Shown here: piece after piece, positions 1 through 64,000 of the stretch
How positions within the stretch are numbered: the stretch's first letter is position 1
Layout: the number at the start of each line of letters is the position of its first letter
Assembly (NCBI GenBank): GCA_028688275.1
Contig: JAQTYN010000004.1
Location: 1-64,000, forward strand
Direction: 5' to 3'
From: Gallionella sp.
GTDB taxonomy: Bacteria; Pseudomonadota; Gammaproteobacteria; Burkholderiales; Gallionellaceae
DNA length: 64,000 bases
Program-made: the position numbers and the translations under genes
Notes under the pieces: model-generated
The model's input: only the letters and a program-made list of their open reading frames with translations
Database searches by the model: none
Told to the model about the DNA's origin: nothing

Positions 1-315
1 GGTTTGCAATGAAAATATGTTATAAAAACAAGAAGCCGAAAATGAAAATAACGATCTGGTTTGAAAAAAATCCACCCAACGCTGAAACAGGTCTTCAGAA
101 TCGGGTTTTTCTACAGCGTCGTTAGGCGAGAGTGAAAGGAGTGAGGCGTATCCAACAAGTTGCCGTATTTCATCGTCTGAAAGAGAGGCGGGGAGTTTCG
201 TGCCTTTTATGGGATTTCCAGGTAACTGTGTTGCCACATCGGACAGAATAAGTTTGCGATACAACGCATGCAAATGTGGAGGTTCAGATTCAATTAAATG
301 AGGGGTGGCAGACAT
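1..315 (-). CDS. hamB: HamB-like helicase, N-terminal part only (Hachiman defence), runs off the window
   Basis: Reading on the minus strand from an ATG at 315, the frame stays open for 105 codons to the window edge, so only the N-terminus is present. It begins MSATPHLIESEPPHLHALYR. No helicase motif is visible yet. The call rests on position: it starts 5 bases after the stop of a DUF1837/HamA gene, and in Hachiman loci the large helicase HamB directly follows HamA. In that family HamB is a superfamily 2 helicase that acts with the HamA nuclease on phage or damaged DNA. The gene is seen; its identity is inferred from its neighbour. Confidence 0.6.
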   Translation of the reverse strand, partial: MSATPHLIESEPPHLHALYRKLILSDVATQLPGNPIKGTKLPASLSDDEIRQLVGYASLLSLSPNDAVEKPDSEDLFQRWVDFFQTRSLFSFSASCFYNIFSLQT

Positions 316-320
316 GTGGA

Positions 321-1256
321 TCAATCCAAAGCCGCGTTAAAAGCGTTGCGGAATTCCTGTACGGTTGGAAAAGGCAAAAAGAAAATCTCAAAACGTAAAT
401 GCTTGCGTTCAAACTTGTCGAACTTGGATTGCAAGGATTTATGAATTCGAGGGCTATCAATTTTGTATTTCTCTCGAAACTCACTGGTTAGCTGACTGAT
501 AGGCAACAGCGTTGAGTTTTTATATTCGTCCCAATTGTACCCCACTAAGCACGCATGGTTAATTCTTACTCCTCCGCTGGGGACACCTGAGCCTAACAAA
601 TCCTTCACTGCCTCTTGCACTCTGGGATTCGCGTATTTGAAATGCTTAGTGGCTAATTTAAACTCATGCCGACACATATTCTTTTCGTGGAAGGATGCGA
701 CACTCTTCAACATGCTTGTTATTGCCGCATCCATGTTCTGATATAACTTCGCTTCACCGAAATACAAATCAACTAGTTGCTCAGATTCGTTCCAACACAT
801 ATGAATGCCGTCAGAGCCTTTAACTTCATCATTTTTATTGGTTTTTAATTCCATTTTGGCAACGATTTGAGGAACACCCAAAACTGATTCCAACAAAAAA
901 TAAAGTAACGCCTCCCCTGCTTCGCCAGTCTGATCTGGATCGTCTTCTGTTGACTCGGGATGAATAAACAGATTTCGCGCTTCTCTGGTGAGTTTTGTTG
1001 CGTCTTTGGGCGTAAGCGGGGAGGGTCTGTTTTGGGTAGAAATACAATATTCAATGATGTGTTCGTACAACGTTTCAGCTAAAGCGGAGATCATTGGTTT
1101 TCCGTTGCCATCAAATTTAAGATGATGTAAACGGGTAGTGGCAGTAATCCCATTGATTGAATCTGTATGCTTTACAAAGTCGATACATTTGTCATAGCTT
1201 TTGCGACAGGCGGACAGAAAGGAATTTAACTCGACGAGTGGGTTTGAGCTTGTCAT
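321..1256 (-). CDS. hamA: HamA (DUF1837) nuclease subunit of a Hachiman defence system
   Basis: This 311-residue protein matches the DUF1837/HamA pattern. It has a PD-(D/E)XK-like set of residues: GEAGEAL around residues 111-117, GSDG with Asp149, then FGEAK with Glu168 and Lys170. These would be the acidic and lysine residues of a metal-dependent nuclease. There is no signal peptide or membrane segment, so it is cytoplasmic. The ATG at 1256 is preceded by GAGGTG at good spacing. The putative helicase partner starts 5 bases after the stop, so the two are probably one operon. In known Hachiman systems HamA is an effector nuclease held in check by HamB. Family call fairly secure; activity inferred. 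Confidence 0.8.
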   Translation of the reverse strand: MTSSNPLVELNSFLSACRKSYDKCIDFVKHTDSINGITATTRLHHLKFDGNGKPMISALAETLYEHIIEYCISTQNRPSPLTPKDATKLTREARNLFIHPESTEDDPDQTGEAGEALLYFLLESVLGVPQIVAKMELKTNKNDEVKGSDGIHMCWNESEQLVDLYFGEAKLYQNMDAAITSMLKSVASFHEKNMCRHEFKLATKHFKYANPRVQEAVKDLLGSGVPSGGVRINHACLVGYNWDEYKNSTLLPISQLTSEFREKYKIDSPRIHKSLQSKFDKFERKHLRFEIFFLPFPTVQEFRNAFNAALD

Positions 1257-1260
1257 GCAT

Positions 1261-1362
1261 TCACCTCACACTTAACTGTGACGAGTTGATCTGAGCAAAT
1301 AAATTAGCGTCAATGCTGAGATCGGCAACTTTTGAGGCGGCGGCAAAACCTAAGTCACTCAT
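1261..1362 (-). CDS. 33-codon micro-ORF with strong RBS directly upstream of hamA
   Basis: On the minus strand an ATG at 1362 follows GGAGG (1369-1373) with six bases between, a near-ideal ribosome binding site. The frame reads MSDLGFAAASKVADLSIDAN and on for 33 residues to a TGA at 1261-1263, five bases before the hamA ATG. The end of this ORF contains the hamA ribosome binding site, so translation of the two could be coupled. The hamA frame has a TGA just upstream of its own ATG, so this is not simply a missed N-terminus. I do not recognise the peptide. It could be a leader peptide, a small regulator or a remnant of a lost gene. Confidence 0.4.
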   Translation of the reverse strand: MSDLGFAAASKVADLSIDANLFAQINSSQLSVR

Positions 1363-1446
1363 CACATTCCTCCGAAAAATAAGCGTAAATTATATTCGCA
1401 TTTGCGGTACTCACGATGAGTTTTGCGTACCGCTCACCGAGGAGAT

Positions 1447-3078
1447 TTACCCCAACTGCTGCCCATGTTCCCTCGTAGCGAAGAATTGGACTTTGGGCCA
1501 GCGTTCTTGCGCCAAGCGCAAATTCACGCCTGTGTCCGCTAAATACGCGTAGTTGCCATCCACATCTTTGGCGAGGCGTGCGCTATTGGCTTTGACGAAT
1601 TCGTTGAGGTGGTTCGTGTCGGCACAGGTGACCCAGCGTGCGGTATGAATCCCCGCGCGTTCAAACACCGCATCCACGCCGTATTCGGCTTTGAGGCGAT
1701 GTTCCACCACTTCAAATTGCAATTGTCCGACCGCGCCGATCAGCAAGGCGTTATCGACCAGCGGCGCGAACACTTGCACCGCGCCTTCTTCGCCCAATTG
1801 ACGCAAGCCCTTTTCTAATTGCTTGGCTTTCATCGGGTCGCGTAAACGGGCGCGGCTGAACAGTTCGGGTGCGAAGTAAGGAATGCCTTTGAAAGTCAGC
1901 AATTCGCCTTCAGTCAACACGTCGCCAATTTGCAATTGTCCGTGGTTGTGGATGCCAATGATGTCGCCTGCAAAGGCTTCGTCCAAGCGCGAACGTTCGT
2001 TCGCCATAAACGTCACCGCATTCGCCAGCTTCATATCTTTACCCGTGCGGCGATGTTTGACCTTCATGCCAGAGGTATATTGCCCCGAACACACGCGCAA
2101 AAAGGCGATGCGGTCGCGGTGGTTGGGGTCCATATTGGCTTGAATTTTAAACACAAATCCCGTGAAGGCAGGTTCGGTGGGTTCAACCATGCGCACATCG
2201 GTGGCACGCGGCAACGGGGCGGGAGCCCAATCGACCAAGGCGCGCAGCACTTCGCGCACGCCAAAGTTGTTCACGCCTGAACCAAAAAACACGGGTGATT
2301 GTTGTCCCGCCAAAAACTGTTCTAAATCAAACGATGCGCCCGCGCCCATGACCAACTCGGTTTCTTCACGCATGGTTTTCATTTCGCTGGGGCATTGCTG
2401 CGCCAATTGCTCAATTTCTGCGCCGCGCAAGGTTTCCACCTCTTGTCCCGCCTTGGCTTCGCCAGGTAAAAAACGCAGCACTTCATCGTTCAATAAGTGA
2501 TACACGCCTTGGAAACGCTTGCCCATGCCAATTGGCCATGTGACGGGGGCGCAATGGATTTTGAGGACGGATTCGATTTCGTCCAGCACTTCCAATGGTT
2601 CGCGCACTTCGCGGTCGAGTTTGTTGATAAAGGTGATGATGGGCGTGTTGCGCAAACGGCACACTTCCAGCAATTTGATGGTTTGTTCTTCCACGCCCTT
2701 TGCCGCATCCACCACCATCACCGCAGCATCTACGGCAGTCAACACGCGATAAGTATCTTCCGAAAAATCTTGGTGACCTGGGGTGTCCAGCAGGTTGATG
2801 ACGCAATCGTCATAAGTGAACTGCATGACCGAGGAAGCCACGGAAATGCCGCGCTGCTTTTCGATTTCCAACCAGTCGGAGGTGGCATGGCGACCACTTT
2901 TGCGCGCCTTCACTGTTCCCGCCATCTGAATCGCGCCGCCGAACAGCAGCAACTTCTCGGTCAAGGTGGTTTTACCCGCATCGGGGTGAGAAATAATCGC
3001 AAAGGTACGGCGACGTTTCACCTCACGCACCACGCCATCTGTGTGGGTGATTGTGGTTTGTTCTAAAATTTCACTCAT
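1447..3078 (-). CDS. prfC: Peptide chain release factor 3 (RF3 GTPase)
   Basis: RF3 is a translational GTPase that recycles RF1 and RF2 from the ribosome after peptide release. The protein shows the classic G motifs: P-loop [16 protein letters not shown] near residue 30, [14 protein letters not shown] as G3, and NKLDRE as G4, followed by the RF3-type C-terminal domains. The start is placed at the ATG at 3078 (MSEILEQ), giving 543 residues. A frame extension to a TTG at 3099 is less likely. No operon partner is evident; the Hachiman-type genes downstream on the same strand are separated by 85 bases. Highly conserved family, confident call. Confidence 0.95.
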
Positions 3079-3657
3079 TTTTGTCTCTAAATCAGGCAAT
3101 TAAACGCACAGCAGCCCTGTGCAAAGGGGGCGAATACTACCAGAAATGGGGGCGTACTGATATTGCCTTAGCGCAAGAGCTGTCGGTAGTCGATAAGTTA
3201 AACCGCCGACCTCGAAAAGTTCTAGGTTGCAAAGAAAACTACGTAGTATTTTTTTGCGTGGGAATTTGCTACACCTTGCAATAAGCGAATGGTTGTACTT
3301 GATACTTGCATGTGCGAGATTAAATCTACATTTCCTTTGATATTGTAGAAAATGGATTCGCCTTGCGTAGTGTCTACTGTAAAAAATCAAGTAATGACGT
3401 GGGTTGAGGATAAATTAAGGCGTTTGTACGCGTGGGTTCGTGCCGATTTTTGTTGGTAATGTGTAGATGAAAGTAATGATGAACAGTCAGCCCGCGATCA
3501 TTGCCTACTTTGATAAAGCTAGGCTATGTCGCGGCGGTACTTTACACGTATCTGAGTGGCTGAAGCTGTAAACGGCTGCGCGAGTTGTGGGACTAAACAC
3601 CTACTCAATCAACGATTCGTTTTAATCGTGTCTTTACTTATTGCGCGAGGTGATGAC
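3079..3657. other. Non-coding gap between ssuA1 and prfC
   Basis: About 580 bases without a convincing gene. It must contain the prfC promoter, since prfC is transcribed leftward from here, but I could not pick one with confidence. The stretch around 3550-3575 (GGCTGAAGCTG) faintly resembles the sequence downstream of ssuA3 near 9010-9025, which may be a remnant of the duplication that produced the binding-protein paralogs. Confidence 0.4.
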
Positions 3658-4632
3658 TTATTTAATAACTGCTTTTGCTAAGCTTGGGTCAATTAAGTCG
3701 TCGATTACTTTATTCAAATCGGTTTCAGATTTCACCAAACCTTCAGCCAATAACAAAGGGGCTGCCGCACGCAAGGCACTTTGATGTTCTTTGCCAATGC
3801 GTGGGTTGGATAAATCGGTGCGCTCAAGTTGTAATTGCGCTGAGTTCAGCGGTACATTGGACTCTTCGGATTGTAATTTGGCGGCTTCAGCAGGATGGGC
3901 AATGATCCATTTGCGTGCTTTTTCATAAGCCTTGATGACGCTACGAACATGTTGCGGATACTGCTTGGCAAATTGTTCGTTGACACACAGGAATCCCGTG
4001 CTAATAAAATTGATATTGCGATATAGCAACTTTGAACCCATTTGCAATTGGCTGTCTGCCATATGCGGATCCAGTCCCATCCACGCATCCACCCGCCCTT
4101 GTTCCATTGCAATTCGCCCTTCTGCATGGGGAATATTTACAATTTCTACTTCAGATCTTTTTACGCCAAATTGGCGCAAACTTTGCAATAAGAAGAAATA
4201 AGCATCCGTGCCTTTCGTGACGGCAATTTTTTTACCTCGCAAATCTTGCACCCGCTGAATCGTGCTATTTTTACTCACGACCAAAGCGACCCACTCAGGA
4301 CGTGAAAACACATAAATGGCTTTAATAGCATGCCCCTCGGAACGCGAAACCAATGCTGAAAGCCCAGCTGCACTCCCAAAATTTGAACTGCCACTGCTCA
4401 AATAGTCCAATGCTCGATTGCTGCCCGCGCTGAACATCCACGCCACGCGAATACCCGAAGATTTAAATTCTTCTTCTAACCAGCCAAAGTGCTTTAATAC
4501 TAAACTGCTGGGGGAATAATAAGCATAGTCCAGACGTATTTCTCGTGGCTCTGCTGCCAGTGCGGGGGCTGCAATCCATATCGTGGCAAGCCATAAAATC
4601 CATTGTGATTTGAGTAAGTTAAAGCGTTTCAT
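3658..4632 (-). CDS. SsuA-like periplasmic sulfonate-binding protein, paralog 1
   Basis: A 324-residue ABC transporter substrate-binding protein of the SsuA/TauA/NrtA type (NMT1-like fold). It has a signal peptide ending near PALAAEP, a conserved YYSPSSLVLK stretch in the mature N-terminus, and DLRGKKIAVTKGTDAYF in the ligand-binding core. It is a close paralog of the proteins at 7562-8548 and 9132-10100, sharing many long identical stretches. It lies downstream of the flavin monooxygenase gene, separated by about 160 bases, so it may be co-transcribed or separately controlled. Substrate is inferred as an organosulfur compound; nitrate, taurine or another anion cannot be excluded. Confidence 0.8.
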   Translation of the reverse strand: MKRFNLLKSQWILWLATIWIAAPALAAEPREIRLDYAYYSPSSLVLKHFGWLEEEFKSSGIRVAWMFSAGSNRALDYLSSGSSNFGSAAGLSALVSRSEGHAIKAIYVFSRPEWVALVVSKNSTIQRVQDLRGKKIAVTKGTDAYFFLLQSLRQFGVKRSEVEIVNIPHAEGRIAMEQGRVDAWMGLDPHMADSQLQMGSKLLYRNINFISTGFLCVNEQFAKQYPQHVRSVIKAYEKARKWIIAHPAEAAKLQSEESNVPLNSAQLQLERTDLSNPRIGKEHQSALRAAAPLLLAEGLVKSETDLNKVIDDLIDPSLAKAVIK

Positions 4633-4795
4633 GTGCTGCTTTCTTTATTGAGGTTAAAAATGTCAGAAACTTTTTTTGACCGTGGATATGACAGATTTGT
4701 ACTGTTATGCGTGAATAAGGCTTTTTTCGCCCTATCGGGCGATGCACGAATTTGTCGTACCCACATTAAATAGTCATGCCACCCGAATTTGAGGT

Positions 4796-5959
4796 TTACG
4801 AATACGAAGTAGGCGTGGGGTAAACATCGTTTAACGCCCAGTTGCCAAGGTCACGTAGTTTGTAGTCCAGTGGGTCGTGCAAGGTGTGTGTACGGGCGTT
4901 GCGCCAAAAACGATCCAGCCCTAATTTTGAGTGGGTTGCGCCTGCACCCGCCACATCAAACAATTGCGAGCTGATGTCCAAGCTGGCGCGATGTGCCAGT
5001 ATTTTGGCTTCCACCATGGCGACCGCCACTTCACCGCGTGCTTCGTCCGTGAGTGCGTCTTGTTTCAGCCAAGCGGCATCCAATTTGTCGGCTGCGAGGT
5101 CAGCAAATACCGTTGCGGTACGCAACTGCAACCAAAGATCGGCAAAGCGTTGTAATAAATAAGGGTCTTGTGCGGCACTGCTGACCCCAGAATTGACCCA
5201 AGGGCGGCGTCGCGTGCGGGTGAAGTGACGGGCTTCATGGTACGCGCCTTGCGCTAACCCTAGATAAATGTTGATTAAAATGGATTGTGCCAAGCAGGCG
5301 CGCAGATTGGCGAACGGGCTGCCATTCGGACCAGGATTGAGCAGTAGATTATCATGTTCAATCAAGACATCGCTAAAACGCACCGTGCCGCTGTCGGTTT
5401 GGCGTTGTCCGATGGCATCCCAATCGGTGTCGATTTGCACCCCCTGCCGATTGGCAGGAATCGCGCCGACCACAAATTTGCCATTGGATTCGAGGTGCGC
5501 CGAAACCAATAGACTATCCGCCCCGCGTGCGCCAGAGCAAAAACTCTTCAGTCCATTGACTAAAATGCCTGCCTCCACTTCGACCGCTCGACTGCGATTG
5601 TCCGCAGGGTTGAGCGCGTTGCCCCAAAACCAACGCTGTTGCACGGTTTGAGTCAGCAATTCTGCTTGCTGTTGTTCACTGCCGAAAAACATAATCGTGG
5701 CGACTTGTAGATGCTGGAAAGCAAATAAATGCGCCATTGAACTATCGACTTCAGCGACGCGACGCACCACGTTTAAAGTGGTGTGCCAGTTCTGTCCCAA
5801 ACCGCCAAAGCGCGTAGGAATGGCAAGGGTGAGTAAACCACTGTCACGGATCAATTCGCGTTCATGTGTGGCATGCCCCCCTGTTTTGTCACGAGCAACT
5901 GCATTTTCGGCAAGTTGTTCGCATAAGTGTGTGACGTGTGCTTCGATGTTGAAACTCAT
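4796..5959 (-). CDS. Acyl-CoA-dehydrogenase-fold monooxygenase, SfnB/DszC-like
   Basis: This protein of about 387 residues has the acyl-CoA dehydrogenase fold. In sulfur-scavenging clusters such proteins (SfnB, DszC) are flavin-dependent monooxygenases that oxidise sulfones or other organosulfur compounds. Conserved stretches include IPTRFGGLGQNWH near the N-terminus and a C-terminal four-helix region. The start is set at the ATG at 5959 (MSFNIEAH), preceded by AGGAG; a longer frame to 6052 would overlap ssuB and is rejected. It begins 16 bases after the ssuB stop, so it is part of the transporter operon. The context supports a role in organosulfur use; the precise substrate is unknown. Confidence 0.75.
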   Translation of the reverse strand: MSFNIEAHVTHLCEQLAENAVARDKTGGHATHERELIRDSGLLTLAIPTRFGGLGQNWHTTLNVVRRVAEVDSSMAHLFAFQHLQVATIMFFGSEQQQAELLTQTVQQRWFWGNALNPADNRSRAVEVEAGILVNGLKSFCSGARGADSLLVSAHLESNGKFVVGAIPANRQGVQIDTDWDAIGQRQTDSGTVRFSDVLIEHDNLLLNPGPNGSPFANLRACLAQSILINIYLGLAQGAYHEARHFTRTRRRPWVNSGVSSAAQDPYLLQRFADLWLQLRTATVFADLAADKLDAAWLKQDALTDEARGEVAVAMVEAKILAHRASLDISSQLFDVAGAGATHSKLGLDRFWRNARTHTLHDPLDYKLRDLGNWALNDVYPTPTSYS

Positions 5960-5975
5960 TTCTACTCCTAATAGG

Positions 5976-6707
5976 TTAAACGATATGCGCGCTATGCAAA
6001 GCGGCAAAAACAGAAGCGCGTTGCGCCAAGAGTGCGGTACTTTCGCGTTCACGTGGCGAGGCTAAATCCATTTTAAGGTCAGCCACTACGGTGCCAGGTT
6101 GATTGCCAATGACCACCACGCGGTCACTGAGAAAAACCGCTTCATCCACATCATGTGTCACCAATATAATGGTGATACGGTGCAGCTGGGCGACGTGCGC
6201 GAGTAAGTCTTGCAGGCGTATGCGGGTAAATGCGTCCACCGCGCTAAAGGGTTCATCCAATAACAACACTTTGGGATGAATAAACAAACCGCGTGCGATG
6301 GCGACGCGTTGCGCTTGCCCGCCAGAGAGCTGTTTAGGGAGTGCTTTTTCCAGTCCCGTTAAGCCCATTTCGGCTAACAATTGCGTCACACGGGCATCAC
6401 TATCTGTGACCGATGTCGCATTAAAAGCGATATTTTGTGCGACATTTAGCCAAGGAAATAGACGCGGTTCTTGGAAAATAAAACCAATGTGCGGCGAAAT
6501 ACCCGATAACTTTTCACCATCCAGCGTGACTGACCCCGTGTAGTCATGTTCCAAGCCCGATACGATACGCAGCAGGGTGCTTTTGCCGCAGCCACTGGCA
6601 CCAATCAGACTCACCACTTCCCCTTGTGCAACGGAAAGGTGGATATTGCTCAAAACAGGTTTGTCCGCAAATTTTTTAGTTGCAACGTGTATATCCAGAT
6701 GGCTCAT
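5976..6707 (-). CDS. ssuB: ABC transporter ATP-binding protein, SsuB-like
   Basis: This cytoplasmic ATPase subunit of about 243 residues powers uptake by the adjacent permease. Visible motifs are Walker A GASGCGKSTLLR, signature LSGGQAQRVAIARGL, Walker B VLLLDEPFSAVDAFTR and the switch histidine in LVTHDVDEAV. The start is the ATG at 6707 (MSHLDIH), whose ATGA overlaps the ssuC stop, so translation is coupled. A longer frame to 6749 is unlikely. The family includes SsuB, TauB and NrtD, and the neighbouring monooxygenase favours a sulfonate or sulfone role. Call of the ATPase is secure; the substrate is inferred. Confidence 0.88.
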   Translation of the reverse strand: MSHLDIHVATKKFADKPVLSNIHLSVAQGEVVSLIGASGCGKSTLLRIVSGLEHDYTGSVTLDGEKLSGISPHIGFIFQEPRLFPWLNVAQNIAFNATSVTDSDARVTQLLAEMGLTGLEKALPKQLSGGQAQRVAIARGLFIHPKVLLLDEPFSAVDAFTRIRLQDLLAHVAQLHRITIILVTHDVDEAVFLSDRVVVIGNQPGTVVADLKMDLASPRERESTALLAQRASVFAALHSAHIV

Positions 6708-7552
6708 GTACGAATCCGTTTCTTGCGTGTTTCTAAGGTGTCGCGCCAACGTAAACTGCGCACCTCAATGCCGTGCAACAGCGAGTCGCTGGTTTTGCCC
6801 AATACAGCAATGAGGAAAATGGCGGCAATCACAATGTCGGGGCGGCTGGTTTCGCGTCCATCAGAGAGTAAATACCCCAGTCCTTGTGATGCTGCAATCA
6901 GCTCAGCGGCGACTAAAAACATCCAAGCCAGTCCCAATGCCGTGCGTAAGCCTGTGAAAACGGCGGGTAGGGCGGCGGGCAATAAGATACGGCGAGCGAG
7001 TTGAAATTTATTTAAGCCGTAGATTTCGCCGACTTCAATCAATTTTCGATCCACATTTTGAATGCCACAGACGACATTCAAGTACACAGGAAAAAACGCG
7101 CCCAGCGCAATCATGGTAATTTTGGGCGTTTCGTCAATTCCAAACCATAACAGCAGCAACGGCACCCAAGCCAAGCTGGGGACATTGCGTAATGCCTGAA
7201 GCGTGGGATCGACCAATTCTTCAACACGGCGGCTTAATCCCACCAATACGGCGAAACCCAATCCTAAGATTGCGCCAATGACAAATCCCGCTGCCACGCG
7301 CGCCACACTCGCACCTATGTGTTTCCACAGACCATCGTGTGCTAATTGCCACAAGGTTAGTGCGATTGCACTGGGGGGCGGTAACAAACGGGATTCAATC
7401 CAGCCATAACGTGCCGCGATCTCCGCGCCGCTTAAAACCAAGGCAGGCAGTAATAATCCCCGCAACAGCCGATTGGCGTGGTGACCGCCCGACCATAAGC
7501 GCGCACTCAAGGAGACGGGCGCAGCTTTTTCTAACGTCAGTGCATCGTGCAT
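6704..7552 (-). CDS. ssuC: ABC transporter permease, SsuC-like
   Basis: An inner-membrane permease of 282 residues with about six hydrophobic segments and the EAA loop that contacts the ATPase (EVGEIYGLNKFQLARRILLP, near residues 190-210). It belongs to the SsuC/TauC/NrtB family. The stop overlaps the ssuB start by four bases, and the start lies 9 bases after the ssuA2 stop, giving the tight order ssuA2-ssuC-ssuB-monooxygenase. One permease and one ATPase appear to serve three binding proteins in this region. Confidence 0.88.
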   Translation of the reverse strand: MHDALTLEKAAPVSLSARLWSGGHHANRLLRGLLLPALVLSGAEIAARYGWIESRLLPPPSAIALTLWQLAHDGLWKHIGASVARVAAGFVIGAILGLGFAVLVGLSRRVEELVDPTLQALRNVPSLAWVPLLLLWFGIDETPKITMIALGAFFPVYLNVVCGIQNVDRKLIEVGEIYGLNKFQLARRILLPAALPAVFTGLRTALGLAWMFLVAAELIAASQGLGYLLSDGRETSRPDIVIAAIFLIAVLGKTSDSLLHGIEVRSLRWRDTLETRKKRIRT

Positions 7553-7561
7553 GGCAGCCCT

Positions 7562-8548
7562 TTATTTAATGACAGCCTGCGCAAAGCTAGGATCAATCAA
7601 CTCATTGATAACTTTGTTTAAATCGGTGCCAGGTCTTACTAAGGCTTCGTCTAAAAGAATAGGGGCGGCTTCACGCAAGGCATTTTGATGTTCCTTGCCG
7701 ATGCGCGGGTTAGAAAAATCAGTGCGTTCGTTTAATTGCAACTGCGCAACATTTAAGGGGATTTTGGCTTCTTCAGATTGCAACTTAGCGGCATCAGCAG
7801 GATGTTCGATGATCCACTTACGGGCTTTTTCATACGCCTTAATCACTGTGCGAACATGTTGCGGATATTGCTTGGCAAATTGTTCATTTACGTTAAGGAA
7901 ACCATAGGTGTTGAAAGCGATATTGCGATAAATTAACTTTGATCCCGCTTGCAATTGGCTACCCGCCATATGTGGATCCAGTCCCGCCCACGCATCTACT
8001 CGCCCTTGTTCCAATGCAGCCCGTCCATCCGCATGTTGTAAATGGACAATTTCAACTTCAGACTTTTTAATTCCAGCTTGATGCAAGCTGCGCAACAAGA
8101 ACAAATAAGGATCGGTGCCTTTGGTAGCAGCGATTTTTTTGCCGCGTAAGTCTTGCAGATTTTTAATCGTGGAGTCTTTGCCTACAACAAGTGCCGTCCA
8201 TTCTGGGCGTGAATACACATATACCGCCTTGATCGGATTGCCGTTCGCTTTGGATAACAAAGCCGCCAGTCCTGCGGTACTTCCAAAATCTAAACTGCCA
8301 CCATTCAAATACTCCAATGCCCGATTGCTGCCCGCACTCAACACCCATTTCACCTGAATGCCCGATGATTTAAATTCTTCTTCCAGCCAGCCAAAGTGCT
8401 TTAACACCAAGCTGCTGGGCGAATAATAGGCATAGTCAACTCGCACCTCTTCAGGTTCTGCGGCGAATGTGGTTGACGCGCTGCTAATCGTCGCTAAAGT
8501 AACAAATAGAGCAATCCAATGAGATTTGAGAAATTTAAAGCGTTTCAT
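7562..8548 (-). CDS. SsuA-like periplasmic sulfonate-binding protein, paralog 2
   Basis: About 328 residues, with a signal peptide (hydrophobic stretch ending near ASTTFAAEP). Its sequence is very close to the paralogs on either side, for example YYSPSSLVLKHFGWLEEEFK and QYPQHVRTVIKAYEKARKWI. The start is the ATG at 8548 (MKRFKFLKSH), preceded by AGGAAG. The upstream extension to 8599 lacks a ribosome site. This copy is the one joined to ssuC and ssuB (9 bases apart), so it is probably the primary binding protein of the transporter. Confidence 0.82.
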   Translation of the reverse strand: MKRFKFLKSHWIALFVTLATISSASTTFAAEPEEVRVDYAYYSPSSLVLKHFGWLEEEFKSSGIQVKWVLSAGSNRALEYLNGGSLDFGSTAGLAALLSKANGNPIKAVYVYSRPEWTALVVGKDSTIKNLQDLRGKKIAATKGTDPYLFLLRSLHQAGIKKSEVEIVHLQHADGRAALEQGRVDAWAGLDPHMAGSQLQAGSKLIYRNIAFNTYGFLNVNEQFAKQYPQHVRTVIKAYEKARKWIIEHPADAAKLQSEEAKIPLNVAQLQLNERTDFSNPRIGKEHQNALREAAPILLDEALVRPGTDLNKVINELIDPSFAQAVIK

Positions 8549-9131
8549 GTGCTTCCTTTCGTTTGTTGAAGTCAAATTGATGTCATTATTTTGCAGCATA
8601 TAAATTCCAAATTTTCGCCCCTTTGTTCCTTGTCTCGTCTTCGCAAATCACGCTTTTCAGCAGCCTGATAGAACATACTAATATCGAACATGACTCAACG
8701 GACGAAAAATACAGTCAGCATAAGCTCAGTTCGATGGGGTTAGTAATACTCGATTTCCACATAAAACTATGCTTAGATACCCTTGTTAATATACTTAGAT
8801 AGTATTGAAAATTGGTACCCTTGCGAGGTGTGACGGCGGGCGGAAGTCTAGCAAAGACGGGGATAAAGGACAAATTAAGTTGATTCTGAGTGTGGCTATG
8901 CACCGAAATTATCGGTGTCGATATGAGGGGGAATCATGATAGGTACGCAACACTCGATCATAACCATTTATGAATAAGGTTGTGATCGGAGTGGGGTTGT
9001 ATGTAACTGAGGGGGTGAAGCTGCTGACTGATTTGTGAGAGGTGAGTCAATCCGTGTTTGCAATATGAGGTGTGTGGACATACACAAAAACTGGTTTATT
9101 GTCACGACATTGAATAACGTAGGATATCTAT
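8549..9131. other. Intergenic region upstream of ssuA2, presumed promoter region
   Basis: 583 bases with no credible gene; a 62-codon minus-strand frame here lacks a ribosome site. It must carry the promoter of the ssuA2-ssuC-ssuB operon and any ssuA3 terminator. It holds a 38-base segment (8837-8874) that recurs upstream of ssuA3. No good sigma-54 or sigma-70 site could be assigned. Confidence 0.4.
8837..8874 (-). promoter_or_regulatory. Conserved upstream element, copy A (ahead of ssuA2)
   Basis: On the minus strand a 38-base block here matches the block at 10278-10315 at 32 of 38 positions by eye. Shared cores are CCTTTAT and TAGACTTC. It lies about 290 bases before the ssuA2 start. It could be a regulator site, part of an untranslated leader, or a remnant of the gene duplication. 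Function not known. Confidence 0.35.
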
Positions 9132-10100
9132 TTATTTAATAACCGTTTTTGCAAAGCTGGGGTCAATCAATTCGTTGATGACTTTATTCAAATCCGTGCC
9201 AGGTTTCACCAATCCGTCAGTTAATAAAATAGGGGCGGCCGCCCGCAAGGCACTTTGATGTTCCTTGCCGATGCGTGGATTAGAAAAATCGGTGCGCTCA
9301 TTTAACTGTAATTGTGCTACGTTTAAAGAAATTTTTGCTTCTTCAGCTTGTAGTTGAGCGGCGTCGGCAGGGTGTTCAATAATCCACTTACGGGCTTTTT
9401 CGTAAGCCTTAATGACCGTGCGAACATGCTGCGGGTATTGCTTGGCAAATTGTTCGTTGACGTTCAGAAAACCATAAGTATTGAAAGCAATATTACGATA
9501 AATTAACTTTGAGTCTGCGTGCAATTGGCTATCTGCCATATGGGGATCCAGTCCCGCCCAGGCATCCACACGTCCATGTTCCATCGCAATACGTCCTTCA
9601 GCATGCGCCAAATTCACAATTTCAACTTCGGATCTTTTTACGCCAAATTCCTTAAGACTCCGTAGTAAGAATAGATAAGGATCCGTACCTTTAGCAGCGG
9701 CAATTTTCTTACCGCGCAAATCTTGCACACGTTGGATTGGGGAAGCTTTGTTTACTACTAACGCGGTCCATTCTGGACGTGAATACACGTAAACAGCTTT
9801 AATTGGATTGCCATTGGCTTTTGAGAGTAGCGCCGCCAAGCCAGCGGTGCTGCCAAAAGTTAAGCTGCCGCCGTTCAAATAATCCAATGCCCGATTGCTG
9901 CCCGCGCTGAACATCCACGTTACGCGAATACCTGAGGATTTAAATTCTTCTTCCAACCAGCCAAAACGTTTTAATACCAAGCTGCTGGGGGAATAATAAG
10001 CATAGTCCATCCGAATTTCTTGTGGTTCTACTGCCCGTGCAGGGGATGAAACCGAGATAATTGCCAATAAGGCAATCCAGAATAATTTAAAGTATTTCAT
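9132..10100 (-). CDS. SsuA-like periplasmic sulfonate-binding protein, paralog 3
   Basis: About 322 residues with a signal peptide ending near SSPARAVEP, followed by the same SsuA-type core as the other two copies (YYSPSSLVLKRFGWLEEEFK, AAAKGTDPYLFLL). The start is the ATG at 10100 (MKYFKLFWIA); a longer frame to 10148 lacks a ribosome site. The gene stands alone, with about 580 bases to the next copy downstream and a 518-base gap upstream, so it has its own promoter. Separate control of near-identical binding proteins suggests either different ligands or dosage control. Confidence 0.8.
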   Translation of the reverse strand: MKYFKLFWIALLAIISVSSPARAVEPQEIRMDYAYYSPSSLVLKRFGWLEEEFKSSGIRVTWMFSAGSNRALDYLNGGSLTFGSTAGLAALLSKANGNPIKAVYVYSRPEWTALVVNKASPIQRVQDLRGKKIAAAKGTDPYLFLLRSLKEFGVKRSEVEIVNLAHAEGRIAMEHGRVDAWAGLDPHMADSQLHADSKLIYRNIAFNTYGFLNVNEQFAKQYPQHVRTVIKAYEKARKWIIEHPADAAQLQAEEAKISLNVAQLQLNERTDFSNPRIGKEHQSALRAAAPILLTDGLVKPGTDLNKVINELIDPSFAKTVIK

Positions 10101-10277
10101 GTATTTTCCATTTTTTGGGGTTAACGCACGGGTTTTCAACGTGTGCACACTTGACGGACGCGATGACTGACCACGTCGCGTCTATCTGTGTTGAATGCGT
10201 CCCCAAACTTCATTGATTTGCTTAGACATTTGAGGTTGATTTATTAGAGGTTGATATCTTAAAACGAGGTTCATAGA

Positions 10278-10315
10278 CGGGCTGAAGTCTAACAAATGCG
10301 GGCATAAAGGGCAAA
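10278..10315 (-). promoter_or_regulatory. Conserved upstream element, copy B (ahead of ssuA3)
   Basis: This is the partner of the block at 8837-8874, with six differences over 38 bases. It lies about 180 bases before the ssuA3 start. The flanking sequence is not noticeably conserved, so the block stands out against its surroundings. Confidence 0.35.
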
Positions 10316-10547
10316 TAAATCCATTCTTTTTATGGTGATATGGGGGGCACGGTGTTTGGGTGAGGTTAACGAGCGTTCTCTCATCGAGTCAATCGGGTGG
10401 ATGATGGTCGTGTGCAACATGATGGCAGAGAGCAATATCTGGTTCAGCGGCTCAATTCATTGAGCCGCAAAATTACTTTGTAGGATGTTTTAGATAGCAC
10501 GAAAAGTCGCTGGTTTAAGTTCATTTTCTAAAAAGTTGCGATGTAGT

Positions 10548-10575
10548 TTGGAATTTAGGGCAAGTTTGATACAAT
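10548..10575 (+). promoter_or_regulatory. Probable sigma-70 promoter of acpP
   Basis: A -35 like TTGGAA (10548-10553) and a -10 TACAAT (10570-10575) are separated by 16 bases. They lie about 45 bases ahead of the acpP start and its GGAG ribosome site. The match to consensus is moderate; the location fits a strongly expressed gene. Confidence 0.5.
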
Positions 10576-10618
10576 GCCGAAGCTTTTTTGAACTTTAATT
10601 CAGGGTAGGAGATAAAAG

Positions 10619-10855
10619 ATGTCTATTGAACAACGTGTTAAGAAAATCGTCGCAGAACAACTAGGTGTGGATGAGGCTGAAGTTAAGCTGGATTCCTCTT
10701 TTGTAAATGATCTTGGTGCGGATTCTCTGGATACAGTAGAGCTCGTAATGGCATTGGAAGAAGCATTTGAATGCGAAATTCCTGACGAAGATGCTGAAAA
10801 AATTACGACAGTACAACAAGCCATTGATTATGTCGTGGCACATCAAGCAGCGTAG
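10619..10855 (+). CDS. acpP: Acyl carrier protein
   Basis: Acyl carrier protein carries growing fatty acyl chains on a phosphopantetheine arm. The 78-residue acidic protein has the normal family length and the attachment motif [12 protein letters not shown], whose Ser is the modified residue. A good ribosome site (GGAG) precedes the ATG. fabF follows after 35 bases, the standard acpP-fabF arrangement, so the two are co-transcribed. Cytoplasmic. Confidence 0.97.
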
Positions 10856-10890
10856 TTCGTTGTTGTTTTCCTTCATTTTTAGGTCAGCGG

Positions 10891-12123
10891 ATGTCTAAAC
10901 GTAGAGTTGTAATTACAGGGCTGGGGATAGTCTCTCCAGTCGGCGTGGGTATCTCTGCTGCATGGCAAAGTATTATTGCTGGCAAATCAGGTATTTCCAA
11001 TATTACGCATTTTGACGCAAGTCAATTTGCCAGTCGCGTTGCGGGCGAAGTAAAAGACTTTGATGTCACTCAGTTTATTTCTGCAAAAGATGCACGTCGC
11101 ATGGATCGATTTATACATTTCGGTTTGGCTGCGGGTATTGAAGCATTTAAAGATTCTGGACTTGAAGTTACCGAACAAAATGCACCGCGTATTGGGGTCA
11201 ATATTGGCTCAGGTATCGGCGGATTGCCCATGATTGAAGATACGCATGATGATTATCTGAAGTCGGGTCCACGCAAAATATCTCCCTTTTTTATTCCAGG
11301 CACGATCATTAACATGATTTCGGGTAATTTATCCGTTATGTATGGTTTGCAAGGTCCAAATTTAGCGATGGTGTCAGCCTGTACAACAGGTACGCATTGT
11401 ATCGGTGAGTCTGCACGTATCATTGAATATGGTGATGCTGACGTGATGATTGCAGGTGGGTCGGAAGCGACCATTGGGGCGTTGGCAGTGGGTGGTTTTT
11501 CCTCTGCACGTGCCTTAAGTACGCGTAATGATGATCCTGCTACTGCTTGCCGCCCATGGGATAAGGATCGTGATGGTTTTGTGATAGGTGAAGGTGCGGG
11601 TGTGATGGTGCTCGAAGAGTATGAGCATGCCAAAGCACGTGGTGCAAAAATCTATGCGGAGTTGTCTGGTTATGGTATGAGCGGTGATGCTTATCACATT
11701 ACTTCTCCCAATGCCGACGGCCCTAAACGCAGTATGTTGAATGCATTGCGCAATGCGGGCTTAAATCCCGATCAGGTGCAATACGTCAACGCTCATGGTA
11801 CGTCGACTCCTTTAGGCGATCAAAATGAAACCGATGCGATTAAATTGGCATTTGGTGATCACGCCTACAAGTTGGTAGTGAATTCCACCAAATCCATGAC
11901 GGGTCATTTGTTAGGTGGTGCAGGCGGGATAGAGTCGGTGTTTTCGGTTTTGGCGATACATCATCAAATCTCTCCACCGACCATCAATATTTTTGAACAA
12001 GATCCAGGTTGTGATCTCGACTATTGCGCAAATATCGCCCGTGACATGAAAATTGATGTGGCGGTCAATAATAACTTTGGTTTTGGCGGAACCAATGGTA
12101 CGTTGTTGTTCCGTAAAGTTTAA
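10891..12123 (+). CDS. fabF: 3-oxoacyl-ACP synthase II
   Basis: This condensing enzyme elongates acyl-ACP with malonyl-ACP in type II fatty acid synthesis. The 410-residue protein carries the Cys-His-His triad of the thiolase fold: active Cys in SACTTGTHC, His in HGTSTPLGD and His in TGHLLGGAGG, plus the glycine-rich NNNFGFGGTN near the C-terminus. It follows acpP closely and is followed by a terminator-like hairpin. No anomalies. Confidence 0.97.
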   Translation: MSKRRVVITGLGIVSPVGVGISAAWQSIIAGKSGISNITHFDASQFASRVAGEVKDFDVTQFISAKDARRMDRFIHFGLAAGIEAFKDSGLEVTEQNAPRIGVNIGSGIGGLPMIEDTHDDYLKSGPRKISPFFIPGTIINMISGNLSVMYGLQGPNLAMVSACTTGTHCIGESARIIEYGDADVMIAGGSEATIGALAVGGFSSARALSTRNDDPATACRPWDKDRDGFVIGEGAGVMVLEEYEHAKARGAKIYAELSGYGMSGDAYHITSPNADGPKRSMLNALRNAGLNPDQVQYVNAHGTSTPLGDQNETDAIKLAFGDHAYKLVVNSTKSMTGHLLGGAGGIESVFSVLAIHHQISPPTINIFEQDPGCDLDYCANIARDMKIDVAVNNNFGFGGTNGTLLFRKV

Positions 12124-12210
12124 AGCAAATCCTCTCCTGATATTGGCTAAGGCGGCATCAGAGGAGGTGCGTTAAGATGGTTTTATATAGTCAAGATGAA
12201 ATGAGTCGGT

Positions 12211-12254
12211 AAAAACACCCGCCACGTGGTCAAGCGTTGGCGGGTTGTTTTTTT
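12211..12254 (+). terminator. Rho-independent terminator after fabF
   Basis: A GC-rich stem with arms ACCCGCCACG and CGTTGGCGGGT is followed by a run of T (GTTTTTTT). It lies between fabF and the pabC start, so pabC probably has its own promoter or depends on read-through. Confidence 0.75.
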
Positions 12255-12288
12255 GTGGGTTGTGACGATCAATTTATCGAGTGAGCCC

Positions 12289-13077
12289 ATGCTAGTCAAT
12301 GGCGTAACAAGTGATTCAATTTCAATTCGCGATCGTGGCTTGTTATATGGCGACGGGGTGTTTCGCACCGTGTGTGTGCGGCGGGGTATTGCCCAACATT
12401 GGGCATTGCACTATCAGAAATTGCATCATGACTGCATCTCATTGGTGATTCCTTGTCCTGATTTTGCGTTGTTGACAGCAGAGTTAGAGTTGTTGTTGAC
12501 GCAGCATCGTGATGCGGTATTCAAAATTATTGTGACACGGGGAGTGGGCGCGCGCGGATACGCGCCCTCATCGACTGCGCAGACTACCCATATTTGGGAT
12601 GTTGCGCCGTTGCCTGTTTATCCTAAACACTATGTTGCTCTGGGTATTGAGGCGCGATTTTGCGACTTGCGTTTGGGGTGTCAACCACGCTTGGCAGGTA
12701 TCAAGCATCTGAATCGCTTAGAGAATGTGATGGCGGCGGCTGAGTGGCAAGATGCCAACATCCCCGAAGGTTTATTGTTAGATGTCGAAGAGCATGTCAT
12801 CGAAGGCACACGCAGCAATGTTTTTTTAGTCATCAATCAACGCTTAGTGACCCCCGATTTGTCACGTTGCGGTGTGGCGGGTTTGCAACGTGATCGTATT
12901 TTAGCTCACACACCTGTGGAGGTTCGGCGGGTGACAGTGGAGGCGTTGTTGCGTGCAGAGGAAGTTTTTTTGGTGAATAGTCTAATCGGGGTGTGGAGTA
13001 TTCGGGCATTGGCAGGCCGCCGCTGGGATGATTTCCCTGTCGCAAAAATGATGCGTGATATGTTAGCCAAGGAGTAG
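12289..13077 (+). CDS. pabC: Aminodeoxychorismate lyase
   Basis: This PLP enzyme releases pyruvate from 4-amino-4-deoxychorismate to give p-aminobenzoate for folate. About 262 residues when started at the ATG at 12289 (MLVNGVTSDSI). Fold-type IV features are RDRGLLYGDGVFRT near the N-terminus, the PLP lysine in AGIKHLNRLENV, and EGTRSNVF. An upstream frame to 12226 runs through the fabF terminator and is rejected. mltG starts 4 bases after its stop, the common pabC-mltG-tmk-holB order. Confidence 0.93.
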   Translation: MLVNGVTSDSISIRDRGLLYGDGVFRTVCVRRGIAQHWALHYQKLHHDCISLVIPCPDFALLTAELELLLTQHRDAVFKIIVTRGVGARGYAPSSTAQTTHIWDVAPLPVYPKHYVALGIEARFCDLRLGCQPRLAGIKHLNRLENVMAAAEWQDANIPEGLLLDVEEHVIEGTRSNVFLVINQRLVTPDLSRCGVAGLQRDRILAHTPVEVRRVTVEALLRAEEVFLVNSLIGVWSIRALAGRRWDDFPVAKMMRDMLAKE

Positions 13078-13081
13078 GGGA

Positions 13082-14071
13082 ATGTTGCAGAAAATAGTCA
13101 TGCGGATCTTGGCACTGTTGGGCATCGTTGTGGTGCTAGCGGGTTTGTTCATCTATTACGCCTATTCTCGCCCCGCACTTCCTTCAATGCCCTACACTTT
13201 CACGATCAAGTCTGGCAGCAGTGTTGCCAGCGCAGCACGGCAATTGCAAGACGCGCAGGTTATCCAGCATGAGAGTCTGTTTGTGTTGCTAGTGCGTATC
13301 ATGGGACAGTCTGCGCATATTAAATCAGGACGTTATACTCTGGAACATGCCATTTCTCCCCGCGAATTAGTGACGATGCTGGCGCAAGGCGCGAGTACAC
13401 AGCGTCAGGTCACGGTGATCGAGGGCTGGACATTTAGGCAGTTTCGCGCGGTGTTAAATGCTTCACCAGATTTAAAGCATGACTCTCTCGCTTTAACGGA
13501 TGCGGAACTACTACAACGAATCGGCGCGGTTTATGATTATCCAGAGGGTTTGTTTTTCCCTGATACCTATTCTTTTGAGGCGGGAAGTAGTGATTTGGCT
13601 GTGCTCAAGCGCGCTTACCAAATCATGCAAAAACGCTTGCAAACCGCATGGGATAACCGCGATGCCAACTTGCCGCTGCAAACGCCTTATGAGGCATTAA
13701 TTTTAGCGTCCATCGTCGAGAAAGAAACAGGGGCTGCACGCGATCGCGATATGATTGCAGGCGTTTTTACCAATCGTTTACGTCATGGGATGCGCTTGCA
13801 AACCGATCCTAGCGTGATTTATGGACTGGGACCAAATTTTGATGGCAATTTGCGCAAGGTGGATTTGTTGACGGATACGATTTACAACACCTACACCCGT
13901 GCGGGACTGACCCCTACGCCAATTTCGTTACCTGGGGCGGCGGCACTCCATGCGGCACTGCATCCTGCACCGACTACGGCAGTGTACTTTGTGGCTCGCG
14001 GGGATGGTAGCTCAGAATTTTCCAGCAACTTAACTGAGCATAATCGGGCTGTGAATCGTTTTCAGAAATAA
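13082..14071 (+). CDS. mltG: Endolytic murein transglycosylase MltG (YceG)
   Basis: MltG is an inner-membrane lytic transglycosylase that cleaves nascent peptidoglycan strands. The 329-residue protein has one N-terminal membrane anchor (about residues 7-26), a LysM-like region, and the YceG catalytic domain with the catalytic Glu in [11 protein letters not shown]. The ending [12 protein letters not shown] is typical. It lies between pabC and tmk as in most gammaproteobacteria. Confidence 0.95.
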
Positions 14072-14142
14072 TTTTGTTGTACATGTGGGTATGCGCACGA
14101 ACATCGCATATTGTTACCATTAACACTATATTAGGGAAAGAA

Positions 14143-14757
14143 ATGAATCGTTTTATAACATTTGAGGGCGTGGATGGTGCGGGTAAGAGTACGCATTTGG
14201 CTGGTTTTGCAGACGCATTGCGCCAAAGAGGGCTAGATGTACTGGTGACCCGTGAGCCAGGCGGAACCCCGCTGGGTGAGCAACTTCGTGAGATTCTCTT
14301 GCACCATCCTATGGATATCAACACCGAAGCATTGTTGATGTTTGCAGCACGCATGGAGCATATTGCCCAAGTGATACAGCCCGCCTTAGATGCTGGAAAA
14401 TGGGTGGTTTCTGATCGCTTTAGTGATGCCAGTTTTGCATACCAAGGCGGTGGACGCGGTATGGACTGGGATAAATTACGTCAGTTAGAACAATGGGTGC
14501 ATCCCGAATTACAACCTGACCTCACGCTATTCTTTGATGTTCCCGTTGAAGTTGCGCGTCAACGTCTTGCTAATAATGTTTCCTTAGACCGTTTTGAGCA
14601 AGAACATTCCGATTTCTTTGAGCGTGTGCGTGCGGGTTATCATCGTAGGCTCGCCGAATCTCCTCAACGCTACGCCTTAATTGATGCGTCTAAATCGCCA
14701 GAAGCGGTGGCGCAACAATGTCGCGATATTCTTGAAGGCTTATTGGCGCGCGAATGA
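14143..14757 (+). CDS. tmk: Thymidylate kinase
   Basis: Phosphorylates dTMP to dTDP. Started at the ATG at 14143 (MNRFITFEG), giving 204 residues, with a ribosome site AGGGAAAG. The P-loop is [12 protein letters not shown], the DR(Y/F) motif is in [16 protein letters not shown], and the LID region follows. An extension to 14074 is not supported. The stop overlaps the holB start by four bases (ATGA). Confidence 0.96.
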
Positions 14758-15767
14758 GCAAAATCTACCCATGGCAACAGCAGGACTGGGCGCACTTACA
14801 AGCTTTGCGTAAGCGTCCGCCGCACGCGTTGCTCTTCAAAGGGACACAGGGCATAGGCAAGCTCGAACTCGCGTTGCAATTTGCGCACGCGCTGTTATGT
14901 CATCACCCCAGTGAAGACGGTTTTGCGTGCGGCACGTGTCCCGCCTGCCATTGGTTATCACAAGGCTCTCATCCCGATTTTCGCTTGATACAACCTGATA
15001 CGCTGACGGCAGAAGCCGATGAACCAGAAGGCGGCAGCGAAACGAAATCAAGCAAAAAACCCAGCAAGCAAATCACCATCGACCAGATACGCGGGTTGTC
15101 GGATTTCTTTGCTTTGTCTGCGCATCAAGGCGGACGACGCGTCATTGTGATTCATCCAGCGGAAGCCATGAATCCTAATGCCACCAATGCCCTGCTCAAA
15201 AATCTCGAAGAACCGCCGCCCGACTTATTGTTTATTTTGGTGACGCACAAGCCCCAATTATTGTTGCCCACCATCCTCAGTCGCTGCCTGTCTTTCCCCG
15301 TGACCATGCCCGATGTGGCGATGGCGACGCAATGGTTAAAGCAGCAAGGCATGAGCAACCCCTTGCCCATCTTGGCATCGTGTGGCTTCGCGCCTTTACT
15401 CGCGGGCAAAGAAGATGGACAGCTAGAGCTGCGACAAAAATTATTGCAAGCACTACGCCAACCCGCGCAGTTTGATCTTTTCGCGCTCTCCGAAGCCTTG
15501 CAGAAAACCGAACAAGCTTGGGTGGTACATCATCTGCAACAATGGTGCTACGATTTGCTGTCCCTGAAATTAGCAGGACGGGTGCGCTATCATCTGGGCG
15601 AAGAGGCGGTAATGCAAAAGCTGGTAGCGTCCGTCGATCCTTTAAAACTCGCTCAGCTGCAAAAACAACTCCAAACCGCCCGCCGCGAAGCCCAACACAC
15701 CTTAAATCCCAAATTGTTTTTTGAGTCCTTGTTTTTGGATTATGGGCGGGTGGTTGCGGGTCGTTAG
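14754..15767 (+). CDS. holB: DNA polymerase III subunit delta-prime
   Basis: This clamp-loader subunit is a member of the AAA+ family. 337 residues, with a P-loop-like segment [14 protein letters not shown], a four-cysteine zinc module (CGTCPACHW preceded by a Cys), and SRC sensor motif in ILSRCLSF. It is translationally coupled to tmk. The usual neighbour pilZ is absent; instead a palindromic repeat region lies before tatD. Confidence 0.93.
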
Positions 15768-15814
15768 TTGTTGGTTATTGCGGTTCTATGTGATTTACAG
15801 TGGGTGAAACTAGG

Positions 15815-16098
15815 CTCCCTCCCCTTCAAGGGGCATAGGTATCTACATAATTTATGGCGCATTGATGAGAATGCACCTATTTTGATTGATTGACTCTAAC
15901 ATGATGATTGGTAATTAAAATCATAGCGAACCTACTCCTTCCCCCTAGCAGGGGGAAGGCGGGGATGGGGGTTGAAAGTTTGCATCCGTGCGACGATTTC
16001 AACCCCCATCCCCACCCTAACCCTCTCCTTGCTAGGGGGAGGGAATATGGCAAGGTGCAAAGAGTTGTGTAGATACCTATGCTTCAAGGGGAGGGAGA
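15815..16098. repeat. Large nested inverted repeat between holB and tatD
   Basis: An outer arm (about 15815-15847) beginning CTCCCTCCCCTTCAAGGGG and running through a TAGGTATCTACA segment is repeated inverted at about 16067-16098. Inside it lies a second pair: CCTTCCCCCTAGCAGGGGG with GGGGATGGGGGTTGAAA (15936-15977), mirrored by TTTCAACCCCCATCCCC and CTTGCTAGGGGGAGGG (15998-16043). The element fills most of the 400-base gap where pilZ would be expected. It has no ORF and resembles non-autonomous palindromic elements. Confidence 0.8.
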
Positions 16099-16170
16099 TT
16101 GTTCAAATGCGCCCAATAAATTTAATCTCATTTTTTATCGCACGTAAGTTGCATTTTTTCAAGGTTCAAC

Positions 16171-16935
16171 ATGCCCTTTATTGATTCTCATTGCCATTTA
16201 AATTTTCCCGATTTGGTCGGCAACTTGCCCGACTTTTTAGCCCAGATGGCACGCAACGACGTGGTGAACGCGCTGTGCGTGTCGGTCAATCTGGCAGATT
16301 TCCCACAAGTGTTAGCGTTGGCGGAACAGCACCCGCATTTGTACGCCTCGGTGGGCGTGCATCCTGATTATGAAAATGTGGCAGAACCCACGGTCGCGGG
16401 CTTGGTCGCGTTGGCGAACCATCCCAAAATCATCGCCATCGGCGAAACAGGTCTGGATTATTTTCGCTTGACGGGTGATTTGGATTGGCAGCGCGAACGC
16501 TTTCGTGTGCATATCCGCGCCGCGCGGGAATCTGGTAAGCCTTTGATTATTCATACGCGTTCTGCGGCGGTGGATACTTTGCGTTTGATGGCGGAAGAAA
16601 ATGCAGCGGAAATCGGCGGCGTAATGCACTGCTTTACCGAAAACTGGGAAACCGCCCAAGCCGCACTGGACATGGGCTTTTATATTTCCTTTTCGGGGAT
16701 CGTTACCTTTAAAAATGCGATACAAATCAAAGAAGTGGCGCAACGCGTGCCGCTGGATCGCATTCTGATTGAAACCGACGCGCCGTATCTTGCCCCCGCC
16801 CCCCATCGCGGCAAGCTAAATCACCCCGCATGGGTCAAACACGTCGCCGAAGAAATCGCGCTGCTGCGCGGTATACCCTTGGCGGAAGTCGGCGAAGCCA
16901 CCACGGCAAATTTCAAAAAACTATTTAAAATTTAA
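16171..16935 (+). CDS. tatD: TatD family metal-dependent hydrolase
   Basis: A TIM-barrel metallohydrolase; TatD proteins are 3'-5' exonucleases or deoxyribonucleases. 254 residues with metal-binding motifs DSHCHLNF, GETGLDYF, HTRSA, HCFTE and IETDAPYLAPAPHRGK. Family length is normal. This paralog (YcfH-like) follows tmk-holB in conserved synteny. Confidence 0.94.
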   Translation: MPFIDSHCHLNFPDLVGNLPDFLAQMARNDVVNALCVSVNLADFPQVLALAEQHPHLYASVGVHPDYENVAEPTVAGLVALANHPKIIAIGETGLDYFRLTGDLDWQRERFRVHIRAARESGKPLIIHTRSAAVDTLRLMAEENAAEIGGVMHCFTENWETAQAALDMGFYISFSGIVTFKNAIQIKEVAQRVPLDRILIETDAPYLAPAPHRGKLNHPAWVKHVAEEIALLRGIPLAEVGEATTANFKKLFKI

Positions 16936-16950
16936 TCCCCCCTTAAACAA

Positions 16951-17076
16951 CCCGTCATTCCCGCGAAAGCGGGAATCCAGCTAAAAAACAAGCCGCATAG
17001 CGAACAAAACCTTGATTTTGTCCCGCTGCGCGGGAATTTTAAAATCACTGGATTCCCGCCTTCACGGGAATGACGG
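16951..17076. repeat. Palindromic element with CATTCCCGCG arms
   Basis: The left arm (16951-16980) CGTCATTCCCGCGAAAGCGG is matched inverted by the right arm (17048-17076) ending CACGGGAATGACGG. A smaller CCCGCTGCGCGGG palindrome sits between them. The same family recurs at 35678-35807. Confidence 0.85.
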
Positions 17077-17130
17077 AATGAGGACGTTTCTGGGATTTAT
17101 ATTATCGTATCCATCACGAAAGGAAAAATC

Positions 17131-17607
17131 ATGAGAATCGGACAAGGCTTTGATGTGCATCAACTGGTGGCAGATCGCCGCCTCATTATCGGCGGGGTCG
17201 ATATTCCCTATCACCAAGGTTTGCTGGGGCATTCCGATGCCGACGTGCTGCTGCACGCCCTCTGCGATGCACTGCTGGGTGCGGCGGCATTAGGCGACAT
17301 CGGACAACATTTTGCCGATACCGATGCGCAATTTAAAAACATCGACAGCCGCATTTTATTGCGTAAAGTCATGCACTTGATTAAAGAAAAAGGCTGGCGC
17401 GTCGGCAACGTCGATGCCACCATCATCGCCCAAGCTCCCAAAATGATGCCGCACCTCCCTGAAATGATCCGCCACATCGCCGCCGACTTAGGCGTAGAAC
17501 GCAGTGCCGTCAATGTCAAAGCCACCACCACCGAAAAGCTCGGCTACACAGGACGCGGCGAAGGCATTGCCGCGCAGGCCGTGGTGTTGCTGGTGGCGAA
17601 TTCGTAG
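17131..17607 (+). CDS. ispF: 2-C-methyl-D-erythritol 2,4-cyclodiphosphate synthase
   Basis: Fifth dedicated enzyme of the MEP isoprenoid pathway. 158 residues, the usual length. The metal site is DVHQL and [18 protein letters not shown], with [11 protein letters not shown] and the C-terminal [21 protein letters not shown] typical of IspF. A good AGGAAAAATC ribosome region precedes the ATG. It is not next to ispD in this window and is flanked on both sides by palindromic repeats. Confidence 0.97.
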
Positions 17608-17630
17608 GGAGTTTGCAATTAAATCCGTTC

Positions 17631-17725
17631 GCCCTGAGCCTGTCGAAGGGGAATGGATTTAACGTTCCGTACATGGTTCTACAAGCCTGTCTTGAGCTTG
17701 TCTACTAACGGAACGTTAAATGAGC
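17631..17725. repeat. REP-like palindrome (GTTCGCCCTGAG family)
   Basis: AAATCCGTTCGCCCTGAGCC and TGTCGAAGG lie at the left; an inverted, diverged copy AAGCCTGTCTTGAGCTTGTC with ACGGAACGTTAAAT lies at the right. The family recurs inside udg and at 46101-46177 and 51531-51647. Confidence 0.8.
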
Positions 17726-17795
17726 AACTCCCATACAGATGGAGTGCTATTGCGTTATCTGGGATAATGCCGATCCCATCTCATCCCTGCCCGCC

Positions 17796-18106
17796 ATGCG
17801 CCTGACCACAGCACAAATTCAAACCATACAACGCGCCGCTTGCCAATTTTTTGGCGCGGACGCAGCGGTTTGGCTATTTGGTTCACGCACCGATGACCGC
17901 AAAAAGGCGGGGATTATGACTTTCTGGTGGAAACCTCGCTGGACTCCCCCGACGCGCTGATCCAACTAAAAATCGCCATGCTGCTCGCCCTACAATCCAG
18001 CCGCCCGTTTGAAGACGAAAAAATTGATCTGGTCATCAAACGCCGCCACAGCCCGTTTGAACTACCGATTTACACCGTCGCGCAACAACAAGGAATCAAG
18101 CTATGA
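17796..18106 (+). pseudogene. Frameshifted MNT-type nucleotidyltransferase (minimal nucleotidyltransferase)
   Basis: From the ATG at 17796 the frame reads MRLTTAQIQTIQRAACQFFG and then WLFGSRTDD, the nucleotidyltransferase GS motif. At the AAAAAGG tract near 17899-17905 the frame is lost. Shifting by one base restores GGDYDFLVETSLDSPDALIQ and IDLVIKRR, ending at TGA 18104-18106. Together they form a complete MntA/MNT-like domain of about 103 residues with the G-S and D-x-D catalytic signature. This is either a one-base deletion in the poly-A tract (pseudogene or phase variation) or a sequencing error. In intact pairs MNT is the antitoxin that modifies a HEPN toxin. Confidence 0.75.
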
Positions 18107-18165
18107 AACCCGTTGATTTAAATGTAGGCATTAACTTTCTACTACGGTGGGCGTATTCAATATGA
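18103..18165 (+). pseudogene. Truncated start of a HEPN-type partner gene
   Basis: An ATG overlapping the MNT stop opens MKPVDLNVGINFLLRWAYSI and then stops. The first residues resemble the N-termini of MNT-partner HEPN/substrate-binding proteins, which normally follow MNT with the same overlap. Only the N-terminus remains, and the stop overlaps the start of the next gene (ATGA). Probably a deletion scar joining the toxin start to the OLD-like gene. Identity is inferred from context. Confidence 0.4.
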
Positions 18166-19667
18166 AAATCACTCAGTTATCCATTTCAAACTTTCGCTCT
18201 TTTGAGCAAACGCCCGAATTAAACTTTGGACAACTCAATGTATTGGTTGGGAAAAATAATGCTGGAAAATCATCTGTGTTGTATGCAATTGGGATGGTTC
18301 AAGGTATGGACTCTTCGATACCAAACATCAGAAGCGATAGTGGTCACGCCAGCGTAGATATATTGCTTACCTGTTCAAATTCGTTAGAGAGTGAGAAAAT
18401 TAACCATTTTTCTGCACTTTTTTATAAAGAAAATGCAGACAAAAAGTGGCAATTACAATATGAAAACAAGGATATATCTCAACTTCCATTTGAAAATAAA
18501 GAGCCGAACCACCTCTTAGTACCGTTTTTTTCAAAACGCAAAACAACACACTACTCTAGCCGTGAGGTAAAAAAAGAGTACACAAAACAAATCTCAATTG
18601 ACTGGTCAAATTTGGTTCCCCACTTGGCAAAAATAATCAGCCCAACTTTTCCGCAACACAAAACCTACACCGAAGCTTGTGAAAGTATTCTCGGTTTCAT
18701 TGTTTCCCCTGTTCCATCCGAACATGGGCAACAAGCGGGTATATTTTTGCCAAGTGGCGAAGAATTGTTTATCGAACAAATGGGGGCAGGAGTTCCTCAT
18801 ATCGTTGACTTACTTATCAAACTTGCTGTTTCAAAGGATAAAATTTTCCTGATTGAAGAGCCAGAAAATGATTTACACCCCCAAGCCTTGAAAGCATTGC
18901 TGGCATTGATTATCGAAAGCTCAAAACATAACCAGTTTATTATCTCCACCCACTCCAATATCGTGGTGCAGCATTTGTGCGCTGAACAAGACAGTCGCTT
19001 GTTTGAAGTACGCGTGAAAGATGCTAAACAACAACTTTCAGAGATTAGCGAGGTTGAAACAACGCCCGAAGCACGTTTACGCGTGCTTGAAGATTTAGGC
19101 TATTCCCTTTCCGATACCGCGCCGTATTTATGGGACGCGTGGCTAATTTTGGAAGAGTCCTCCGCTGAAACTATTATTCGCAACCATCTGATTCCTTGGT
19201 TTTACCCTAAATTGGCGCGACTCAAAACTTTTTCTGCGCAAGGCACGGGGAATGTGGAAAAGGCGTTTAGCGATTTGCAACGCCTGATTACTTTTGCCCA
19301 TCTTGAACCCACTTACAAAAATAAAACTTGGGTTATTGTGGACGGCGATGAGTCTGGGCAAACCGCGATTAAAACCATCAAAGAGAAATTTAAGGATTGG
19401 GATGCCGAAAAATTTCAAACCTTTTCCGCAGAAAACTTTGAAACCTACTACCCTGAGCGTTTTGCAGAAAAGGCGAAAACAGCTTTATCTGCACCAGATG
19501 ATGCAAACACCAAAAAAAACACCGCGAAAAGAGCTGCTAAAGCTGCGTTGCTAAAAGAAGTAATTGCTTGGCTGGCTGAGAATCCCGATAAAGGCAAAGC
19601 TGAGTTAGCAAAATCCGCCAAAGAAGTGATCGACAAACTTAAGCAAATTGAAAGTACATTGGCATAG
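18162..19667 (+). CDS. OLD-family ATPase with TOPRIM nuclease domain
   Basis: 501 residues from the ATG at 18162 (MKITQLSISN). The N-terminal ABC-type ATPase has Walker A GKNNAGKSS (about 30-38), the signature-like MGAGVPHIVD, Walker B IFLIEEPENDLHP and the switch His in ISTHSN. The C-terminal half has TOPRIM features: an acidic LILEESSAE and VIVDGDESG, which would bind metal. This architecture is that of OLD/GajA-like nucleases used in phage exclusion. No UvrD-like helicase (GajB) follows, so it looks like a single-gene OLD. Just downstream of the damaged MNT/HEPN pair, it belongs to an accessory island. Confidence 0.82.
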   Translation: MKITQLSISNFRSFEQTPELNFGQLNVLVGKNNAGKSSVLYAIGMVQGMDSSIPNIRSDSGHASVDILLTCSNSLESEKINHFSALFYKENADKKWQLQYENKDISQLPFENKEPNHLLVPFFSKRKTTHYSSREVKKEYTKQISIDWSNLVPHLAKIISPTFPQHKTYTEACESILGFIVSPVPSEHGQQAGIFLPSGEELFIEQMGAGVPHIVDLLIKLAVSKDKIFLIEEPENDLHPQALKALLALIIESSKHNQFIISTHSNIVVQHLCAEQDSRLFEVRVKDAKQQLSEISEVETTPEARLRVLEDLGYSLSDTAPYLWDAWLILEESSAETIIRNHLIPWFYPKLARLKTFSAQGTGNVEKAFSDLQRLITFAHLEPTYKNKTWVIVDGDESGQTAIKTIKEKFKDWDAEKFQTFSAENFETYYPERFAEKAKTALSAPDDANTKKNTAKRAAKAALLKEVIAWLAENPDKGKAELAKSAKEVIDKLKQIESTLA

Positions 19668-19672
19668 CAACC

Positions 19673-19730
19673 GTAGCCCGTATGCAATACGGGGTGAATG
19701 GCGCGATTTCCCGTATTGCATACGGGCTAC
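19673..19730. repeat. Perfect 20-base inverted repeat, possible terminator of the OLD-like gene
   Basis: Arms GTAGCCCGTATGCAATACGG (19673-19692) and its exact complement (19711-19730) enclose an 18-base loop. T-rich sequence follows (TTATTTTT), so on the plus strand it could act as a terminator. The perfect arms suggest a recently mobile palindromic element. Confidence 0.8.
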
Positions 19731-19752
19731 TTATTTTTAAACAGGATCAACC

Positions 19753-20442
19753 ATGCGCATTTTGGCGTTAGAAACTTCGACGGAATTTTGTTCCGTGGCA
19801 TTGTGGCAGGATGGATTTGTTCTGGCGAAGAGTGAATTGGTCGGGCAGAAGCATTCGGAACTATTGTTAAATCAACTAGATGCGTTGCTGCGCGAGGCGG
19901 GGGTGCGCGTGGCGGATTTGGATGGGATTGCGTTTGGCAAAGGGCCAGGGTCGTTCACGGGGGTGCGGATTGCGTGCGGTGTCACACAAGGCTTGGCGTT
20001 GGGCGCGGATTTGTCGGTGGTGGGCGTGTGCACGTTGTTGGCGTTGGCGCAGGCGACGGGCAAGTCGCGGGTGATTGCGGCGTTGGATGCGCGCATGGGC
20101 GAGATTTACCACGCGGCGTATGCGTTGCAAGACGGTGCGTGGTTAGAAATTTCCGCGCCGTGCTTGTGCAAAGCGGAAACCGCGCCGCTGGTCGATGGTG
20201 ACGGTTGGTTCGGCGTGGGCAGTGGTTTTGCGGCGTATTCGGACGCGTTGGCGACACGCTACGCAGGGCAGTTGGACGGCGTGGATGCGCAAGCCGTACC
20301 ACAAGCGGCGGCGATTGCGGTGTTGGGCGCGGCGGAATTTTTGGCGGGACGCGGCGTGGATGCGGCATTGGCGCAACCGTTGTATTTGCGCGATAAGGTG
20401 GCGTTGAAAACCGCCGAGCGCGTCGCTTTGGGGGGCGCATGA
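19753..20442 (+). CDS. tsaB: tRNA threonylcarbamoyladenosine biosynthesis protein TsaB
   Basis: TsaB is the regulatory partner of TsaD in making t6A37 of tRNAs. 229 residues with the ASKHA-fold motifs ILALETSTEFCSVAL at the N-terminus and GKGPGSFTGVRI. Length is typical. rimI and udg follow, the usual gammaproteobacterial neighbourhood. Strong G-rich coding composition creates many long antisense frames here, which are not genes. Confidence 0.95.
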   Translation: MRILALETSTEFCSVALWQDGFVLAKSELVGQKHSELLLNQLDALLREAGVRVADLDGIAFGKGPGSFTGVRIACGVTQGLALGADLSVVGVCTLLALAQATGKSRVIAALDARMGEIYHAAYALQDGAWLEISAPCLCKAETAPLVDGDGWFGVGSGFAAYSDALATRYAGQLDGVDAQAVPQAAAIAVLGAAEFLAGRGVDAALAQPLYLRDKVALKTAERVALGGA

Positions 20443-20542
20443 TGCTTGAATCCATTGGCGTGGGGAGCCGATTCGTTTCTCACAACACCCTTCGCGCAAT
20501 GAATTGCGCTCCCACAGTGGCGTGTATGCGGGGGCGAATGGC

Positions 20543-20995
20543 ATGATTCGAGATATGACCCCTGTCGATGTAAACGCGGTGCTGGCAATTGAGCAAGCGG
20601 TGCAGCCGTATCCGTGGACATTGGGCAATTTTAACGATGCTTTGCAAGCGGGTTATGTGGCGCGGGTGGCGGTGAATAACGATGAAATTCAAGGATTTAT
20701 GGTGTGGTTTCCGTTGCCCGATGAAGCGGAATTGTTGAATGTCGGCGTGGCAGCGGCACATCAACGGCAAGGCATTGCGCGGGCGTTGTTGGCGGATATG
20801 TTGACCACGGCGAAGTCGCAAGCGCGGCAACGGGTGTTTTTGGAAGTGCGCGTGTCGAATACCCCCGCGATTGAGTTGTATTGCCAAACGGGTTTTGCCG
20901 TGGCGGGCGAGCGGCGGCATTATTATAAAAATGCCAACGGCAGCGAGGACGCGCTGGTGATGGTGTGCGAATTAACGGGAGCGGGCGATGAATAG
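20543..20995 (+). CDS. rimI: Ribosomal protein S18-alanine N-acetyltransferase
   Basis: A GNAT acetyltransferase acting on the N-terminal Ala of S18. Started at the ATG at 20543 (MIRDMTPVDVNAVLAIE), giving 150 residues. The acetyl-CoA loop is VAAAHQRQGIARALL. Upstream frame to 20504 passes through a palindrome-like segment (GCGCAATGAATTGCGC) and is probably not translated. The stop overlaps the udg start by eight bases. Confidence 0.93.
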   Translation: MIRDMTPVDVNAVLAIEQAVQPYPWTLGNFNDALQAGYVARVAVNNDEIQGFMVWFPLPDEAELLNVGVAAAHQRQGIARALLADMLTTAKSQARQRVFLEVRVSNTPAIELYCQTGFAVAGERRHYYKNANGSEDALVMVCELTGAGDE

Positions 20996-21923
20996 GCAAA
21001 CAGCGGTGTTGCGGGAATTGGGCTTGTATCCCTTGTGGCAACGGCGGGAAATGCCCGTGCAGGTTTCTGTGGGTGCGAATTTATTCGCACGGGGTGAAGC
21101 GGCGAATCACACGGCTGATGAAAATACATTAACCGCCGTTCGGCCTGATCCTTCGACTTCGCTCAGGACTGAGGGCGAGGTCGAAGGGCAAAGCGCATCC
21201 ACCGAAACGCAGAATCAAGCCGCCAATGATGCCGTTCGCCCTGAGCTTGTCGAAGGGAAAATTGCCAACATGGTGGATGCCGTGGATGAAAATCGTGCGA
21301 ATGAATTCGCACCTACGGGTGTGGTCGATCCCGCCATTGAAATTCCTCGCCCCGAGATTTCCCCTGAATCCCGCGCCAATTGGGCAACCTTGCACTCACA
21401 AATTGAAATTTGCCAACGCTGCGAGCTACACGCGGGCTGTTTGCAAACCGTCTGTGGCACGGGCGATCCAGAAGCGGATTGGCTGTTTATCGGCGATTGG
21501 TCGAGCGAGGAGGATGATGTGCAAGGCGAGCCGTTTATGGGGGCGGCGGGCAAGTTGTTGGACAATATGTTGCGTGCCATTGGCTTGAATCGTCAGCAAA
21601 ATGTGTATTTAAGCAATGTGTTGAAATGCCGTCCGCCTGAACAACATCACAGCTTGAGCAGCGAAATCGAACAGTGCTTGCCGTATTTGCATCAGCAAAT
21701 TGACTTGATTAAACCTAAAAAAATCATCGCCTTGGGCAATACTGCTGCGCACGCTTTGTTAGGCGGCAATGTCCCGCTCAAAACTTTGCGCGGACATGTT
21801 CATCATTACCAAGATATCCCTGTGATCGTCACCTACCACCCCGCTTATTTGCTCCGCAGCCCACTTGAAAAAGCGCATGTTTGGGCGGATTTGTGTTTGA
21901 CGAAGTCATTGAATGATCGGTGA
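20988..21923 (+). CDS. Uracil-DNA glycosylase, family 4-like, with repeat-derived N-terminal linker
   Basis: This 311-residue protein belongs to the Fe-S uracil-DNA glycosylase family that starts base-excision repair. The core begins near residue 130 (CQRCELHAGC, cluster cysteines). GEPFMGAAGKLLDNML, NVLKCRPP and the C-terminal TYHPAYLLRSP follow. The usual GEAPG motif A appears as GDWSSEEDD, a noticeable change that is common in rimI-linked members. Residues about 28-110, between a conserved N-terminus (RELGLYPLWQRR) and the core, are encoded by nested REP-type palindromes (DPSTSLRTEGEVEG, VRPELVEG, VGANLFARG). The frame is kept, so the protein is probably functional with a long disordered linker. 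Confidence 0.85.
   Translation: MNRQTAVLRELGLYPLWQRREMPVQVSVGANLFARGEAANHTADENTLTAVRPDPSTSLRTEGEVEGQSASTETQNQAANDAVRPELVEGKIANMVDAVDENRANEFAPTGVVDPAIEIPRPEISPESRANWATLHSQIEICQRCELHAGCLQTVCGTGDPEADWLFIGDWSSEEDDVQGEPFMGAAGKLLDNMLRAIGLNRQQNVYLSNVLKCRPPEQHHSLSSEIEQCLPYLHQQIDLIKPKKIIALGNTAAHALLGGNVPLKTLRGHVHHYQDIPVIVTYHPAYLLRSPLEKAHVWADLCLTKSLNDR
21069..21316. repeat. Composite REP element inserted in frame within udg
   Basis: Outer arms GTGGGTGCGAATTTATTCGC (from 21069) and GTGCGAATGAATTCGCACCT (from 21295) are inverted copies with 20 of 22 bases matching. Inside are REP-family segments: CCTTCGACTTCGCTCAGG near 21160-21176, GAGGTCGAAGG just after, and GTTCGCCCTGAGCTTGTCGA at 21234-21253. The last is the same family as at 17631, 46101 and 51531. 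All frames used keep the udg reading frame open. Confidence 0.8.
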
Positions 21924-21953
21924 TGATGGCACATTGCTAATACATGCAGTCAC

Positions 21954-21982
21954 AAAAAACGCGCCTTACGGCGCGTTTTTTG
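21954..21982. terminator. Bidirectional terminator between udg and psiF-like gene
   Basis: AAAAAACGCGCC and GGCGCGTTTTTT flank a four-base loop. It sits between convergent genes, with A-run on one side and T-run on the other, so it can serve both. Confidence 0.92.
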
Positions 21983-21996
21983 TTAGAAGCTCAAAA

Positions 21997-22401
21997 TTAG
22001 CCTTTTAAGCAAGTTGCCATAAAGGTGCGACGTTCTTCACCTTTCAACTTTTTAGTTTTAATTTCTTCATTACAAGTTTTCATCTTGTTTTGTTGTTTAC
22101 CTGCGGCAGCGGCATGACCCACTGCAGCTGCGGCAACAGCTGAAGATGCGACAGGTGCTGCGGCAGGTGCGGCAGCACCTGTCGCAGGTTTAGCAGCCGC
22201 AGGTTTAGCTGTGCCCGCTTTCAAAACATACTCTTTCGACAAGCATTTTTTCATAAAAGCTTTGCGTTCTTCACCTTTCAGTGCAGATGCTTTGGCTTCG
22301 ATGTTGCAACCTTTCATTTTTTCTTGCTGCGGTCCCGCGAAAGCGGAAGATGATGCAGCCAAAGCAAAGCCTAAACAAGCCAATGCGATCAGTTTTTTCA
22401 T
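21997..22401 (-). CDS. PsiF-repeat secreted protein with Ala/Pro linker
   Basis: A 134-residue protein with a signal peptide (hydrophobic to SSAFAGPQ). Two PsiF repeats are visible: one near residues 24-56 (KMKGCNIEAK, LKGEERKAFMKKCLS) and one near 101-133 (KMKTCNEEIK, LKGEERRTFMATCLK). They are joined by a low-complexity Ala/Pro/Lys linker. PsiF was named as phosphate-starvation-inducible in E. coli but its function is unknown. Each repeat has two cysteines, suggesting disulfides in the periplasm. Ends at the shared terminator. Confidence 0.8.
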   Translation of the reverse strand: MKKLIALACLGFALAASSSAFAGPQQEKMKGCNIEAKASALKGEERKAFMKKCLSKEYVLKAGTAKPAAAKPATGAAAPAAAPVASSAVAAAAVGHAAAAGKQQNKMKTCNEEIKTKKLKGEERRTFMATCLKG

Positions 22402-22508
22402 GTGTTTCTCCTAAAATGTATTGAAAGTAGCGTTTCTCGTGACGCGAAAAACGTCCGCATTATAACGAGGTCGCCTCTTGGTATAAGAAGTTTTTGAACG
22501 TAGCGAAC

Positions 22509-23414
22509 TTAACCCTTTTTCACCACTTGCATCGCCGTCGCCACCATGCCTGCGATGTCGGCGGCATTGCCTGGCAAAATCATGGTGTTGCCTTGCTTGG
22601 CGATATTGCCGAACGCATCGACAAATTTTTCTGCGACTTTTAAATTGACGGCAGTCAATCCCCCATCCTGTTGTACCGCTTGAGCGACCACACGGATGGA
22701 TTCAGCGGTGGCATTCGCGACCAGTAATAACGCCTCGGCTTCACCTTGTGCGTTATTGATGGCGGCTTGTTTCGAGCCTTCCGATTCGCGAATGGAGGCA
22801 GTCATTTTACCTTCCGCCAAGTTGATTTCTTCTTGCTTTTTACCTTCGGATTGGGCAATCAAGGCACGCTTTTCACGTTCAGCGGTGATTTGCTTTTGCA
22901 TAGCCGCCAACACTTGTTGGGGTGGCGTGATGTCCTTGATTTCATAACGCAACACTTTTACGCCCCAGTTTGGGCTGGCCTCATCCAGCGCAAACACCAC
23001 GGTGCGGTTTATCGCATCGCGGTCTTCAAGTAATTTATCCAAATCGCGTTTACCGCATTCTGAACGCAATGCGGTTTGCGCCAACATGGTAATCGCGGCT
23101 AGATAGTTGGACGAGCCATAGCTGGCGCGCGCGGCATCTGTCACTTGGTAATACAGCACACCATCCACTTGAACTTGGGTGTTGTCGCGAGTGATACACA
23201 CTTGCGGAGCGATGTCGATGGGGAATTCCGTTAAGCGATGGCGATAAGCAATGCGATCCATAAAGGGAATCACGATACTTAATCCTGGTTGCAAGGTGCC
23301 GTGGTATTTACCAAATCGCTCGATCACCCACGCATTTTGCTGCGGCACGATTTTGATGGTCTGGTAGGCGAGGATAGCAGCTGCAACGACTAAAACGATA
23401 TAGAACATTTCCAT
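22509..23414 (-). CDS. qmcA: QmcA-like SPFH/stomatin membrane protein
   Basis: 301 residues: one N-terminal membrane segment (about 4-20) followed by the SPFH/band-7 domain (VPQQNAWVIERFGKYHGTLQPG) and a helical coiled-coil region rich in Glu, Ala and Lys. Such stomatins form ring-like assemblies in microdomains and help membrane protease quality control. It lies 17 bases downstream of an NfeD-like gene, the characteristic stomatin-NfeD pair. A clear AAGGAGC ribosome site precedes the ATG. Confidence 0.92.
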   Translation of the reverse strand: MEMFYIVLVVAAAILAYQTIKIVPQQNAWVIERFGKYHGTLQPGLSIVIPFMDRIAYRHRLTEFPIDIAPQVCITRDNTQVQVDGVLYYQVTDAARASYGSSNYLAAITMLAQTALRSECGKRDLDKLLEDRDAINRTVVFALDEASPNWGVKVLRYEIKDITPPQQVLAAMQKQITAEREKRALIAQSEGKKQEEINLAEGKMTASIRESEGSKQAAINNAQGEAEALLLVANATAESIRVVAQAVQQDGGLTAVNLKVAEKFVDAFGNIAKQGNTMILPGNAADIAGMVATAMQVVKKG

Positions 23415-23431
23415 TTTGTGCTCCTTATGTG

Positions 23432-23848
23432 TTATTCAATGTTGAGATGAGAACCAATAACAGCGTTAATTTGCCAAGTGACTCTGCGGGTATCTGTGGT
23501 GCTGCTTGGGGTGAGTTCTGCATCCCATTCTGCCCCGCGATAGCTGACCCTTGCATGACGTTCATCCATCCAACGAACGATTTGTACGGTTTGTCCCACG
23601 TCGTAACTAAAGTTGGCTTGTGCGTTGGGTGGCTCGTCATGCTTTTTCCAACTGTAAATGGCGGCCAAACTGCCCGAACACAATAAAGTGGCAACCACCA
23701 TTTGTCCACCCCACGGCATCCCTAAATACGCACATAGCCCAGCAACTGCGAGTCCCAACGCCATAGACAGCATGTAAAAAGTACCTGTGAACATTTCCAT
23801 GATGACTAATACAAGTGCTGCGATCCACCACACCCAATATGTATCCAT
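23432..23848 (-). CDS. NfeD family membrane protein
   Basis: 138 residues with two to three membrane segments in the first 70 (WVWWIAALVLVIMEMF, MLSMALGLAVAGLCAYLG) and a C-terminal OB-fold domain (GQTVQIVRWMDERHARVSYRGAEWDAE). This is the short NfeD type that lacks the serine-protease domain. NfeD and SPFH proteins act as partners, and the two genes form an operon. The ribosome site is GGAGG. Confidence 0.9.
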   Translation of the reverse strand: MDTYWVWWIAALVLVIMEMFTGTFYMLSMALGLAVAGLCAYLGMPWGGQMVVATLLCSGSLAAIYSWKKHDEPPNAQANFSYDVGQTVQIVRWMDERHARVSYRGAEWDAELTPSSTTDTRRVTWQINAVIGSHLNIE

Positions 23849-24099
23849 ACCGCCTCCTGTTCGTTGATGTGCTTATTCTGCCATGTTTTGTATCATGCTA
23901 GGTGTCAATTGCGTGTCATGCTTGGATGATGAAAGCGAAATTAAATAACCTATTTCCGTTATAATCCCCCTGCCTCATGCGATACCAATCCGCGTCGCGG
24001 CTTCTTATTCACCCCCTCAGATCTTTTGATCCCTTATTCGTCTGCCTAGATTGGTGCTATTCAGTATGCTGACTAGCAGGAAGTCGCAGGAGCATTACC

Positions 24100-25419
24100 T
24101 TGTCAAATCAAATTACTTTCGCCAGTCTTAATCTGGCAGAACCCATCATGCGCGCCATTGCGGACGCAGGTTATACCACCCCAACTCCTGTGCAAGCACA
24201 AGCCATTCCGCAGGTCTTGGCAGGCGGCGATTTGCTGGTGGGCGCGCAAACAGGCACGGGAAAAACCGCTGGGTTTACCTTGCCGATACTGCATTTGTTG
24301 CACACCAAACCCGCAGCGACCCCGCGTGCAGGTCGTCCCCGTTGCTTGATTCTCACTCCCACCCGCGAACTGGCGGCACAAGTGGAAGAGTCCGTGCAAA
24401 CTTATGGCAAGTATTTGTCGCTCAAATCCATGGTGATGTTTGGTGGGGTGAATATCAACCCACAAATGAAGTCTTTACGCGGACAAGTCGATATTTTGGT
24501 GGCAACGCCAGGGCGATTGCTGGATCATGTGAGTCAAAAAACACTAGATTTATCCGCTGTGGAAATTTTGATACTGGACGAAGCCGATCGCATGTTGGAC
24601 ATGGGTTTTATTCGCGATATTCGAAAAATTATCGCTTTGTTGCCGAAAAAACGTCAGAACCTGCTGTTCTCTGCCACTTTCTCAGATGAAATCAAAACGC
24701 TCGCAGACGGCTTGTTGCATAACCCAGGTTATGTCGAAGTGGCGCGCCGCAATACCACCTCTGATCTGGTACAGCAAAGTGTCCATATGGTGGCACAAAA
24801 GCTGAAAAGCCATTTGTTGTCTCATCTCATTAAACACAATGATTGGAAACAAGTGCTGGTGTTCACGCGCACCAAACATGGTGCAAACCGATTGGCTGAA
24901 AAACTGAATGGTGATGGTATCCCTGCTGCTGCAATTCATGGCAACAAAAGTCAATCTGCACGCACCAAAGCCTTGGCACAATTCAAAGACGGTAGCTTGC
25001 CTGTGTTAGTCGCCACCGACATCGCAGCACGTGGCTTGGACATTGATATGTTGCCCCATGTGGTGAATTTTGAGTTACCGAATGTCCCTGAAGATTATGT
25101 CCACCGTATCGGACGTACAGGTCGAGCGGGTAGCAACGGTGCAGCGATTTCTTTGGTGGATAGCGAGGAGTTGCAACATCTGAAAAACATCGAACGCTTG
25201 ATTAAACATCAGATCGAACGCGTGGCAATTGACAGCTTTGTGCCACCAACGCATTTGCCACCTGAGGCTCCCCGTCCGCCACAACAAAGTCAAAGACGCA
25301 GTACACAGCCTGCGCCTCGCAAACCTGCGTCAAATCAAGCACAGCCTGCTAAGCCCCGCAATTCTTCGGGTTCGCATCAACCAGCTACGCCCAAAACATC
25401 GGTGCATAGAGGACGTTAA
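24100..25419 (+). CDS. rhlE: DEAD-box ATP-dependent RNA helicase RhlE
   Basis: 439 residues beginning at a TTG codon preceded by AGGAGC. Helicase motifs in order: [43 protein letters not shown] and [10 protein letters not shown]. The C-terminal tail (from about residue 380) is rich in Pro, Gln, Arg and Ser, as in RhlE, and probably binds RNA. RhlE remodels rRNA during ribosome assembly and in RNA decay. The nfeD gene upstream is divergent. Confidence 0.92.
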
Positions 25420-25538
25420 TACGCCTCTCAACGCCAATTTGGTGATTCAATCCAGTCTCGGCGGCGTAGGGACTGGGAAAGCTGCCATGCTTGGTGCAAT
25501 TAATTGGCTTTAAAGCAAGCGGATTGCTTTGGAATAAA

Positions 25539-25566
25539 TTGTAAATTCCCCGCAGCACACTATAAT
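25539..25566 (+). promoter_or_regulatory. Probable sigma-70 promoter of the thrS operon
   Basis: A perfect -10 TATAAT (25561-25566) and a -35 TTGTAA (25539-25544) are separated by 16 bases. Transcription would start near 25573 and leave a leader of about 98 nucleotides before thrS. Confidence 0.6.
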
Positions 25567-25630
25567 GCGCGGGTTTAGTTAGGCGTGGCTTAGGCTAGCC
25601 CTGACATATTGTTAATACGATTATTTTAGC

Positions 25631-25656
25631 TGCGGCTTCGCCGCATTTGTTTTTTT
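25631..25656 (+). terminator. Terminator-like hairpin in the thrS leader (possible attenuator)
   Basis: TGCGGCTTCGCCGCA forms a tight stem with a UUCG-like loop and is followed by TTTGTTTTTTT. It lies inside the proposed thrS leader, 15 bases before the ATG. It could end transcription early (attenuation). Alternatively it is a terminator for upstream transcription, with thrS starting from a promoter not seen here. Confidence 0.6.
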
Positions 25657-25670
25657 AGGAATTAGGAATC

Positions 25671-27584
25671 ATGCCAGTTATTACATTACCCGATGGGTCA
25701 CAACGTCAGTTTGACCAGCCTGTAACGATTGCCGAAGTGGCTGCCAGCATAGGCACGGGCTTGGCACGGGCAGCGTTAGCGGGGCGGGTGGATGGTCAGC
25801 TGGTCGATACGTCGTATTTGATTTCAACGGATGCAGCGTTGGCGATTATCACTGACAAAGATGCGACAGGCTTGGAAGTGATTCGTCATTCCACCGCGCA
25901 TTTATTGGCGCATGCCGTCAAAGAATTATTCCCTGATGCGCAAGTGACGATTGGGCCCGTGATTGAACACGGCTTTTTCTATGATTTTTCCTATCTTCGC
26001 CCCTTTACGCCTGAAGATTTGACTGCGATTGAAAAACGCATGGGCGAATTGGCTAAAAAAGATTTTGCGGTCACCCGAAAAGTTTTGCCCCGTGATGAAG
26101 CAGTCGCCTATTTCAAAGGCATCGGTGAAGCTTACAAAGCGGAAATTATCGAGTCGATTCCAGCGGATCAAGACGTGTCACTTTACACCCAAGGCGAATT
26201 TACCGATTTGTGTCGCGGCCCACACGTTCCTTCGACAGGTAAATTAAAAGTCTTTAAATTGATGAAGTTGGCGGGCGCGTACTGGCGCGGCGACTCCAAA
26301 AATGAAATGTTGCAACGCGTGTATGGCACGGCGTGGGCAAAAAAGGACGAGTTGGAAGCCTATTTGCATCAATTGGAAGAAGCGGAAAAACGCGATCACC
26401 GCAAGTTGGCGAAGCAGTTGGATTTGTTCCACATGCAGGATTCTTCCCCTGGTATGGTGTTCTGGCATCCCAAAGGTTGGACGTTGTGGCAGGAAGTGGA
26501 GCAGTACATGCGCCGCAAATTCCGTGAACATGATTACCAAGAAGTGCGCACGCCGACCATCATGGATCGCACCTTGTGGGAAAAGTCGGGGCATTGGGAA
26601 AACTACCACGATAATATGTTCACCACGCATTCGGAAAACCGCGACTATGCGGTGAAGCCGATGAATTGCCCTGGTCACGTTCAAATTTTTAATCATGGCT
26701 TGCACAGCTATCGTGATTTGCCCTTACGTTTGGCAGAATTTGGTTCCTGTCATCGCAATGAATCGTCGGGTTCTTTGCACGGCTTGATGCGTGTGCGCGG
26801 TTTTACCCAAGATGATGCGCATATTTTCTGTACCGAAGAACAGGTGGAACCCGAGGTGTCGCAATTTATTGTGATGCTGAACGAGGTGTATCGCGATTTC
26901 GGCTTTAGCGAAGTGTTGGTCAAACTTTCGACTCGCCCCGAAAAGCGCGTGGGTTCGGATGAAACATGGGATAAAGCGGAAGCGGGATTGGCTTCAGCAT
27001 TGCAGCAAAATGGTTTGGATTACGAACTGCAACCTGGCGAAGGTGCATTTTACGGCCCGAAAGTTGAATTTACACTGAAAGACAGCCTAGGTCGTTTGTG
27101 GCAATGCGGCACAATACAGTTGGATTTCAACTTACCTGTGCGTTTGGGTGCGGAATTTGTCGATGAAGACAACACGCGCAAACCGCCTGTGATGTTGCAC
27201 CGTGCGATTTTGGGTTCAATGGAGCGTTTTATCGGTATTTTGATCGAACATCACGCAGGAGCATTCCCGCTGTGGTTGTCGCCAATTCAAGTGGTATTGA
27301 TGAATATTTCACAAGCGCAAGCTGAATATACCACTCAAGTGGCGCAAGCCTTGCGGGCGGTAGGTTTGCGTGTGCAATTGGATTTGCGCAATGAGAAGAT
27401 TACCTATAAAATACGCGAACATAGTTTACAAAAATTACCTTATCAAATTATCATAGGCGATAAGGAAGTAGCAGGAAGTTTAGTTGCCGTGCGTACCCGT
27501 AGTGGTGAAGACCTCGGACAGATGACGTTAGAAGCCCTGCTTCAGCGTTTGCAAGCCGAAGTACAAAACGGGCGCACGGCTTAG
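25671..27584 (+). CDS. thrS: Threonyl-tRNA synthetase
   Basis: Charges tRNA-Thr. 637 residues in the normal order: N-terminal TGS domain (1-60), the editing domain with [11 protein letters not shown], the class II catalytic core with [10 protein letters not shown] (zinc Cys) and [12 protein letters not shown], and the C-terminal anticodon-binding domain. In E. coli thrS autoregulates translation through its leader; here the leader instead shows a terminator-like hairpin. First gene of the infC-rpmI-rplT cluster. Confidence 0.98.
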
Positions 27585-27685
27585 TGTTGTCTGGTAAAGC
27601 GTAAAAATAAGAACTTCCCCTTGTCAATCGCGTCGCTCTTTCAAAGATGCGTAAAGTGGACAGTTAATTTCAGTGGAGAATGGCA

Positions 27686-28210
27686 ATAGCACAAGATAAA
27701 GCACAACGCATGAATGAGCAGATTACCGCACCTCGTGTGCGTCTCATTGGCGTAGAAAAAGAACCGCTCGGTATTGTTTCCATCGCGGAAGCCTTGCGTT
27801 TGGCAGATGTTGCAGAATTGGATTTGGTGGAAATTTCACCTTTAGCCGATCCGCCCGTGTGTCGCATTATGGACATAGGCAAATTCAAATATGCCGAAAG
27901 TAAGAAGCTGCACGAAGCCAAGCTCAAGCAAAAGCAAGTGCAAATCAAGGAAATTAAATTTCGCCCTGGTACGGATGAAGGCGATTACAACATTAAGCTG
28001 CGGAATTTGATTAAGTTCCTGTCTGATGGCGATAAGACCAAAATCACCTTGCGTTTCCGTGGTCGTGAAATTGCCCACCAAGAAATTGGGATGCGTTTGA
28101 TTGAACGCGTACGCGCTGATCTGGAAGAATATGCGGTGGTTGAACAGTTTCCTAAGATGGAAGGCCGTCAAATGGTGATGGTATTGTCACCCAAGGCGAA
28201 GAAGAAATAA
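27686..28210 (+). CDS. infC: Translation initiation factor IF-3, probable AUA start
   Basis: IF-3 prevents subunit joining and checks start codon fidelity. The core is typical: [41 protein letters not shown]-like [17 protein letters not shown]. An ATG at 27680 is only one base after GGAG (27675-27678). The ATA at 27686 is seven bases after it, an optimal distance, and gives a protein starting (M)[19 protein letters not shown], which matches the usual N-terminus. infC genes commonly start with AUU or similar rare codons to allow IF-3 to repress itself, so AUA is favoured. If the ATG is used the start is 27680. Confidence 0.92.
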
Positions 28211-28340
28211 TCGAATTGTTGCTTGAATTCAATGGGGAAGATTCAAGTGATGTCGTGTCATTCCCCGATAAAAAGTGATGTATGGGTTATCAAGTTTTTC
28301 CAGTCGGAAAACACCTCGCATCATAACTTAAGGAGTAGTT

Positions 28341-28538
28341 ATGCCTAAGATGAAAACCAAAAGCGGAGCGAAGAAGCGTTTTGTCGTTCGCGCGGGTGGC
28401 AGTATCAAGCGTTCACAAGCTTTCAAACGTCATATTTTGACCAAGAAGACCACTAAGTGCAAACGTCAGTTACGCGGTACAGCTGAAGTTCACGCAACCA
28501 ATACAGCATCGGTTCGCGCCATGATGCCTTACGCATAA
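28341..28538 (+). CDS. rpmI: 50S ribosomal protein L35
   Basis: 65 residues, highly basic, with the L35 signature [14 protein letters not shown] and RAFKRH-like [13 protein letters not shown] strong AAGGAG site precedes the ATG. The 130-base gap after infC may carry the L20-binding leader known in other bacteria, but I could not trace its fold. Confidence 0.97.
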
Positions 28539-28548
28539 GGAGCGAAAT

Positions 28549-28908
28549 ATGCCAAGAGTAAAACGTGGGGTCGTAGCCCGTGCAACGCACAAAAAACTGT
28601 TAGCCAAAGCAAAAGGTTATCGTGGTCGCCGCAAGAACGTCTATCGTATCGCCAAACAGGCGGTAATGAAGGCGGGTCAATATGCTTACCGTGATCGTCG
28701 TCAAAAGAAACGTCAATTCCGCACCTTGTGGATTGCGCGTATCAATGCAGCAGCACGTGAATGCGGTATGCCATACAGCGTCTTCATGAATGGCCTGAAA
28801 AAAGCAGACATTCAAGTGGATCGTAAAGTATTGTCTGACATCGCCGTGTTTGATAAGCCTGCGTTTGCGCAATTCGTTGCACAAGCGAAAGCCAGCCTCG
28901 GTTTGTAA
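28549..28908 (+). CDS. rplT: 50S ribosomal protein L20
   Basis: 119 residues, basic, beginning [16 protein letters not shown], with [20 protein letters not shown] as in all L20 proteins. L20 binds 23S rRNA early in assembly and represses rpmI-rplT in E. coli. It follows rpmI by 10 bases and is followed by a strong terminator-like hairpin. Confidence 0.98.
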
Positions 28909-28955
28909 GTAATACGACGCGGTCAACTACATCTCTCATCGAAATGTAGTCGCGT

Positions 28956-30016
<1,061 letters not shown>

Positions 30017-30027
30017 CCGAGAACAAC

Positions 30028-32400
30028 ATGAAATTTTCTGAAAATTGGTTAAGAACGTGGGTCAATCCTGACCTGTCCAGCGCGGAGCTGGGACATTTGC
30101 TGACCATGGCGGGCTTGGAAGTAGAAGAGCAAACCGCTGTTGCACCTGCGTTTAACAACGTGGTGGTGGCGCAAGTGTTGGAAATCGTCAAACATCCCAA
30201 CGCGGATCGCTTGAATGTGTGCCAAGTCAACGTGGGCGAAGCCCAACCATTGACCATCGTGTGCGGCGCGTCCAACGTCGCGGTGGGTATCAAAATCCCG
30301 TGTGCGCGTATCGGCGCGGTGTTGCCAGGGGACTTCAAAATCAAACAAGCCAAAGTGCGCAGCATCGAATCTTTCGGCATGTTGTGTTCCGACAAAGAAC
30401 TTGGCTTGGCGGAAGACAGTTCGGGCTTGTGGATTTTGCCCGAAGACGCGCCCGTGGGCATGAGCATCCGCGAGTATTTGGCGTTGGACGATCAACTGTT
30501 TACCCTGAAGCTCACGCCGAATCGCAGCGACTGTTCGGGCATGGTCGGCATTGCGCGGGAAGTCGCGGCACTGACGGGTAGTCCGTTGAATACGTTGGAG
30601 ATTCCTGAGCATAGTGCTGCGATTGCCGACACGTTGGCGGTGACGGTGGCAGATGCGGCAGCTTGCCCGTTGTATTGCGGTCGCGTGATTCGCGGCGTGA
30701 ATGCCGCCGTGCCTACGCCGACATGGATGGTGCGCCGTTTGGAACGCAGCGGCTTGCGCAGCATCAACGCCGTGGTCGATGTGACCAACTATGTGATGTG
30801 GGAAATGGGGCAACCCATGCACGCCTTTGATTTGGCAACCTTGTCGGGTGGCATCGCGGTACGTCGCGCAGTAGCGGGCGAAACGCTGACTTTGTTGAAC
30901 GAACAAACCGTCACGCTGGACGCGCAAACCTTAGTCATTGCCGATGACGCTCGCGTGTTGGCGTTGGCGGGCATCATGGGCGGGCAGGGCAGTGGCGTGG
31001 AAACCAGCACACAAGATTTATTTTTGGAATGTGCCTTCTTCCATCCTGATGCGATGGCGGGGCAAGCGCGCCGCTTTGGCTTGGCAACTGATTCCTCCTT
31101 CCGCTTTGAGCGCGGCGTGGATTTCGCTTCCACTCGTCGCGCCATGGAACGTGCCACGCAATTGATTTTGGACATCTGCGGCGGACAAGTCGGCGAAATT
31201 AGCACGGTACAAGGCGAACTGCCGACGCGTGCGCCGATTACCTTGCGCCCGTCTCGCGTTAAACGCGTGTTGGGTATTACGCTGGAAGCCGCGCAAATTG
31301 CCGACTTGTTCCAACGTTTGCAATTGGCGTTTACCACCGAAAGCAATGCGGCGGGCGAATTGGTGTTCAACGTCCAACCGCCCAGCTTCCGTTTTGACTT
31401 GTCGATTGAAGCTGATTTGATCGAAGAATTGGCGCGGGTGTATGGCTACGACCACATTCCCGCTTTGCCGCCACAAGCCGCGTTGACCATGTTGCCCTTG
31501 CCTGAAGCGCGCCGCGCCTTAGCAAATTTGCAGCAAATTATGGTCAGCCACGATTATCAAGAAATCGTCAGCTACGCGTTTGTGGATGAAGCGGCTGAAC
31601 GCACTTTGTGCGGCAACGCCAACCCCGTCGCGCTGCAAAACCCTATCGCCAGCAACTTGGCGGTGATGCGCAGCAGTTTGATTAGCGGCTTGGTAGAAGC
31701 ATTGCGTTTCAATTTAAACCGCAAACAAGCACGTGTACGATTGTTTGAAGTGGGCGCATGTTTTGCGCATGCCGATACGGGCTATGCGCAAACCCAACGT
31801 CTGTCAGGTATCGCTTATGGCACCGTGCAACCTGAGCAATGGGGCAGCGCAGCACGAAACGTCGATTTTTACGATGTCAAAGCGGACATTGAAGCGTTGT
31901 TCGCGCCGCAAAGCGTGCGTTTTGCGACCGCCCAACATCCTGCGTTACACCCAGGTCGCTGCGCACAGATTTTCTGCGGTGAGCGCGTCGTAGGTATCAT
32001 GGGTGAGCTGCATCCGCAATGGCAGCAAGAATACGGCATGCCGCTAGCAGCAGTGTGGTTTGAGGTCGAACTGGGCGCACTTTCCAGTCAAACCGTACCC
32101 AGCATGACCGAGATCGCCAAATCATTGCCCGTGCGTCGCGACTTGGCGGTATTGGTCGATGACAGCGTGTCAGTGCAAGTCTTACTAGATGCAATGCAAC
32201 AAGCCAACGCCCCATTTGTACAAACCTTAAACTTGTTCGATGTGTATCGTGGCAAAGGCGTGGAACAAGGCAAAAAAAGCCTTGCATTCCGTGTGTTACT
32301 ACAAGATACTCAAAAAACTTTAACCGATTTAGAAATAGAACCCAGCATCGAGCTGTTGGTGCAAGCTATGCAACAGCACGGTGCGCAATTGCGTATGTAA
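30028..32400 (+). CDS. pheT: Phenylalanyl-tRNA synthetase beta subunit
   Basis: 790 residues, the usual length. An N-terminal tRNA-binding OB-fold (residues about 40-148, [20 protein letters not shown]), B3/B4 editing domain, B5, catalytic-like core and C-terminal anticodon-binding ferredoxin fold ([10 protein letters not shown]) are in order. It works with PheS and edits mischarged Tyr. The ihfA start follows ten bases after the stop. Confidence 0.98.
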
Positions 32401-32410
32401 GAGGAGAAAT

Positions 32411-32725
32411 ATGATTGCCAGCACTTTGACCAAAGCAGAATTAGCCGATTTACTGTTTGAACAAGTAGGTATTAACAAGCGTGATGCTAAAGGGATAGTC
32501 GAAAACTTTTTCGAAGAAATTCGCGCACAGTTGGAACAAGGCACGAGCGTGAAATTGTCAGGTTTTGGCAATTTTGAATTACGTGACAAACCACAACGCC
32601 CAGGCCGCAACCCTAAAACGGGAGAAGAAATTCCCATTACGGCACGTCGTGTCGTTACATTTCACCCCAGTCAAAAGCTGAAAACACTGGTGGAAATGAA
32701 ATACCATCCAGAAGCAACAGCTTAA
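32411..32725 (+). CDS. ihfA: Integration host factor alpha subunit
   Basis: A 104-residue DNA-bending HU/IHF-family protein ([17 protein letters not shown]). The signature [20 protein letters not shown] is the minor-groove arm. Start at 32411 after GAGGAG; an upstream frame overlapping pheT is not used. pheT-ihfA is a standard gammaproteobacterial pair. IHF is a heterodimer, and the beta subunit is not in this window. Confidence 0.95.
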
Positions 32726-32757
32726 AGCTAAGAAGGGGTAACTCCCTTCTCAAGGAA

Positions 32758-32792
32758 CATAAAAAACGGCGCAATTTGCGCCGTTTTTTATG
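32758..32792. terminator. Bidirectional terminator between ihfA and glnB
   Basis: CATAAAAAACGGCGC with GCGCCGTTTTTTATG around a four-base loop. It ends ihfA on the plus strand and can end glnB on the minus strand. A smaller AGAAGGG/CCCTTCT hairpin precedes it at about 32731-32750. Confidence 0.92.
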
Positions 32793-32840
32793 GTTATCCC
32801 CGTTCATAAACAGGGATTATTTAGTTGCAACTTTAGATGC

Positions 32841-33197
<357 letters not shown>

Positions 33198-33299
33198 TTA
33201 ATTTATTCACCCACGAGGGCATGACCCGTATTGTATCAACTACCACGCAAAAATAAAGTGACTTTTGCAATATGTGCCCGAAGGCAGACACTTTTCCGC

Positions 33300-33695
33300 T
33301 TATTTAGCCTGCACGGGCAGCCCTGCTTTTTCCCAAGCCGAGATACCGCCGCTGATATTGCTGACTTGGCTATAACCTGCCTCTTTTAAAAGTTGCACCG
33401 CTTTTGCCGAACGTCTTCCCGAACGGCACATCACCACAATCGGCTTATCTTTGTATGCCAAAACCTCTTGCAAACGCCCGCCGAGTTCACCCAAGGGAAT
33501 CAAATGTGCATTCGGCGCGTGACCTTCGGCATATTCCGCCACTTCCCGCACATCCAACAGATACGCACCTTGTTGTACCATGGTTTGCGCCTCTGCCACT
33601 GCAATGCCTGCGGGCGGATTAAATTGCTGCCAGCCGACATAAGCCAACAGCGCGACGATGAGGATATTTAGGATTTTATTGGTGGTGAGTTTCAT
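33300..33695 (-). CDS. Membrane-anchored rhodanese-like sulfurtransferase
   Basis: 131 residues: an N-terminal membrane segment (about 8-22, ILNILIVALLAYVGWQQF), then a single rhodanese domain with the active-site loop VVMCRSGRRSAKAVQLL, whose Cys would carry the persulfide. It also has LDVREVAEYAEGHAPNA. It probably faces the periplasm. Single-domain rhodaneses of this kind act in sulfur trafficking or redox; the substrate is unknown. No operon partner. Confidence 0.88.
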   Translation of the reverse strand: MKLTTNKILNILIVALLAYVGWQQFNPPAGIAVAEAQTMVQQGAYLLDVREVAEYAEGHAPNAHLIPLGELGGRLQEVLAYKDKPIVVMCRSGRRSAKAVQLLKEAGYSQVSNISGGISAWEKAGLPVQAK

Positions 33696-33946
33696 TGAGG
33701 TGCTTTCTTGAGGTTAAAGCGGATAATTCCATTCCGCCCGAATGCTTTCTTGATAGAGCAATCCATCCAATTACCGATTATGCCAAAGCTCATAAGCCGC
33801 TTCCAATAGCGCGCATTGGGACTCATTGGGGTTATTGCTTACCTGTTGATTGTGTGGATTATCCCTTCCCTCCACATCAATTGGACTATTTTCGAGTTGA
33901 ACCTTGGATGCCTATTGCCGCCGTAATTGCTGAATTTTATAAATAA
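33695..33946 (+). CDS. Possible small or truncated coding frame, unrecognised
   Basis: An 83-codon frame, starting within the rhodanese start region, reads with coherent composition (IGTHWGYCLPVDCVDYPFPP, PWMPIAAVIAEFYK). There is no recognisable domain and no good ribosome site. It could be the C-terminal remnant of a lost gene. The following 60 bases hold another short palindrome-like piece (ATTTATTCGCA). I give it only modest support. Confidence 0.3.
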   Translation: MRCFLEVKADNSIPPECFLDRAIHPITDYAKAHKPLPIARIGTHWGYCLPVDCVDYPFPPHQLDYFRVEPWMPIAAVIAEFYK

Positions 33947-34010
33947 CCTCCGCCGAAGCGAGTTGGGTGAGAATTTATTCGCATGGTTTACTCATCGCCA
34001 CCTACGCGAG

Positions 34011-34706
34011 TTAGAATTTATTAGGTAAAGCAACGACTTCTCGGTCATTTTGCAATGTCATATTGGGAAGGGAAACTGTTGCTTGACGTAGCGTTTTGTT
34101 CTTTTGATACAAAATGGACAGGGACTCAGGTGTAAGTAATTCGTGAAATAGCACGCGATCTACTCCTCGCAATACGTCTAAAAAACCAGAACCATCTGTT
34201 TTGGTCAGCGCGATATTGAGACTATCTTTATCAGAAAGATGACCGTCTCCATCTGTGTCTTGTGTCACATATTCCAAATACAATGCTCTAGTAGGAGTTT
34301 GATCTGAATCGTTATTACCTTTTTCGTGAAGTTGCACGGCAGTCAGAATAAGATTTTTATGATTTTTGAAGAGCCAATGTGCGGTCTGATTCTGCCCTGT
34401 TACAAACAATAAGTTGATGACATTCTCATTCTTGCGATAGCCACTTCCCGAATAAAAACGCCCCTCTTCGCCCTGTAAGGCTAAATCAACCATTTGCGTT
34501 TCTGTTCCGACCACTCGCTCAATGCTACCGAAATTCATCATTACAGTTTTTTTCTCACCCGATTCTGCCACTACGGGAAACGAATCACGACGTTGCCAAT
34601 GAAAACTTTCCCAAACCCCCCAAAGCAGTCCGCTGGCAATACCAATTAGCAGTAAAAACCACAAAATACTATTGATTTTTTTGATGAAAATAAATAGGCG
34701 ATCCAT
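34011..34706 (-). CDS. Hypothetical membrane-anchored protein with a Ca-binding-like loop
   Basis: 231 residues. A membrane segment (about 14-31, LWFLLLIGIASGLLWGVW) is followed by an extracytoplasmic domain with no recognised family. It contains DTDGDGHLSDKD (about 150-161), which fits the EF-hand/dockerin loop spacing of acidic residues and would be expected to bind calcium. It is flanked by REP-poor sequence between dapB and the rhodanese. Monocistronic. Function unknown. Confidence 0.75.
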   Translation of the reverse strand: MDRLFIFIKKINSILWFLLLIGIASGLLWGVWESFHWQRRDSFPVVAESGEKKTVMMNFGSIERVVGTETQMVDLALQGEEGRFYSGSGYRKNENVINLLFVTGQNQTAHWLFKNHKNLILTAVQLHEKGNNDSDQTPTRALYLEYVTQDTDGDGHLSDKDSLNIALTKTDGSGFLDVLRGVDRVLFHELLTPESLSILYQKNKTLRQATVSLPNMTLQNDREVVALPNKF

Positions 34707-34799
34707 TTAGTATCTCCTCGAAGCTTAAAACCAAAGGGTTCAAAAAGCTAGGGGCATCGCTACTTAACGATTTTTATGCCGCAAGCCAAAGCGAGCAAT

Positions 34800-35654
<855 letters not shown>

Positions 35655-35677
35655 TTAAATTGCGTGCTAACCTCACC

Positions 35678-35807
35678 GTCGTCATTCCCGCGAAGGCGGG
35701 AATCCAGTTTGAATTAAAACTATCCACCCTTGCTAAAGTATTTGACAGCAGGTTCTACGCAAAGAGGGAAAAACCAATAGATTCCCGCCTTCGCGGGAAT
35801 GACGAAT
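35678..35807. repeat. Palindromic element with CATTCCCGCG arms, second copy
   Basis: Arms GTCATTCCCGCGAAGGCGGG (from about 35681) and CCGCCTTCGCGGGAATGAC (ending 35803) are inverted copies. Same family as at 16951-17076. A short tandem GTCGTTAGT repeat precedes it at 35626-35656, on the dapB side. Confidence 0.85.
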
Positions 35808-35836
35808 CATTATTAGCAGGACGGTTTGTGATGAGA

Positions 35837-36169
35837 TTACTTTGTCGCTGGGTTGTCTTCTTCGATTTTAGCCAAACTGTCGCCTTCAAAAATTAAAGTC
35901 AACCGATGTTGCTCGACCAATTTTTCTTCCTGAATCAAACGATAAATGTAATCCCAGCGGTTTTGATGAAACACATCATTCAACAAAGGCGTGCCGAGCA
36001 CATAGCGAATTTGTTGGCGGGTCATGCCAATTTTGATTTTTTCACGCATTTCAGGGCTGACATGGTTTCCCTGACGGATGTCCATTTTGTACGGGGAAAG
36101 ATGGGGGACGCTGGGTAGGTAGCTACAGGCAGTCAACAACAGGGGAGCGATAAGCAGGGAAATGCGCAT
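35837..36169 (-). CDS. bamE: Outer membrane assembly lipoprotein BamE (SmpA)
   Basis: About 110 residues from the ATG at 36169. The lipobox is LLLTAC, giving an outer-membrane lipoprotein. The SmpA/OmlA domain shows KIGMTRQQIRYVLGTPLL and RWDYIYRL. BamE stabilises the BamABCD complex; bamB is also in this window but not linked. It shares orientation with recN upstream, about 45 bases away. Confidence 0.93.
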   Translation of the reverse strand: MRISLLIAPLLLTACSYLPSVPHLSPYKMDIRQGNHVSPEMREKIKIGMTRQQIRYVLGTPLLNDVFHQNRWDYIYRLIQEEKLVEQHRLTLIFEGDSLAKIEEDNPATK

Positions 36170-36214
36170 AATGGTTCTCTTTATTCGGTAAATAGTAAGC
36201 CGCCGCATGATACC

Positions 36215-37876
36215 TCAAGCCGCCATGCTCAACATCTCTGCTGCGTGTTGGCGAGTGGTATCGGTGATGGTCGCACCACCCAACATGCGGGCGATTTCTT
36301 CAACGCGTTGTGGGGCGGTAAGCGGAGTAATGTGGCTAAAGGTTTGATTAGATTCGACAGATTTGCTGACTTGCCATTGCTGATCTGCCATCGCCGCGAC
36401 TTGGGGGAGATGTGTGACACACAGCACTTGGTAATGTTTACCCAGTTGTTTCAAGCGTTGCCCGACGATTTCCGCCACGCGCCCGCCAATGCCGCTATCG
36501 ACTTCGTCAAAAATCAAGGTCGGCACGCTGGCGATTTGGCTGGTGGCAACTTGAATTGCCAAACTGATACGGGATAATTCGCCGCCTGAGGCGACTTTTG
36601 CCAGACTGCGCGGTGGAATGCCAGGGTTAGCGGCAACTTGTAATTCTACGGTTTCCAAACCATGGGCGTTGCCTGCCTCCAGCGGTAATAGTGCGACCTG
36701 AAAGCGTCCGCCCTGCATGGCAAGGGTTTGCATCGTAGCCGTGATGTCGTCAGACAATACGACGGCGGTGGCTTGACGTTGCTGGCTCAGGGCGCGGGCG
36801 GCGGTTAAATAGTCTTGTTGCGCTGCCTGTTCTTGTGCTGCCAACAGCGTTAAATCGCCATCGCTGCCCAATTCCGCCAAACGTGCCGTCACGCGTTGCA
36901 ATACTTCGCCGAGTTGCACGGGGGCGACACGATATTTGCGGGCGGTGTCGATCACGCTTTCAATACGTTGGGCTTGTTCGTGTAGCTGTTGTGGGTCGGT
37001 TTCTAGGCGTTGTTGATAAGTACGTAAGGCGTACACCGCTTCTTGCAGCTCGGTTTGCGCGCTGTCCAAAAGCTGCAAAATATCGCCCAGTCTGGCATCG
37101 TGCGCCACGTGTTCGCGCATACGACTGGACAGAGCACTCAGTTGTGCCAAGCACGAGGCATCCGCCTCGCTCAATGTTTCCAAACCAAATTCGGCGGTTT
37201 CTTGCAAGCTGACGGCGTGTGACAAGCGGGTGTAATCGTTTTGCAGGGTTTCCCAACTGGTCACATCAAACGCTAGCTCCTGTAATTCGCGTTGCTGAAA
37301 TTGCAATAATTCCCGCTCGGCCGTGACGGCGGCGGCGTTTTCAGTCAGCAACAGACGACGGCGTTGTAATACCTGCCAAGTTTGGTACAACTGGGCAAGT
37401 TGCGCGGCATCGGCTTGCAAGCCTGCATAACCGTCTAATAACTGCCGCTGTGCGTCGGGGCGCAACAGCGACTGATGGGCGTGTTGACCGTGTATATCCA
37501 ACAAGTATTCACCTGCCTCGCGCAATTGTTGCAAGGTGGCACTGCGCCCATTGATAAAACTGCGTGAGCGACCCTTGGCATCAATCACACGGCGCATCAT
37601 GCAAACATCTTCTTCGCCATCAAGCTCCTGTTCACGCAGCCAGAGTTGCAATTCGCCTAACTTGGCAATATCAAATTCGGCGGTGATTTCGGCACGTTCA
37701 CAGCCTGTGCGCACCATATTGCTATCGCCGCGCTCGCCCAATGCCAGTGACAATGCGTCGATCAAGATAGATTTACCCGCACCCGTTTCGCCTGTCAGTG
37801 CGGTAAAACCTGTAGCAAAATCCAGCTCTAGGCTAGAAACAATCACAAAATCGCGTAGCGTCAGAAAGGTCAGCAT
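36215..37876 (-). CDS. recN: DNA repair protein RecN
   Basis: An SMC-like ATPase in double-strand break repair. 553 residues: N-terminal Walker A GETGAGKSILIDALSLALG, long coiled coils (about 150-370), and C-terminal signature VASGGELSRISLAIQ and Walker B TLIFDEVDSGIGG. Length is normal. nadK lies 3 bases upstream, the typical nadK-recN pair. An SOS box was not identified. Confidence 0.97.
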   Translation of the reverse strand: MLTFLTLRDFVIVSSLELDFATGFTALTGETGAGKSILIDALSLALGERGDSNMVRTGCERAEITAEFDIAKLGELQLWLREQELDGEEDVCMMRRVIDAKGRSRSFINGRSATLQQLREAGEYLLDIHGQHAHQSLLRPDAQRQLLDGYAGLQADAAQLAQLYQTWQVLQRRRLLLTENAAAVTAERELLQFQQRELQELAFDVTSWETLQNDYTRLSHAVSLQETAEFGLETLSEADASCLAQLSALSSRMREHVAHDARLGDILQLLDSAQTELQEAVYALRTYQQRLETDPQQLHEQAQRIESVIDTARKYRVAPVQLGEVLQRVTARLAELGSDGDLTLLAAQEQAAQQDYLTAARALSQQRQATAVVLSDDITATMQTLAMQGGRFQVALLPLEAGNAHGLETVELQVAANPGIPPRSLAKVASGGELSRISLAIQVATSQIASVPTLIFDEVDSGIGGRVAEIVGQRLKQLGKHYQVLCVTHLPQVAAMADQQWQVSKSVESNQTFSHITPLTAPQRVEEIARMLGGATITDTTRQHAAEMLSMAA

Positions 37877-37879
37877 GGT

Positions 37880-38752
37880 TTATAAAGATTGATTCCAAAG
37901 CATTTTTTCACGCAAGGTGTGGTAATAGCTATGGTCTTGAGGATGAAGAATGCAAGCAGATTGCGGATGGCGGGTGATGATAATTTTATCGTTAAACAGC
38001 AAATCAAAATGGGTGTGACTATCAAAGCGCACGCGCACATTGCGCGGGGTTTTCATTAAAATTTCTAACACAGCGTGACCGCTGACCACTAAAGAACGAC
38101 TGCTTAAGGTATGGGGGCAAATTGGCACTAATTGAATCACATCTAAACTGGGGTGGAGTATCGCTCCACCAGCGGATAGTGCGTAAGCCGTCGAACCCGT
38201 GGGGGTCGAAACAATCAGCCCATCTGCACGTTGATGATAAAGATGCTCACCGTCAATCCTAACCTCAAACTCAATCACACTGCTGATATTGCCTCTATGC
38301 ACCACCACTTCATTAAAAGCGAGAGAGCAAAATACCTCCACGTCGTCGCGCATCACCCGTGTGGTCAACAACATACGATGTTCGGGAATAAAGTCACCAT
38401 TTAACATCGCTAACAGGTTGACTTGGATATTTTCTAGCGTTAAATCCGTCAAAAATCCCAGCCGTCCTTGATTGACCCCGATCAGCGGCACTTTGTCGGA
38501 TGATAAACTGCGAGCTATATTGAGCAGCGTGCCATCCCCGCCCAGCACAATCGCCACATCCACCACCTTGCCCACTTGATCGAGCGGCAACACGGTATAA
38601 GGATGCTGACCCAGATAGGTTGCTGTCAGGCTATCCACCACCACGTGTAGGTTTTGTGCTGATAAAAACTCGGCCAAGCATAACAAAGGCTCCGCAATGT
38701 CAGGAGCCTTGTATTTGCCGATTAACGCGACAGATTGGAAGGGAAGTTTCAT
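37880..38752 (-). CDS. nadK: NAD kinase
   Basis: Phosphorylates NAD to NADP. About 290 residues from the ATG at 38752 (MKLPFQSVALIGKYK); a longer frame to 38788 is possible but has no better ribosome site. The GGDGTLLNIAR motif and the catalytic NEVVVHRG and GSTAYALSAGG motifs are clear. recN follows three bases after the stop. Confidence 0.95.
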   Translation of the reverse strand: MKLPFQSVALIGKYKAPDIAEPLLCLAEFLSAQNLHVVVDSLTATYLGQHPYTVLPLDQVGKVVDVAIVLGGDGTLLNIARSLSSDKVPLIGVNQGRLGFLTDLTLENIQVNLLAMLNGDFIPEHRMLLTTRVMRDDVEVFCSLAFNEVVVHRGNISSVIEFEVRIDGEHLYHQRADGLIVSTPTGSTAYALSAGGAILHPSLDVIQLVPICPHTLSSRSLVVSGHAVLEILMKTPRNVRVRFDSHTHFDLLFNDKIIITRHPQSACILHPQDHSYYHTLREKMLWNQSL

Positions 38753-39116
38753 GGACGTGATTAAACCATAACACCATGACAATGACAAAGACTAGATAGG
38801 CATAATCGTGATACGAGGCTGTGCAGGATATGGCAACGCCCTATTTTAAGGGAGAGACGAATATCGCCATTTATTTGATCGAACATCATTTTTTAGATTT
38901 TAAGTCGAAGTGAGGGATAAAGAGCCGCGTCAATTTGTTGTGCCATGCTGCTCGTGCTATTATCCGCGCCCTTGTTTAATTGCGCGTTGCTGCGCATGGC
39001 GGGAAGGAAAAGCGAGAAGGGTGAAGAGAGTCGAGGGATGGGTAGCGGGATATGCCACTCCCTTTCCTCTTACCCTTTTCCCTTCCCGAAATATCCCTCC
39101 AACTATTTTATCTAAA
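38753..39116. other. Divergent gap nadK-hisS with an imperfect inverted repeat
   Basis: 364 bases. The stretch from 39001 (GGGAAGGAAAAGCGAGAAGG) is roughly mirrored by 39058-39087 (ending ACCCTTTTCCCTTCCC), and GAGGGAT/ATCCCTC pairs sit inside. It lies just before the hisS ATG. An open frame runs through it in phase with hisS, but this would add 69 residues absent from HisRS. No clear promoter. Confidence 0.45.
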
Positions 39117-40382
39117 ATGAGTACTGAATCCCTACAAGCCGTGCGCGGCATGAATGATATTTTGCCTGAGGAGGCGGAACGTTGGTTGTGGTTTGAAGCG
39201 GTGGTGCGCGATTGGCTGCACAGCTATGGCTATCGCAATATCCGTATGCCGCTGGTGGAGCCGACGGCGTTGTTTAAACGCGCGATTGGCGAAGTGACGG
39301 ACATCGTTGAAAAAGAGATGTATAGCTTTGAAGATGCGTTGAATGGCGATCAGTTGACCTTGCGCCCTGAAGGCACAGCATCGTGCGTGCGCGCCGTGTT
39401 GCAACATAATTTGTTGTACAACGCCCCGCAACGGCTGTATTACAGCGGACAAATGTTCCGTCACGAACGTCCGCAAAAAGGACGCTATCGTCAGTTTCAC
39501 CAGGTTGGCGTGGAAGCCTTAGGCTTTGCAGGACCTGACATCGACGCAGAACAAATTTTGATGTGCGCAAGGTTGTGGAAAAAATTAGGGATACGCGATG
39601 TCACTTTGCAGCTTAATACTCTAGGAGACAGCGCATCTCGTCAACGTCATCGTGTCAATTTGATTGCCTATTTTGAGCAGCATCTCGATTTGCTAGATGC
39701 CGAGGCAAAGCGTCGTTTACACACCAATCCTTTACGCATTTTAGATAGTAAAAATCCTGCGATGCAGGAATTGATAATTGCTGCGCCTAAGCTGATGGAC
39801 GAACTGGATGAAGCGGCAATCGCCCATTTTCAAGCTGTGCAGAGCATATTGACGCAGCATGGTGTGACATTTGAAATCAACCCTCGCTTAGTGCGCGGTT
39901 TAGATTATTACAATCGCACGGTGTTTGAATGGGTGACCACGCGCTTAGGTGCACAAGGAACTATTTGCGCAGGGGGGCGTTATGACGGGCTGGTCGAGCA
40001 GATCGGCGGCAAACCAACACCTGCTACAGGTTTTGCCATGGGCGTAGAGCGTTTATTGGCATTGTTGGTAGATGATGGTGTGGAGATTCCACGCACACAG
40101 TTGGATGTGTATGTCGTGCATCAAGGTGAAATGGCCACGCCATTCGCCAGTGAGATTGCAGAACGACTACGAGATGCTAATTTGCATGTGGTGTTGCATT
40201 GTGGCGGCGGAAGTTTTAAATCTCAGATGAAAAAGGCTGATGCGAGTGGAGCCAAACTTGCTGTGGTGATTGGTGATAATGAGGCTCAAGAGCAGGCGGT
40301 TAGTGTTAAGGATATGAAAACAGGTGAGCAAATTCGAGTGGGATGTATGGGCTTGCTCGCGACAGTGCATAGTCGTTTGTGA
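39117..40382 (+). CDS. hisS: Histidyl-tRNA synthetase
   Basis: 421 residues from the ATG at 39117 ([19 protein letters not shown]). Class II motifs: [32 protein letters not shown], the HisA motif [13 protein letters not shown], and motif 3 [13 protein letters not shown]. The C-terminal anticodon domain is intact. No Shine-Dalgarno is obvious before the ATG, and the region upstream is a possible hairpin. yfgM-bamB-der follow, the common gammaproteobacterial order. Confidence 0.95.
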
Positions 40383-40429
40383 TCATTTTTCGATGGGTAT
40401 TCGTTAGAAATTTTAGTTAGGAGTAGAAA

Positions 40430-41068
40430 ATGGCAGCTTTAGATTTACAAGAACAGGAACAACTGGAAACCTTAAAAAGTTGGTGGAAAGACAATGGTAC
40501 GAGCATTACCATCGTCGTGTCGGTATTTTTAATTGGAACCTTGGGCTGGTGGGGTTTGAAGACGTACCAATCCAAGCAAGCGCATGACGCAGCAACCTTG
40601 TTCCAGCAATTTAACGAACAAATCAGCAGCAAAGATGCCAAGCGCGTCAATGATGCAGCGGCGGCATTAACGGATAAATTCGGCTCGACGTTGTATGCGA
40701 CTAAAGCGGCATTGGCAGCAGCGCAAGTGAACGAACAGGGCAAAAACTTGGCGCAAGCCAAAACCCAGCTTACTTGGGTAATTGAACACGCTAAAGAAGC
40801 AAGTTTAAAAGATGTTGCTCGCTTGCGTTTGGCCGCCATACTATTGGATGAAAAGCAATATGCGGACGCGCTTAAGCATTTGGAAGGTGAGCATCCAGCG
40901 GCTTTCGATGCCTTGTATGCTGATTTGAAAGGCGATATTTTAGCTGCGCAGGGTAAAACAGCTGAAGCACAAGCCGCCTACAAATTGGCGTTCGATAAGA
41001 CTGATGCCAAAAGTAACTACCGCAATTTGATTGAAATTAAATTAGATGGGCTTGGAGCCGCAAAATGA
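40430..41068 (+). CDS. yfgM: YfgM family membrane-anchored TPR protein
   Basis: 212 residues: a cytoplasmic start, one membrane segment (about 23-42, ITIVVSVFLIGTLGWWG), then a periplasmic TPR-like helical domain. YfgM associates with the Sec translocon and PpiD chaperone in E. coli. Stop overlaps the bamB start by four bases (ATGA). Ribosome site AGGAGTAG. Confidence 0.92.
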   Translation: MAALDLQEQEQLETLKSWWKDNGTSITIVVSVFLIGTLGWWGLKTYQSKQAHDAATLFQQFNEQISSKDAKRVNDAAAALTDKFGSTLYATKAALAAAQVNEQGKNLAQAKTQLTWVIEHAKEASLKDVARLRLAAILLDEKQYADALKHLEGEHPAAFDALYADLKGDILAAQGKTAEAQAAYKLAFDKTDAKSNYRNLIEIKLDGLGAAK

Positions 41069-42210
41069 ATATCGCACGCTGGTCACTGTGCTGTGGTTTG
41101 TTGATGTTGGGCGGTTGCTCAACCATTGGCGACTGGATAAGCGGCAAAAACAATGTTGCAATGCCCTCGAAATTGGTTGAATTTAACCAAACAGCGAGCT
41201 TCAATGTACGTTGGCACAGCGAACTGGGCGGTGCAGGTATCAATTTGTTACAACCCGCGATCAGTCAGGATTCCGTATTCGGCGTATCTGGCAAAGGCAC
41301 GTTAACGCGTCTGGAACGTGCGACAGGTAAGTCACTTTGGCATGTGGAAAGCGGTATTGCCGTATCGGGTGGCGTGGGTATAGGCTCAGGTATTGTGGTG
41401 CTGGGCAGTGACAAAGGGGATGTGTTCGCTTACGGCGCAGACGGCAAACTGCGCTGGAAAAGCAAAGTATCCAGCGAGGTGCTCAGTACGCCACAGGTGG
41501 CAGATGATGTCGTGGTGGTGCGTAGTGGCGATGGGCATATCGTCGGCATGAGCGCAGCGGATGGCAAACATTTGTGGTCGTATGAACGCAGTACACCCGC
41601 TTTGGTGGTGCGCAGCCATGCGGGCGTGGTCATACAACGTGGCGTTGTCTTTGCGGGTTTTGCCGCAGGTAAACTGGCTGCCATTAGTCTCAAAGATGGT
41701 TCCGTGCTCTGGGAAAATGCGGTCTCGCAACCGCGTGGCAATACTGAGTTGGAACGCATTAGCGACATTACCAGCAATCCTGTGGTGGATGATGAGCAAG
41801 TTTGTGCGATTGCTTTTCAAGGACGGTTAGCCTGTTTCGACGTGGCACAAGGCAGCCCATTATGGACGCGCGATATTTCCAGTGACAAAGGCATGATGTT
41901 GTTGCGTAAATTCCTTTACCTGACGGATGCGACAGGGACTTTATTAGCGTTAGACAAGACCACAGGCAACACGCTGTGGAAAAACGATCAACTCGTGCGA
42001 CGCAGTACCACGACACCTTATACGCAGGGTGATTACACCGTATCAGGTGATTTTGAAGGTTATCTGCACGCACTCAATCGTGAAGATGGACATTTTGTGG
42101 CGCGCATACGACTGGGTGATACCACCATACAAGGCGCACCGTTGGCACTCGACGATGGCTTATTGGTTCAAACACAAGGCGGCGGGTTGTATTCCTTGTC
42201 GCTGCATTAA
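41065..42210 (+). CDS. bamB: Outer membrane assembly lipoprotein BamB
   Basis: 381 residues. Lipoprotein signal with lipobox LGGC (about residue 18), then eight-bladed PQQ-type beta-propeller repeats (for example GKSLWHVESG, GKHLWSYE, GSVLWENAVS, GNTLWKND). BamB works with BamA in inserting outer-membrane proteins. It is translationally coupled to yfgM and followed by der. Confidence 0.95.
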   Translation: MNIARWSLCCGLLMLGGCSTIGDWISGKNNVAMPSKLVEFNQTASFNVRWHSELGGAGINLLQPAISQDSVFGVSGKGTLTRLERATGKSLWHVESGIAVSGGVGIGSGIVVLGSDKGDVFAYGADGKLRWKSKVSSEVLSTPQVADDVVVVRSGDGHIVGMSAADGKHLWSYERSTPALVVRSHAGVVIQRGVVFAGFAAGKLAAISLKDGSVLWENAVSQPRGNTELERISDITSNPVVDDEQVCAIAFQGRLACFDVAQGSPLWTRDISSDKGMMLLRKFLYLTDATGTLLALDKTTGNTLWKNDQLVRRSTTTPYTQGDYTVSGDFEGYLHALNREDGHFVARIRLGDTTIQGAPLALDDGLLVQTQGGGLYSLSLH

Positions 42211-42307
42211 AATTTTTTATTCAAGGACGTAGGTCTGACTTTGCTCTGACCTACAGAGACGGACGGTTTTACCCTTCTCCCTTAACCCTTCACTTGGTTT
42301 TGATATT

Positions 42308-43714
42308 ATGCTCCCCACACTCGTTTTAGTCGGCCGCCCCAATGTGGGCAAATCGACTTTGTTCAACCGCCTCACCCGTAGCCGCGACGCGCTGGTAGCC
42401 GATCAACCAGGCTTAACCCGTGACCGCCATTATGGGCGGGGCAGGGTGGGTGAACGCCCTTATCTGGTGGTGGATACAGGCGGGCTGGAACCTGTCGCCA
42501 AAGAAGGTATTTTGTTTGAAATGGCGAAACAAAGCCGTCAAGCCGTGGATGAAGCTGACGTGGTGTTGTTTATCGTCGATGGTCGGGCAGGCTGCACCCC
42601 GCAAGACATGATTATCTCCACGCAATTGCGTAGAACAGGCAAGCCGATTTTGCTGTTGGTCAACAAAGCGGAAGGCATGATGCGCAGCAAAGTGACGGCG
42701 GACTTTTTTGAATTAGGCTTAGGCGAACCGTATCCGATTTCTTCTGCGCATGGCGACAACGTCAATGAAGTAATCGAAATCGCAATGGAGCACTTCCCTG
42801 ACGAAATTATTGAAGAAGAAACAGGCGCAGAAAAACCGCCTAAATTAGCGATTGTTGGCCGTCCGAACGTTGGTAAGTCGACGCTGGTGAATGCCATTTT
42901 GGGTGAGCAACGCGTGATTGCCTTTGACCAACCTGGCACAACCCGTGACAGTATCTACATCGACTTTGAGCGTGACGGTAAGCAATACACCATCATTGAC
43001 ACCGCTGGCGTGCGTCGCCGTGGCAAGGTGGATGAAGCCATCGAAAAGTTCTCGGTGATCAAAACCATGCAGGCAGTGGAAGATGCCAATGTTGTGGTGT
43101 TGGTGGTGGATGCCAAAGATCAAATCACTGAGCAAGATGCCCACGTCGCGGACTTCGTGCTGCAAGCAGGGCGCGCGCTGGTTGTGGCGGTGAATAAATG
43201 GGACGGGCTGGACGAACATCAGCGCATGATGGTCAAAAATGACATGGAGCGTAAGCTGCATTTCTTAGCTTTTGCCAAACGCCATTACATTTCTGCACTC
43301 CATGCCAATGGCATCCCCAGTGTGCTGAAATCGGTGGACGAAGCCTACGCCGCTGCCATGGCGAAATTATCTACGCCACTCCTGACGCGTGCCTTGATTA
43401 GCGCGTTGGATACCCAGCGTCCGCCTAAAAATGGTCGTTTCCAACCCAAAATGCGCTACGCCCACCAAGGCGGCAGTAATCCCCCGCTGATCGTCATTCA
43501 CGGCAGTGGTTTGGACGATGTGCCTGCCAGCTACACCCGCTTTTTGGAACGCACTTTCCGCGAGATTTTCAAGCTGGAAGGAACACCCATGAAGATTCAG
43601 TACAACTCCACCAAGAATCCATTTGAAGGTAAAAAGCCGCGTGCCCTCACCGAAGCCGAACAACGTTCAGCCCACCGCGCACGGATACGTGGCCGCAAGA
43701 TGTGGGGCGGCTAG
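42308..43714 (+). CDS. der: Ribosome biogenesis GTPase Der (EngA)
   Basis: 468 residues with two tandem GTPase domains: first P-loop [14 protein letters not shown] (about 8-21), second [14 protein letters not shown] (about 183-196), each with DTxG and NKx(D/E) motifs, then a KH-like C-terminal domain ([15 protein letters not shown]). Der is needed for 50S assembly. Order yfgM-bamB-der is conserved. Confidence 0.97.
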
Positions 43715-43811
43715 AACCTTACGATCTACTGCGAAGCCGTGATCGGGACTTATGAGCTGCTCTTCGCCCAGATGACGACCTCTCGCTACAGATCGTAAAC
43801 AGGTTCTTAGG

Positions 43812-44225
43812 TTATTCTCTCACTTTGCCTCTCAAGCTTTTGAGTTGGCCATGCTGCGTTTTACGATCAACCCGTTCAATTTGTGAGCGGCGCGAAGGGC
43901 GGCTAGCTCGTCTTGGAGTAGGCGCAATCGCGACCAGCTGCAAGAGGTTTTTCAGCCGTTGCAACGCGATGCCTCGATTTTTATCCTGACTACGAAATTC
44001 CTGAGCTTTGATAATGACCACGCCATCTTTACTGATGCGCTGGTCATTGTGCTGTAACAAACGTTGTTTGACATCTTCGGGTAATGACGAAGTCGTAATA
44101 GCAAAGCGCAAGTGCACCGCACTGGACACTTTATTGACGTTTTGTCCCCCCGCGCCTTGTGCCCGCACAGCAGTTAACTCGATTTCTCGCAGAGGAAGAT
44201 AAAGGTGAGGTGCAATATAAAGCAT
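43812..44225 (-). CDS. arfB: Alternative ribosome-rescue factor B (peptidyl-tRNA hydrolase)
   Basis: 137 residues with the release-factor-like catalytic GGQ (RAQGAGGQNVNKVSS) and a basic C-terminal tail (RPSRRSQIERVDRKTQ) that enters the empty mRNA channel of stalled ribosomes. No stop-codon recognition domain, as expected for ArfB (YaeJ). It is convergent with der; a 96-base gap between them has an imperfect hairpin (ACGATCT/AGATCGT). Confidence 0.93.
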   Translation of the reverse strand: MLYIAPHLYLPLREIELTAVRAQGAGGQNVNKVSSAVHLRFAITTSSLPEDVKQRLLQHNDQRISKDGVVIIKAQEFRSQDKNRGIALQRLKNLLQLVAIAPTPRRASRPSRRSQIERVDRKTQHGQLKSLRGKVRE

Positions 44226-44488
44226 AAATGTGTTGGCTAAAAATGAGTGCGCAATGTCCTCGTGTGCGGGGAATTTGTCAAGAGAACGTGTGTTCTATGC
44301 GTGTGAATTTAACCACAACACACAACAATTCATGCGCGTTACATGCAATGGGTATAACATTCAATGTAGCACTTGGCTATTTCGAGGCGCTATTTTAAAC
44401 TCCCTACCTCTGCTTTATTGAATAAGCGAGTATGCAAAGGGCATCCCATACGGGGTGGATATATTGTTAAACAGAAAGAAGGAAAATC

Positions 44489-44818
44489 ATGAAAAAAGTA
44501 ATCGTAGGTATGGCAGTTGTAGGTTTGTTCGCAGCAAGCAGCGCAATGGCAATTGATTTACCTAAAGATGCACAGTCAAAATGTGGTGCTTGCCATAAAA
44601 TGTCTGGCAAAGCGATGGGTCCTAGCTGGGAACAAATGGCTGAAAAATACAAAGGTAAAGCTGATGCTGAAAAGACCTTGGTGACAAACATCACAGCAGG
44701 CGGCAAGTTCGGCTGGAGCATGGGCAATATGCCTGCTAAAGGTAGTGGCGCATCCGCAGAGCAAATTGCTTTATTTGCAAAATTTATCGCTGTGGATATG
44801 AACGCAGCAGCGAAGTAA
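44489..44818 (+). CDS. Small c-type cytochrome (c551/c552-like)
   Basis: 109 residues: a signal peptide ending at SSAMAID, then a single c-type heme site CGACH at about residues 32-36 and a probable Met ligand in GNMPAKG. Mature protein is about 87 residues, like periplasmic cytochrome c551/c552 electron carriers. Ribosome site AGAAGGAAAATC. Monocistronic, ending at a strong terminator. It may carry electrons from bc1 to a terminal oxidase. Confidence 0.9.
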   Translation: MKKVIVGMAVVGLFAASSAMAIDLPKDAQSKCGACHKMSGKAMGPSWEQMAEKYKGKADAEKTLVTNITAGGKFGWSMGNMPAKGSGASAEQIALFAKFIAVDMNAAAK

Positions 44819-44870
44819 TATGTAAATCTGGTTTAAGCCCGACTTCTTGCAGCTGAACCTGCATCAACGC

Positions 44871-44900
44871 AAAAAGCCGACATTTGTCGGCTTTTTGTTT
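44871..44900. terminator. Bidirectional terminator between cytochrome c and aminotransferase
   Basis: AAAAAGCCGAC and GTCGGCTTTTT flank an ATTT loop, with a T-rich tail. It serves the plus-strand cytochrome gene and the converging aminotransferase gene. Confidence 0.92.
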
Positions 44901-44914
44901 GTCTGGAGCGCAGA

Positions 44915-46036
44915 TTACGCGCTCAATACTTCCCACATTGCCGCGCACACGCGTTCGACATCGGCTTCGTCCATCTGGGCGAACATCGGCAAGCTGACGA
45001 TTTGTTTGCCGACATGTTCGGCGACGGGGAACATGCCTTCGTGGAAGCCGCGTTCGCGGTACAAGGTGAATAAATGTATCGGCGCATAGTGGAAGCCCAC
45101 GCCGATGTTAAATTCTTTCATTCGGGTCATAAATTCGGGGCGAGTCATGCGATCAGGCAGCACGATTTGGAATAAATGCCAGTTGGTTTGCTCAAATTCT
45201 GCGGGCGGCAGTTGTGCACCTGTTTTGGCTTCAAACTCCGCGCCCAAGGTGGTGAAATAATGGCGCGCCAGTTTGCGGCGTTGCGCGGTGATCTTGTCCA
45301 ATTGGGCAAATTGTCCCAAGCCAATCGCGGCAGCGATGTCGGTCATATTGAATTTGCCGCCCAACACATCCACGTCAATGCCATCTACTCCGCCGCGTGT
45401 CACGCCTTGCAAGCGGTATTTCTCCGCCAATTTGGCTTCGTCGGCATTGTTTAACACCAAACAACCGCCTTCTGAAGTAGTGATATTTTTATTGGCTTGA
45501 AAACTAAACGACACAAAATCGCCAAATGAACCAATGGGTTGCCCGTGCCAGGTTGAACCAATCGCCTGCGCCGCATCTTCAATCACGCGCAAATTGTGTT
45601 GTTTGGCAAGCGCATACAGCTTATCCATATCCACGGGCTTGCCCGCCAGATACACGGGAATAATCGCCTTGGTGCGTGGCGTGATCGCAGCAGCAACCTT
45701 GTCCAAATCGAGGTTGCGGGTAATCGGGTCAATGTCTGCGAACACAGGCGTAGCCCCCACTTCCAAAATCACATTCGCCGTCGCCACCCACGAAATCGGC
45801 GTGGTAATCACCTCATCGCCCTCGCCTATGCCCGCGATACGCAAAGCAATTTCCATGGTGCAAGTGCCAGAATTAAACGTGCGCACGGGACGACCGCCAA
45901 AATACGCCGACAACTGCGCTTCAAACGCCGCCACCTTAGGCCCGCTGGTAATCCAGCCCGACCGCAGCACGTCCCCCACCGCCGCAATGGTCGCTTCGTC
46001 GATAAAAGGTTGAGAAAAAGGGAGATGACGGGTCAT
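44915..46036 (-). CDS. DegT/DnrJ/EryC1 family PLP aminotransferase
   Basis: 373 residues, normal for sugar aminotransferases that make amino sugars for lipopolysaccharide or glycoprotein. Signatures: SGWITSGPKVAAFE near the start and the PLP lysine in SFQANKNITTSEGG. The ArnB-like family includes UDP-4-keto-arabinose transaminases. An ArnT-like glycosyltransferase is at 52048-53700, but there is no direct linkage. The ribosome site is AAGGAC. Exact sugar unknown. Confidence 0.87.
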   Translation of the reverse strand: MTRHLPFSQPFIDEATIAAVGDVLRSGWITSGPKVAAFEAQLSAYFGGRPVRTFNSGTCTMEIALRIAGIGEGDEVITTPISWVATANVILEVGATPVFADIDPITRNLDLDKVAAAITPRTKAIIPVYLAGKPVDMDKLYALAKQHNLRVIEDAAQAIGSTWHGQPIGSFGDFVSFSFQANKNITTSEGGCLVLNNADEAKLAEKYRLQGVTRGGVDGIDVDVLGGKFNMTDIAAAIGLGQFAQLDKITAQRRKLARHYFTTLGAEFEAKTGAQLPPAEFEQTNWHLFQIVLPDRMTRPEFMTRMKEFNIGVGFHYAPIHLFTLYRERGFHEGMFPVAEHVGKQIVSLPMFAQMDEADVERVCAAMWEVLSA

Positions 46037-46100
46037 GGTTTAAGTCCTTAAAATAAATAACGAGCCTACAGGTTAAACATAGCAAATACTGATTTTATCT

Positions 46101-46177
46101 TCCGTTCGTGGTGAGCTCGTCGAACCATAGCGGAAGATCAACAAAACTTACCCTTCGACAAGCTCAGGGCGAACGGA
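46101..46177. repeat. REP-like palindrome (GTTCG...CGAAC family)
   Basis: TCCGTTCGTGGTGAGCTCGT (46101) and the inverted CCTTCGACAAGCTCAGGGCG with AACGGA (46152-46177) form the arms. Lies in the 302-base gap between the aminotransferase and the FGE-domain gene; no other feature is seen in that gap. Confidence 0.8.
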
Positions 46178-46338
46178 TTTGCTCAGTGTGTCCCTACGCA
46201 AACGGGCACGCACTGTATCAAGAAAAGCCCACCTTGGCATCTGCAACCTGCTCGAATAGGCAAGGCGAATTTAAACATAAATAGTGGGCGCGCGCAGCTT
46301 ATTCACCCCACGCCGTTTTGGCGTGCAACCACAAACCT

Positions 46339-47640
46339 TTAGCGATGATCTTCACACTTTTCCTGCTTAATGACTTTGTTGGATGGTGAAGAGGGGATCG
46401 TTCTCGCCAGGCGAAAGCCGACAGGATTGCTGCGGTCAGCGAAATGGTAAGTCGTTTCTCCACAATTCGGACTGGGTTCACCTGAATCTAGCGAGCCGCC
46501 ACACGAAATATCGTTGTTACCTTCTTCACTCACTTGCGGATTCTTGTCCTGAACCAACTCATCCGCATTGCCGTTCATGTCGTAAAGTCCCCACGCATTG
46601 GGTAATTTCATGCCGACGGGGTGGGTAAATTCTAAATCAGAATTTTCGCTACTCCATGCCACGGCAAAAACGTCATCCCCCCCACAATAGGCGGTCGCCT
46701 TTCCTGCAAAGCAGGCGTATGTCCATTCGACCTGAGTTGGCAAACGATAATGCTTGCCTGTTTTAGCATTCAGCCTTCGGATAAATTCTTCCACTTTGGC
46801 AGCGTCTCCTACAGTTGCAGCACACAAATCACACTCACCTGCCCGACGTTCCCCCCCCATGACCGCACGCCATTGTTGACTCGTCACCTCATATTTTCCG
46901 ATTTGGAATGCGGGTAATAGGGGGGTGCAGTCATCATCGACAACCACTCCCGCTGGCACATCCACCATATCAGGGCGGGTAGGCGAAACAAGGGGAAGCG
47001 GCAGTGATACCTCTTGTGCTAAAAACGCGAAGCGTTCAGATAACACCCTCGCTTTATAGTTAGCATCTCGCGTGATTAAAAAAACCAGTTCGGTTAATTG
47101 ATCGACGCTCATTTTGGACAAGCGGGCATACCAACCATTTTTGGACGACGAAGCGATATGCGGATTACGCTTAATCTCCCGCTTTAGCCACATAAACAGC
47201 GATTCCTGCTGTTTATGCGCAAAAACATCTCTGATAAACCAAGATGTTGGCTCCATCCTAGAATGTAGATTGGGAATAGTGGTTTCAAAAATTTTGCTTT
47301 GCGCCTCATTCCCCCGCGCCGTTGACTGTTTTGTCGCCCCCTTTTTTCGCTTGACGGGGGCTTTCGCGGGTTGAGTTTGAAAGGCAACCCGTTGGATATT
47401 TTGGGCTTTAACGTCCATTTCGACCATCCAAGCCGTGTCGGCTTCGATTTTGACCTCACCGCGTGCTTGCCACGCCCACGCCGCCGTAATGATAACGCCC
47501 ACCAAAAACCACAACCGCTGACCTTGCACGCGATTAAGTGCTGCTTGGTGGCGAGCTTCCGCCTCGGCGAGGCGTTGCGCATCGGGGGAAGCGCATAAAG
47601 GGGTGCGGTCGAAAATGTTCATCTCGTTTAAATCGTTCAT
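46339..47640 (-). CDS. Membrane protein with FGE-sulfatase (SUMF1) domain
   Basis: About 433 residues from the ATG at 47640, which has GGAGG upstream. A cytoplasmic N-terminus precedes one membrane segment (LWFLVGVIITAAWAW, about residues 45-60). The C-terminal half (from about 220) is the FGE-sulfatase/SUMF1 fold: IGKYEVTSQQWRAVMGG, HYRLPTQVEWTYAC, GLYDMNGNADELVQD and the GFRLART end. The usual GGSW segment appears as CGGSLDSGEPS, so it is a diverged member, probably not formylglycine-forming but ligand- or protein-binding. It lies downstream of the HNH/TPR-ATPase pair on the same strand, 129 bases apart. Function unknown. Confidence 0.8.
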   Translation of the reverse strand: MNDLNEMNIFDRTPLCASPDAQRLAEAEARHQAALNRVQGQRLWFLVGVIITAAWAWQARGEVKIEADTAWMVEMDVKAQNIQRVAFQTQPAKAPVKRKKGATKQSTARGNEAQSKIFETTIPNLHSRMEPTSWFIRDVFAHKQQESLFMWLKREIKRNPHIASSSKNGWYARLSKMSVDQLTELVFLITRDANYKARVLSERFAFLAQEVSLPLPLVSPTRPDMVDVPAGVVVDDDCTPLLPAFQIGKYEVTSQQWRAVMGGERRAGECDLCAATVGDAAKVEEFIRRLNAKTGKHYRLPTQVEWTYACFAGKATAYCGGDDVFAVAWSSENSDLEFTHPVGMKLPNAWGLYDMNGNADELVQDKNPQVSEEGNNDISCGGSLDSGEPSPNCGETTYHFADRSNPVGFRLARTIPSSPSNKVIKQEKCEDHR

Positions 47641-47685
47641 GTTATGCCTCCATTGGGGTGAATTACCAATACATTGAGCAAGGTA

Positions 47686-47749
47686 TGATGTGCCGACAGG
47701 CGCATCAATCTCGTTTAAATTCAAAAAGATGCGCCTGTCGGCACATCCT
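47686..47749. repeat. Inverted repeat between HNH and FGE genes
   Basis: GATGTGCCGACAGGCGCATC (47687-47706) is mirrored by GATGCGCCTGTCGGCACATC (47729-47748) with a 22-base loop. It could cap the HNH transcript or be a palindromic element; the FGE gene start lies 46 bases beyond it. Confidence 0.8.
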
Positions 47750-47769
47750 ACGCACTGGTGATAAGAAAC

Positions 47770-48507
47770 CTAAATCTTTCCGCCATGGGGAAGTTTGTCT
47801 GGATTGGATGCAGGGGATATAGGTAGCGTTGTCACAGGGTCAAAGCACCCACTTGCACGAGTCCCCTCAAACGCATCAATTAACCGATTTCGCATGTTTG
47901 GGTTATCGTGAAACACTGTCATCCAAATACTAAAAAACCCTCTAGCGGCAGCCAATTTAGTTGTAACGTCTTGGGCTAGAAGATTACTAGGGTCTGAATC
48001 TAAATCATTCTTTGCATCCTGCGCTTCAGACCAGACCTCTAACCGCTGGGCAACACGATCTAAGGCCACCGCTTTGCCATTCTCATCGAAAATCTTAGAA
48101 ACTGATTTATCCAACCCTGTTAGCGACAAAGTATGGTGAGCGAACATTTCCAAGCCTGCTTTTCTCGCGGCGGCAGAAGGAGTTACCCGTCCATCCAACG
48201 TGTATTCAAACGCAATAAAAGTGTTGTCTCTGTCAGGGAGCAATACATCAGAAAAGACCACATCTTTGTCTTTTTTAGTTGAGTTGCAATTTACACAAGC
48301 AAGCAGATAGTTATTCCAAGAGCCTTCCAAGTGCGCATAGGCTGGCAAGCCTTTTGGTTGAATATGTTCTACAGCAAGTTGAGTAGCAATGTAGCGTTCG
48401 CAGTAACTACAGTAATGCCCAAGCCGAGAAACCAAAAAAAGCTTTGCATCTTCGTAATTATGAAAATCAGCAGGTTGTGGTGAGTTTCCTCGAAACACGG
48501 GACGCAT
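47770..48507 (-). CDS. HNH endonuclease, PtuB-like (Septu-type)
   Basis: 245 residues from the ATG at 48507; GGGGGAG lies six bases upstream, and a GTG at 48510 is the alternative. The HNH site has paired cysteines CSYC (33-36), EHIQPKGL with His48, NNYLLACVNCN (65-75) with CVNC, and the final NST. This C-x2-C / H / C-x2-C pattern with WNNYLLAC is characteristic of HNH nucleases paired with AAA ATPases in Septu and retron-associated PtuAB modules. The TPR-ATPase stop lies two to three bases before it, so translation is coupled. No signal peptide. The likely role is the effector nuclease of the pair. Confidence 0.85.
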   Translation of the reverse strand: MRPVFRGNSPQPADFHNYEDAKLFLVSRLGHYCSYCERYIATQLAVEHIQPKGLPAYAHLEGSWNNYLLACVNCNSTKKDKDVVFSDVLLPDRDNTFIAFEYTLDGRVTPSAAARKAGLEMFAHHTLSLTGLDKSVSKIFDENGKAVALDRVAQRLEVWSEAQDAKNDLDSDPSNLLAQDVTTKLAAARGFFSIWMTVFHDNPNMRNRLIDAFEGTRASGCFDPVTTLPISPASNPDKLPHGGKI

Positions 48508-48510
48508 CAC

Positions 48511-51483
48511 TCACTCCCCCAATTTAACGATGCGTTTCCGTTCCAAAAATGCTTGGAATGCTGGATTGCTTGCATAAGGACCGATTCCTTGGGCAAGTTG
48601 TTCTTTATATCCAGCAAGTTTCTCAGCGGGAGACATCGCCGCCTCGTCCAGCGTTTCCAAATAGCGTTTCGCTGCACCTTTCATTGTTTCGTAGCGTAAA
48701 CTAACTTGAGGATTTGGAATACCCATAATTCCTTGTGCAATCTGCTCAACCGATATATTGGCTAATTCAGCCGTAGGTTGTCCGTCCAGCATAATTAACT
48801 CCTCGCCAGAACGCAGCGACTGAATCAAAAAAGGCGAATGCGTGGTGCAAATAAACTGTACTTTCGGAAATGTCTTCCGCAGGTTTTCAATAATGCCGCG
48901 TTGCCATTTGGGGTGTAGATGCAAATCCAGTTCGTCGATCAGCACAATGCCTGACGTTTCCGCGCAGACTTTTTCGCCCAAGTGGGGATTCATAATAACG
49001 GCGCGGCGGGTTAAGTCGCAGAACAGCCCGATGATGGTACGCTGTCCGTCGCTGAGATGTTCAAGTGGAATCGTCTTGCCATCGTCAAAATCCAACACGA
49101 TGCCGCTCCGATCAAAGTCATACCGAATGGCGGTGCAATTCTCAATCGCGGCTTTGACCGCAACTTGAAAAAGCTGAATTTTAGACTTGGCTCGCTCTGA
49201 ACCTTTTGCCGCCATGTCTTCTTTAAACACCCAAGTTGCCACCTCGATTAAATCCGCGCCCGTATGAAAACAATCTATATAGGGATCAAAACGTGAATAA
49301 CGCTTGGTTGCCGCTGCTTCAGGATCGAATTTTTTAGTCGTTTTCCACAAGCGGTCACATTCATAGAACGCAATCAGCGGTAAATCAAACGATTGCCCTT
49401 GTTCGATATAGTGCAGCACATCCGTCCCTAATCGCGCAAAGTCAATGTTTTGTTTGATGCCACTGTCATACACAATCTGACCTTTGGCAAAGGTATGCTC
49501 ACCCGTGTCTTGGCGTGTACGCGTCCAACTTGCTGTGGCGTTTTCGGCTTGTTGTTGATAATCAACAATTTTGGTCGTGCCTTGTACCCCAATTTGAGTA
49601 AAGCGACTTTTGGTAAACCGCCCTGCTTCTTGCACCTCCCGAATTTCATCGTCTTCAATCGGGCGTAAATTTTGGTCGTCTTTGATATAGGCGTGCGCCC
49701 AACCGCCCAACGCGACCGCCAAGGCACGCAGCAAAGTGGTTTTGCCTTTGCCGTTTTCGCCCACCACCAAGTTAAATTCAGGGTGAAAGTGAAAGGTCGA
49801 TGCTTCAAAACATTTGAAATTGGTGACTTTAAGCTGTTCGATTTTTAGCACCGCAATTCGTCGAGAACCATTTGAATGATCTCTAACCAGTTGGGTTGTG
49901 CGATGATCTTTGCCTAAGGTCTTCTCAAGAATGGTCAAACTGCGCTGAAATAAAGGCGCGGCGGCGGCATAGTTGCCTTGGGCTTGATAAAGCACGGCTA
50001 AATTATTCAAACTCGAGGCAAAATCGGGATGCTCTTTCCCTAAGGTTTTTTCCCGAATCTCTAAGCTACGTTGGTACAAAGGTTCAGCCGCCGCGTAGTT
50101 GCCTTGGGTTTGATAAAGCCCTGCCAAATTATTCAAATTCATGGCAACATCTGGATGCTCTTTGCCGAAGGTTTTTTCCAGAATCACCAAACCACGTTGA
50201 TACAAAGGTTCAGCCGCCGCGTAGTTACCTTGGGTTTGATAGAGTGCGGCTAAATTATTCAAACTCGTGGCAACATCGGGATGTTCTTTTCCCAATGTTT
50301 TTTCCCGAATCACCAAGCTACGTTGATACAAAGGTTCAGCGGCTGCGTAATTGCCTTGGTTTTGATAAATCCCCGCCAAGTTATTCAAGCTTTGAGCAAC
50401 ATCAGGATGCTCTTCTCCCAAGGTCTTTTCGCGAATGGTTAAGCTGCGTTGGAGCAAAGGTTCAGCGGCTACAAAATTCCCTTGGGTTTGGTATAGCACG
50501 GCTAAATTATTCAAGTTACTGGCAACATTGGGATGGTCATTTCCCAAAATTTTCTCGAACATCACCAAGCTACGTTGCAACAAAGGTTCAGCCGCAGCAT
50601 AGTTACCTTGATCTTGATAAAGCAGAGCTAAATTATTCAAACTTTGAGCAACATCGGGATGGTCATTCCCCAAGGTTTTTTCGCGTATGATTAAGCTGCG
50701 TTGATACAAAGGCTCGGCTTTGGTGTAGTTGCCTTGTGCTTTATAAAGCACAGCTAAGTTATTCAAGCTTTGAGCAACATATGGATGGTCTTTGCCCCAG
50801 ACAGCTTCCCGAATACTTAAGCTGCGTTGGTATAAAGGTTCGGCTTTGGTGTAGTTGCCTTGTGCTTTATAAAGCGCGCCTAAATTATTCAGACTTTGGG
50901 CAACATCGGGATGGTCTTTGCCCAAAGTGCTTTCCCAAATCGCCAAACTACGTTGATACAAAGGCTCAGCAGCAGCATAGTTACCTTGGGCTTTATAAAG
51001 CGCGGCTAAGTTATTCAAACTTTGAGCAACATCGGGATGGTCTTTGCCCAAAGTGCTTTCCCGAATCGCCAAACTACGTTGATACAAAGATTCAGCCTCT
51101 GCGTAGTTACCTTGCTCAAAATGACGCATCCCTAACTGATTTAAGTATTGCGCCAAATCAGGATGATCTGCCCCTAAGGTCTGCTCCATCATGGTCAAAC
51201 GCGCTTGTATTTCGGCTTCGCCCTGTTGCGCGAGGGAAAGTGCTTGATTGACGATGTTTTTTGATTCACTGGCGGACAACAACCGTTGCAGGGCGCGTTC
51301 CATCACCGCTTTTGCGGCAATGGCATCTTTTTCTTTGGCTTGTTTGAGAAGTTGTTCGGCGCGGATAAATTCGGCTTGGGCAAAAGCGGTGTGGGCTTGT
51401 TCCAGCAGTGCAATAGCTTCAGGGTCTTCGGGTTTGAACTGAGCAAGATTTCGGTGAAAATTACTTTGTGCTTCGGGTGTCAT
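48511..51483 (-). CDS. TPR-PtuA fusion: kinesin-light-chain TPRs plus Septu-like ABC ATPase
   Basis: 990 residues. An N-terminal helical region (1-106) is followed by ten tandem 42-residue TPRs (about 107-526), each starting HPDVAQSLNNLAALY and containing QGNYAAAEPLYQRSL. A PtuA-like ATPase follows (about 543-990): Walker A GENGKGKTT (575-583), signature LSDGQR (810-815), Walker B IVLIDELD (846-853), and the switch His in CTTHSPF (about 882). In Septu, PtuA assembles with PtuB (HNH) to degrade nucleic acid. TPR fusion to PtuA is unusual; TPRs commonly serve as sensors or scaffolds. Cytoplasmic. Family assignment by motif; immune function inferred. Confidence 0.82.
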   Translation of the reverse strand: MTPEAQSNFHRNLAQFKPEDPEAIALLEQAHTAFAQAEFIRAEQLLKQAKEKDAIAAKAVMERALQRLLSASESKNIVNQALSLAQQGEAEIQARLTMMEQTLGADHPDLAQYLNQLGMRHFEQGNYAEAESLYQRSLAIRESTLGKDHPDVAQSLNNLAALYKAQGNYAAAEPLYQRSLAIWESTLGKDHPDVAQSLNNLGALYKAQGNYTKAEPLYQRSLSIREAVWGKDHPYVAQSLNNLAVLYKAQGNYTKAEPLYQRSLIIREKTLGNDHPDVAQSLNNLALLYQDQGNYAAAEPLLQRSLVMFEKILGNDHPNVASNLNNLAVLYQTQGNFVAAEPLLQRSLTIREKTLGEEHPDVAQSLNNLAGIYQNQGNYAAAEPLYQRSLVIREKTLGKEHPDVATSLNNLAALYQTQGNYAAAEPLYQRGLVILEKTFGKEHPDVAMNLNNLAGLYQTQGNYAAAEPLYQRSLEIREKTLGKEHPDFASSLNNLAVLYQAQGNYAAAAPLFQRSLTILEKTLGKDHRTTQLVRDHSNGSRRIAVLKIEQLKVTNFKCFEASTFHFHPEFNLVVGENGKGKTTLLRALAVALGGWAHAYIKDDQNLRPIEDDEIREVQEAGRFTKSRFTQIGVQGTTKIVDYQQQAENATASWTRTRQDTGEHTFAKGQIVYDSGIKQNIDFARLGTDVLHYIEQGQSFDLPLIAFYECDRLWKTTKKFDPEAAATKRYSRFDPYIDCFHTGADLIEVATWVFKEDMAAKGSERAKSKIQLFQVAVKAAIENCTAIRYDFDRSGIVLDFDDGKTIPLEHLSDGQRTIIGLFCDLTRRAVIMNPHLGEKVCAETSGIVLIDELDLHLHPKWQRGIIENLRKTFPKVQFICTTHSPFLIQSLRSGEELIMLDGQPTAELANISVEQIAQGIMGIPNPQVSLRYETMKGAAKRYLETLDEAAMSPAEKLAGYKEQLAQGIGPYASNPAFQAFLERKRIVKLGE
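49906..51165 (-). repeat. Ten tandem 126-base repeats encoding TPRs
   Basis: Each unit encodes a 42-residue kinesin-light-chain TPR. Units 2-4 and 7-9 are especially similar at the DNA level. It is coding, not a CRISPR array: units are in frame and have no unique spacers. Near-identical units would allow copy number change by recombination. Confidence 0.9.
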
Positions 51484-51530
51484 ACCATTCCTTCCGTTCC
51501 AACATGATGCGGCTGATTACTAAGGAGATG

Positions 51531-51647
51531 CTGATTAAATCCGTTCGCCCTGAGCTTGTCGAAGGGTGAATGGATTTAATTAATTGATTTAATTAAATTT
51601 TCAGTTAATGGTTCGACAGGCTCACCACGAACGGAAAATTTAATCAG
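51531..51647. repeat. REP-like palindrome upstream of the TPR-ATPase
   Basis: CTGATTAAATCCGTTCGCCC with TGTCGAAGG (51531-51565) and an inverted partner, GGTTCGACAGGCTCACCACG and ACGGAAAATTTAATCAG (51610-51647). It lies in the gap ahead of the TPR-ATPase start, so promoter elements may overlap it. Confidence 0.82.
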
Positions 51648-51679
51648 TGTCTCCCTACCTTACCTTTTGTTGCGACAAA

Positions 51680-52051
51680 TTACGCCCTCGAAATCACCAC
51701 CACGCCGACGATAATAATGCCCATGCCGATCAGCTTGCTGGGGGTGATGGCTTCTTCAAATAGGTAATTGGCTGCGACGGCGTTGACGATATAGCCCAAC
51801 GACAGCAAGGGGTAGGCGATGCTGACTTGTACCCGCGATAACGCCAAAATCCACACCACTACGCCGACCACATAGCAGGTGAGCGCGCCGATGATGTGGG
51901 GTTCGGTGGCGAGTTTCCAGCCGATGGGGAGGATGTTTTCGCGGGTGTATTCAAAATAGCCAATCGCATTTGTGCCTGATTTGATGAGCAATTGCGCGGC
52001 GACGTTGAGCATCACGCCTGTGACGATGAGGATAAAACTAATCATACTCAT
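51680..52051 (-). CDS. Small multidrug-resistance-type membrane protein (ArnE/EmrE-like)
   Basis: 123 residues from the ATG at 52051 (MSMISFILIV), whose ATGA overlaps the glycosyltransferase stop. Four membrane segments of the SMR/EamA half-transporter type (VTGVMLNVAAQLLIKSG, VVGVVVWILALSRVQVS, SIAYPLLSLGYIVNA). In the arn operon, ArnE and ArnF flip lipid-linked aminoarabinose. Coupled to the ArnT-like enzyme, it probably flips or translocates an undecaprenyl-linked sugar. An extension to 52174 is a read-through frame and not used. Confidence 0.83.
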   Translation of the reverse strand: MSMISFILIVTGVMLNVAAQLLIKSGTNAIGYFEYTRENILPIGWKLATEPHIIGALTCYVVGVVVWILALSRVQVSIAYPLLSLGYIVNAVAANYLFEEAITPSKLIGMGIIIVGVVVISRA

Positions 52052-53700
52052 GGTTTTTTCACCACGATATGTAGCGTGTCTTGGAAAATGATAGTCATGG
52101 GGATACCTTGTTGTTGTAATTGCGGATAAGCCCAGACGGGCATGATCGCCAGTGCTGCGGGTTGTGTTGCCCACACCTCGCCAAATGCCGCCAAGGTGGG
52201 AACCCAGCGTTGTGGTTCTTGTTTGATGCCGAATGCCATTTCGTCTTGGTATTGCACCAAAATGAAGGTGTGTTTGAGGTAGAACGCCAAGGTTTGTTCG
52301 TAGGTCAGCACTGAATAGAATGGGATGGTGGGCGTGACGTGCGAGCGAATGGCGTGGGCGAGGTGTTTGGCGGAGCGTTCTTGCGCCACGGTTTCATAGC
52401 CTGTTAAGGAGATTTGCGCCATGAGCAAAGCAGACAGCGACAGCACCAGCACCGCCGTGGGTTTGCGTTGCTTGAGCAGCAAAGTGATTGCAACCAATAC
52501 GCCGATCAACAACGCGCCTGCCCCTGTCACCAGCCAAGGTTGATAGTTCGGGTACAAGGATTTTTGCAACACGCTATCCGCGAAGCGATCCACATTCAGC
52601 CCCATCCAGATAAATGCGCCCGCCACAGGCACGATGGGTATCAGTTGCCAAATCAAGGTGTTTTCGCGAATCTCAGTCAGGCGTTTACCCATCAATAATG
52701 CCAGCGCGGGGAACATCGGCAGCAAATACGACGGCAACTTAGAACCCGATACTGAGAAAAACACGTAGATAAACACTGCCCAAATCAGCAAGAAGCGCGT
52801 AGGGTGAAACGGCTTGTCGGACAGGCTGTAATGTTTCGGCACGCGCCAACTGCGCGCCATGCTGTCAAACATCAACAATGTCCACGGCAACGCACCCGCG
52901 ATGAGAATCGGCACAAAGTAGTACCAAGGTTGGTAGCGTCCTAAATCCTTGGTGGTGAAGCGGGTGTAGTGTTCGTAAATAAAGAATCGCTCGAAAAATT
53001 CGGGATTGGCTTTCATCACCAAATAAAACCATGGCGCGGTAATAGCAAAGAAAATCGCCAGCCCTGAAAGCCAGTGCATCCGCTTCAATACGCCCAAGTC
53101 GCGATGGATGGCGGCATAAATCAGCACCGCCGTACCAGGGAGAATAATGCCCATCAAGCCTTTGCTCAGCACCGCCAACGCCATGCCCGCCCATGCTAGC
53201 CACATGCCGTTGCGCTGCGATTGCGGGTCGGTGGCACTTTGCCCGAACAACAACCCGACGATGCCCAGCGTGATAAAGAACGTCACGCCCATATCCAGCG
53301 TATTGGCGTGCGACATCAGCACATACAGCAAGCTACTGCCCAAGAGCAGCGTGGCATACCACGCGGTTTCGCGTCCAAACAGGCGCACGCCCGCAATCCA
53401 CACCAGCACAATGCCCGCGAAACCTGTCAATGCCGTCCATAAACGCGAAGTCCATTGATGTTGACCAAACACGGTGTACGCCGTGGCGGTCGCCCAGTAT
53501 TGCAGCGGCGGCTTTTCGAAATACTTCAGGTCATTTAAGCGCGGGGTGGTCCAATCGCCGCTCACCACCATTTCACGCGGGATTTCGGCATAACGTCCTT
53601 CGTCAGGCTTAATCAGCGTGCGGTATTCTAAATTGCAAAACCAGATAAATAGCACGGCGATGACCAGCCACCAGCCGTGTTTAGGGGCAACATATCCCAT
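52048..53700 (-). CDS. ArnT-like PMT-family lipid glycosyltransferase
   Basis: 550 residues with about 11-12 membrane segments. The extracytoplasmic N-terminal loop DEGRYAEIPREMVVSGDW carries the DE motif of the PMT/ArnT family (GT83), and YFEKPPLQYW follows. Uses undecaprenyl-phosphate-linked sugar donors in the periplasm to glycosylate lipid A or other targets. Its start overlaps the methyltransferase stop by one base (TAATG), and the SMR gene overlaps its stop, so the three form one operon. Confidence 0.88.
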   Translation of the reverse strand: MGYVAPKHGWWLVIAVLFIWFCNLEYRTLIKPDEGRYAEIPREMVVSGDWTTPRLNDLKYFEKPPLQYWATATAYTVFGQHQWTSRLWTALTGFAGIVLVWIAGVRLFGRETAWYATLLLGSSLLYVLMSHANTLDMGVTFFITLGIVGLLFGQSATDPQSQRNGMWLAWAGMALAVLSKGLMGIILPGTAVLIYAAIHRDLGVLKRMHWLSGLAIFFAITAPWFYLVMKANPEFFERFFIYEHYTRFTTKDLGRYQPWYYFVPILIAGALPWTLLMFDSMARSWRVPKHYSLSDKPFHPTRFLLIWAVFIYVFFSVSGSKLPSYLLPMFPALALLMGKRLTEIRENTLIWQLIPIVPVAGAFIWMGLNVDRFADSVLQKSLYPNYQPWLVTGAGALLIGVLVAITLLLKQRKPTAVLVLSLSALLMAQISLTGYETVAQERSAKHLAHAIRSHVTPTIPFYSVLTYEQTLAFYLKHTFILVQYQDEMAFGIKQEPQRWVPTLAAFGEVWATQPAALAIMPVWAYPQLQQQGIPMTIIFQDTLHIVVKKP

Positions 53701-54575
53701 TAGTGAGTTCCTTTTGTAGCAATCAGCAGCAACGAGCCGCCGATAGGGAAAGTGATACCGAGCGACAGTAAGCTGCGTTCCAGCTTCATCACCGCGCTCA
53801 GCAGTTTGTTAGCAAATTTACCGATTTTGAATCCCGCATCCATTTGGTCATCGGCTTGTGCAGATTTTTGCAACCAGCGTGAAGCCAACATCAGTGGCAA
53901 CAATAGTGACACAAATGAGCTGACGTACCCGACTTTGAAGCCCGCTTGTTGGACTTTTTTCACCAATTCGCGGCGGGTGTAGCGACGTTTGTGATGGGCA
54001 TAATCATCCGTCGCACTCCATAACCACTGATGCTGTGGCACGGTCAAGACGATGCCACCACCCGTTTGGCACGCGGCAAAAATTTGGTTTAACGCTGCTT
54101 GGTCGTCCTCGATATGTTCCAGCACATCAAACGCGCCAATCAAATCAAACTCCTCGCGAAAAGGAATATGACAGGCATCCATTTGAAACAAAGTCGCACT
54201 CGGTACGCGACTTTGGGCGAAATGTAGACCTTGGGTAAAAATATCGCTGCCACTGAGTTGCGCATCAGGATAAGTGCGACGGGTGTTTGCCAGCACAAAC
54301 CCCGTGCCACAGCCAATTTCTAAAATATGCCGCGCTTGCGGAAAATGCCGCAACATGCGGTCACGCAACACCTGATTGCGTCCCACAAACCAAAAGTGTC
54401 CCGCCTCTACTGCCGCATAGCGTTTGAAAGTATCAGGATTAAAGCCATCATTTTGTGCCGCCAGATCAGGCGCAAAGGCATTAAAACCTTCGCGTTGCGT
54501 GGGTACGGCACCGCAAGACGGGCAAGTCCAGTGGGGTTCGGTAAAAGGGTGTTGGCAAGCCAGACAAAATTTCAT
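53700..54575 (-). CDS. Class I SAM methyltransferase with N-terminal zinc ribbon
   Basis: About 291 residues from the ATG at 54575 (MKFCLACQHPF). A zinc-ribbon-like CLACQHPFTEPHWTCPSC leads into a Rossmann methyltransferase: EIGCGTGFVLANT (motif I) and AFDVLEHIEDD. A C-terminal membrane-associated stretch (about 225-245, LLLPLMLASRWLQ) is visible. Methyltransferases of this kind act on isoprenoid, lipid or sugar substrates. First gene of the ArnT/SMR cluster. Substrate unknown. Confidence 0.82.
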   Translation of the reverse strand: MKFCLACQHPFTEPHWTCPSCGAVPTQREGFNAFAPDLAAQNDGFNPDTFKRYAAVEAGHFWFVGRNQVLRDRMLRHFPQARHILEIGCGTGFVLANTRRTYPDAQLSGSDIFTQGLHFAQSRVPSATLFQMDACHIPFREEFDLIGAFDVLEHIEDDQAALNQIFAACQTGGGIVLTVPQHQWLWSATDDYAHHKRRYTRRELVKKVQQAGFKVGYVSSFVSLLLPLMLASRWLQKSAQADDQMDAGFKIGKFANKLLSAVMKLERSLLSLGITFPIGGSLLLIATKGTH

Positions 54576-54731
54576 GGTGGATATTGCTGGCAGACATGCC
54601 AAAACATTAAGCGGGCGCGGATTTTAACGTGTCCCACTGATTTCATTCAATGAAAATGCACAAAACTGTCATTTTTGTGATTTAGCAGGTGGCTAGTCTA
54701 TACTTCCACCCCTTTATTTCAGGAGACGAGG

Positions 54732-55124
54732 ATGGTCAACGTTTATGCTTTTCTCGCCATCGGCTGCGGCGCGGCGGTCGGTGCATGGTTGCGTTGGGGC
54801 CTGGGGCTGTGGTTTAACACCTATTTACCGCAACTCCCCCCTGGTACGCTCATCGCCAATTTATTGGGCGGCTATTTGATTGGCGTGGCATTTGCTTTCT
54901 TTATTCAGCATCCCAGCGTCTCACCCGAATGGCGATTGTTGATTATCACAGGATTCTTAGGCGGACTGACCACATTTTCAACCTTCTCCGCTGAAACCGT
55001 GACGTTATTGCTGCGCGGTCAATATGGCTGGGCGGTGGGGATTATTTTGACCCATCTAGGTGGCTCATTGTGCATGACGATTTTGGGCATTCAAACCTTT
55101 AAGTGGATGAATACCACATCATGA
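54732..55124 (+). CDS. crcB: Fluoride ion channel CrcB (Fluc)
   Basis: 130 residues with four membrane segments. Fluc signatures: [29 protein letters not shown] (conserved Asn) and [16 protein letters not shown] (the phenylalanine-box and TTFSTFS region). Dual-topology dimers export fluoride. Ribosome site CAGGAGACGAGG. No clear fluoride riboswitch was found upstream. It is convergent with nothing; petA lies 467 bases downstream. Confidence 0.93.
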
Positions 55125-55591
55125 GCCTACTCACTTTTTACGTTGGCTAACAACATCATTACGCTGGCATGCCACCATAATGGATGGTGGTTAGAAGCTA
55201 CAAAAATATGCGTATTTCAGGCGGAACCGCCGTCCTTGCCAGTGTGGGTATCACGCGACATTGAAAATTGTATGAAGATATTTATTTTGGCGGGTCGATA
55301 AATCGTCTTTCAAGGTGCAATGTCTCCACCGAATCATAGATTTCATCGAAATTCGTACCCGCGTTTATTTACAGCACTATAAAAGTTTTTCATATCTAGA
55401 CATACACTATCGTGTAGCTCTTTGGTGTCGCTGCCCCCGCCCGTTTGGGTGGGGGTTAGTTGTTTTAAGTGTATGTTTTAATTGTTTTTATAACCCATTC
55501 TTTTGACCCTTTAGAGTCGTTGTGAGTTGTATCATGTCGGCGTAGCATGCCGCGCTGTTAAATGATAAACATGTATGCTAAGGGGTGAAAC
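55125..55591. other. Gap between crcB and petA with a C-rich hairpin
   Basis: 467 bases without a gene. At 55434-55455 CCCCCGCCC pairs with GGGTGGGGG around a GTTT loop, followed by TTAGTTGTTTT, a possible terminator or leader hairpin on the plus strand. A TTGACC at 55503 could be a petA -35, but no matching -10 is convincing. The remainder shows nothing recognisable. Confidence 0.45.
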
Positions 55592-56101
55592 ATGGTGACA
55601 GAGGCTTTAAACGACGGGGATCGTCGTAATTTCTTAATTAAGCTGACTTCGGTGGTCGGGGGGGCGGGGGTCGCGGCAACCTGTGTGCCGTTTGTGGCGA
55701 GTATGAATCCCAGTTCGGATGTGCTGGCTAAGGCCGAGACCGAAGTGGATTTAACCCATATCACACTTGGTGGGATGCACACCGTGGCATGGCAGGGTAA
55801 GCCCGTGTTTATCTTGCACCGTACCCCTGAACAAATAAAAGCCTCTGCTGAGTCGAATGGCGGACTTCAGCCCGAAGCGGATAGCAAGCGCGTCCAAAAA
55901 CCTGAATGGCTGGTGGTCATTGGGGTTTGCACCCACATGGGTTGCGTGCCGAACAAAGAAGGTCCTGGTTGGGAATGTCATTGCCATGGCAGTCAATATG
56001 ACGATAGTGGTCGGGTGATACGCGGTCCTGCCCCGAAGAATCTGGAAGTCCCGCCATATCATTTCGTCGCTGACAATAAAATTGTCATCGGAAAGGCTTA
56101 G
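55592..56101 (+). CDS. petA: Ubiquinol-cytochrome c reductase Rieske iron-sulfur subunit
   Basis: 169 residues. N-terminal twin-arginine-like DRRNFLIKLT and hydrophobic segment (about 17-35) anchor it. The 2Fe-2S site is CTHMGC and CHCHGS (C-x-H-x15-17-C-x2-H type; the second box reads CHCHGS rather than CPCHGS). Part of the bc1 complex, which oxidises ubiquinol. petB and petC follow with 9 base and overlapping spacings. Confidence 0.96.
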   Translation: MVTEALNDGDRRNFLIKLTSVVGGAGVAATCVPFVASMNPSSDVLAKAETEVDLTHITLGGMHTVAWQGKPVFILHRTPEQIKASAESNGGLQPEADSKRVQKPEWLVVIGVCTHMGCVPNKEGPGWECHCHGSQYDDSGRVIRGPAPKNLEVPPYHFVADNKIVIGKA

Positions 56102-56110
56102 GAGACCATC

Positions 56111-57358
56111 ATGCCGCATCGCATTATTAATTGGATTGACCAGCGTTTTCCGCTTACCAGCTTCGTCAAGCATGAACTGACAGGCTATCCCACCCCACGC
56201 AACCTCAGTTATTGGTGGAACTTCGGCTTTTTAGCGGGGTTTGTACTGATGCTGCAAGTGGCGACGGGGATTTTCCTCGCTATGCATTACAAGGCAGACA
56301 TCGCAATGTCGTTTGATTCCATACAACACATCATGCGTGATGTGAATTATGGCTGGCTGTTGCGCTATCTACATTCGACGGGGGCTTCTGCTTTCTTCTT
56401 TGTGATTTTTATCCACATGGCGCGCACTTTGTACTATGGTTCGTATCGTGCACCGCGTGAATTGTTGTGGTGGACAGGGCAGGGACTGTTGCTGTTGTTG
56501 ATGGGCACGGCATTTATGGGGTACTTGTTGCCATGGGGACAGATGTCCTTCTGGGGTGCAACCGTCATTACCAATCTGTTCCGTGCCACGCCTTTTATTG
56601 GCGATCAAGTGGTGATTTGGCTGCGCGGCGATTACACCGTGGGTGATGCCACGCTGACCCGATTCTTTGCCTTGCATTATTTGTTTCCATTCTTGATTAT
56701 CGGCGCGGTCATCGTACATCTGGTGGCTCTGCATACGGTTAAAAGCAGCAACCCCAGCGGGATCAATTTGCAAGACAAGGACAACATCCCTTTCCACCCT
56801 TATTTCACTATCAAAGATTTATATGGTTTAGGGCTGTTCTTGATGTTGTACAGCGTATTTGTGTTCTTTATGCCTGATAGCTTGATTGAACCTGCTAACA
56901 ACATTCCCGCTAATCCGATGGTTACGCCGAACCACATCGTGCCTGAATGGTATTTCCTGCCGTTCTACGCGATTCTGCGTTCGGTGCCCAATATGGTGGG
57001 CGGTGTGGTCGCGATGGGTGTGTCGGTATTGATCTTCGCCTTTATGCCGTATTTAGATCGATCCCGCATCCCAGGTGGCGCACATTACCGTCCGATGTTC
57101 CGTGGTTTATTCTACTTTTTTGCGATAGATATGGGCGTATTAGGCTACATAGGCTACATCCCACCGACTGAACAATCCATTTTGATTGGGCAGGTTGCTA
57201 CCTTCATCTATTTCACCTTGTTTCTGATTTTGCCCTTCCTTTCAAAATTTGAAGAACGATGGTTGATGAAACGCGGATTAACGCCCGAAATTGAGGCACT
57301 GATTGCCAGCGAAGCCAAAGAGATAAGCGAAAAAAGCAAAAAAAGGAGCAAACGATGA
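56111..57358 (+). CDS. petB: Cytochrome b subunit of bc1 complex
   Basis: 415 residues, with about eight to nine membrane helices. Four heme-ligand histidines lie in the helix B and D segments (HSTGASAFFFVIFIHMAR; HYLFPFLIIGAVIVHLVALH). The Qo-site PEWYFLPFYAILRS motif is intact. A Lys/Glu-rich tail (SEKSKKRSKR) ends the protein. Its stop overlaps petC start by four bases. Confidence 0.97.
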   Translation: MPHRIINWIDQRFPLTSFVKHELTGYPTPRNLSYWWNFGFLAGFVLMLQVATGIFLAMHYKADIAMSFDSIQHIMRDVNYGWLLRYLHSTGASAFFFVIFIHMARTLYYGSYRAPRELLWWTGQGLLLLLMGTAFMGYLLPWGQMSFWGATVITNLFRATPFIGDQVVIWLRGDYTVGDATLTRFFALHYLFPFLIIGAVIVHLVALHTVKSSNPSGINLQDKDNIPFHPYFTIKDLYGLGLFLMLYSVFVFFMPDSLIEPANNIPANPMVTPNHIVPEWYFLPFYAILRSVPNMVGGVVAMGVSVLIFAFMPYLDRSRIPGGAHYRPMFRGLFYFFAIDMGVLGYIGYIPPTEQSILIGQVATFIYFTLFLILPFLSKFEERWLMKRGLTPEIEALIASEAKEISEKSKKRSKR

Positions 57359-57996
57359 ATAAGTTTATGATGGTATTGGCATCCTGTTGCCTCGCCGCAA
57401 GCGCGCTGGCTTCAGAAGTTAAGCTGGATACGGTCAAAGTGGGTATTGATAAGCCCACCGTGGGACGAGGCGTAGAAGCCATGATGACTGATTGCCATTC
57501 TTGCCACAGCATGAAATACATTAAGTATCGTGACTTGCTGAGCTTAGGCGTGGACAAGAAAAAGGTCGATGAATGGCGTGGCGATCAACCAATGGATGCG
57601 GCTTTGATGGCACAAATGCCAGAAGCTGATGCGATGGCGGCCTATGGTTCAGCACCGCCTGACTTGAGCTTGATGGCAAAAGCGCGTGAAGGCGGTGCGA
57701 ACTACGTGTATTCCTATCTGCTAGGCTATTACACGACACCCGATGGCACGACGCATAATCACATTTTTCCTGCCACTAAAATGCCTGACATTTTGGGTAT
57801 GAGTAATGCCAAGGAAGCGGCTGAGCGTACCGCCATACAAGGCAAAGCGCGAGACATTGTTTCCTACTTGGTTTGGGCCTCGGATCCGCACGCGCAGGAG
57901 CGGCAAAGTTTAGGCTATTATGTGATGGGCTATCTGTTTGTATTGACGTTGATGCTGTATTTTGTCAAAAATCAAATATGGGCTAAGTTGAAATAA
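57355..57996 (+). CDS. petC: Cytochrome c1 subunit of bc1 complex
   Basis: 213 residues: signal peptide (MVLASCCLAASALASEV), heme site CHSCH (about residue 44-48), a Met ligand probably in PATKMPDILGM, and a C-terminal membrane anchor (about 190-206, YYVMGYLFVLTLMLYFV). Slightly shorter than average. The bc1 operon order petABC is standard. Confidence 0.95.
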   Translation: MNKFMMVLASCCLAASALASEVKLDTVKVGIDKPTVGRGVEAMMTDCHSCHSMKYIKYRDLLSLGVDKKKVDEWRGDQPMDAALMAQMPEADAMAAYGSAPPDLSLMAKAREGGANYVYSYLLGYYTTPDGTTHNHIFPATKMPDILGMSNAKEAAERTAIQGKARDIVSYLVWASDPHAQERQSLGYYVMGYLFVLTLMLYFVKNQIWAKLK

Positions 57997-58021
57997 ACCT
58001 TTTAAATGAGTGAGGTACAAA

Positions 58022-58411
58022 ATGAAACGCTTTCAATCTATTGTGGTTCTGTCATTGCTAATGATGTCCTCGTGGGCGGTTGCTGCACCCCAAACGCCTA
58101 CGCCACCAGTCAGTTATAAAACGGATGTGACGCCTATCATTCATGACTATTGTTTGAGCTGCCATGAACCTGGAGGCAAGGGGTTTGAGAAAAGTGGCTT
58201 GGATATGCGCACTTACGCCAGCTTGATGAAAGGCACAAAATTTGGTGCCATCGTTAAACCAGGCGACAGCTTTACCAGTATTTTGATTCAAGTGGTAGAA
58301 GGGCGCGTTCACGCTTCCATCAAAATGCCTTACGGCATGAGTGGTGGACTTGCCAAAGACAAAATCGGCGTACTGAAAAAATGGGTCGATCAAGGTGCAA
58401 AAGACAATTGA
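58022..58411 (+). CDS. PSCyt1-like c-type cytochrome downstream of petABC
   Basis: About 129 residues from the ATG at 58022, after GAGG. A signal peptide (hydrophobic to SWAVAAPQ) precedes a single heme motif CLSCH (about 46-50) in a planctomycete-cytochrome-like context (YKTDVTPIIHDYCLSC, GLDMRTYASLMKG) and IKMPYGMSGGLA as a possible Met-ligand region. It starts 25 bases after petC and before a terminator, so it is in the bc1 operon. It may be an electron acceptor for bc1 or a subunit; this fourth gene is not standard. Confidence 0.85.
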   Translation: MKRFQSIVVLSLLMMSSWAVAAPQTPTPPVSYKTDVTPIIHDYCLSCHEPGGKGFEKSGLDMRTYASLMKGTKFGAIVKPGDSFTSILIQVVEGRVHASIKMPYGMSGGLAKDKIGVLKKWVDQGAKDN

Positions 58412-58439
58412 TAGATCGTGCTGATGGCTGAACCGTAAC

Positions 58440-58468
58440 AGAGCCGCTTTACGCGGCTCTTTGTTTTG
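58440..58468 (+). terminator. Terminator of the petABC-cytochrome operon
   Basis: AGAGCCGC and GCGGCTCT enclose TTTAC and are followed by TTGTTTT. It lies 30 bases after the last cytochrome stop. Confidence 0.88.
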
Positions 58469-58527
58469 GTGTGTTGTAATATTTGGGTCAAGATAAAGCT
58501 GTGTGCCATACCTTTCACGGGGAAGGG

Positions 58528-59124
58528 CTAGCGGTTGATCGTCTCATTACTCACTAACGCCAATACAGCTTTTTCAAGATGTCGATAGCTGGGAGAGCGT
58601 TCGCGCAGGTGGTTTAAATTCAACTGGCTGACAATTTTGACTTGATGCACCGTTTCTTTGTACGCAATACCGCTAGGCATTGCTTTGGATAACCATTCTT
58701 TCGCCCCGCGCACGCTTTCAGGCGATGACGGAAATGCGGTGACTTCGGGAATATCTTTCAGTATTTTTCGGGTGGCATCCCGATCTGCAAGAAACAGTGT
58801 TTCAAACTCTTTGACCATAAAAGATACTTTGAACGGCCATTCAGGTCGCAAAGCGAGGGCTTTTTCGTAGAATGGTGCTGCGGATTTCACGACGCAATCG
58901 CAGTCTTTACAATCAAAATCAATCAGCAATAAAATCGCCGCGTCTTCTTTGATCGCCATTTTGAATACATTTTCAAAGTTGGCATGGATTTTGGGCAAAT
59001 CGCCGCGTTTATGCGCTAACACTTCCACTTCAAAATGCTGGTGATGATGCAAAATGCGCCTGAGTAATTCGGGGACGGCTTTTAAATCGCCCTCGCCCTC
59101 CACAATCGCCAACAGTTTTTTCAT
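58528..59124 (-). CDS. DUF4276-like TOPRIM protein paired with AAA ATPase
   Basis: 198 residues of a TOPRIM-like type. The Glu site is in IVEGEGD (Glu9, Glu11) and the second acidic site in LLLIDFDC (Asp69, Asp71), the order expected for metal-binding TOPRIM nucleases. It resembles DUF4276. The start overlaps the ATPase stop by four bases, so the two are co-translated. ATPase plus TOPRIM pairs of this general kind include PARIS-type and OLD-type defence modules. Function inferred. Confidence 0.75.
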   Translation of the reverse strand: MKKLLAIVEGEGDLKAVPELLRRILHHHQHFEVEVLAHKRGDLPKIHANFENVFKMAIKEDAAILLLIDFDCKDCDCVVKSAAPFYEKALALRPEWPFKVSFMVKEFETLFLADRDATRKILKDIPEVTAFPSSPESVRGAKEWLSKAMPSGIAYKETVHQVKIVSQLNLNHLRERSPSYRHLEKAVLALVSNETINR

Positions 59125-60329
59125 TGCCCCTCCGCCAACAGCCCCTCAGACACCATCAATTCTTGCAACGAAATCAGATTTTCTTTCACCGATTCCATTT
59201 GCGAAGTTTTAATTGGCGACACGCGGGTTTTCCCATCTTGCATCGAGACAATGCGAATTTCTTCAGGCTGAAAATGATCGACCAAATACGGGCTGTGGCT
59301 GGTAATTAGCAATTGCGTGCGTTCCGACACTTCGCGGAAGGCTTCCGCTAACATGACAAGAATCGCGGGATGGATGGTTTGTTCAGGTTCTTCTAAGGCA
59401 ATAAACGGCGGCGGTGGGGTTTGATACAGGGCAAGCAAGATACCGAAAATTCGCAATGTGCCATCGGAAAGTTGCACGGGATCAAAGGCGTGTATAGTTT
59501 CGCCGTTTTTAACGTGAAATTGAGGAACAAGGTAAGAACCGACGGATAAAACCGAAATATCCTGCAAGGTCGGCATCACGACTTGCATCATCTCCAAGAT
59601 GCGCCCGAACGCTTCTTGTCCATCATTGGTTTTTTTCAGTGCCTTGAGTACAGAAGCCCAGTTTGCGCCTGACTCTTTCATCCTCTCGTCGGTATCTGGT
59701 CGCGCTACTTCGCGCAATGTGTTGGGGAAAATGGAAGAAAAGCGAAGTTGTGAAAGGAAGTCAACGAGAGAAGTTGCAATTCCCTCACCCCAAGATTGAT
59801 TGAGAAACGATTGCTCCTTGGGTACTCTAAATGCGTGACTTCCTTGGTTAGCGTTAATACTTGTTATTGTGGTATGCCCCGTTGCATCACGTTTAATACG
59901 CTGCACTTCAAAGAGTGGGTTATTGGCATCCCAATGAATCGCACCAATGAGCATGGTATCAGCCACCTCGGCGCGCTCTTGTTTGATTAGGTAATTACCC
60001 TCCGCTAGACTTTGAATGGTGATTTCATAAAATCCCTCAAATGTCTCACTACGGACTTCTTCATCAAAAGTTTCAGCAAAACCGATTTTGATCGACATTT
60101 CGTAAGGGGTATCGGGAGAATGCTCCCGCACCATCAAAATCCCCCCGCGCCGACTCATCGCATGATCCAACCCATCCACTACCATATCGCGTAAAAACCG
60201 CAACGCGTCCACGAGGTTGCTTTTCCCCGTGCCATTCGCGCCGACCAATAGCGTCAACGGGGGCAAGTTATCCAAATTGACTTCAGACAAACTTTTGTAG
60301 TGGCTGATGTGAACGGATGTTAAGCGCAT
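59121..60329 (-). CDS. AAA (SMC/RecF-like) ATPase of a two-gene ATPase-TOPRIM module
   Basis: 402 residues: Walker A VGANGTGKSNLVDAL (about 29-43), ABC signature VQLSDGTLRIFGI, Walker B PFIALEEPEQTIHP and switch histidine in LLITSHSPYLVDHF. This AAA_21 type is commonly paired with DUF4276. Ribosome site AAGGAGAATCCG. It begins just 14 bases after the prfB stop, so it may be co-transcribed with prfB. No other effector is adjacent. Confidence 0.82.
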   Translation of the reverse strand: MRLTSVHISHYKSLSEVNLDNLPPLTLLVGANGTGKSNLVDALRFLRDMVVDGLDHAMSRRGGILMVREHSPDTPYEMSIKIGFAETFDEEVRSETFEGFYEITIQSLAEGNYLIKQERAEVADTMLIGAIHWDANNPLFEVQRIKRDATGHTTITSINANQGSHAFRVPKEQSFLNQSWGEGIATSLVDFLSQLRFSSIFPNTLREVARPDTDERMKESGANWASVLKALKKTNDGQEAFGRILEMMQVVMPTLQDISVLSVGSYLVPQFHVKNGETIHAFDPVQLSDGTLRIFGILLALYQTPPPPFIALEEPEQTIHPAILVMLAEAFREVSERTQLLITSHSPYLVDHFQPEEIRIVSMQDGKTRVSPIKTSQMESVKENLISLQELMVSEGLLAEGQ

Positions 60330-60343
60330 CGGATTCTCCTTGG

Positions 60344-61448
60344 TTAAACCCCTTGCTTCAAACTCGCGGTGATAAAAATATCCAAATCGCCATCCAGCAC
60401 GCCTTGGGTATTGCCCACTTCGACATTGGTGCGCAGGTCTTTGATGCGGGATTGGTCTAGCACGTAGGAGCGGATTTGGTGTCCCCAGCCGATGTCGGAT
60501 TTGCCGTCTTCCAACACTTGCTTGGCTTCGTTGCGTTTGCGCAGTTCTTCTTCGTACATGCGCGATTTCAGCATCGACATGGCTTCGGCGCGGTTTTTGT
60601 GTTGTGAGCGGTCATTTTGACATTGCACCACGATGCCCGTGGGGATGTGGGTCAAGCGCACCGCTGAATCGGTTTTGTTAATGTGCTGACCGCCCGCACC
60701 CGAAGCGCGATAGGTATCCACCCGTAAATCCGCTGGATTGATGTCAATTTCAATCGAATCATCGACTTCTGGATACACGAATACGCTGGAAAACGAGGTG
60801 TGGCGGCGATTGCCCGAATCAAAAGGCGATTTGCGCACCAAGCGATGCACGCCCACTTCGGTGCGCAAATGACCATAAGCGTATTCGCCCGTTACCTTGA
60901 TAGATGCGCCTTTGATACCCGCCACTTCACCATCGGATTGTTCCAAAATTTCCACTTGGAAACCTTTGCGTTCGCAGTAGCGCAAATACATGCGCAACAA
61001 CATCGAGCCCCAATCCTGCGCTTCTGTACCGCCTGATCCTGCTTGAATGTCGATAAAGCAATTATTGGGATCCATCGGGTGCGAGAACATGCGACGGAAT
61101 TCTAAGGCTGCTACGCGTTTTTCAATGTCTTGAATGTCATCCGCCGTGGCGTGCATACTGTCCAAGTCATCTTCGGCTTGCGACATTTCAAATAACTCTG
61201 CCGCATCACTTAGATCTTGCTGGATTTTGCTCAATCCCAATACCACGATTTCCAAGGCCTTGCGCTCGCGTCCCAGCTCCTGAGCGCGTTTGGCATCTTC
61301 CCAAATAGCGGGGTCTTCCGCCAGCTCAGAGACTTCGACTAAGCGTTCTTGCTTGGTATCGAAGTCAAAGATACCTCCGTAATTCCGCGCTGCGCAAGGC
61401 TAAATCGGCCAACTGATTGGTGATGAGATTGATTTGTTCGACTTCCAT
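60344..61448 (-). CDS. prfB: Peptide chain release factor 2, with programmed +1 frameshift
   Basis: RF2 reads UGA and UAA. The gene starts at ATG 61448 ([20 protein letters not shown]). After 27 codons it meets TGA at 61365-61367, then resumes one base later ([14 protein letters not shown]) to give about 367 residues, the family length. The core shows [11 protein letters not shown], with the SPF tripeptide that recognises the stop codon, and the catalytic [16 protein letters not shown]. Annotating only the long frame from 61255 would lose the N-terminus. The slip site is given separately. Confidence 0.97.
61365..61378 (-). promoter_or_regulatory. prfB programmed +1 frameshift site
   Basis: On the minus strand GGAGGTATCTTTGAC occurs: an internal Shine-Dalgarno GGAGG (61374-61378), three bases, then CTT TGA C. 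This matches the classic prfB autoregulatory site, where low RF2 lets the ribosome slip from CUU to UUU past UGA. Confidence 0.97.
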
Positions 61449-61646
61449 GATGGTGTTGTGCTGAAGATAAAGGCGCGATTATACCCGAAGCGTGGGGGAG
61501 GACAGGCGGCGAGCGATGGGGGAATTGCCTCAAGATAAACGTTGCCGAATGTGTTACTAAGGGAGGCGTGTCGGCTCCCGTGAAAGGTTGCCAAAGAAAC
61601 CAAATGGGCGAGCCTATTTTGCATCATACAAAGACGTTTTGTTCGT

Positions 61647-61678
61647 AAAAAAGACCTCGCGAAGGGGCAAGGTCTTTT
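61647..61678 (-). terminator. Terminator of the antiporter-CBS transcript
   Basis: AAAAGACCT and AGGTCTTTT form a stem around a 12-base loop. On the minus strand it ends in TTTTTT. It lies 42 bases after the antiporter stop. Confidence 0.75.
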
Positions 61679-61719
61679 GAGTTAGTTCACGATTTTGGAA
61701 TGATTTTTTGAGATGTCTT

Positions 61720-63057
61720 TTACGTCAAATATCTCAAATAGAGATAGATATGCGAAATAACGATGGAAATTAGCATCAGCGGGAAGGCGATTTTCAGGAA
61801 GGTGGCGAAGCGTATGGGCGTGCCTGCTTGTTCGGCAATGCCCGCCACGACCAAGTTGGCTGATGCGCCCACCAATGTACCGTTGCCCCCTAAACATGCA
61901 CCTAGTGCCAGTGCCCACCACAGCGGCATGATGGCTTGTTCGCCACCCATGGCAGGGGCGAGGGATTTAATCAGCGGAATCATGGTGGCGACAAAGGGGA
62001 TGTTATCCACGAAAGCAGAGGCAATTGCCGATCCCCACAAAATGGACAGTGCCGTGGTGGTGAGATTGCCCTGAGTCAACCCCAATAAACCATGTGCCAT
62101 CGCCGAAATCAAGCCTGCTTGCTCGATGCCATACACGGCAATAAACAAACCAATAAAGAAGAATAGCGTCACCCATTCCACTTCGATCAAGGCATGATGT
62201 ACCCGCTTTCCTTGAGTTTCAGGATCACTGCCAAAATTTTCCAACAACAACAGCATGGCCGCACCAAAGAGCGCAATGGTGGCTGGTTCCAAATGCAACA
62301 CCCCGTGCATCATAAAACCCACAATCACCAAGCTAAAGATCAGCAAGGCTTGTTTTAATAGCTTCCAATCGGTAATCGCTTCGATTTCGTTGAAACGCAT
62401 CACCCGTTCGCGGTCTTCTGCCGTGGCGACAAAATCTTTACGCCATATCCACCAAATGGGCAACAGGGTTGCAATGGCAACTAAAGGAATAATCGGGGTA
62501 AGGTGTAGCAAGAAATCGTTAAAGCTGAGGTTGGCGGCAGAGCCGATCATGATATTGGGCGGGTCGCCGATTAAGGTTGCCGTTCCGCCAATATTGGACA
62601 TAAAGATAACAGCGAAGAGATAAGGATACGGTTTAATCTTAAGCTCTTCCGTGATAAGCAAAATCACTGGCGTCACCAGCAAGACGGTGGTCACATTATC
62701 TAGCAGTGCAGAAAATAAGGCAGTGACAATCGACATCATCAGCATAATGCCGATAGGATGAGCATTCACTTTTTTTGCAATCCAAATGGCGACAAATTGA
62801 AACACGCCACTTTTTTTGGTAATGGAGACGATGAGCATCATGCCAATCAGCAATCCCAAGGTATTGAAATCGATGCCACGTATGGCGGCTTCTTGGGTGA
62901 GGATGCCACATAAAATCATCAGTCCACCGCCCAGCAGGGCGACGATGGCGCGGTTAATCCGCTCGGAAATGATGACTGCGTAAGTCGCGATAAAAATACC
63001 TGTGGCAAGCCACAAGGGGTTTAAACCAAACAGGACGTGGATCTCTTCACTGTGCAT
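61720..63057 (-). CDS. ArsB/NhaD-type sodium/proton antiporter-like carrier
   Basis: About 445 residues from ATG 63057, after GGAG. Eleven or so membrane segments of the ion-transporter (IT) superfamily. Signature segments: LLDNVTTVLLVTPVI (Asp in TM) and IGGTATLIGDPPNIMIGSAA. A matching pair follows later (FVDNIPFVATMIPLIKS, LGGNGTLVGASANLVVAG). It overlaps the upstream CBS gene by 11 bases. NhaD-type antiporters export Na+; with an Rnf complex upstream, a sodium cycle is plausible. Arsenite or anion transport is an alternative. Confidence 0.85.
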   Translation of the reverse strand: MHSEEIHVLFGLNPLWLATGIFIATYAVIISERINRAIVALLGGGLMILCGILTQEAAIRGIDFNTLGLLIGMMLIVSITKKSGVFQFVAIWIAKKVNAHPIGIMLMMSIVTALFSALLDNVTTVLLVTPVILLITEELKIKPYPYLFAVIFMSNIGGTATLIGDPPNIMIGSAANLSFNDFLLHLTPIIPLVAIATLLPIWWIWRKDFVATAEDRERVMRFNEIEAITDWKLLKQALLIFSLVIVGFMMHGVLHLEPATIALFGAAMLLLLENFGSDPETQGKRVHHALIEVEWVTLFFFIGLFIAVYGIEQAGLISAMAHGLLGLTQGNLTTTALSILWGSAIASAFVDNIPFVATMIPLIKSLAPAMGGEQAIMPLWWALALGACLGGNGTLVGASANLVVAGIAEQAGTPIRFATFLKIAFPLMLISIVISHIYLYLRYLT

Positions 63058-63514
63058 TATTGACTCCTTGACACACTTTAGCCAATAAGTGGGCACTGGT
63101 TATCGTGCCAATAAAATGATGAGATGTTTTATCGACTACAGGTATATCGTTCTCGCCTCGATATAGATGTAAGACCAGTTCTAACAACGGCGTGTCAGGA
63201 TAGGCAACACGCGCATCCTTCTCTAGAACTTCGCTGATTAAACGGGAACCTTGCTCGCCCATTTTTTCACACAAGGTTTCCATCGCATCAGAAACAAATC
63301 CCAAGTCACTCACCCCGCCCTCAATCAAGGCGGCTCTGGGCAATAGCAAAGAGAGTAGGCGATTGATGCTGAAGATGCCGAGATAACGCCCTCCCGCATC
63401 CACCACGGGCAAGGCGGATAACTTGGTTTCCAGCAAAAGCTGGGCGGCATCGGCGATGGTGCTGTCGTTGTGAAGTGCGATGCTATTGGGGTCAATCAAA
63501 TCGTGGATGGTCAT
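63047..63514 (-). CDS. Two-domain CBS protein
   Basis: 155 residues with two CBS motifs (AALPV-like LSALPVVDAGGRYLGIFS; NDIPVVDKTSHHFIGTIT). CBS pairs bind adenine nucleotides and regulate partner proteins. Its stop overlaps the antiporter start, so the CBS protein is likely a cytosolic regulator of that carrier. The start is preceded by a weak ribosome site. rnfH is 15 bases upstream. Confidence 0.85.
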   Translation of the reverse strand: MTIHDLIDPNSIALHNDSTIADAAQLLLETKLSALPVVDAGGRYLGIFSINRLLSLLLPRAALIEGGVSDLGFVSDAMETLCEKMGEQGSRLISEVLEKDARVAYPDTPLLELVLHLYRGENDIPVVDKTSHHFIGTITSAHLLAKVCQGVNNAQ

Positions 63515-63529
63515 CGTGTTTTCAGAGGG

Positions 63530-63811
63530 TTATTCATCATCATCCTCACCTATCGTTTTACGACGTGGCACAGTGGCAGGATCGGCGGTGATGGCGCGAT
63601 ATATTTCGATGCGATCCCCTGCTTTGAGAGGATCATCTAATTCTGCAATTTTACCAAAAATACCCACGGCACAGGTTGAAATGTCGATACTAGGAAATTT
63701 TCGCAATATGCCTGACTGTTCAATCGCTTTTTGAACGGTGGCTTCTTCAGGCACTTCAATGCGTAACCACAGTTGTTGCGCGGGTTCGGAATAGGCGATA
63801 CCAACTTGCAT
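63530..63811 (-). CDS. rnfH: RnfH family protein
   Basis: 93 residues of the ubiquitin-like RnfH/YfjF family: IGIAY-like QVGIAYSEPAQQLWLR, and RIEIYRAITADPAT near the end. It begins just after the rnfE stop, with GGAGAAC as ribosome site overlapping that stop, and is part of the rnf operon. The exact role in Rnf assembly is unclear. Confidence 0.9.
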   Translation of the reverse strand: MQVGIAYSEPAQQLWLRIEVPEEATVQKAIEQSGILRKFPSIDISTCAVGIFGKIAELDDPLKAGDRIEIYRAITADPATVPRRKTIGEDDDE

Positions 63812-63820
63812 GATGTTCTC

Positions 63821-64000
63821 CTAGTGGGCGGCAGCGGCTAATTCGACAGGGGCGGACGCTGCCGCCGCAGCGGCGCGTTCGGCGTTGCGTTTGTCAATCA
63901 CGCGTTTCAGGGCGATTAAAAAGCCTAGGGACAAAAAGCCGCCAGGGGGTAACACCATCAGCAAAAATCCTTTGTAATCAGGAATGATGACCATTTCCAT
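63821..64000 (-). CDS. rnfE: RnfE/RsxE electron transport subunit, C-terminal part, runs off the window
   Basis: The last 59 codons on the minus strand read MEMVIIPDYKGFLLMVLPPG and then GFLSLGFLIALKRVIDKRNA, matching the RnfE C-terminus (the PPGG-F-LGL-AxK-IDxR pattern). An alanine-rich tail follows (AAAAAASAPVELAAAAH). RnfE is a membrane subunit of the Rnf ion-translocating ferredoxin:NAD oxidoreductase. The start lies beyond the window edge. Its stop is 9 bases ahead of rnfH. Confidence 0.85.
   Translation of the reverse strand: MEMVIIPDYKGFLLMVLPPGGFLSLGFLIALKRVIDKRNAERAAAAAASAPVELAAAAH

What the first reader, a model, noticed from the sequence alone, without database searches (positions are those of the whole stretch)
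47770..51483. Septu-like cassette with a PtuA ATPase fused to ten kinesin-light-chain TPRs
Seen: one 990-residue gene joins ten 42-residue TPRs to an ABC ATPase with full Walker A, signature and Walker B motifs, directly coupled to a 245-residue HNH nuclease with paired CxxC motifs. Known: PtuA plus PtuB (HNH) form the Septu anti-phage system, and retron modules use the same pair. Inference: TPRs sit where a sensor would, so this may be a Septu variant that detects a phage or host protein through its repeats. I do not know of a described TPR-PtuA fusion, though I could not search.
Basis: partly seen in the sequence, partly recalled or inferred. Interest (0 to 1): 0.8.

Follow-up and report, generated by a model that had tools for sequence, protein, structure and literature searches.

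The report
Septu defence ATPase carrying TPR sensor
A two-gene bacterial anti-phage system (Septu) whose ATPase has gained a ten-repeat protein-binding arm, probably a sensor that decides when the nuclease partner is switched on; similar arms are found on a few other Septu ATPases.

Summary
Window 48511-51483(-) encodes 990 aa: a helical N-terminus, ten exact 42-aa kinesin-light-chain-type TPRs (residues 104-523) and a complete PtuA ATPase (PADLOC E 4e-124). PtuB follows 3 nt after its stop (PADLOC E 5e-76). Predicted models match solved Septu/retron PtuA and PtuB. The fusion is no assembly error: a second genome of the genus (Gallionella STB_49) carries it at the same site. There the array has eight repeats, two of them identical in DNA; N-terminus and ATPase core are about 90% identical, but the last ~100 residues of PtuA plus PtuB are a diverged version (35-40%). 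The cassette and an FGE/SUMF1-domain gene sit in a 5.6-kb insertion between emrE- and degT-like genes that are neighbours in 14 of 16 relatives examined. Among 95 PtuA places in two genome surveys, 4 were recognised as TPR fusions, each best matching a different PtuA profile; one adds a STAND NTPase. Full-text searches found no paper on a TPR-PtuA fusion. Best reading: a Septu type I variant whose TPR solenoid senses a phage-made or host protein and gates PtuAB. Membership is strongly supported by sequence and predicted fold; the sensor role is inferred; no phenotype was tested. New variant of a known kind.

The parts
48511..51483 (-). TPR-ptuA fusion gene, 990 aa
51175..51483 (-). N-terminal helical region, residues 1-103
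   Evidence: query of residues 1-105: found in the window genome and G460, plus one weak match (E 5e-4), of 158 family genomes; model pLDDT 43-67 up to residue 90
49915..51174 (-). ten 42-aa kinesin-light-chain-type TPRs, residues 104-523
   Evidence: fold like KLC1, LGN and APPBP2 TPR domains
48514..49848 (-). PtuA ABC-type ATPase, residues 546-990
49738..49761 (-). Walker A GENGKGKT, residues 575-582
49042..49056 (-). signature LSDGQ, residues 810-814
   Evidence: L810, S811, D812 and G813 invariant in 13 aligned sequences
48931..48948 (-). Walker B IVLIDE, residues 846-851
   Evidence: D850, E851 invariant in 13 aligned sequences
48514..48810 (-). PtuA C-terminal tail, residues 892-990; differs, together with PtuB, between the two genomes
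47770..48507 (-). ptuB, HNH nuclease, 245 aa from ATG
   Evidence: PADLOC PDLC00315 E 5.4e-76; PtuB folds 9n69, 8eea
46339..47724 (-). FGE/SUMF1-domain gene with one hydrophobic stretch near the N-terminus; likelier start is the ATG at 47640; membership in the system unproven
   Evidence: Pfam FGE-sulfatase E 2.1e-17; hydropathy; 81% identical ortholog beside degT in G460
46037..51679 (.). insertion between emrE-like and degT-like genes that carries the three genes
   Evidence: the two genes are neighbours in 14 of 16 relatives examined

Best explanation
A Septu type I system in which PtuA carries its own N-terminal ten-repeat TPR solenoid. Shown here by sequence and predicted fold: a complete PtuA ATPase, a complete PtuB HNH nuclease, the coupled gene order, the TPR solenoid, and the fusion in a second genome. 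Inferred: in resting cells TPR-PtuA assembles with PtuB and ATP as in known PtuAB, with the nuclease held inactive; during infection the concave groove of the solenoid binds a phage-made or phage-altered host protein or peptide; this shifts the PtuA assembly and frees PtuB to cut DNA or tRNA, stopping phage production, probably with loss of the infected cell. The TPR would do for Septu what the RT-msDNA does for retron I-A PtuAB and what repeat domains do for STAND receptors: it sets what is sensed, while PtuAB stays the output.
Against: No phage, ligand or activity was tested. No fused TPR was recognised at 91 of 95 PtuA places, so TPR is not needed for Septu. Only two genomes are known to carry this very fusion. 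TPRs also serve as scaffolds or localisers. Repeat turnover is common in tandem repeats and alone does not prove a sensor. No tree was built, so separate origins of the fusions are inferred. The ortholog's PtuB runs off a contig end after 178 codons, and an IS110-type fragment lies at the end of the contig that carries the next gene, so PtuB may be damaged there. The model's pTM of 0.59 leaves the placement of the two halves open.
Confidence: 0.6

Rival explanations
1. The TPR array is a scaffold, not a sensor: it drives or stabilises higher-order assembly of PtuAB, or tethers it to a cell structure, and the trigger is the one ordinary Septu uses.
For: TPRs are generic interaction modules; 91 of 95 PtuA places show no fused TPR; the ATPase and PtuB are ordinary.
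Against: Repeat number and inner repeats differ between two near relatives while the ends are kept; TPRs occur on PtuA of several profile families, once behind a STAND NTPase.
Confidence: 0.2
2. A three-gene system: the TPRs bind the neighbouring FGE/SUMF1-domain protein, whose hydrophobic stretch may anchor it in the membrane, and that protein is the receptor; PtuAB is the output.
For: The FGE gene lies in the window's insertion, and in G460 its ortholog lies beside degT at a contig end, which fits the same insertion; 81% aa identity, dN/dS 0.30 against 0.02 for the degT flank. FGE/C-type-lectin folds are proposed antigen sensors in conflict systems (PMC10907252, passages).
Against: FGE-domain relatives are common in the genus (41 of 76 genomes at E 1e-10, own included). 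About 130 bp separate ptuB from the likely FGE start, and in G460 an IS110-type fragment lies just upstream of the FGE gene. No FGE gene was recognised beside L093, L094 or L098, though only four of their neighbouring genes were searched. No sign of a diversity-generating retroelement: G460 has no RVT_1 match and the two in G000 lie on other contigs.
Confidence: 0.12
3. A degenerate or idle fusion: TPR repeats were captured by chance in one lineage and the cassette no longer defends.
For: Rare: 2 of 158 family genomes; ortholog PtuB may be interrupted.
Against: Catalytic motifs intact in the window; open frames; dN/dS 0.14 in the ATPase core; fusion kept in two genomes; same architecture elsewhere.
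Confidence: 0.08

Closest known systems
Septu type I (PtuA-PtuB), E. coli structures 8ee4, 8eea, 8sux
   Different: N-terminal extension of about 540 residues (helical region and TPRs); the solved E. coli PtuA aligns from window residue 546 on
Retron type I-A (Ec78/Eco7, Ec83) PtuAB
   Different: no RT on this contig; TPR in place of an RT-msDNA control partner
Avs / STAND (NLR-like) receptors with repeat sensors
   Same: repeat solenoid joined to an NTP-driven output; relative L094 has a STAND NTPase before TPR and PtuA
   Different: no STAND domain seen in the window protein; the repeats lie before, not after, the ATPase
PADLOC PtuA models with an N-terminal HNH part (PDLC00288, PDLC00292)
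   Same: PtuA with an N-terminal extension of several hundred residues
   Different: there the extension matches PtuB HNH proteins, not TPR
Kinesin light chain TPR domain (6swu, 7ai4, 6fuz)
   Same: 42-residue-type TPRs, 41-48% identity in structural alignment
   Different: eukaryotic cargo adaptor, no ATPase fused

Membership tests
Septu type I | PtuA ABC-type ATPase with Walker A, signature and Walker B | tested here: met
Septu type I | PtuB HNH nuclease with paired CxxC | tested here: met
Septu type I | ptuA and ptuB adjacent | tested here: met
   PtuB ATG 3 nt after the PtuA stop
Septu type I | anti-phage activity dependent on Walker and HNH residues | not testable with these tools
   shown for another Septu in PMC13096335 (passages seen), not here
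Septu type I | PtuA oligomer binding PtuB | not testable with these tools
   only single chains were predicted
Retron type I-A / Septu type II | reverse transcriptase beside ptuAB (PMC8565338, passages) | tested here: not met
   RVT_1 in the own genome only on contigs C39 and C15, the window is on C92; none in G460
Avs / STAND receptor | STAND NTPase domain in the protein | tested here: not met
   single P-loop pattern, at 575; no STAND among the 25 of 32 Pfam families shown; residues 1-541 helical in the model
Avs / STAND receptor | repeat domain binds a phage protein | not testable with these tools
   no binding data

The most novel reading that the evidence does not exclude
PtuAB is a general output module that bacteria have repeatedly placed behind NLR-like recognition arms: TPR-PtuA here, TPR-PtuA in L098, and a shared STAND-tail/TPR front on two different PtuA types in L093 and L094 (L094 with the STAND NTPase itself), with sensor halves and PtuA/PtuB halves exchanged as modules. 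These would be receptor-gated Septu systems, with the TPR array evolving by repeat turnover like a recognition surface.
Probability: 0.4. Interest if true: 0.75.

Novelty: new variant of a known kind. Interest (0 to 1): 0.55.

Why it matters
What switches on stand-alone Septu is not settled in the passages seen here. A PtuA with a dedicated, possibly swappable TPR arm makes the trigger directly testable: bait the arm, swap the arms of the two versions, and see whether phage range follows. It also links an SMC-like ATPase-nuclease defence to NLR-style architecture and shows that PtuA's tail and PtuB can differ as a unit while the sensor end is kept.

Tried and rejected
Assembly artefact or two genes joined by error: rejected, the ortholog has the same fusion in another genome. 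L031 is that same genome, so this is two genomes, not three.

Retron: rejected for the window, no RT near. Diversity-generating retroelement acting on the FGE gene: no near-identical template copy in the own genome (one 65% match, query 1-195) and no RVT_1 match in G460.

Shared sensor with other effectors in the family: residues 1-105 found only in the two fusions plus one weak match at E 5e-4 in 158 genomes. A separate TPR gene beside unfused PtuA: none recognised by a profile of the window's own repeats in L007-L030 or L029-L100; that profile may miss other TPR kinds, and many of these loci have only about 1.5 kb of flank.

Plasmids and viruses: three plasmid records have a PtuA relative at E <= 1e-25, best 30% identity; in the full-length plasmid search the 20 records listed of 92 match over the TPR part; two viral-contig scans found no relative. 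PHROGs gave only families without PtuA naming.

Tail-PtuB co-variation: on 21 loci the partial rank correlation with PtuB was 0.63 for tail and 0.46 for core; 0 and 1 of 999 permutations reached these values. Of 38 loci with both hits, 18 were dropped as duplicates, fused, short or lacking the motif pattern, and L093 was added by hand. A first run on 14 loci had given 0.74 and 0.11 but lost many loci to a strict pattern and held one locus twice, so it is not used. The docking-module idea is only modestly favoured.

Flanking REPIN-like palindromes as the mover: not supported. The pair beside degT is shared with G460, the one beside emrE is absent from L007.

Full report

PLACE. Twenty-five relatives, own genome included, were searched with the arnT-like protein; 17 matched, 16 of them others. 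In 14 of these 16 the emrE-like and degT-like genes follow arnT with 4-288 bp between them (by alignment ends); of the other two, L119 lacks an emrE hit (degT follows arnT directly) and L111 has other genes instead of degT. In the window 5.6 kb separates emrE and degT, holding TPR-ptuA, ptuB and an FGE-domain gene. The cassette is thus an insertion.

THE SECOND GENOME. It has the fusion at the same place. N-terminal residues 1-145 are 91% identical, the ATPase core 88.5% (dN/dS 0.14; flanking genes 0.02-0.15). After the motif THSPFLIQSLR identity falls at once to 35% for the PtuA tail and 40% for the first part of PtuB, a sharp recombination-like border: tail and PtuB differ as a unit. The window's PtuB is 57-62% identical to that of the TPR-less L030, L032, L065, L067, L070 and L071, more than to the ortholog's. 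The ortholog's array has eight repeats, with repeats 3 and 7 identical in DNA and 2 and 6 at 97%, so a block was duplicated recently. Among the 18 repeats of both genomes position 12 is always Asn, while positions 16, 19 and 36 carry six residue types each. That Asn ladders of KLC and OGT contact peptide backbones is recalled, not tested. The FGE ortholog and degT (98% identical) lie on another contig of G460, which ends in an IS110-family fragment upstream of the FGE gene; PtuB runs off its own contig's end. That the two ends face each other is inferred; PtuB there may be interrupted.

HOW WIDESPREAD. The ATPase was searched in 399 order genomes (2 with a match at 1e-60, own included) and 158 family genomes (8 with a match at 1e-20, own included; two TPR fusions, the window and G460). 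PtuA profile searches of 369 class and 398 phylum genomes gave 19 and 78 places, 95 distinct. The 11 places other than the window with an open frame of 560 aa or more were fetched, and one of 542. Four of the 95 were recognised as TPR fusions: the window, L098 (891 aa), L093 (1006 aa) and L094 (1210 aa). Frames under 560 aa leave little room beyond PtuA and were scanned for TPRs only where a locus was held. The three others have a PtuB gene next to them. Best PADLOC profiles differ: PDLC00278, PDLC00271, PDLC00281 and PDLC00269. L094 begins with a STAND NTPase domain (PF25199, 36.2 bits, cut-off 34). L093 and L094 share their front half (39% over 597 aa). In the class of L094, 48 genomes were searched with PDLC00269: 29 have a match, and among the listed matches only L094's own frame exceeds 631 aa; L093, in the same class, was not recovered at its fusion place by that profile, so this count may be low. 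Phyla beyond that of the window were not searched with profiles (one search failed). The one genome-contig scan gave 22 loci, one recognised as TPR-fused, L007; two close ones, L012 and L018 (Sphaerotilus, 52% and 67% over short stretches), begin inside PtuA at a contig end, so their fronts are unseen.

MECHANISM. From papers, passages or sections only: Walker residues of PtuA and HNH residues of PtuB are needed in a Septu that cuts tRNA-Tyr (PMC13096335; abstract, introduction and passages); PtuAB of Septu from E. [quoted passage not shown] I infer that the TPR arm takes the control position: binding of a phage-made or phage-changed protein releases PtuB activity. Shown: parts, order, fold, conservation, module exchange. 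Inferred: ligand, activation, substrate, outcome.

NOVELTY. In the held library no paper holds PtuA with TPR or Septu with TPR. PtuA with tetratricopeptide, and Septu with tetratricopeptide, ATPase and HNH, gave one paper each; passages show both to be word accidents. Searches listed papers with some of the terms; by the counts shown none holds both PtuA or Septu and TPR, and one search did not ask for TPR. These were not opened for this question except those cited above. PADLOC profiles matched here cover only the ATPase part, so I expect such pairs to be filed as plain Septu. It is a new variant of a known kind; the recurrence of the design is the more interesting part.

Noticed in passing
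window 46339-47724: FGE/SUMF1-domain protein with an N-terminal hydrophobic stretch, inside the same insertion; its G460 ortholog is 81% identical while the neighbouring degT is 98%.
   Followed up: partly
L094 1281-4913: 1210-aa protein joining a STAND NTPase, TPRs and a PtuA ATPase, with a PtuB gene after it and a HEPN-domain gene shortly before it (L094 359-787).
   Followed up: partly
window 46102-46176 and 51541-51634: REPIN-like palindrome pairs (expected by chance 0) just inside both ends of the insertion in inverted orientation; further single copies at 17625 and 21232. The emrE-side pair is absent from L007.
   Followed up: partly
L012 and L018 (Sphaerotilus): Close PtuA relatives cut by the contig end before their front, with a downstream gene of about 240 aa; whether they carry TPRs is unknown.
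   Followed up: partly
G000 contig C88, about 35896-36690: A second, distant PtuA-like place (frame of 552 aa, one stop inside the matched stretch) in the same genome; by length possibly a retron I-A type.
   Followed up: no
window 36215-37876: 553-aa SMC/RecN-like ATPase between bamE and NAD kinase genes; it matches MAD3 of the MADS defence set in PADLOC (E 1.5e-31), but its place suggests RecN.
   Followed up: no
L025 2692-4848: 718-aa protein with both PtuB-like and PtuA-like stretches, plus a second PtuB-like gene after it.
   Followed up: no
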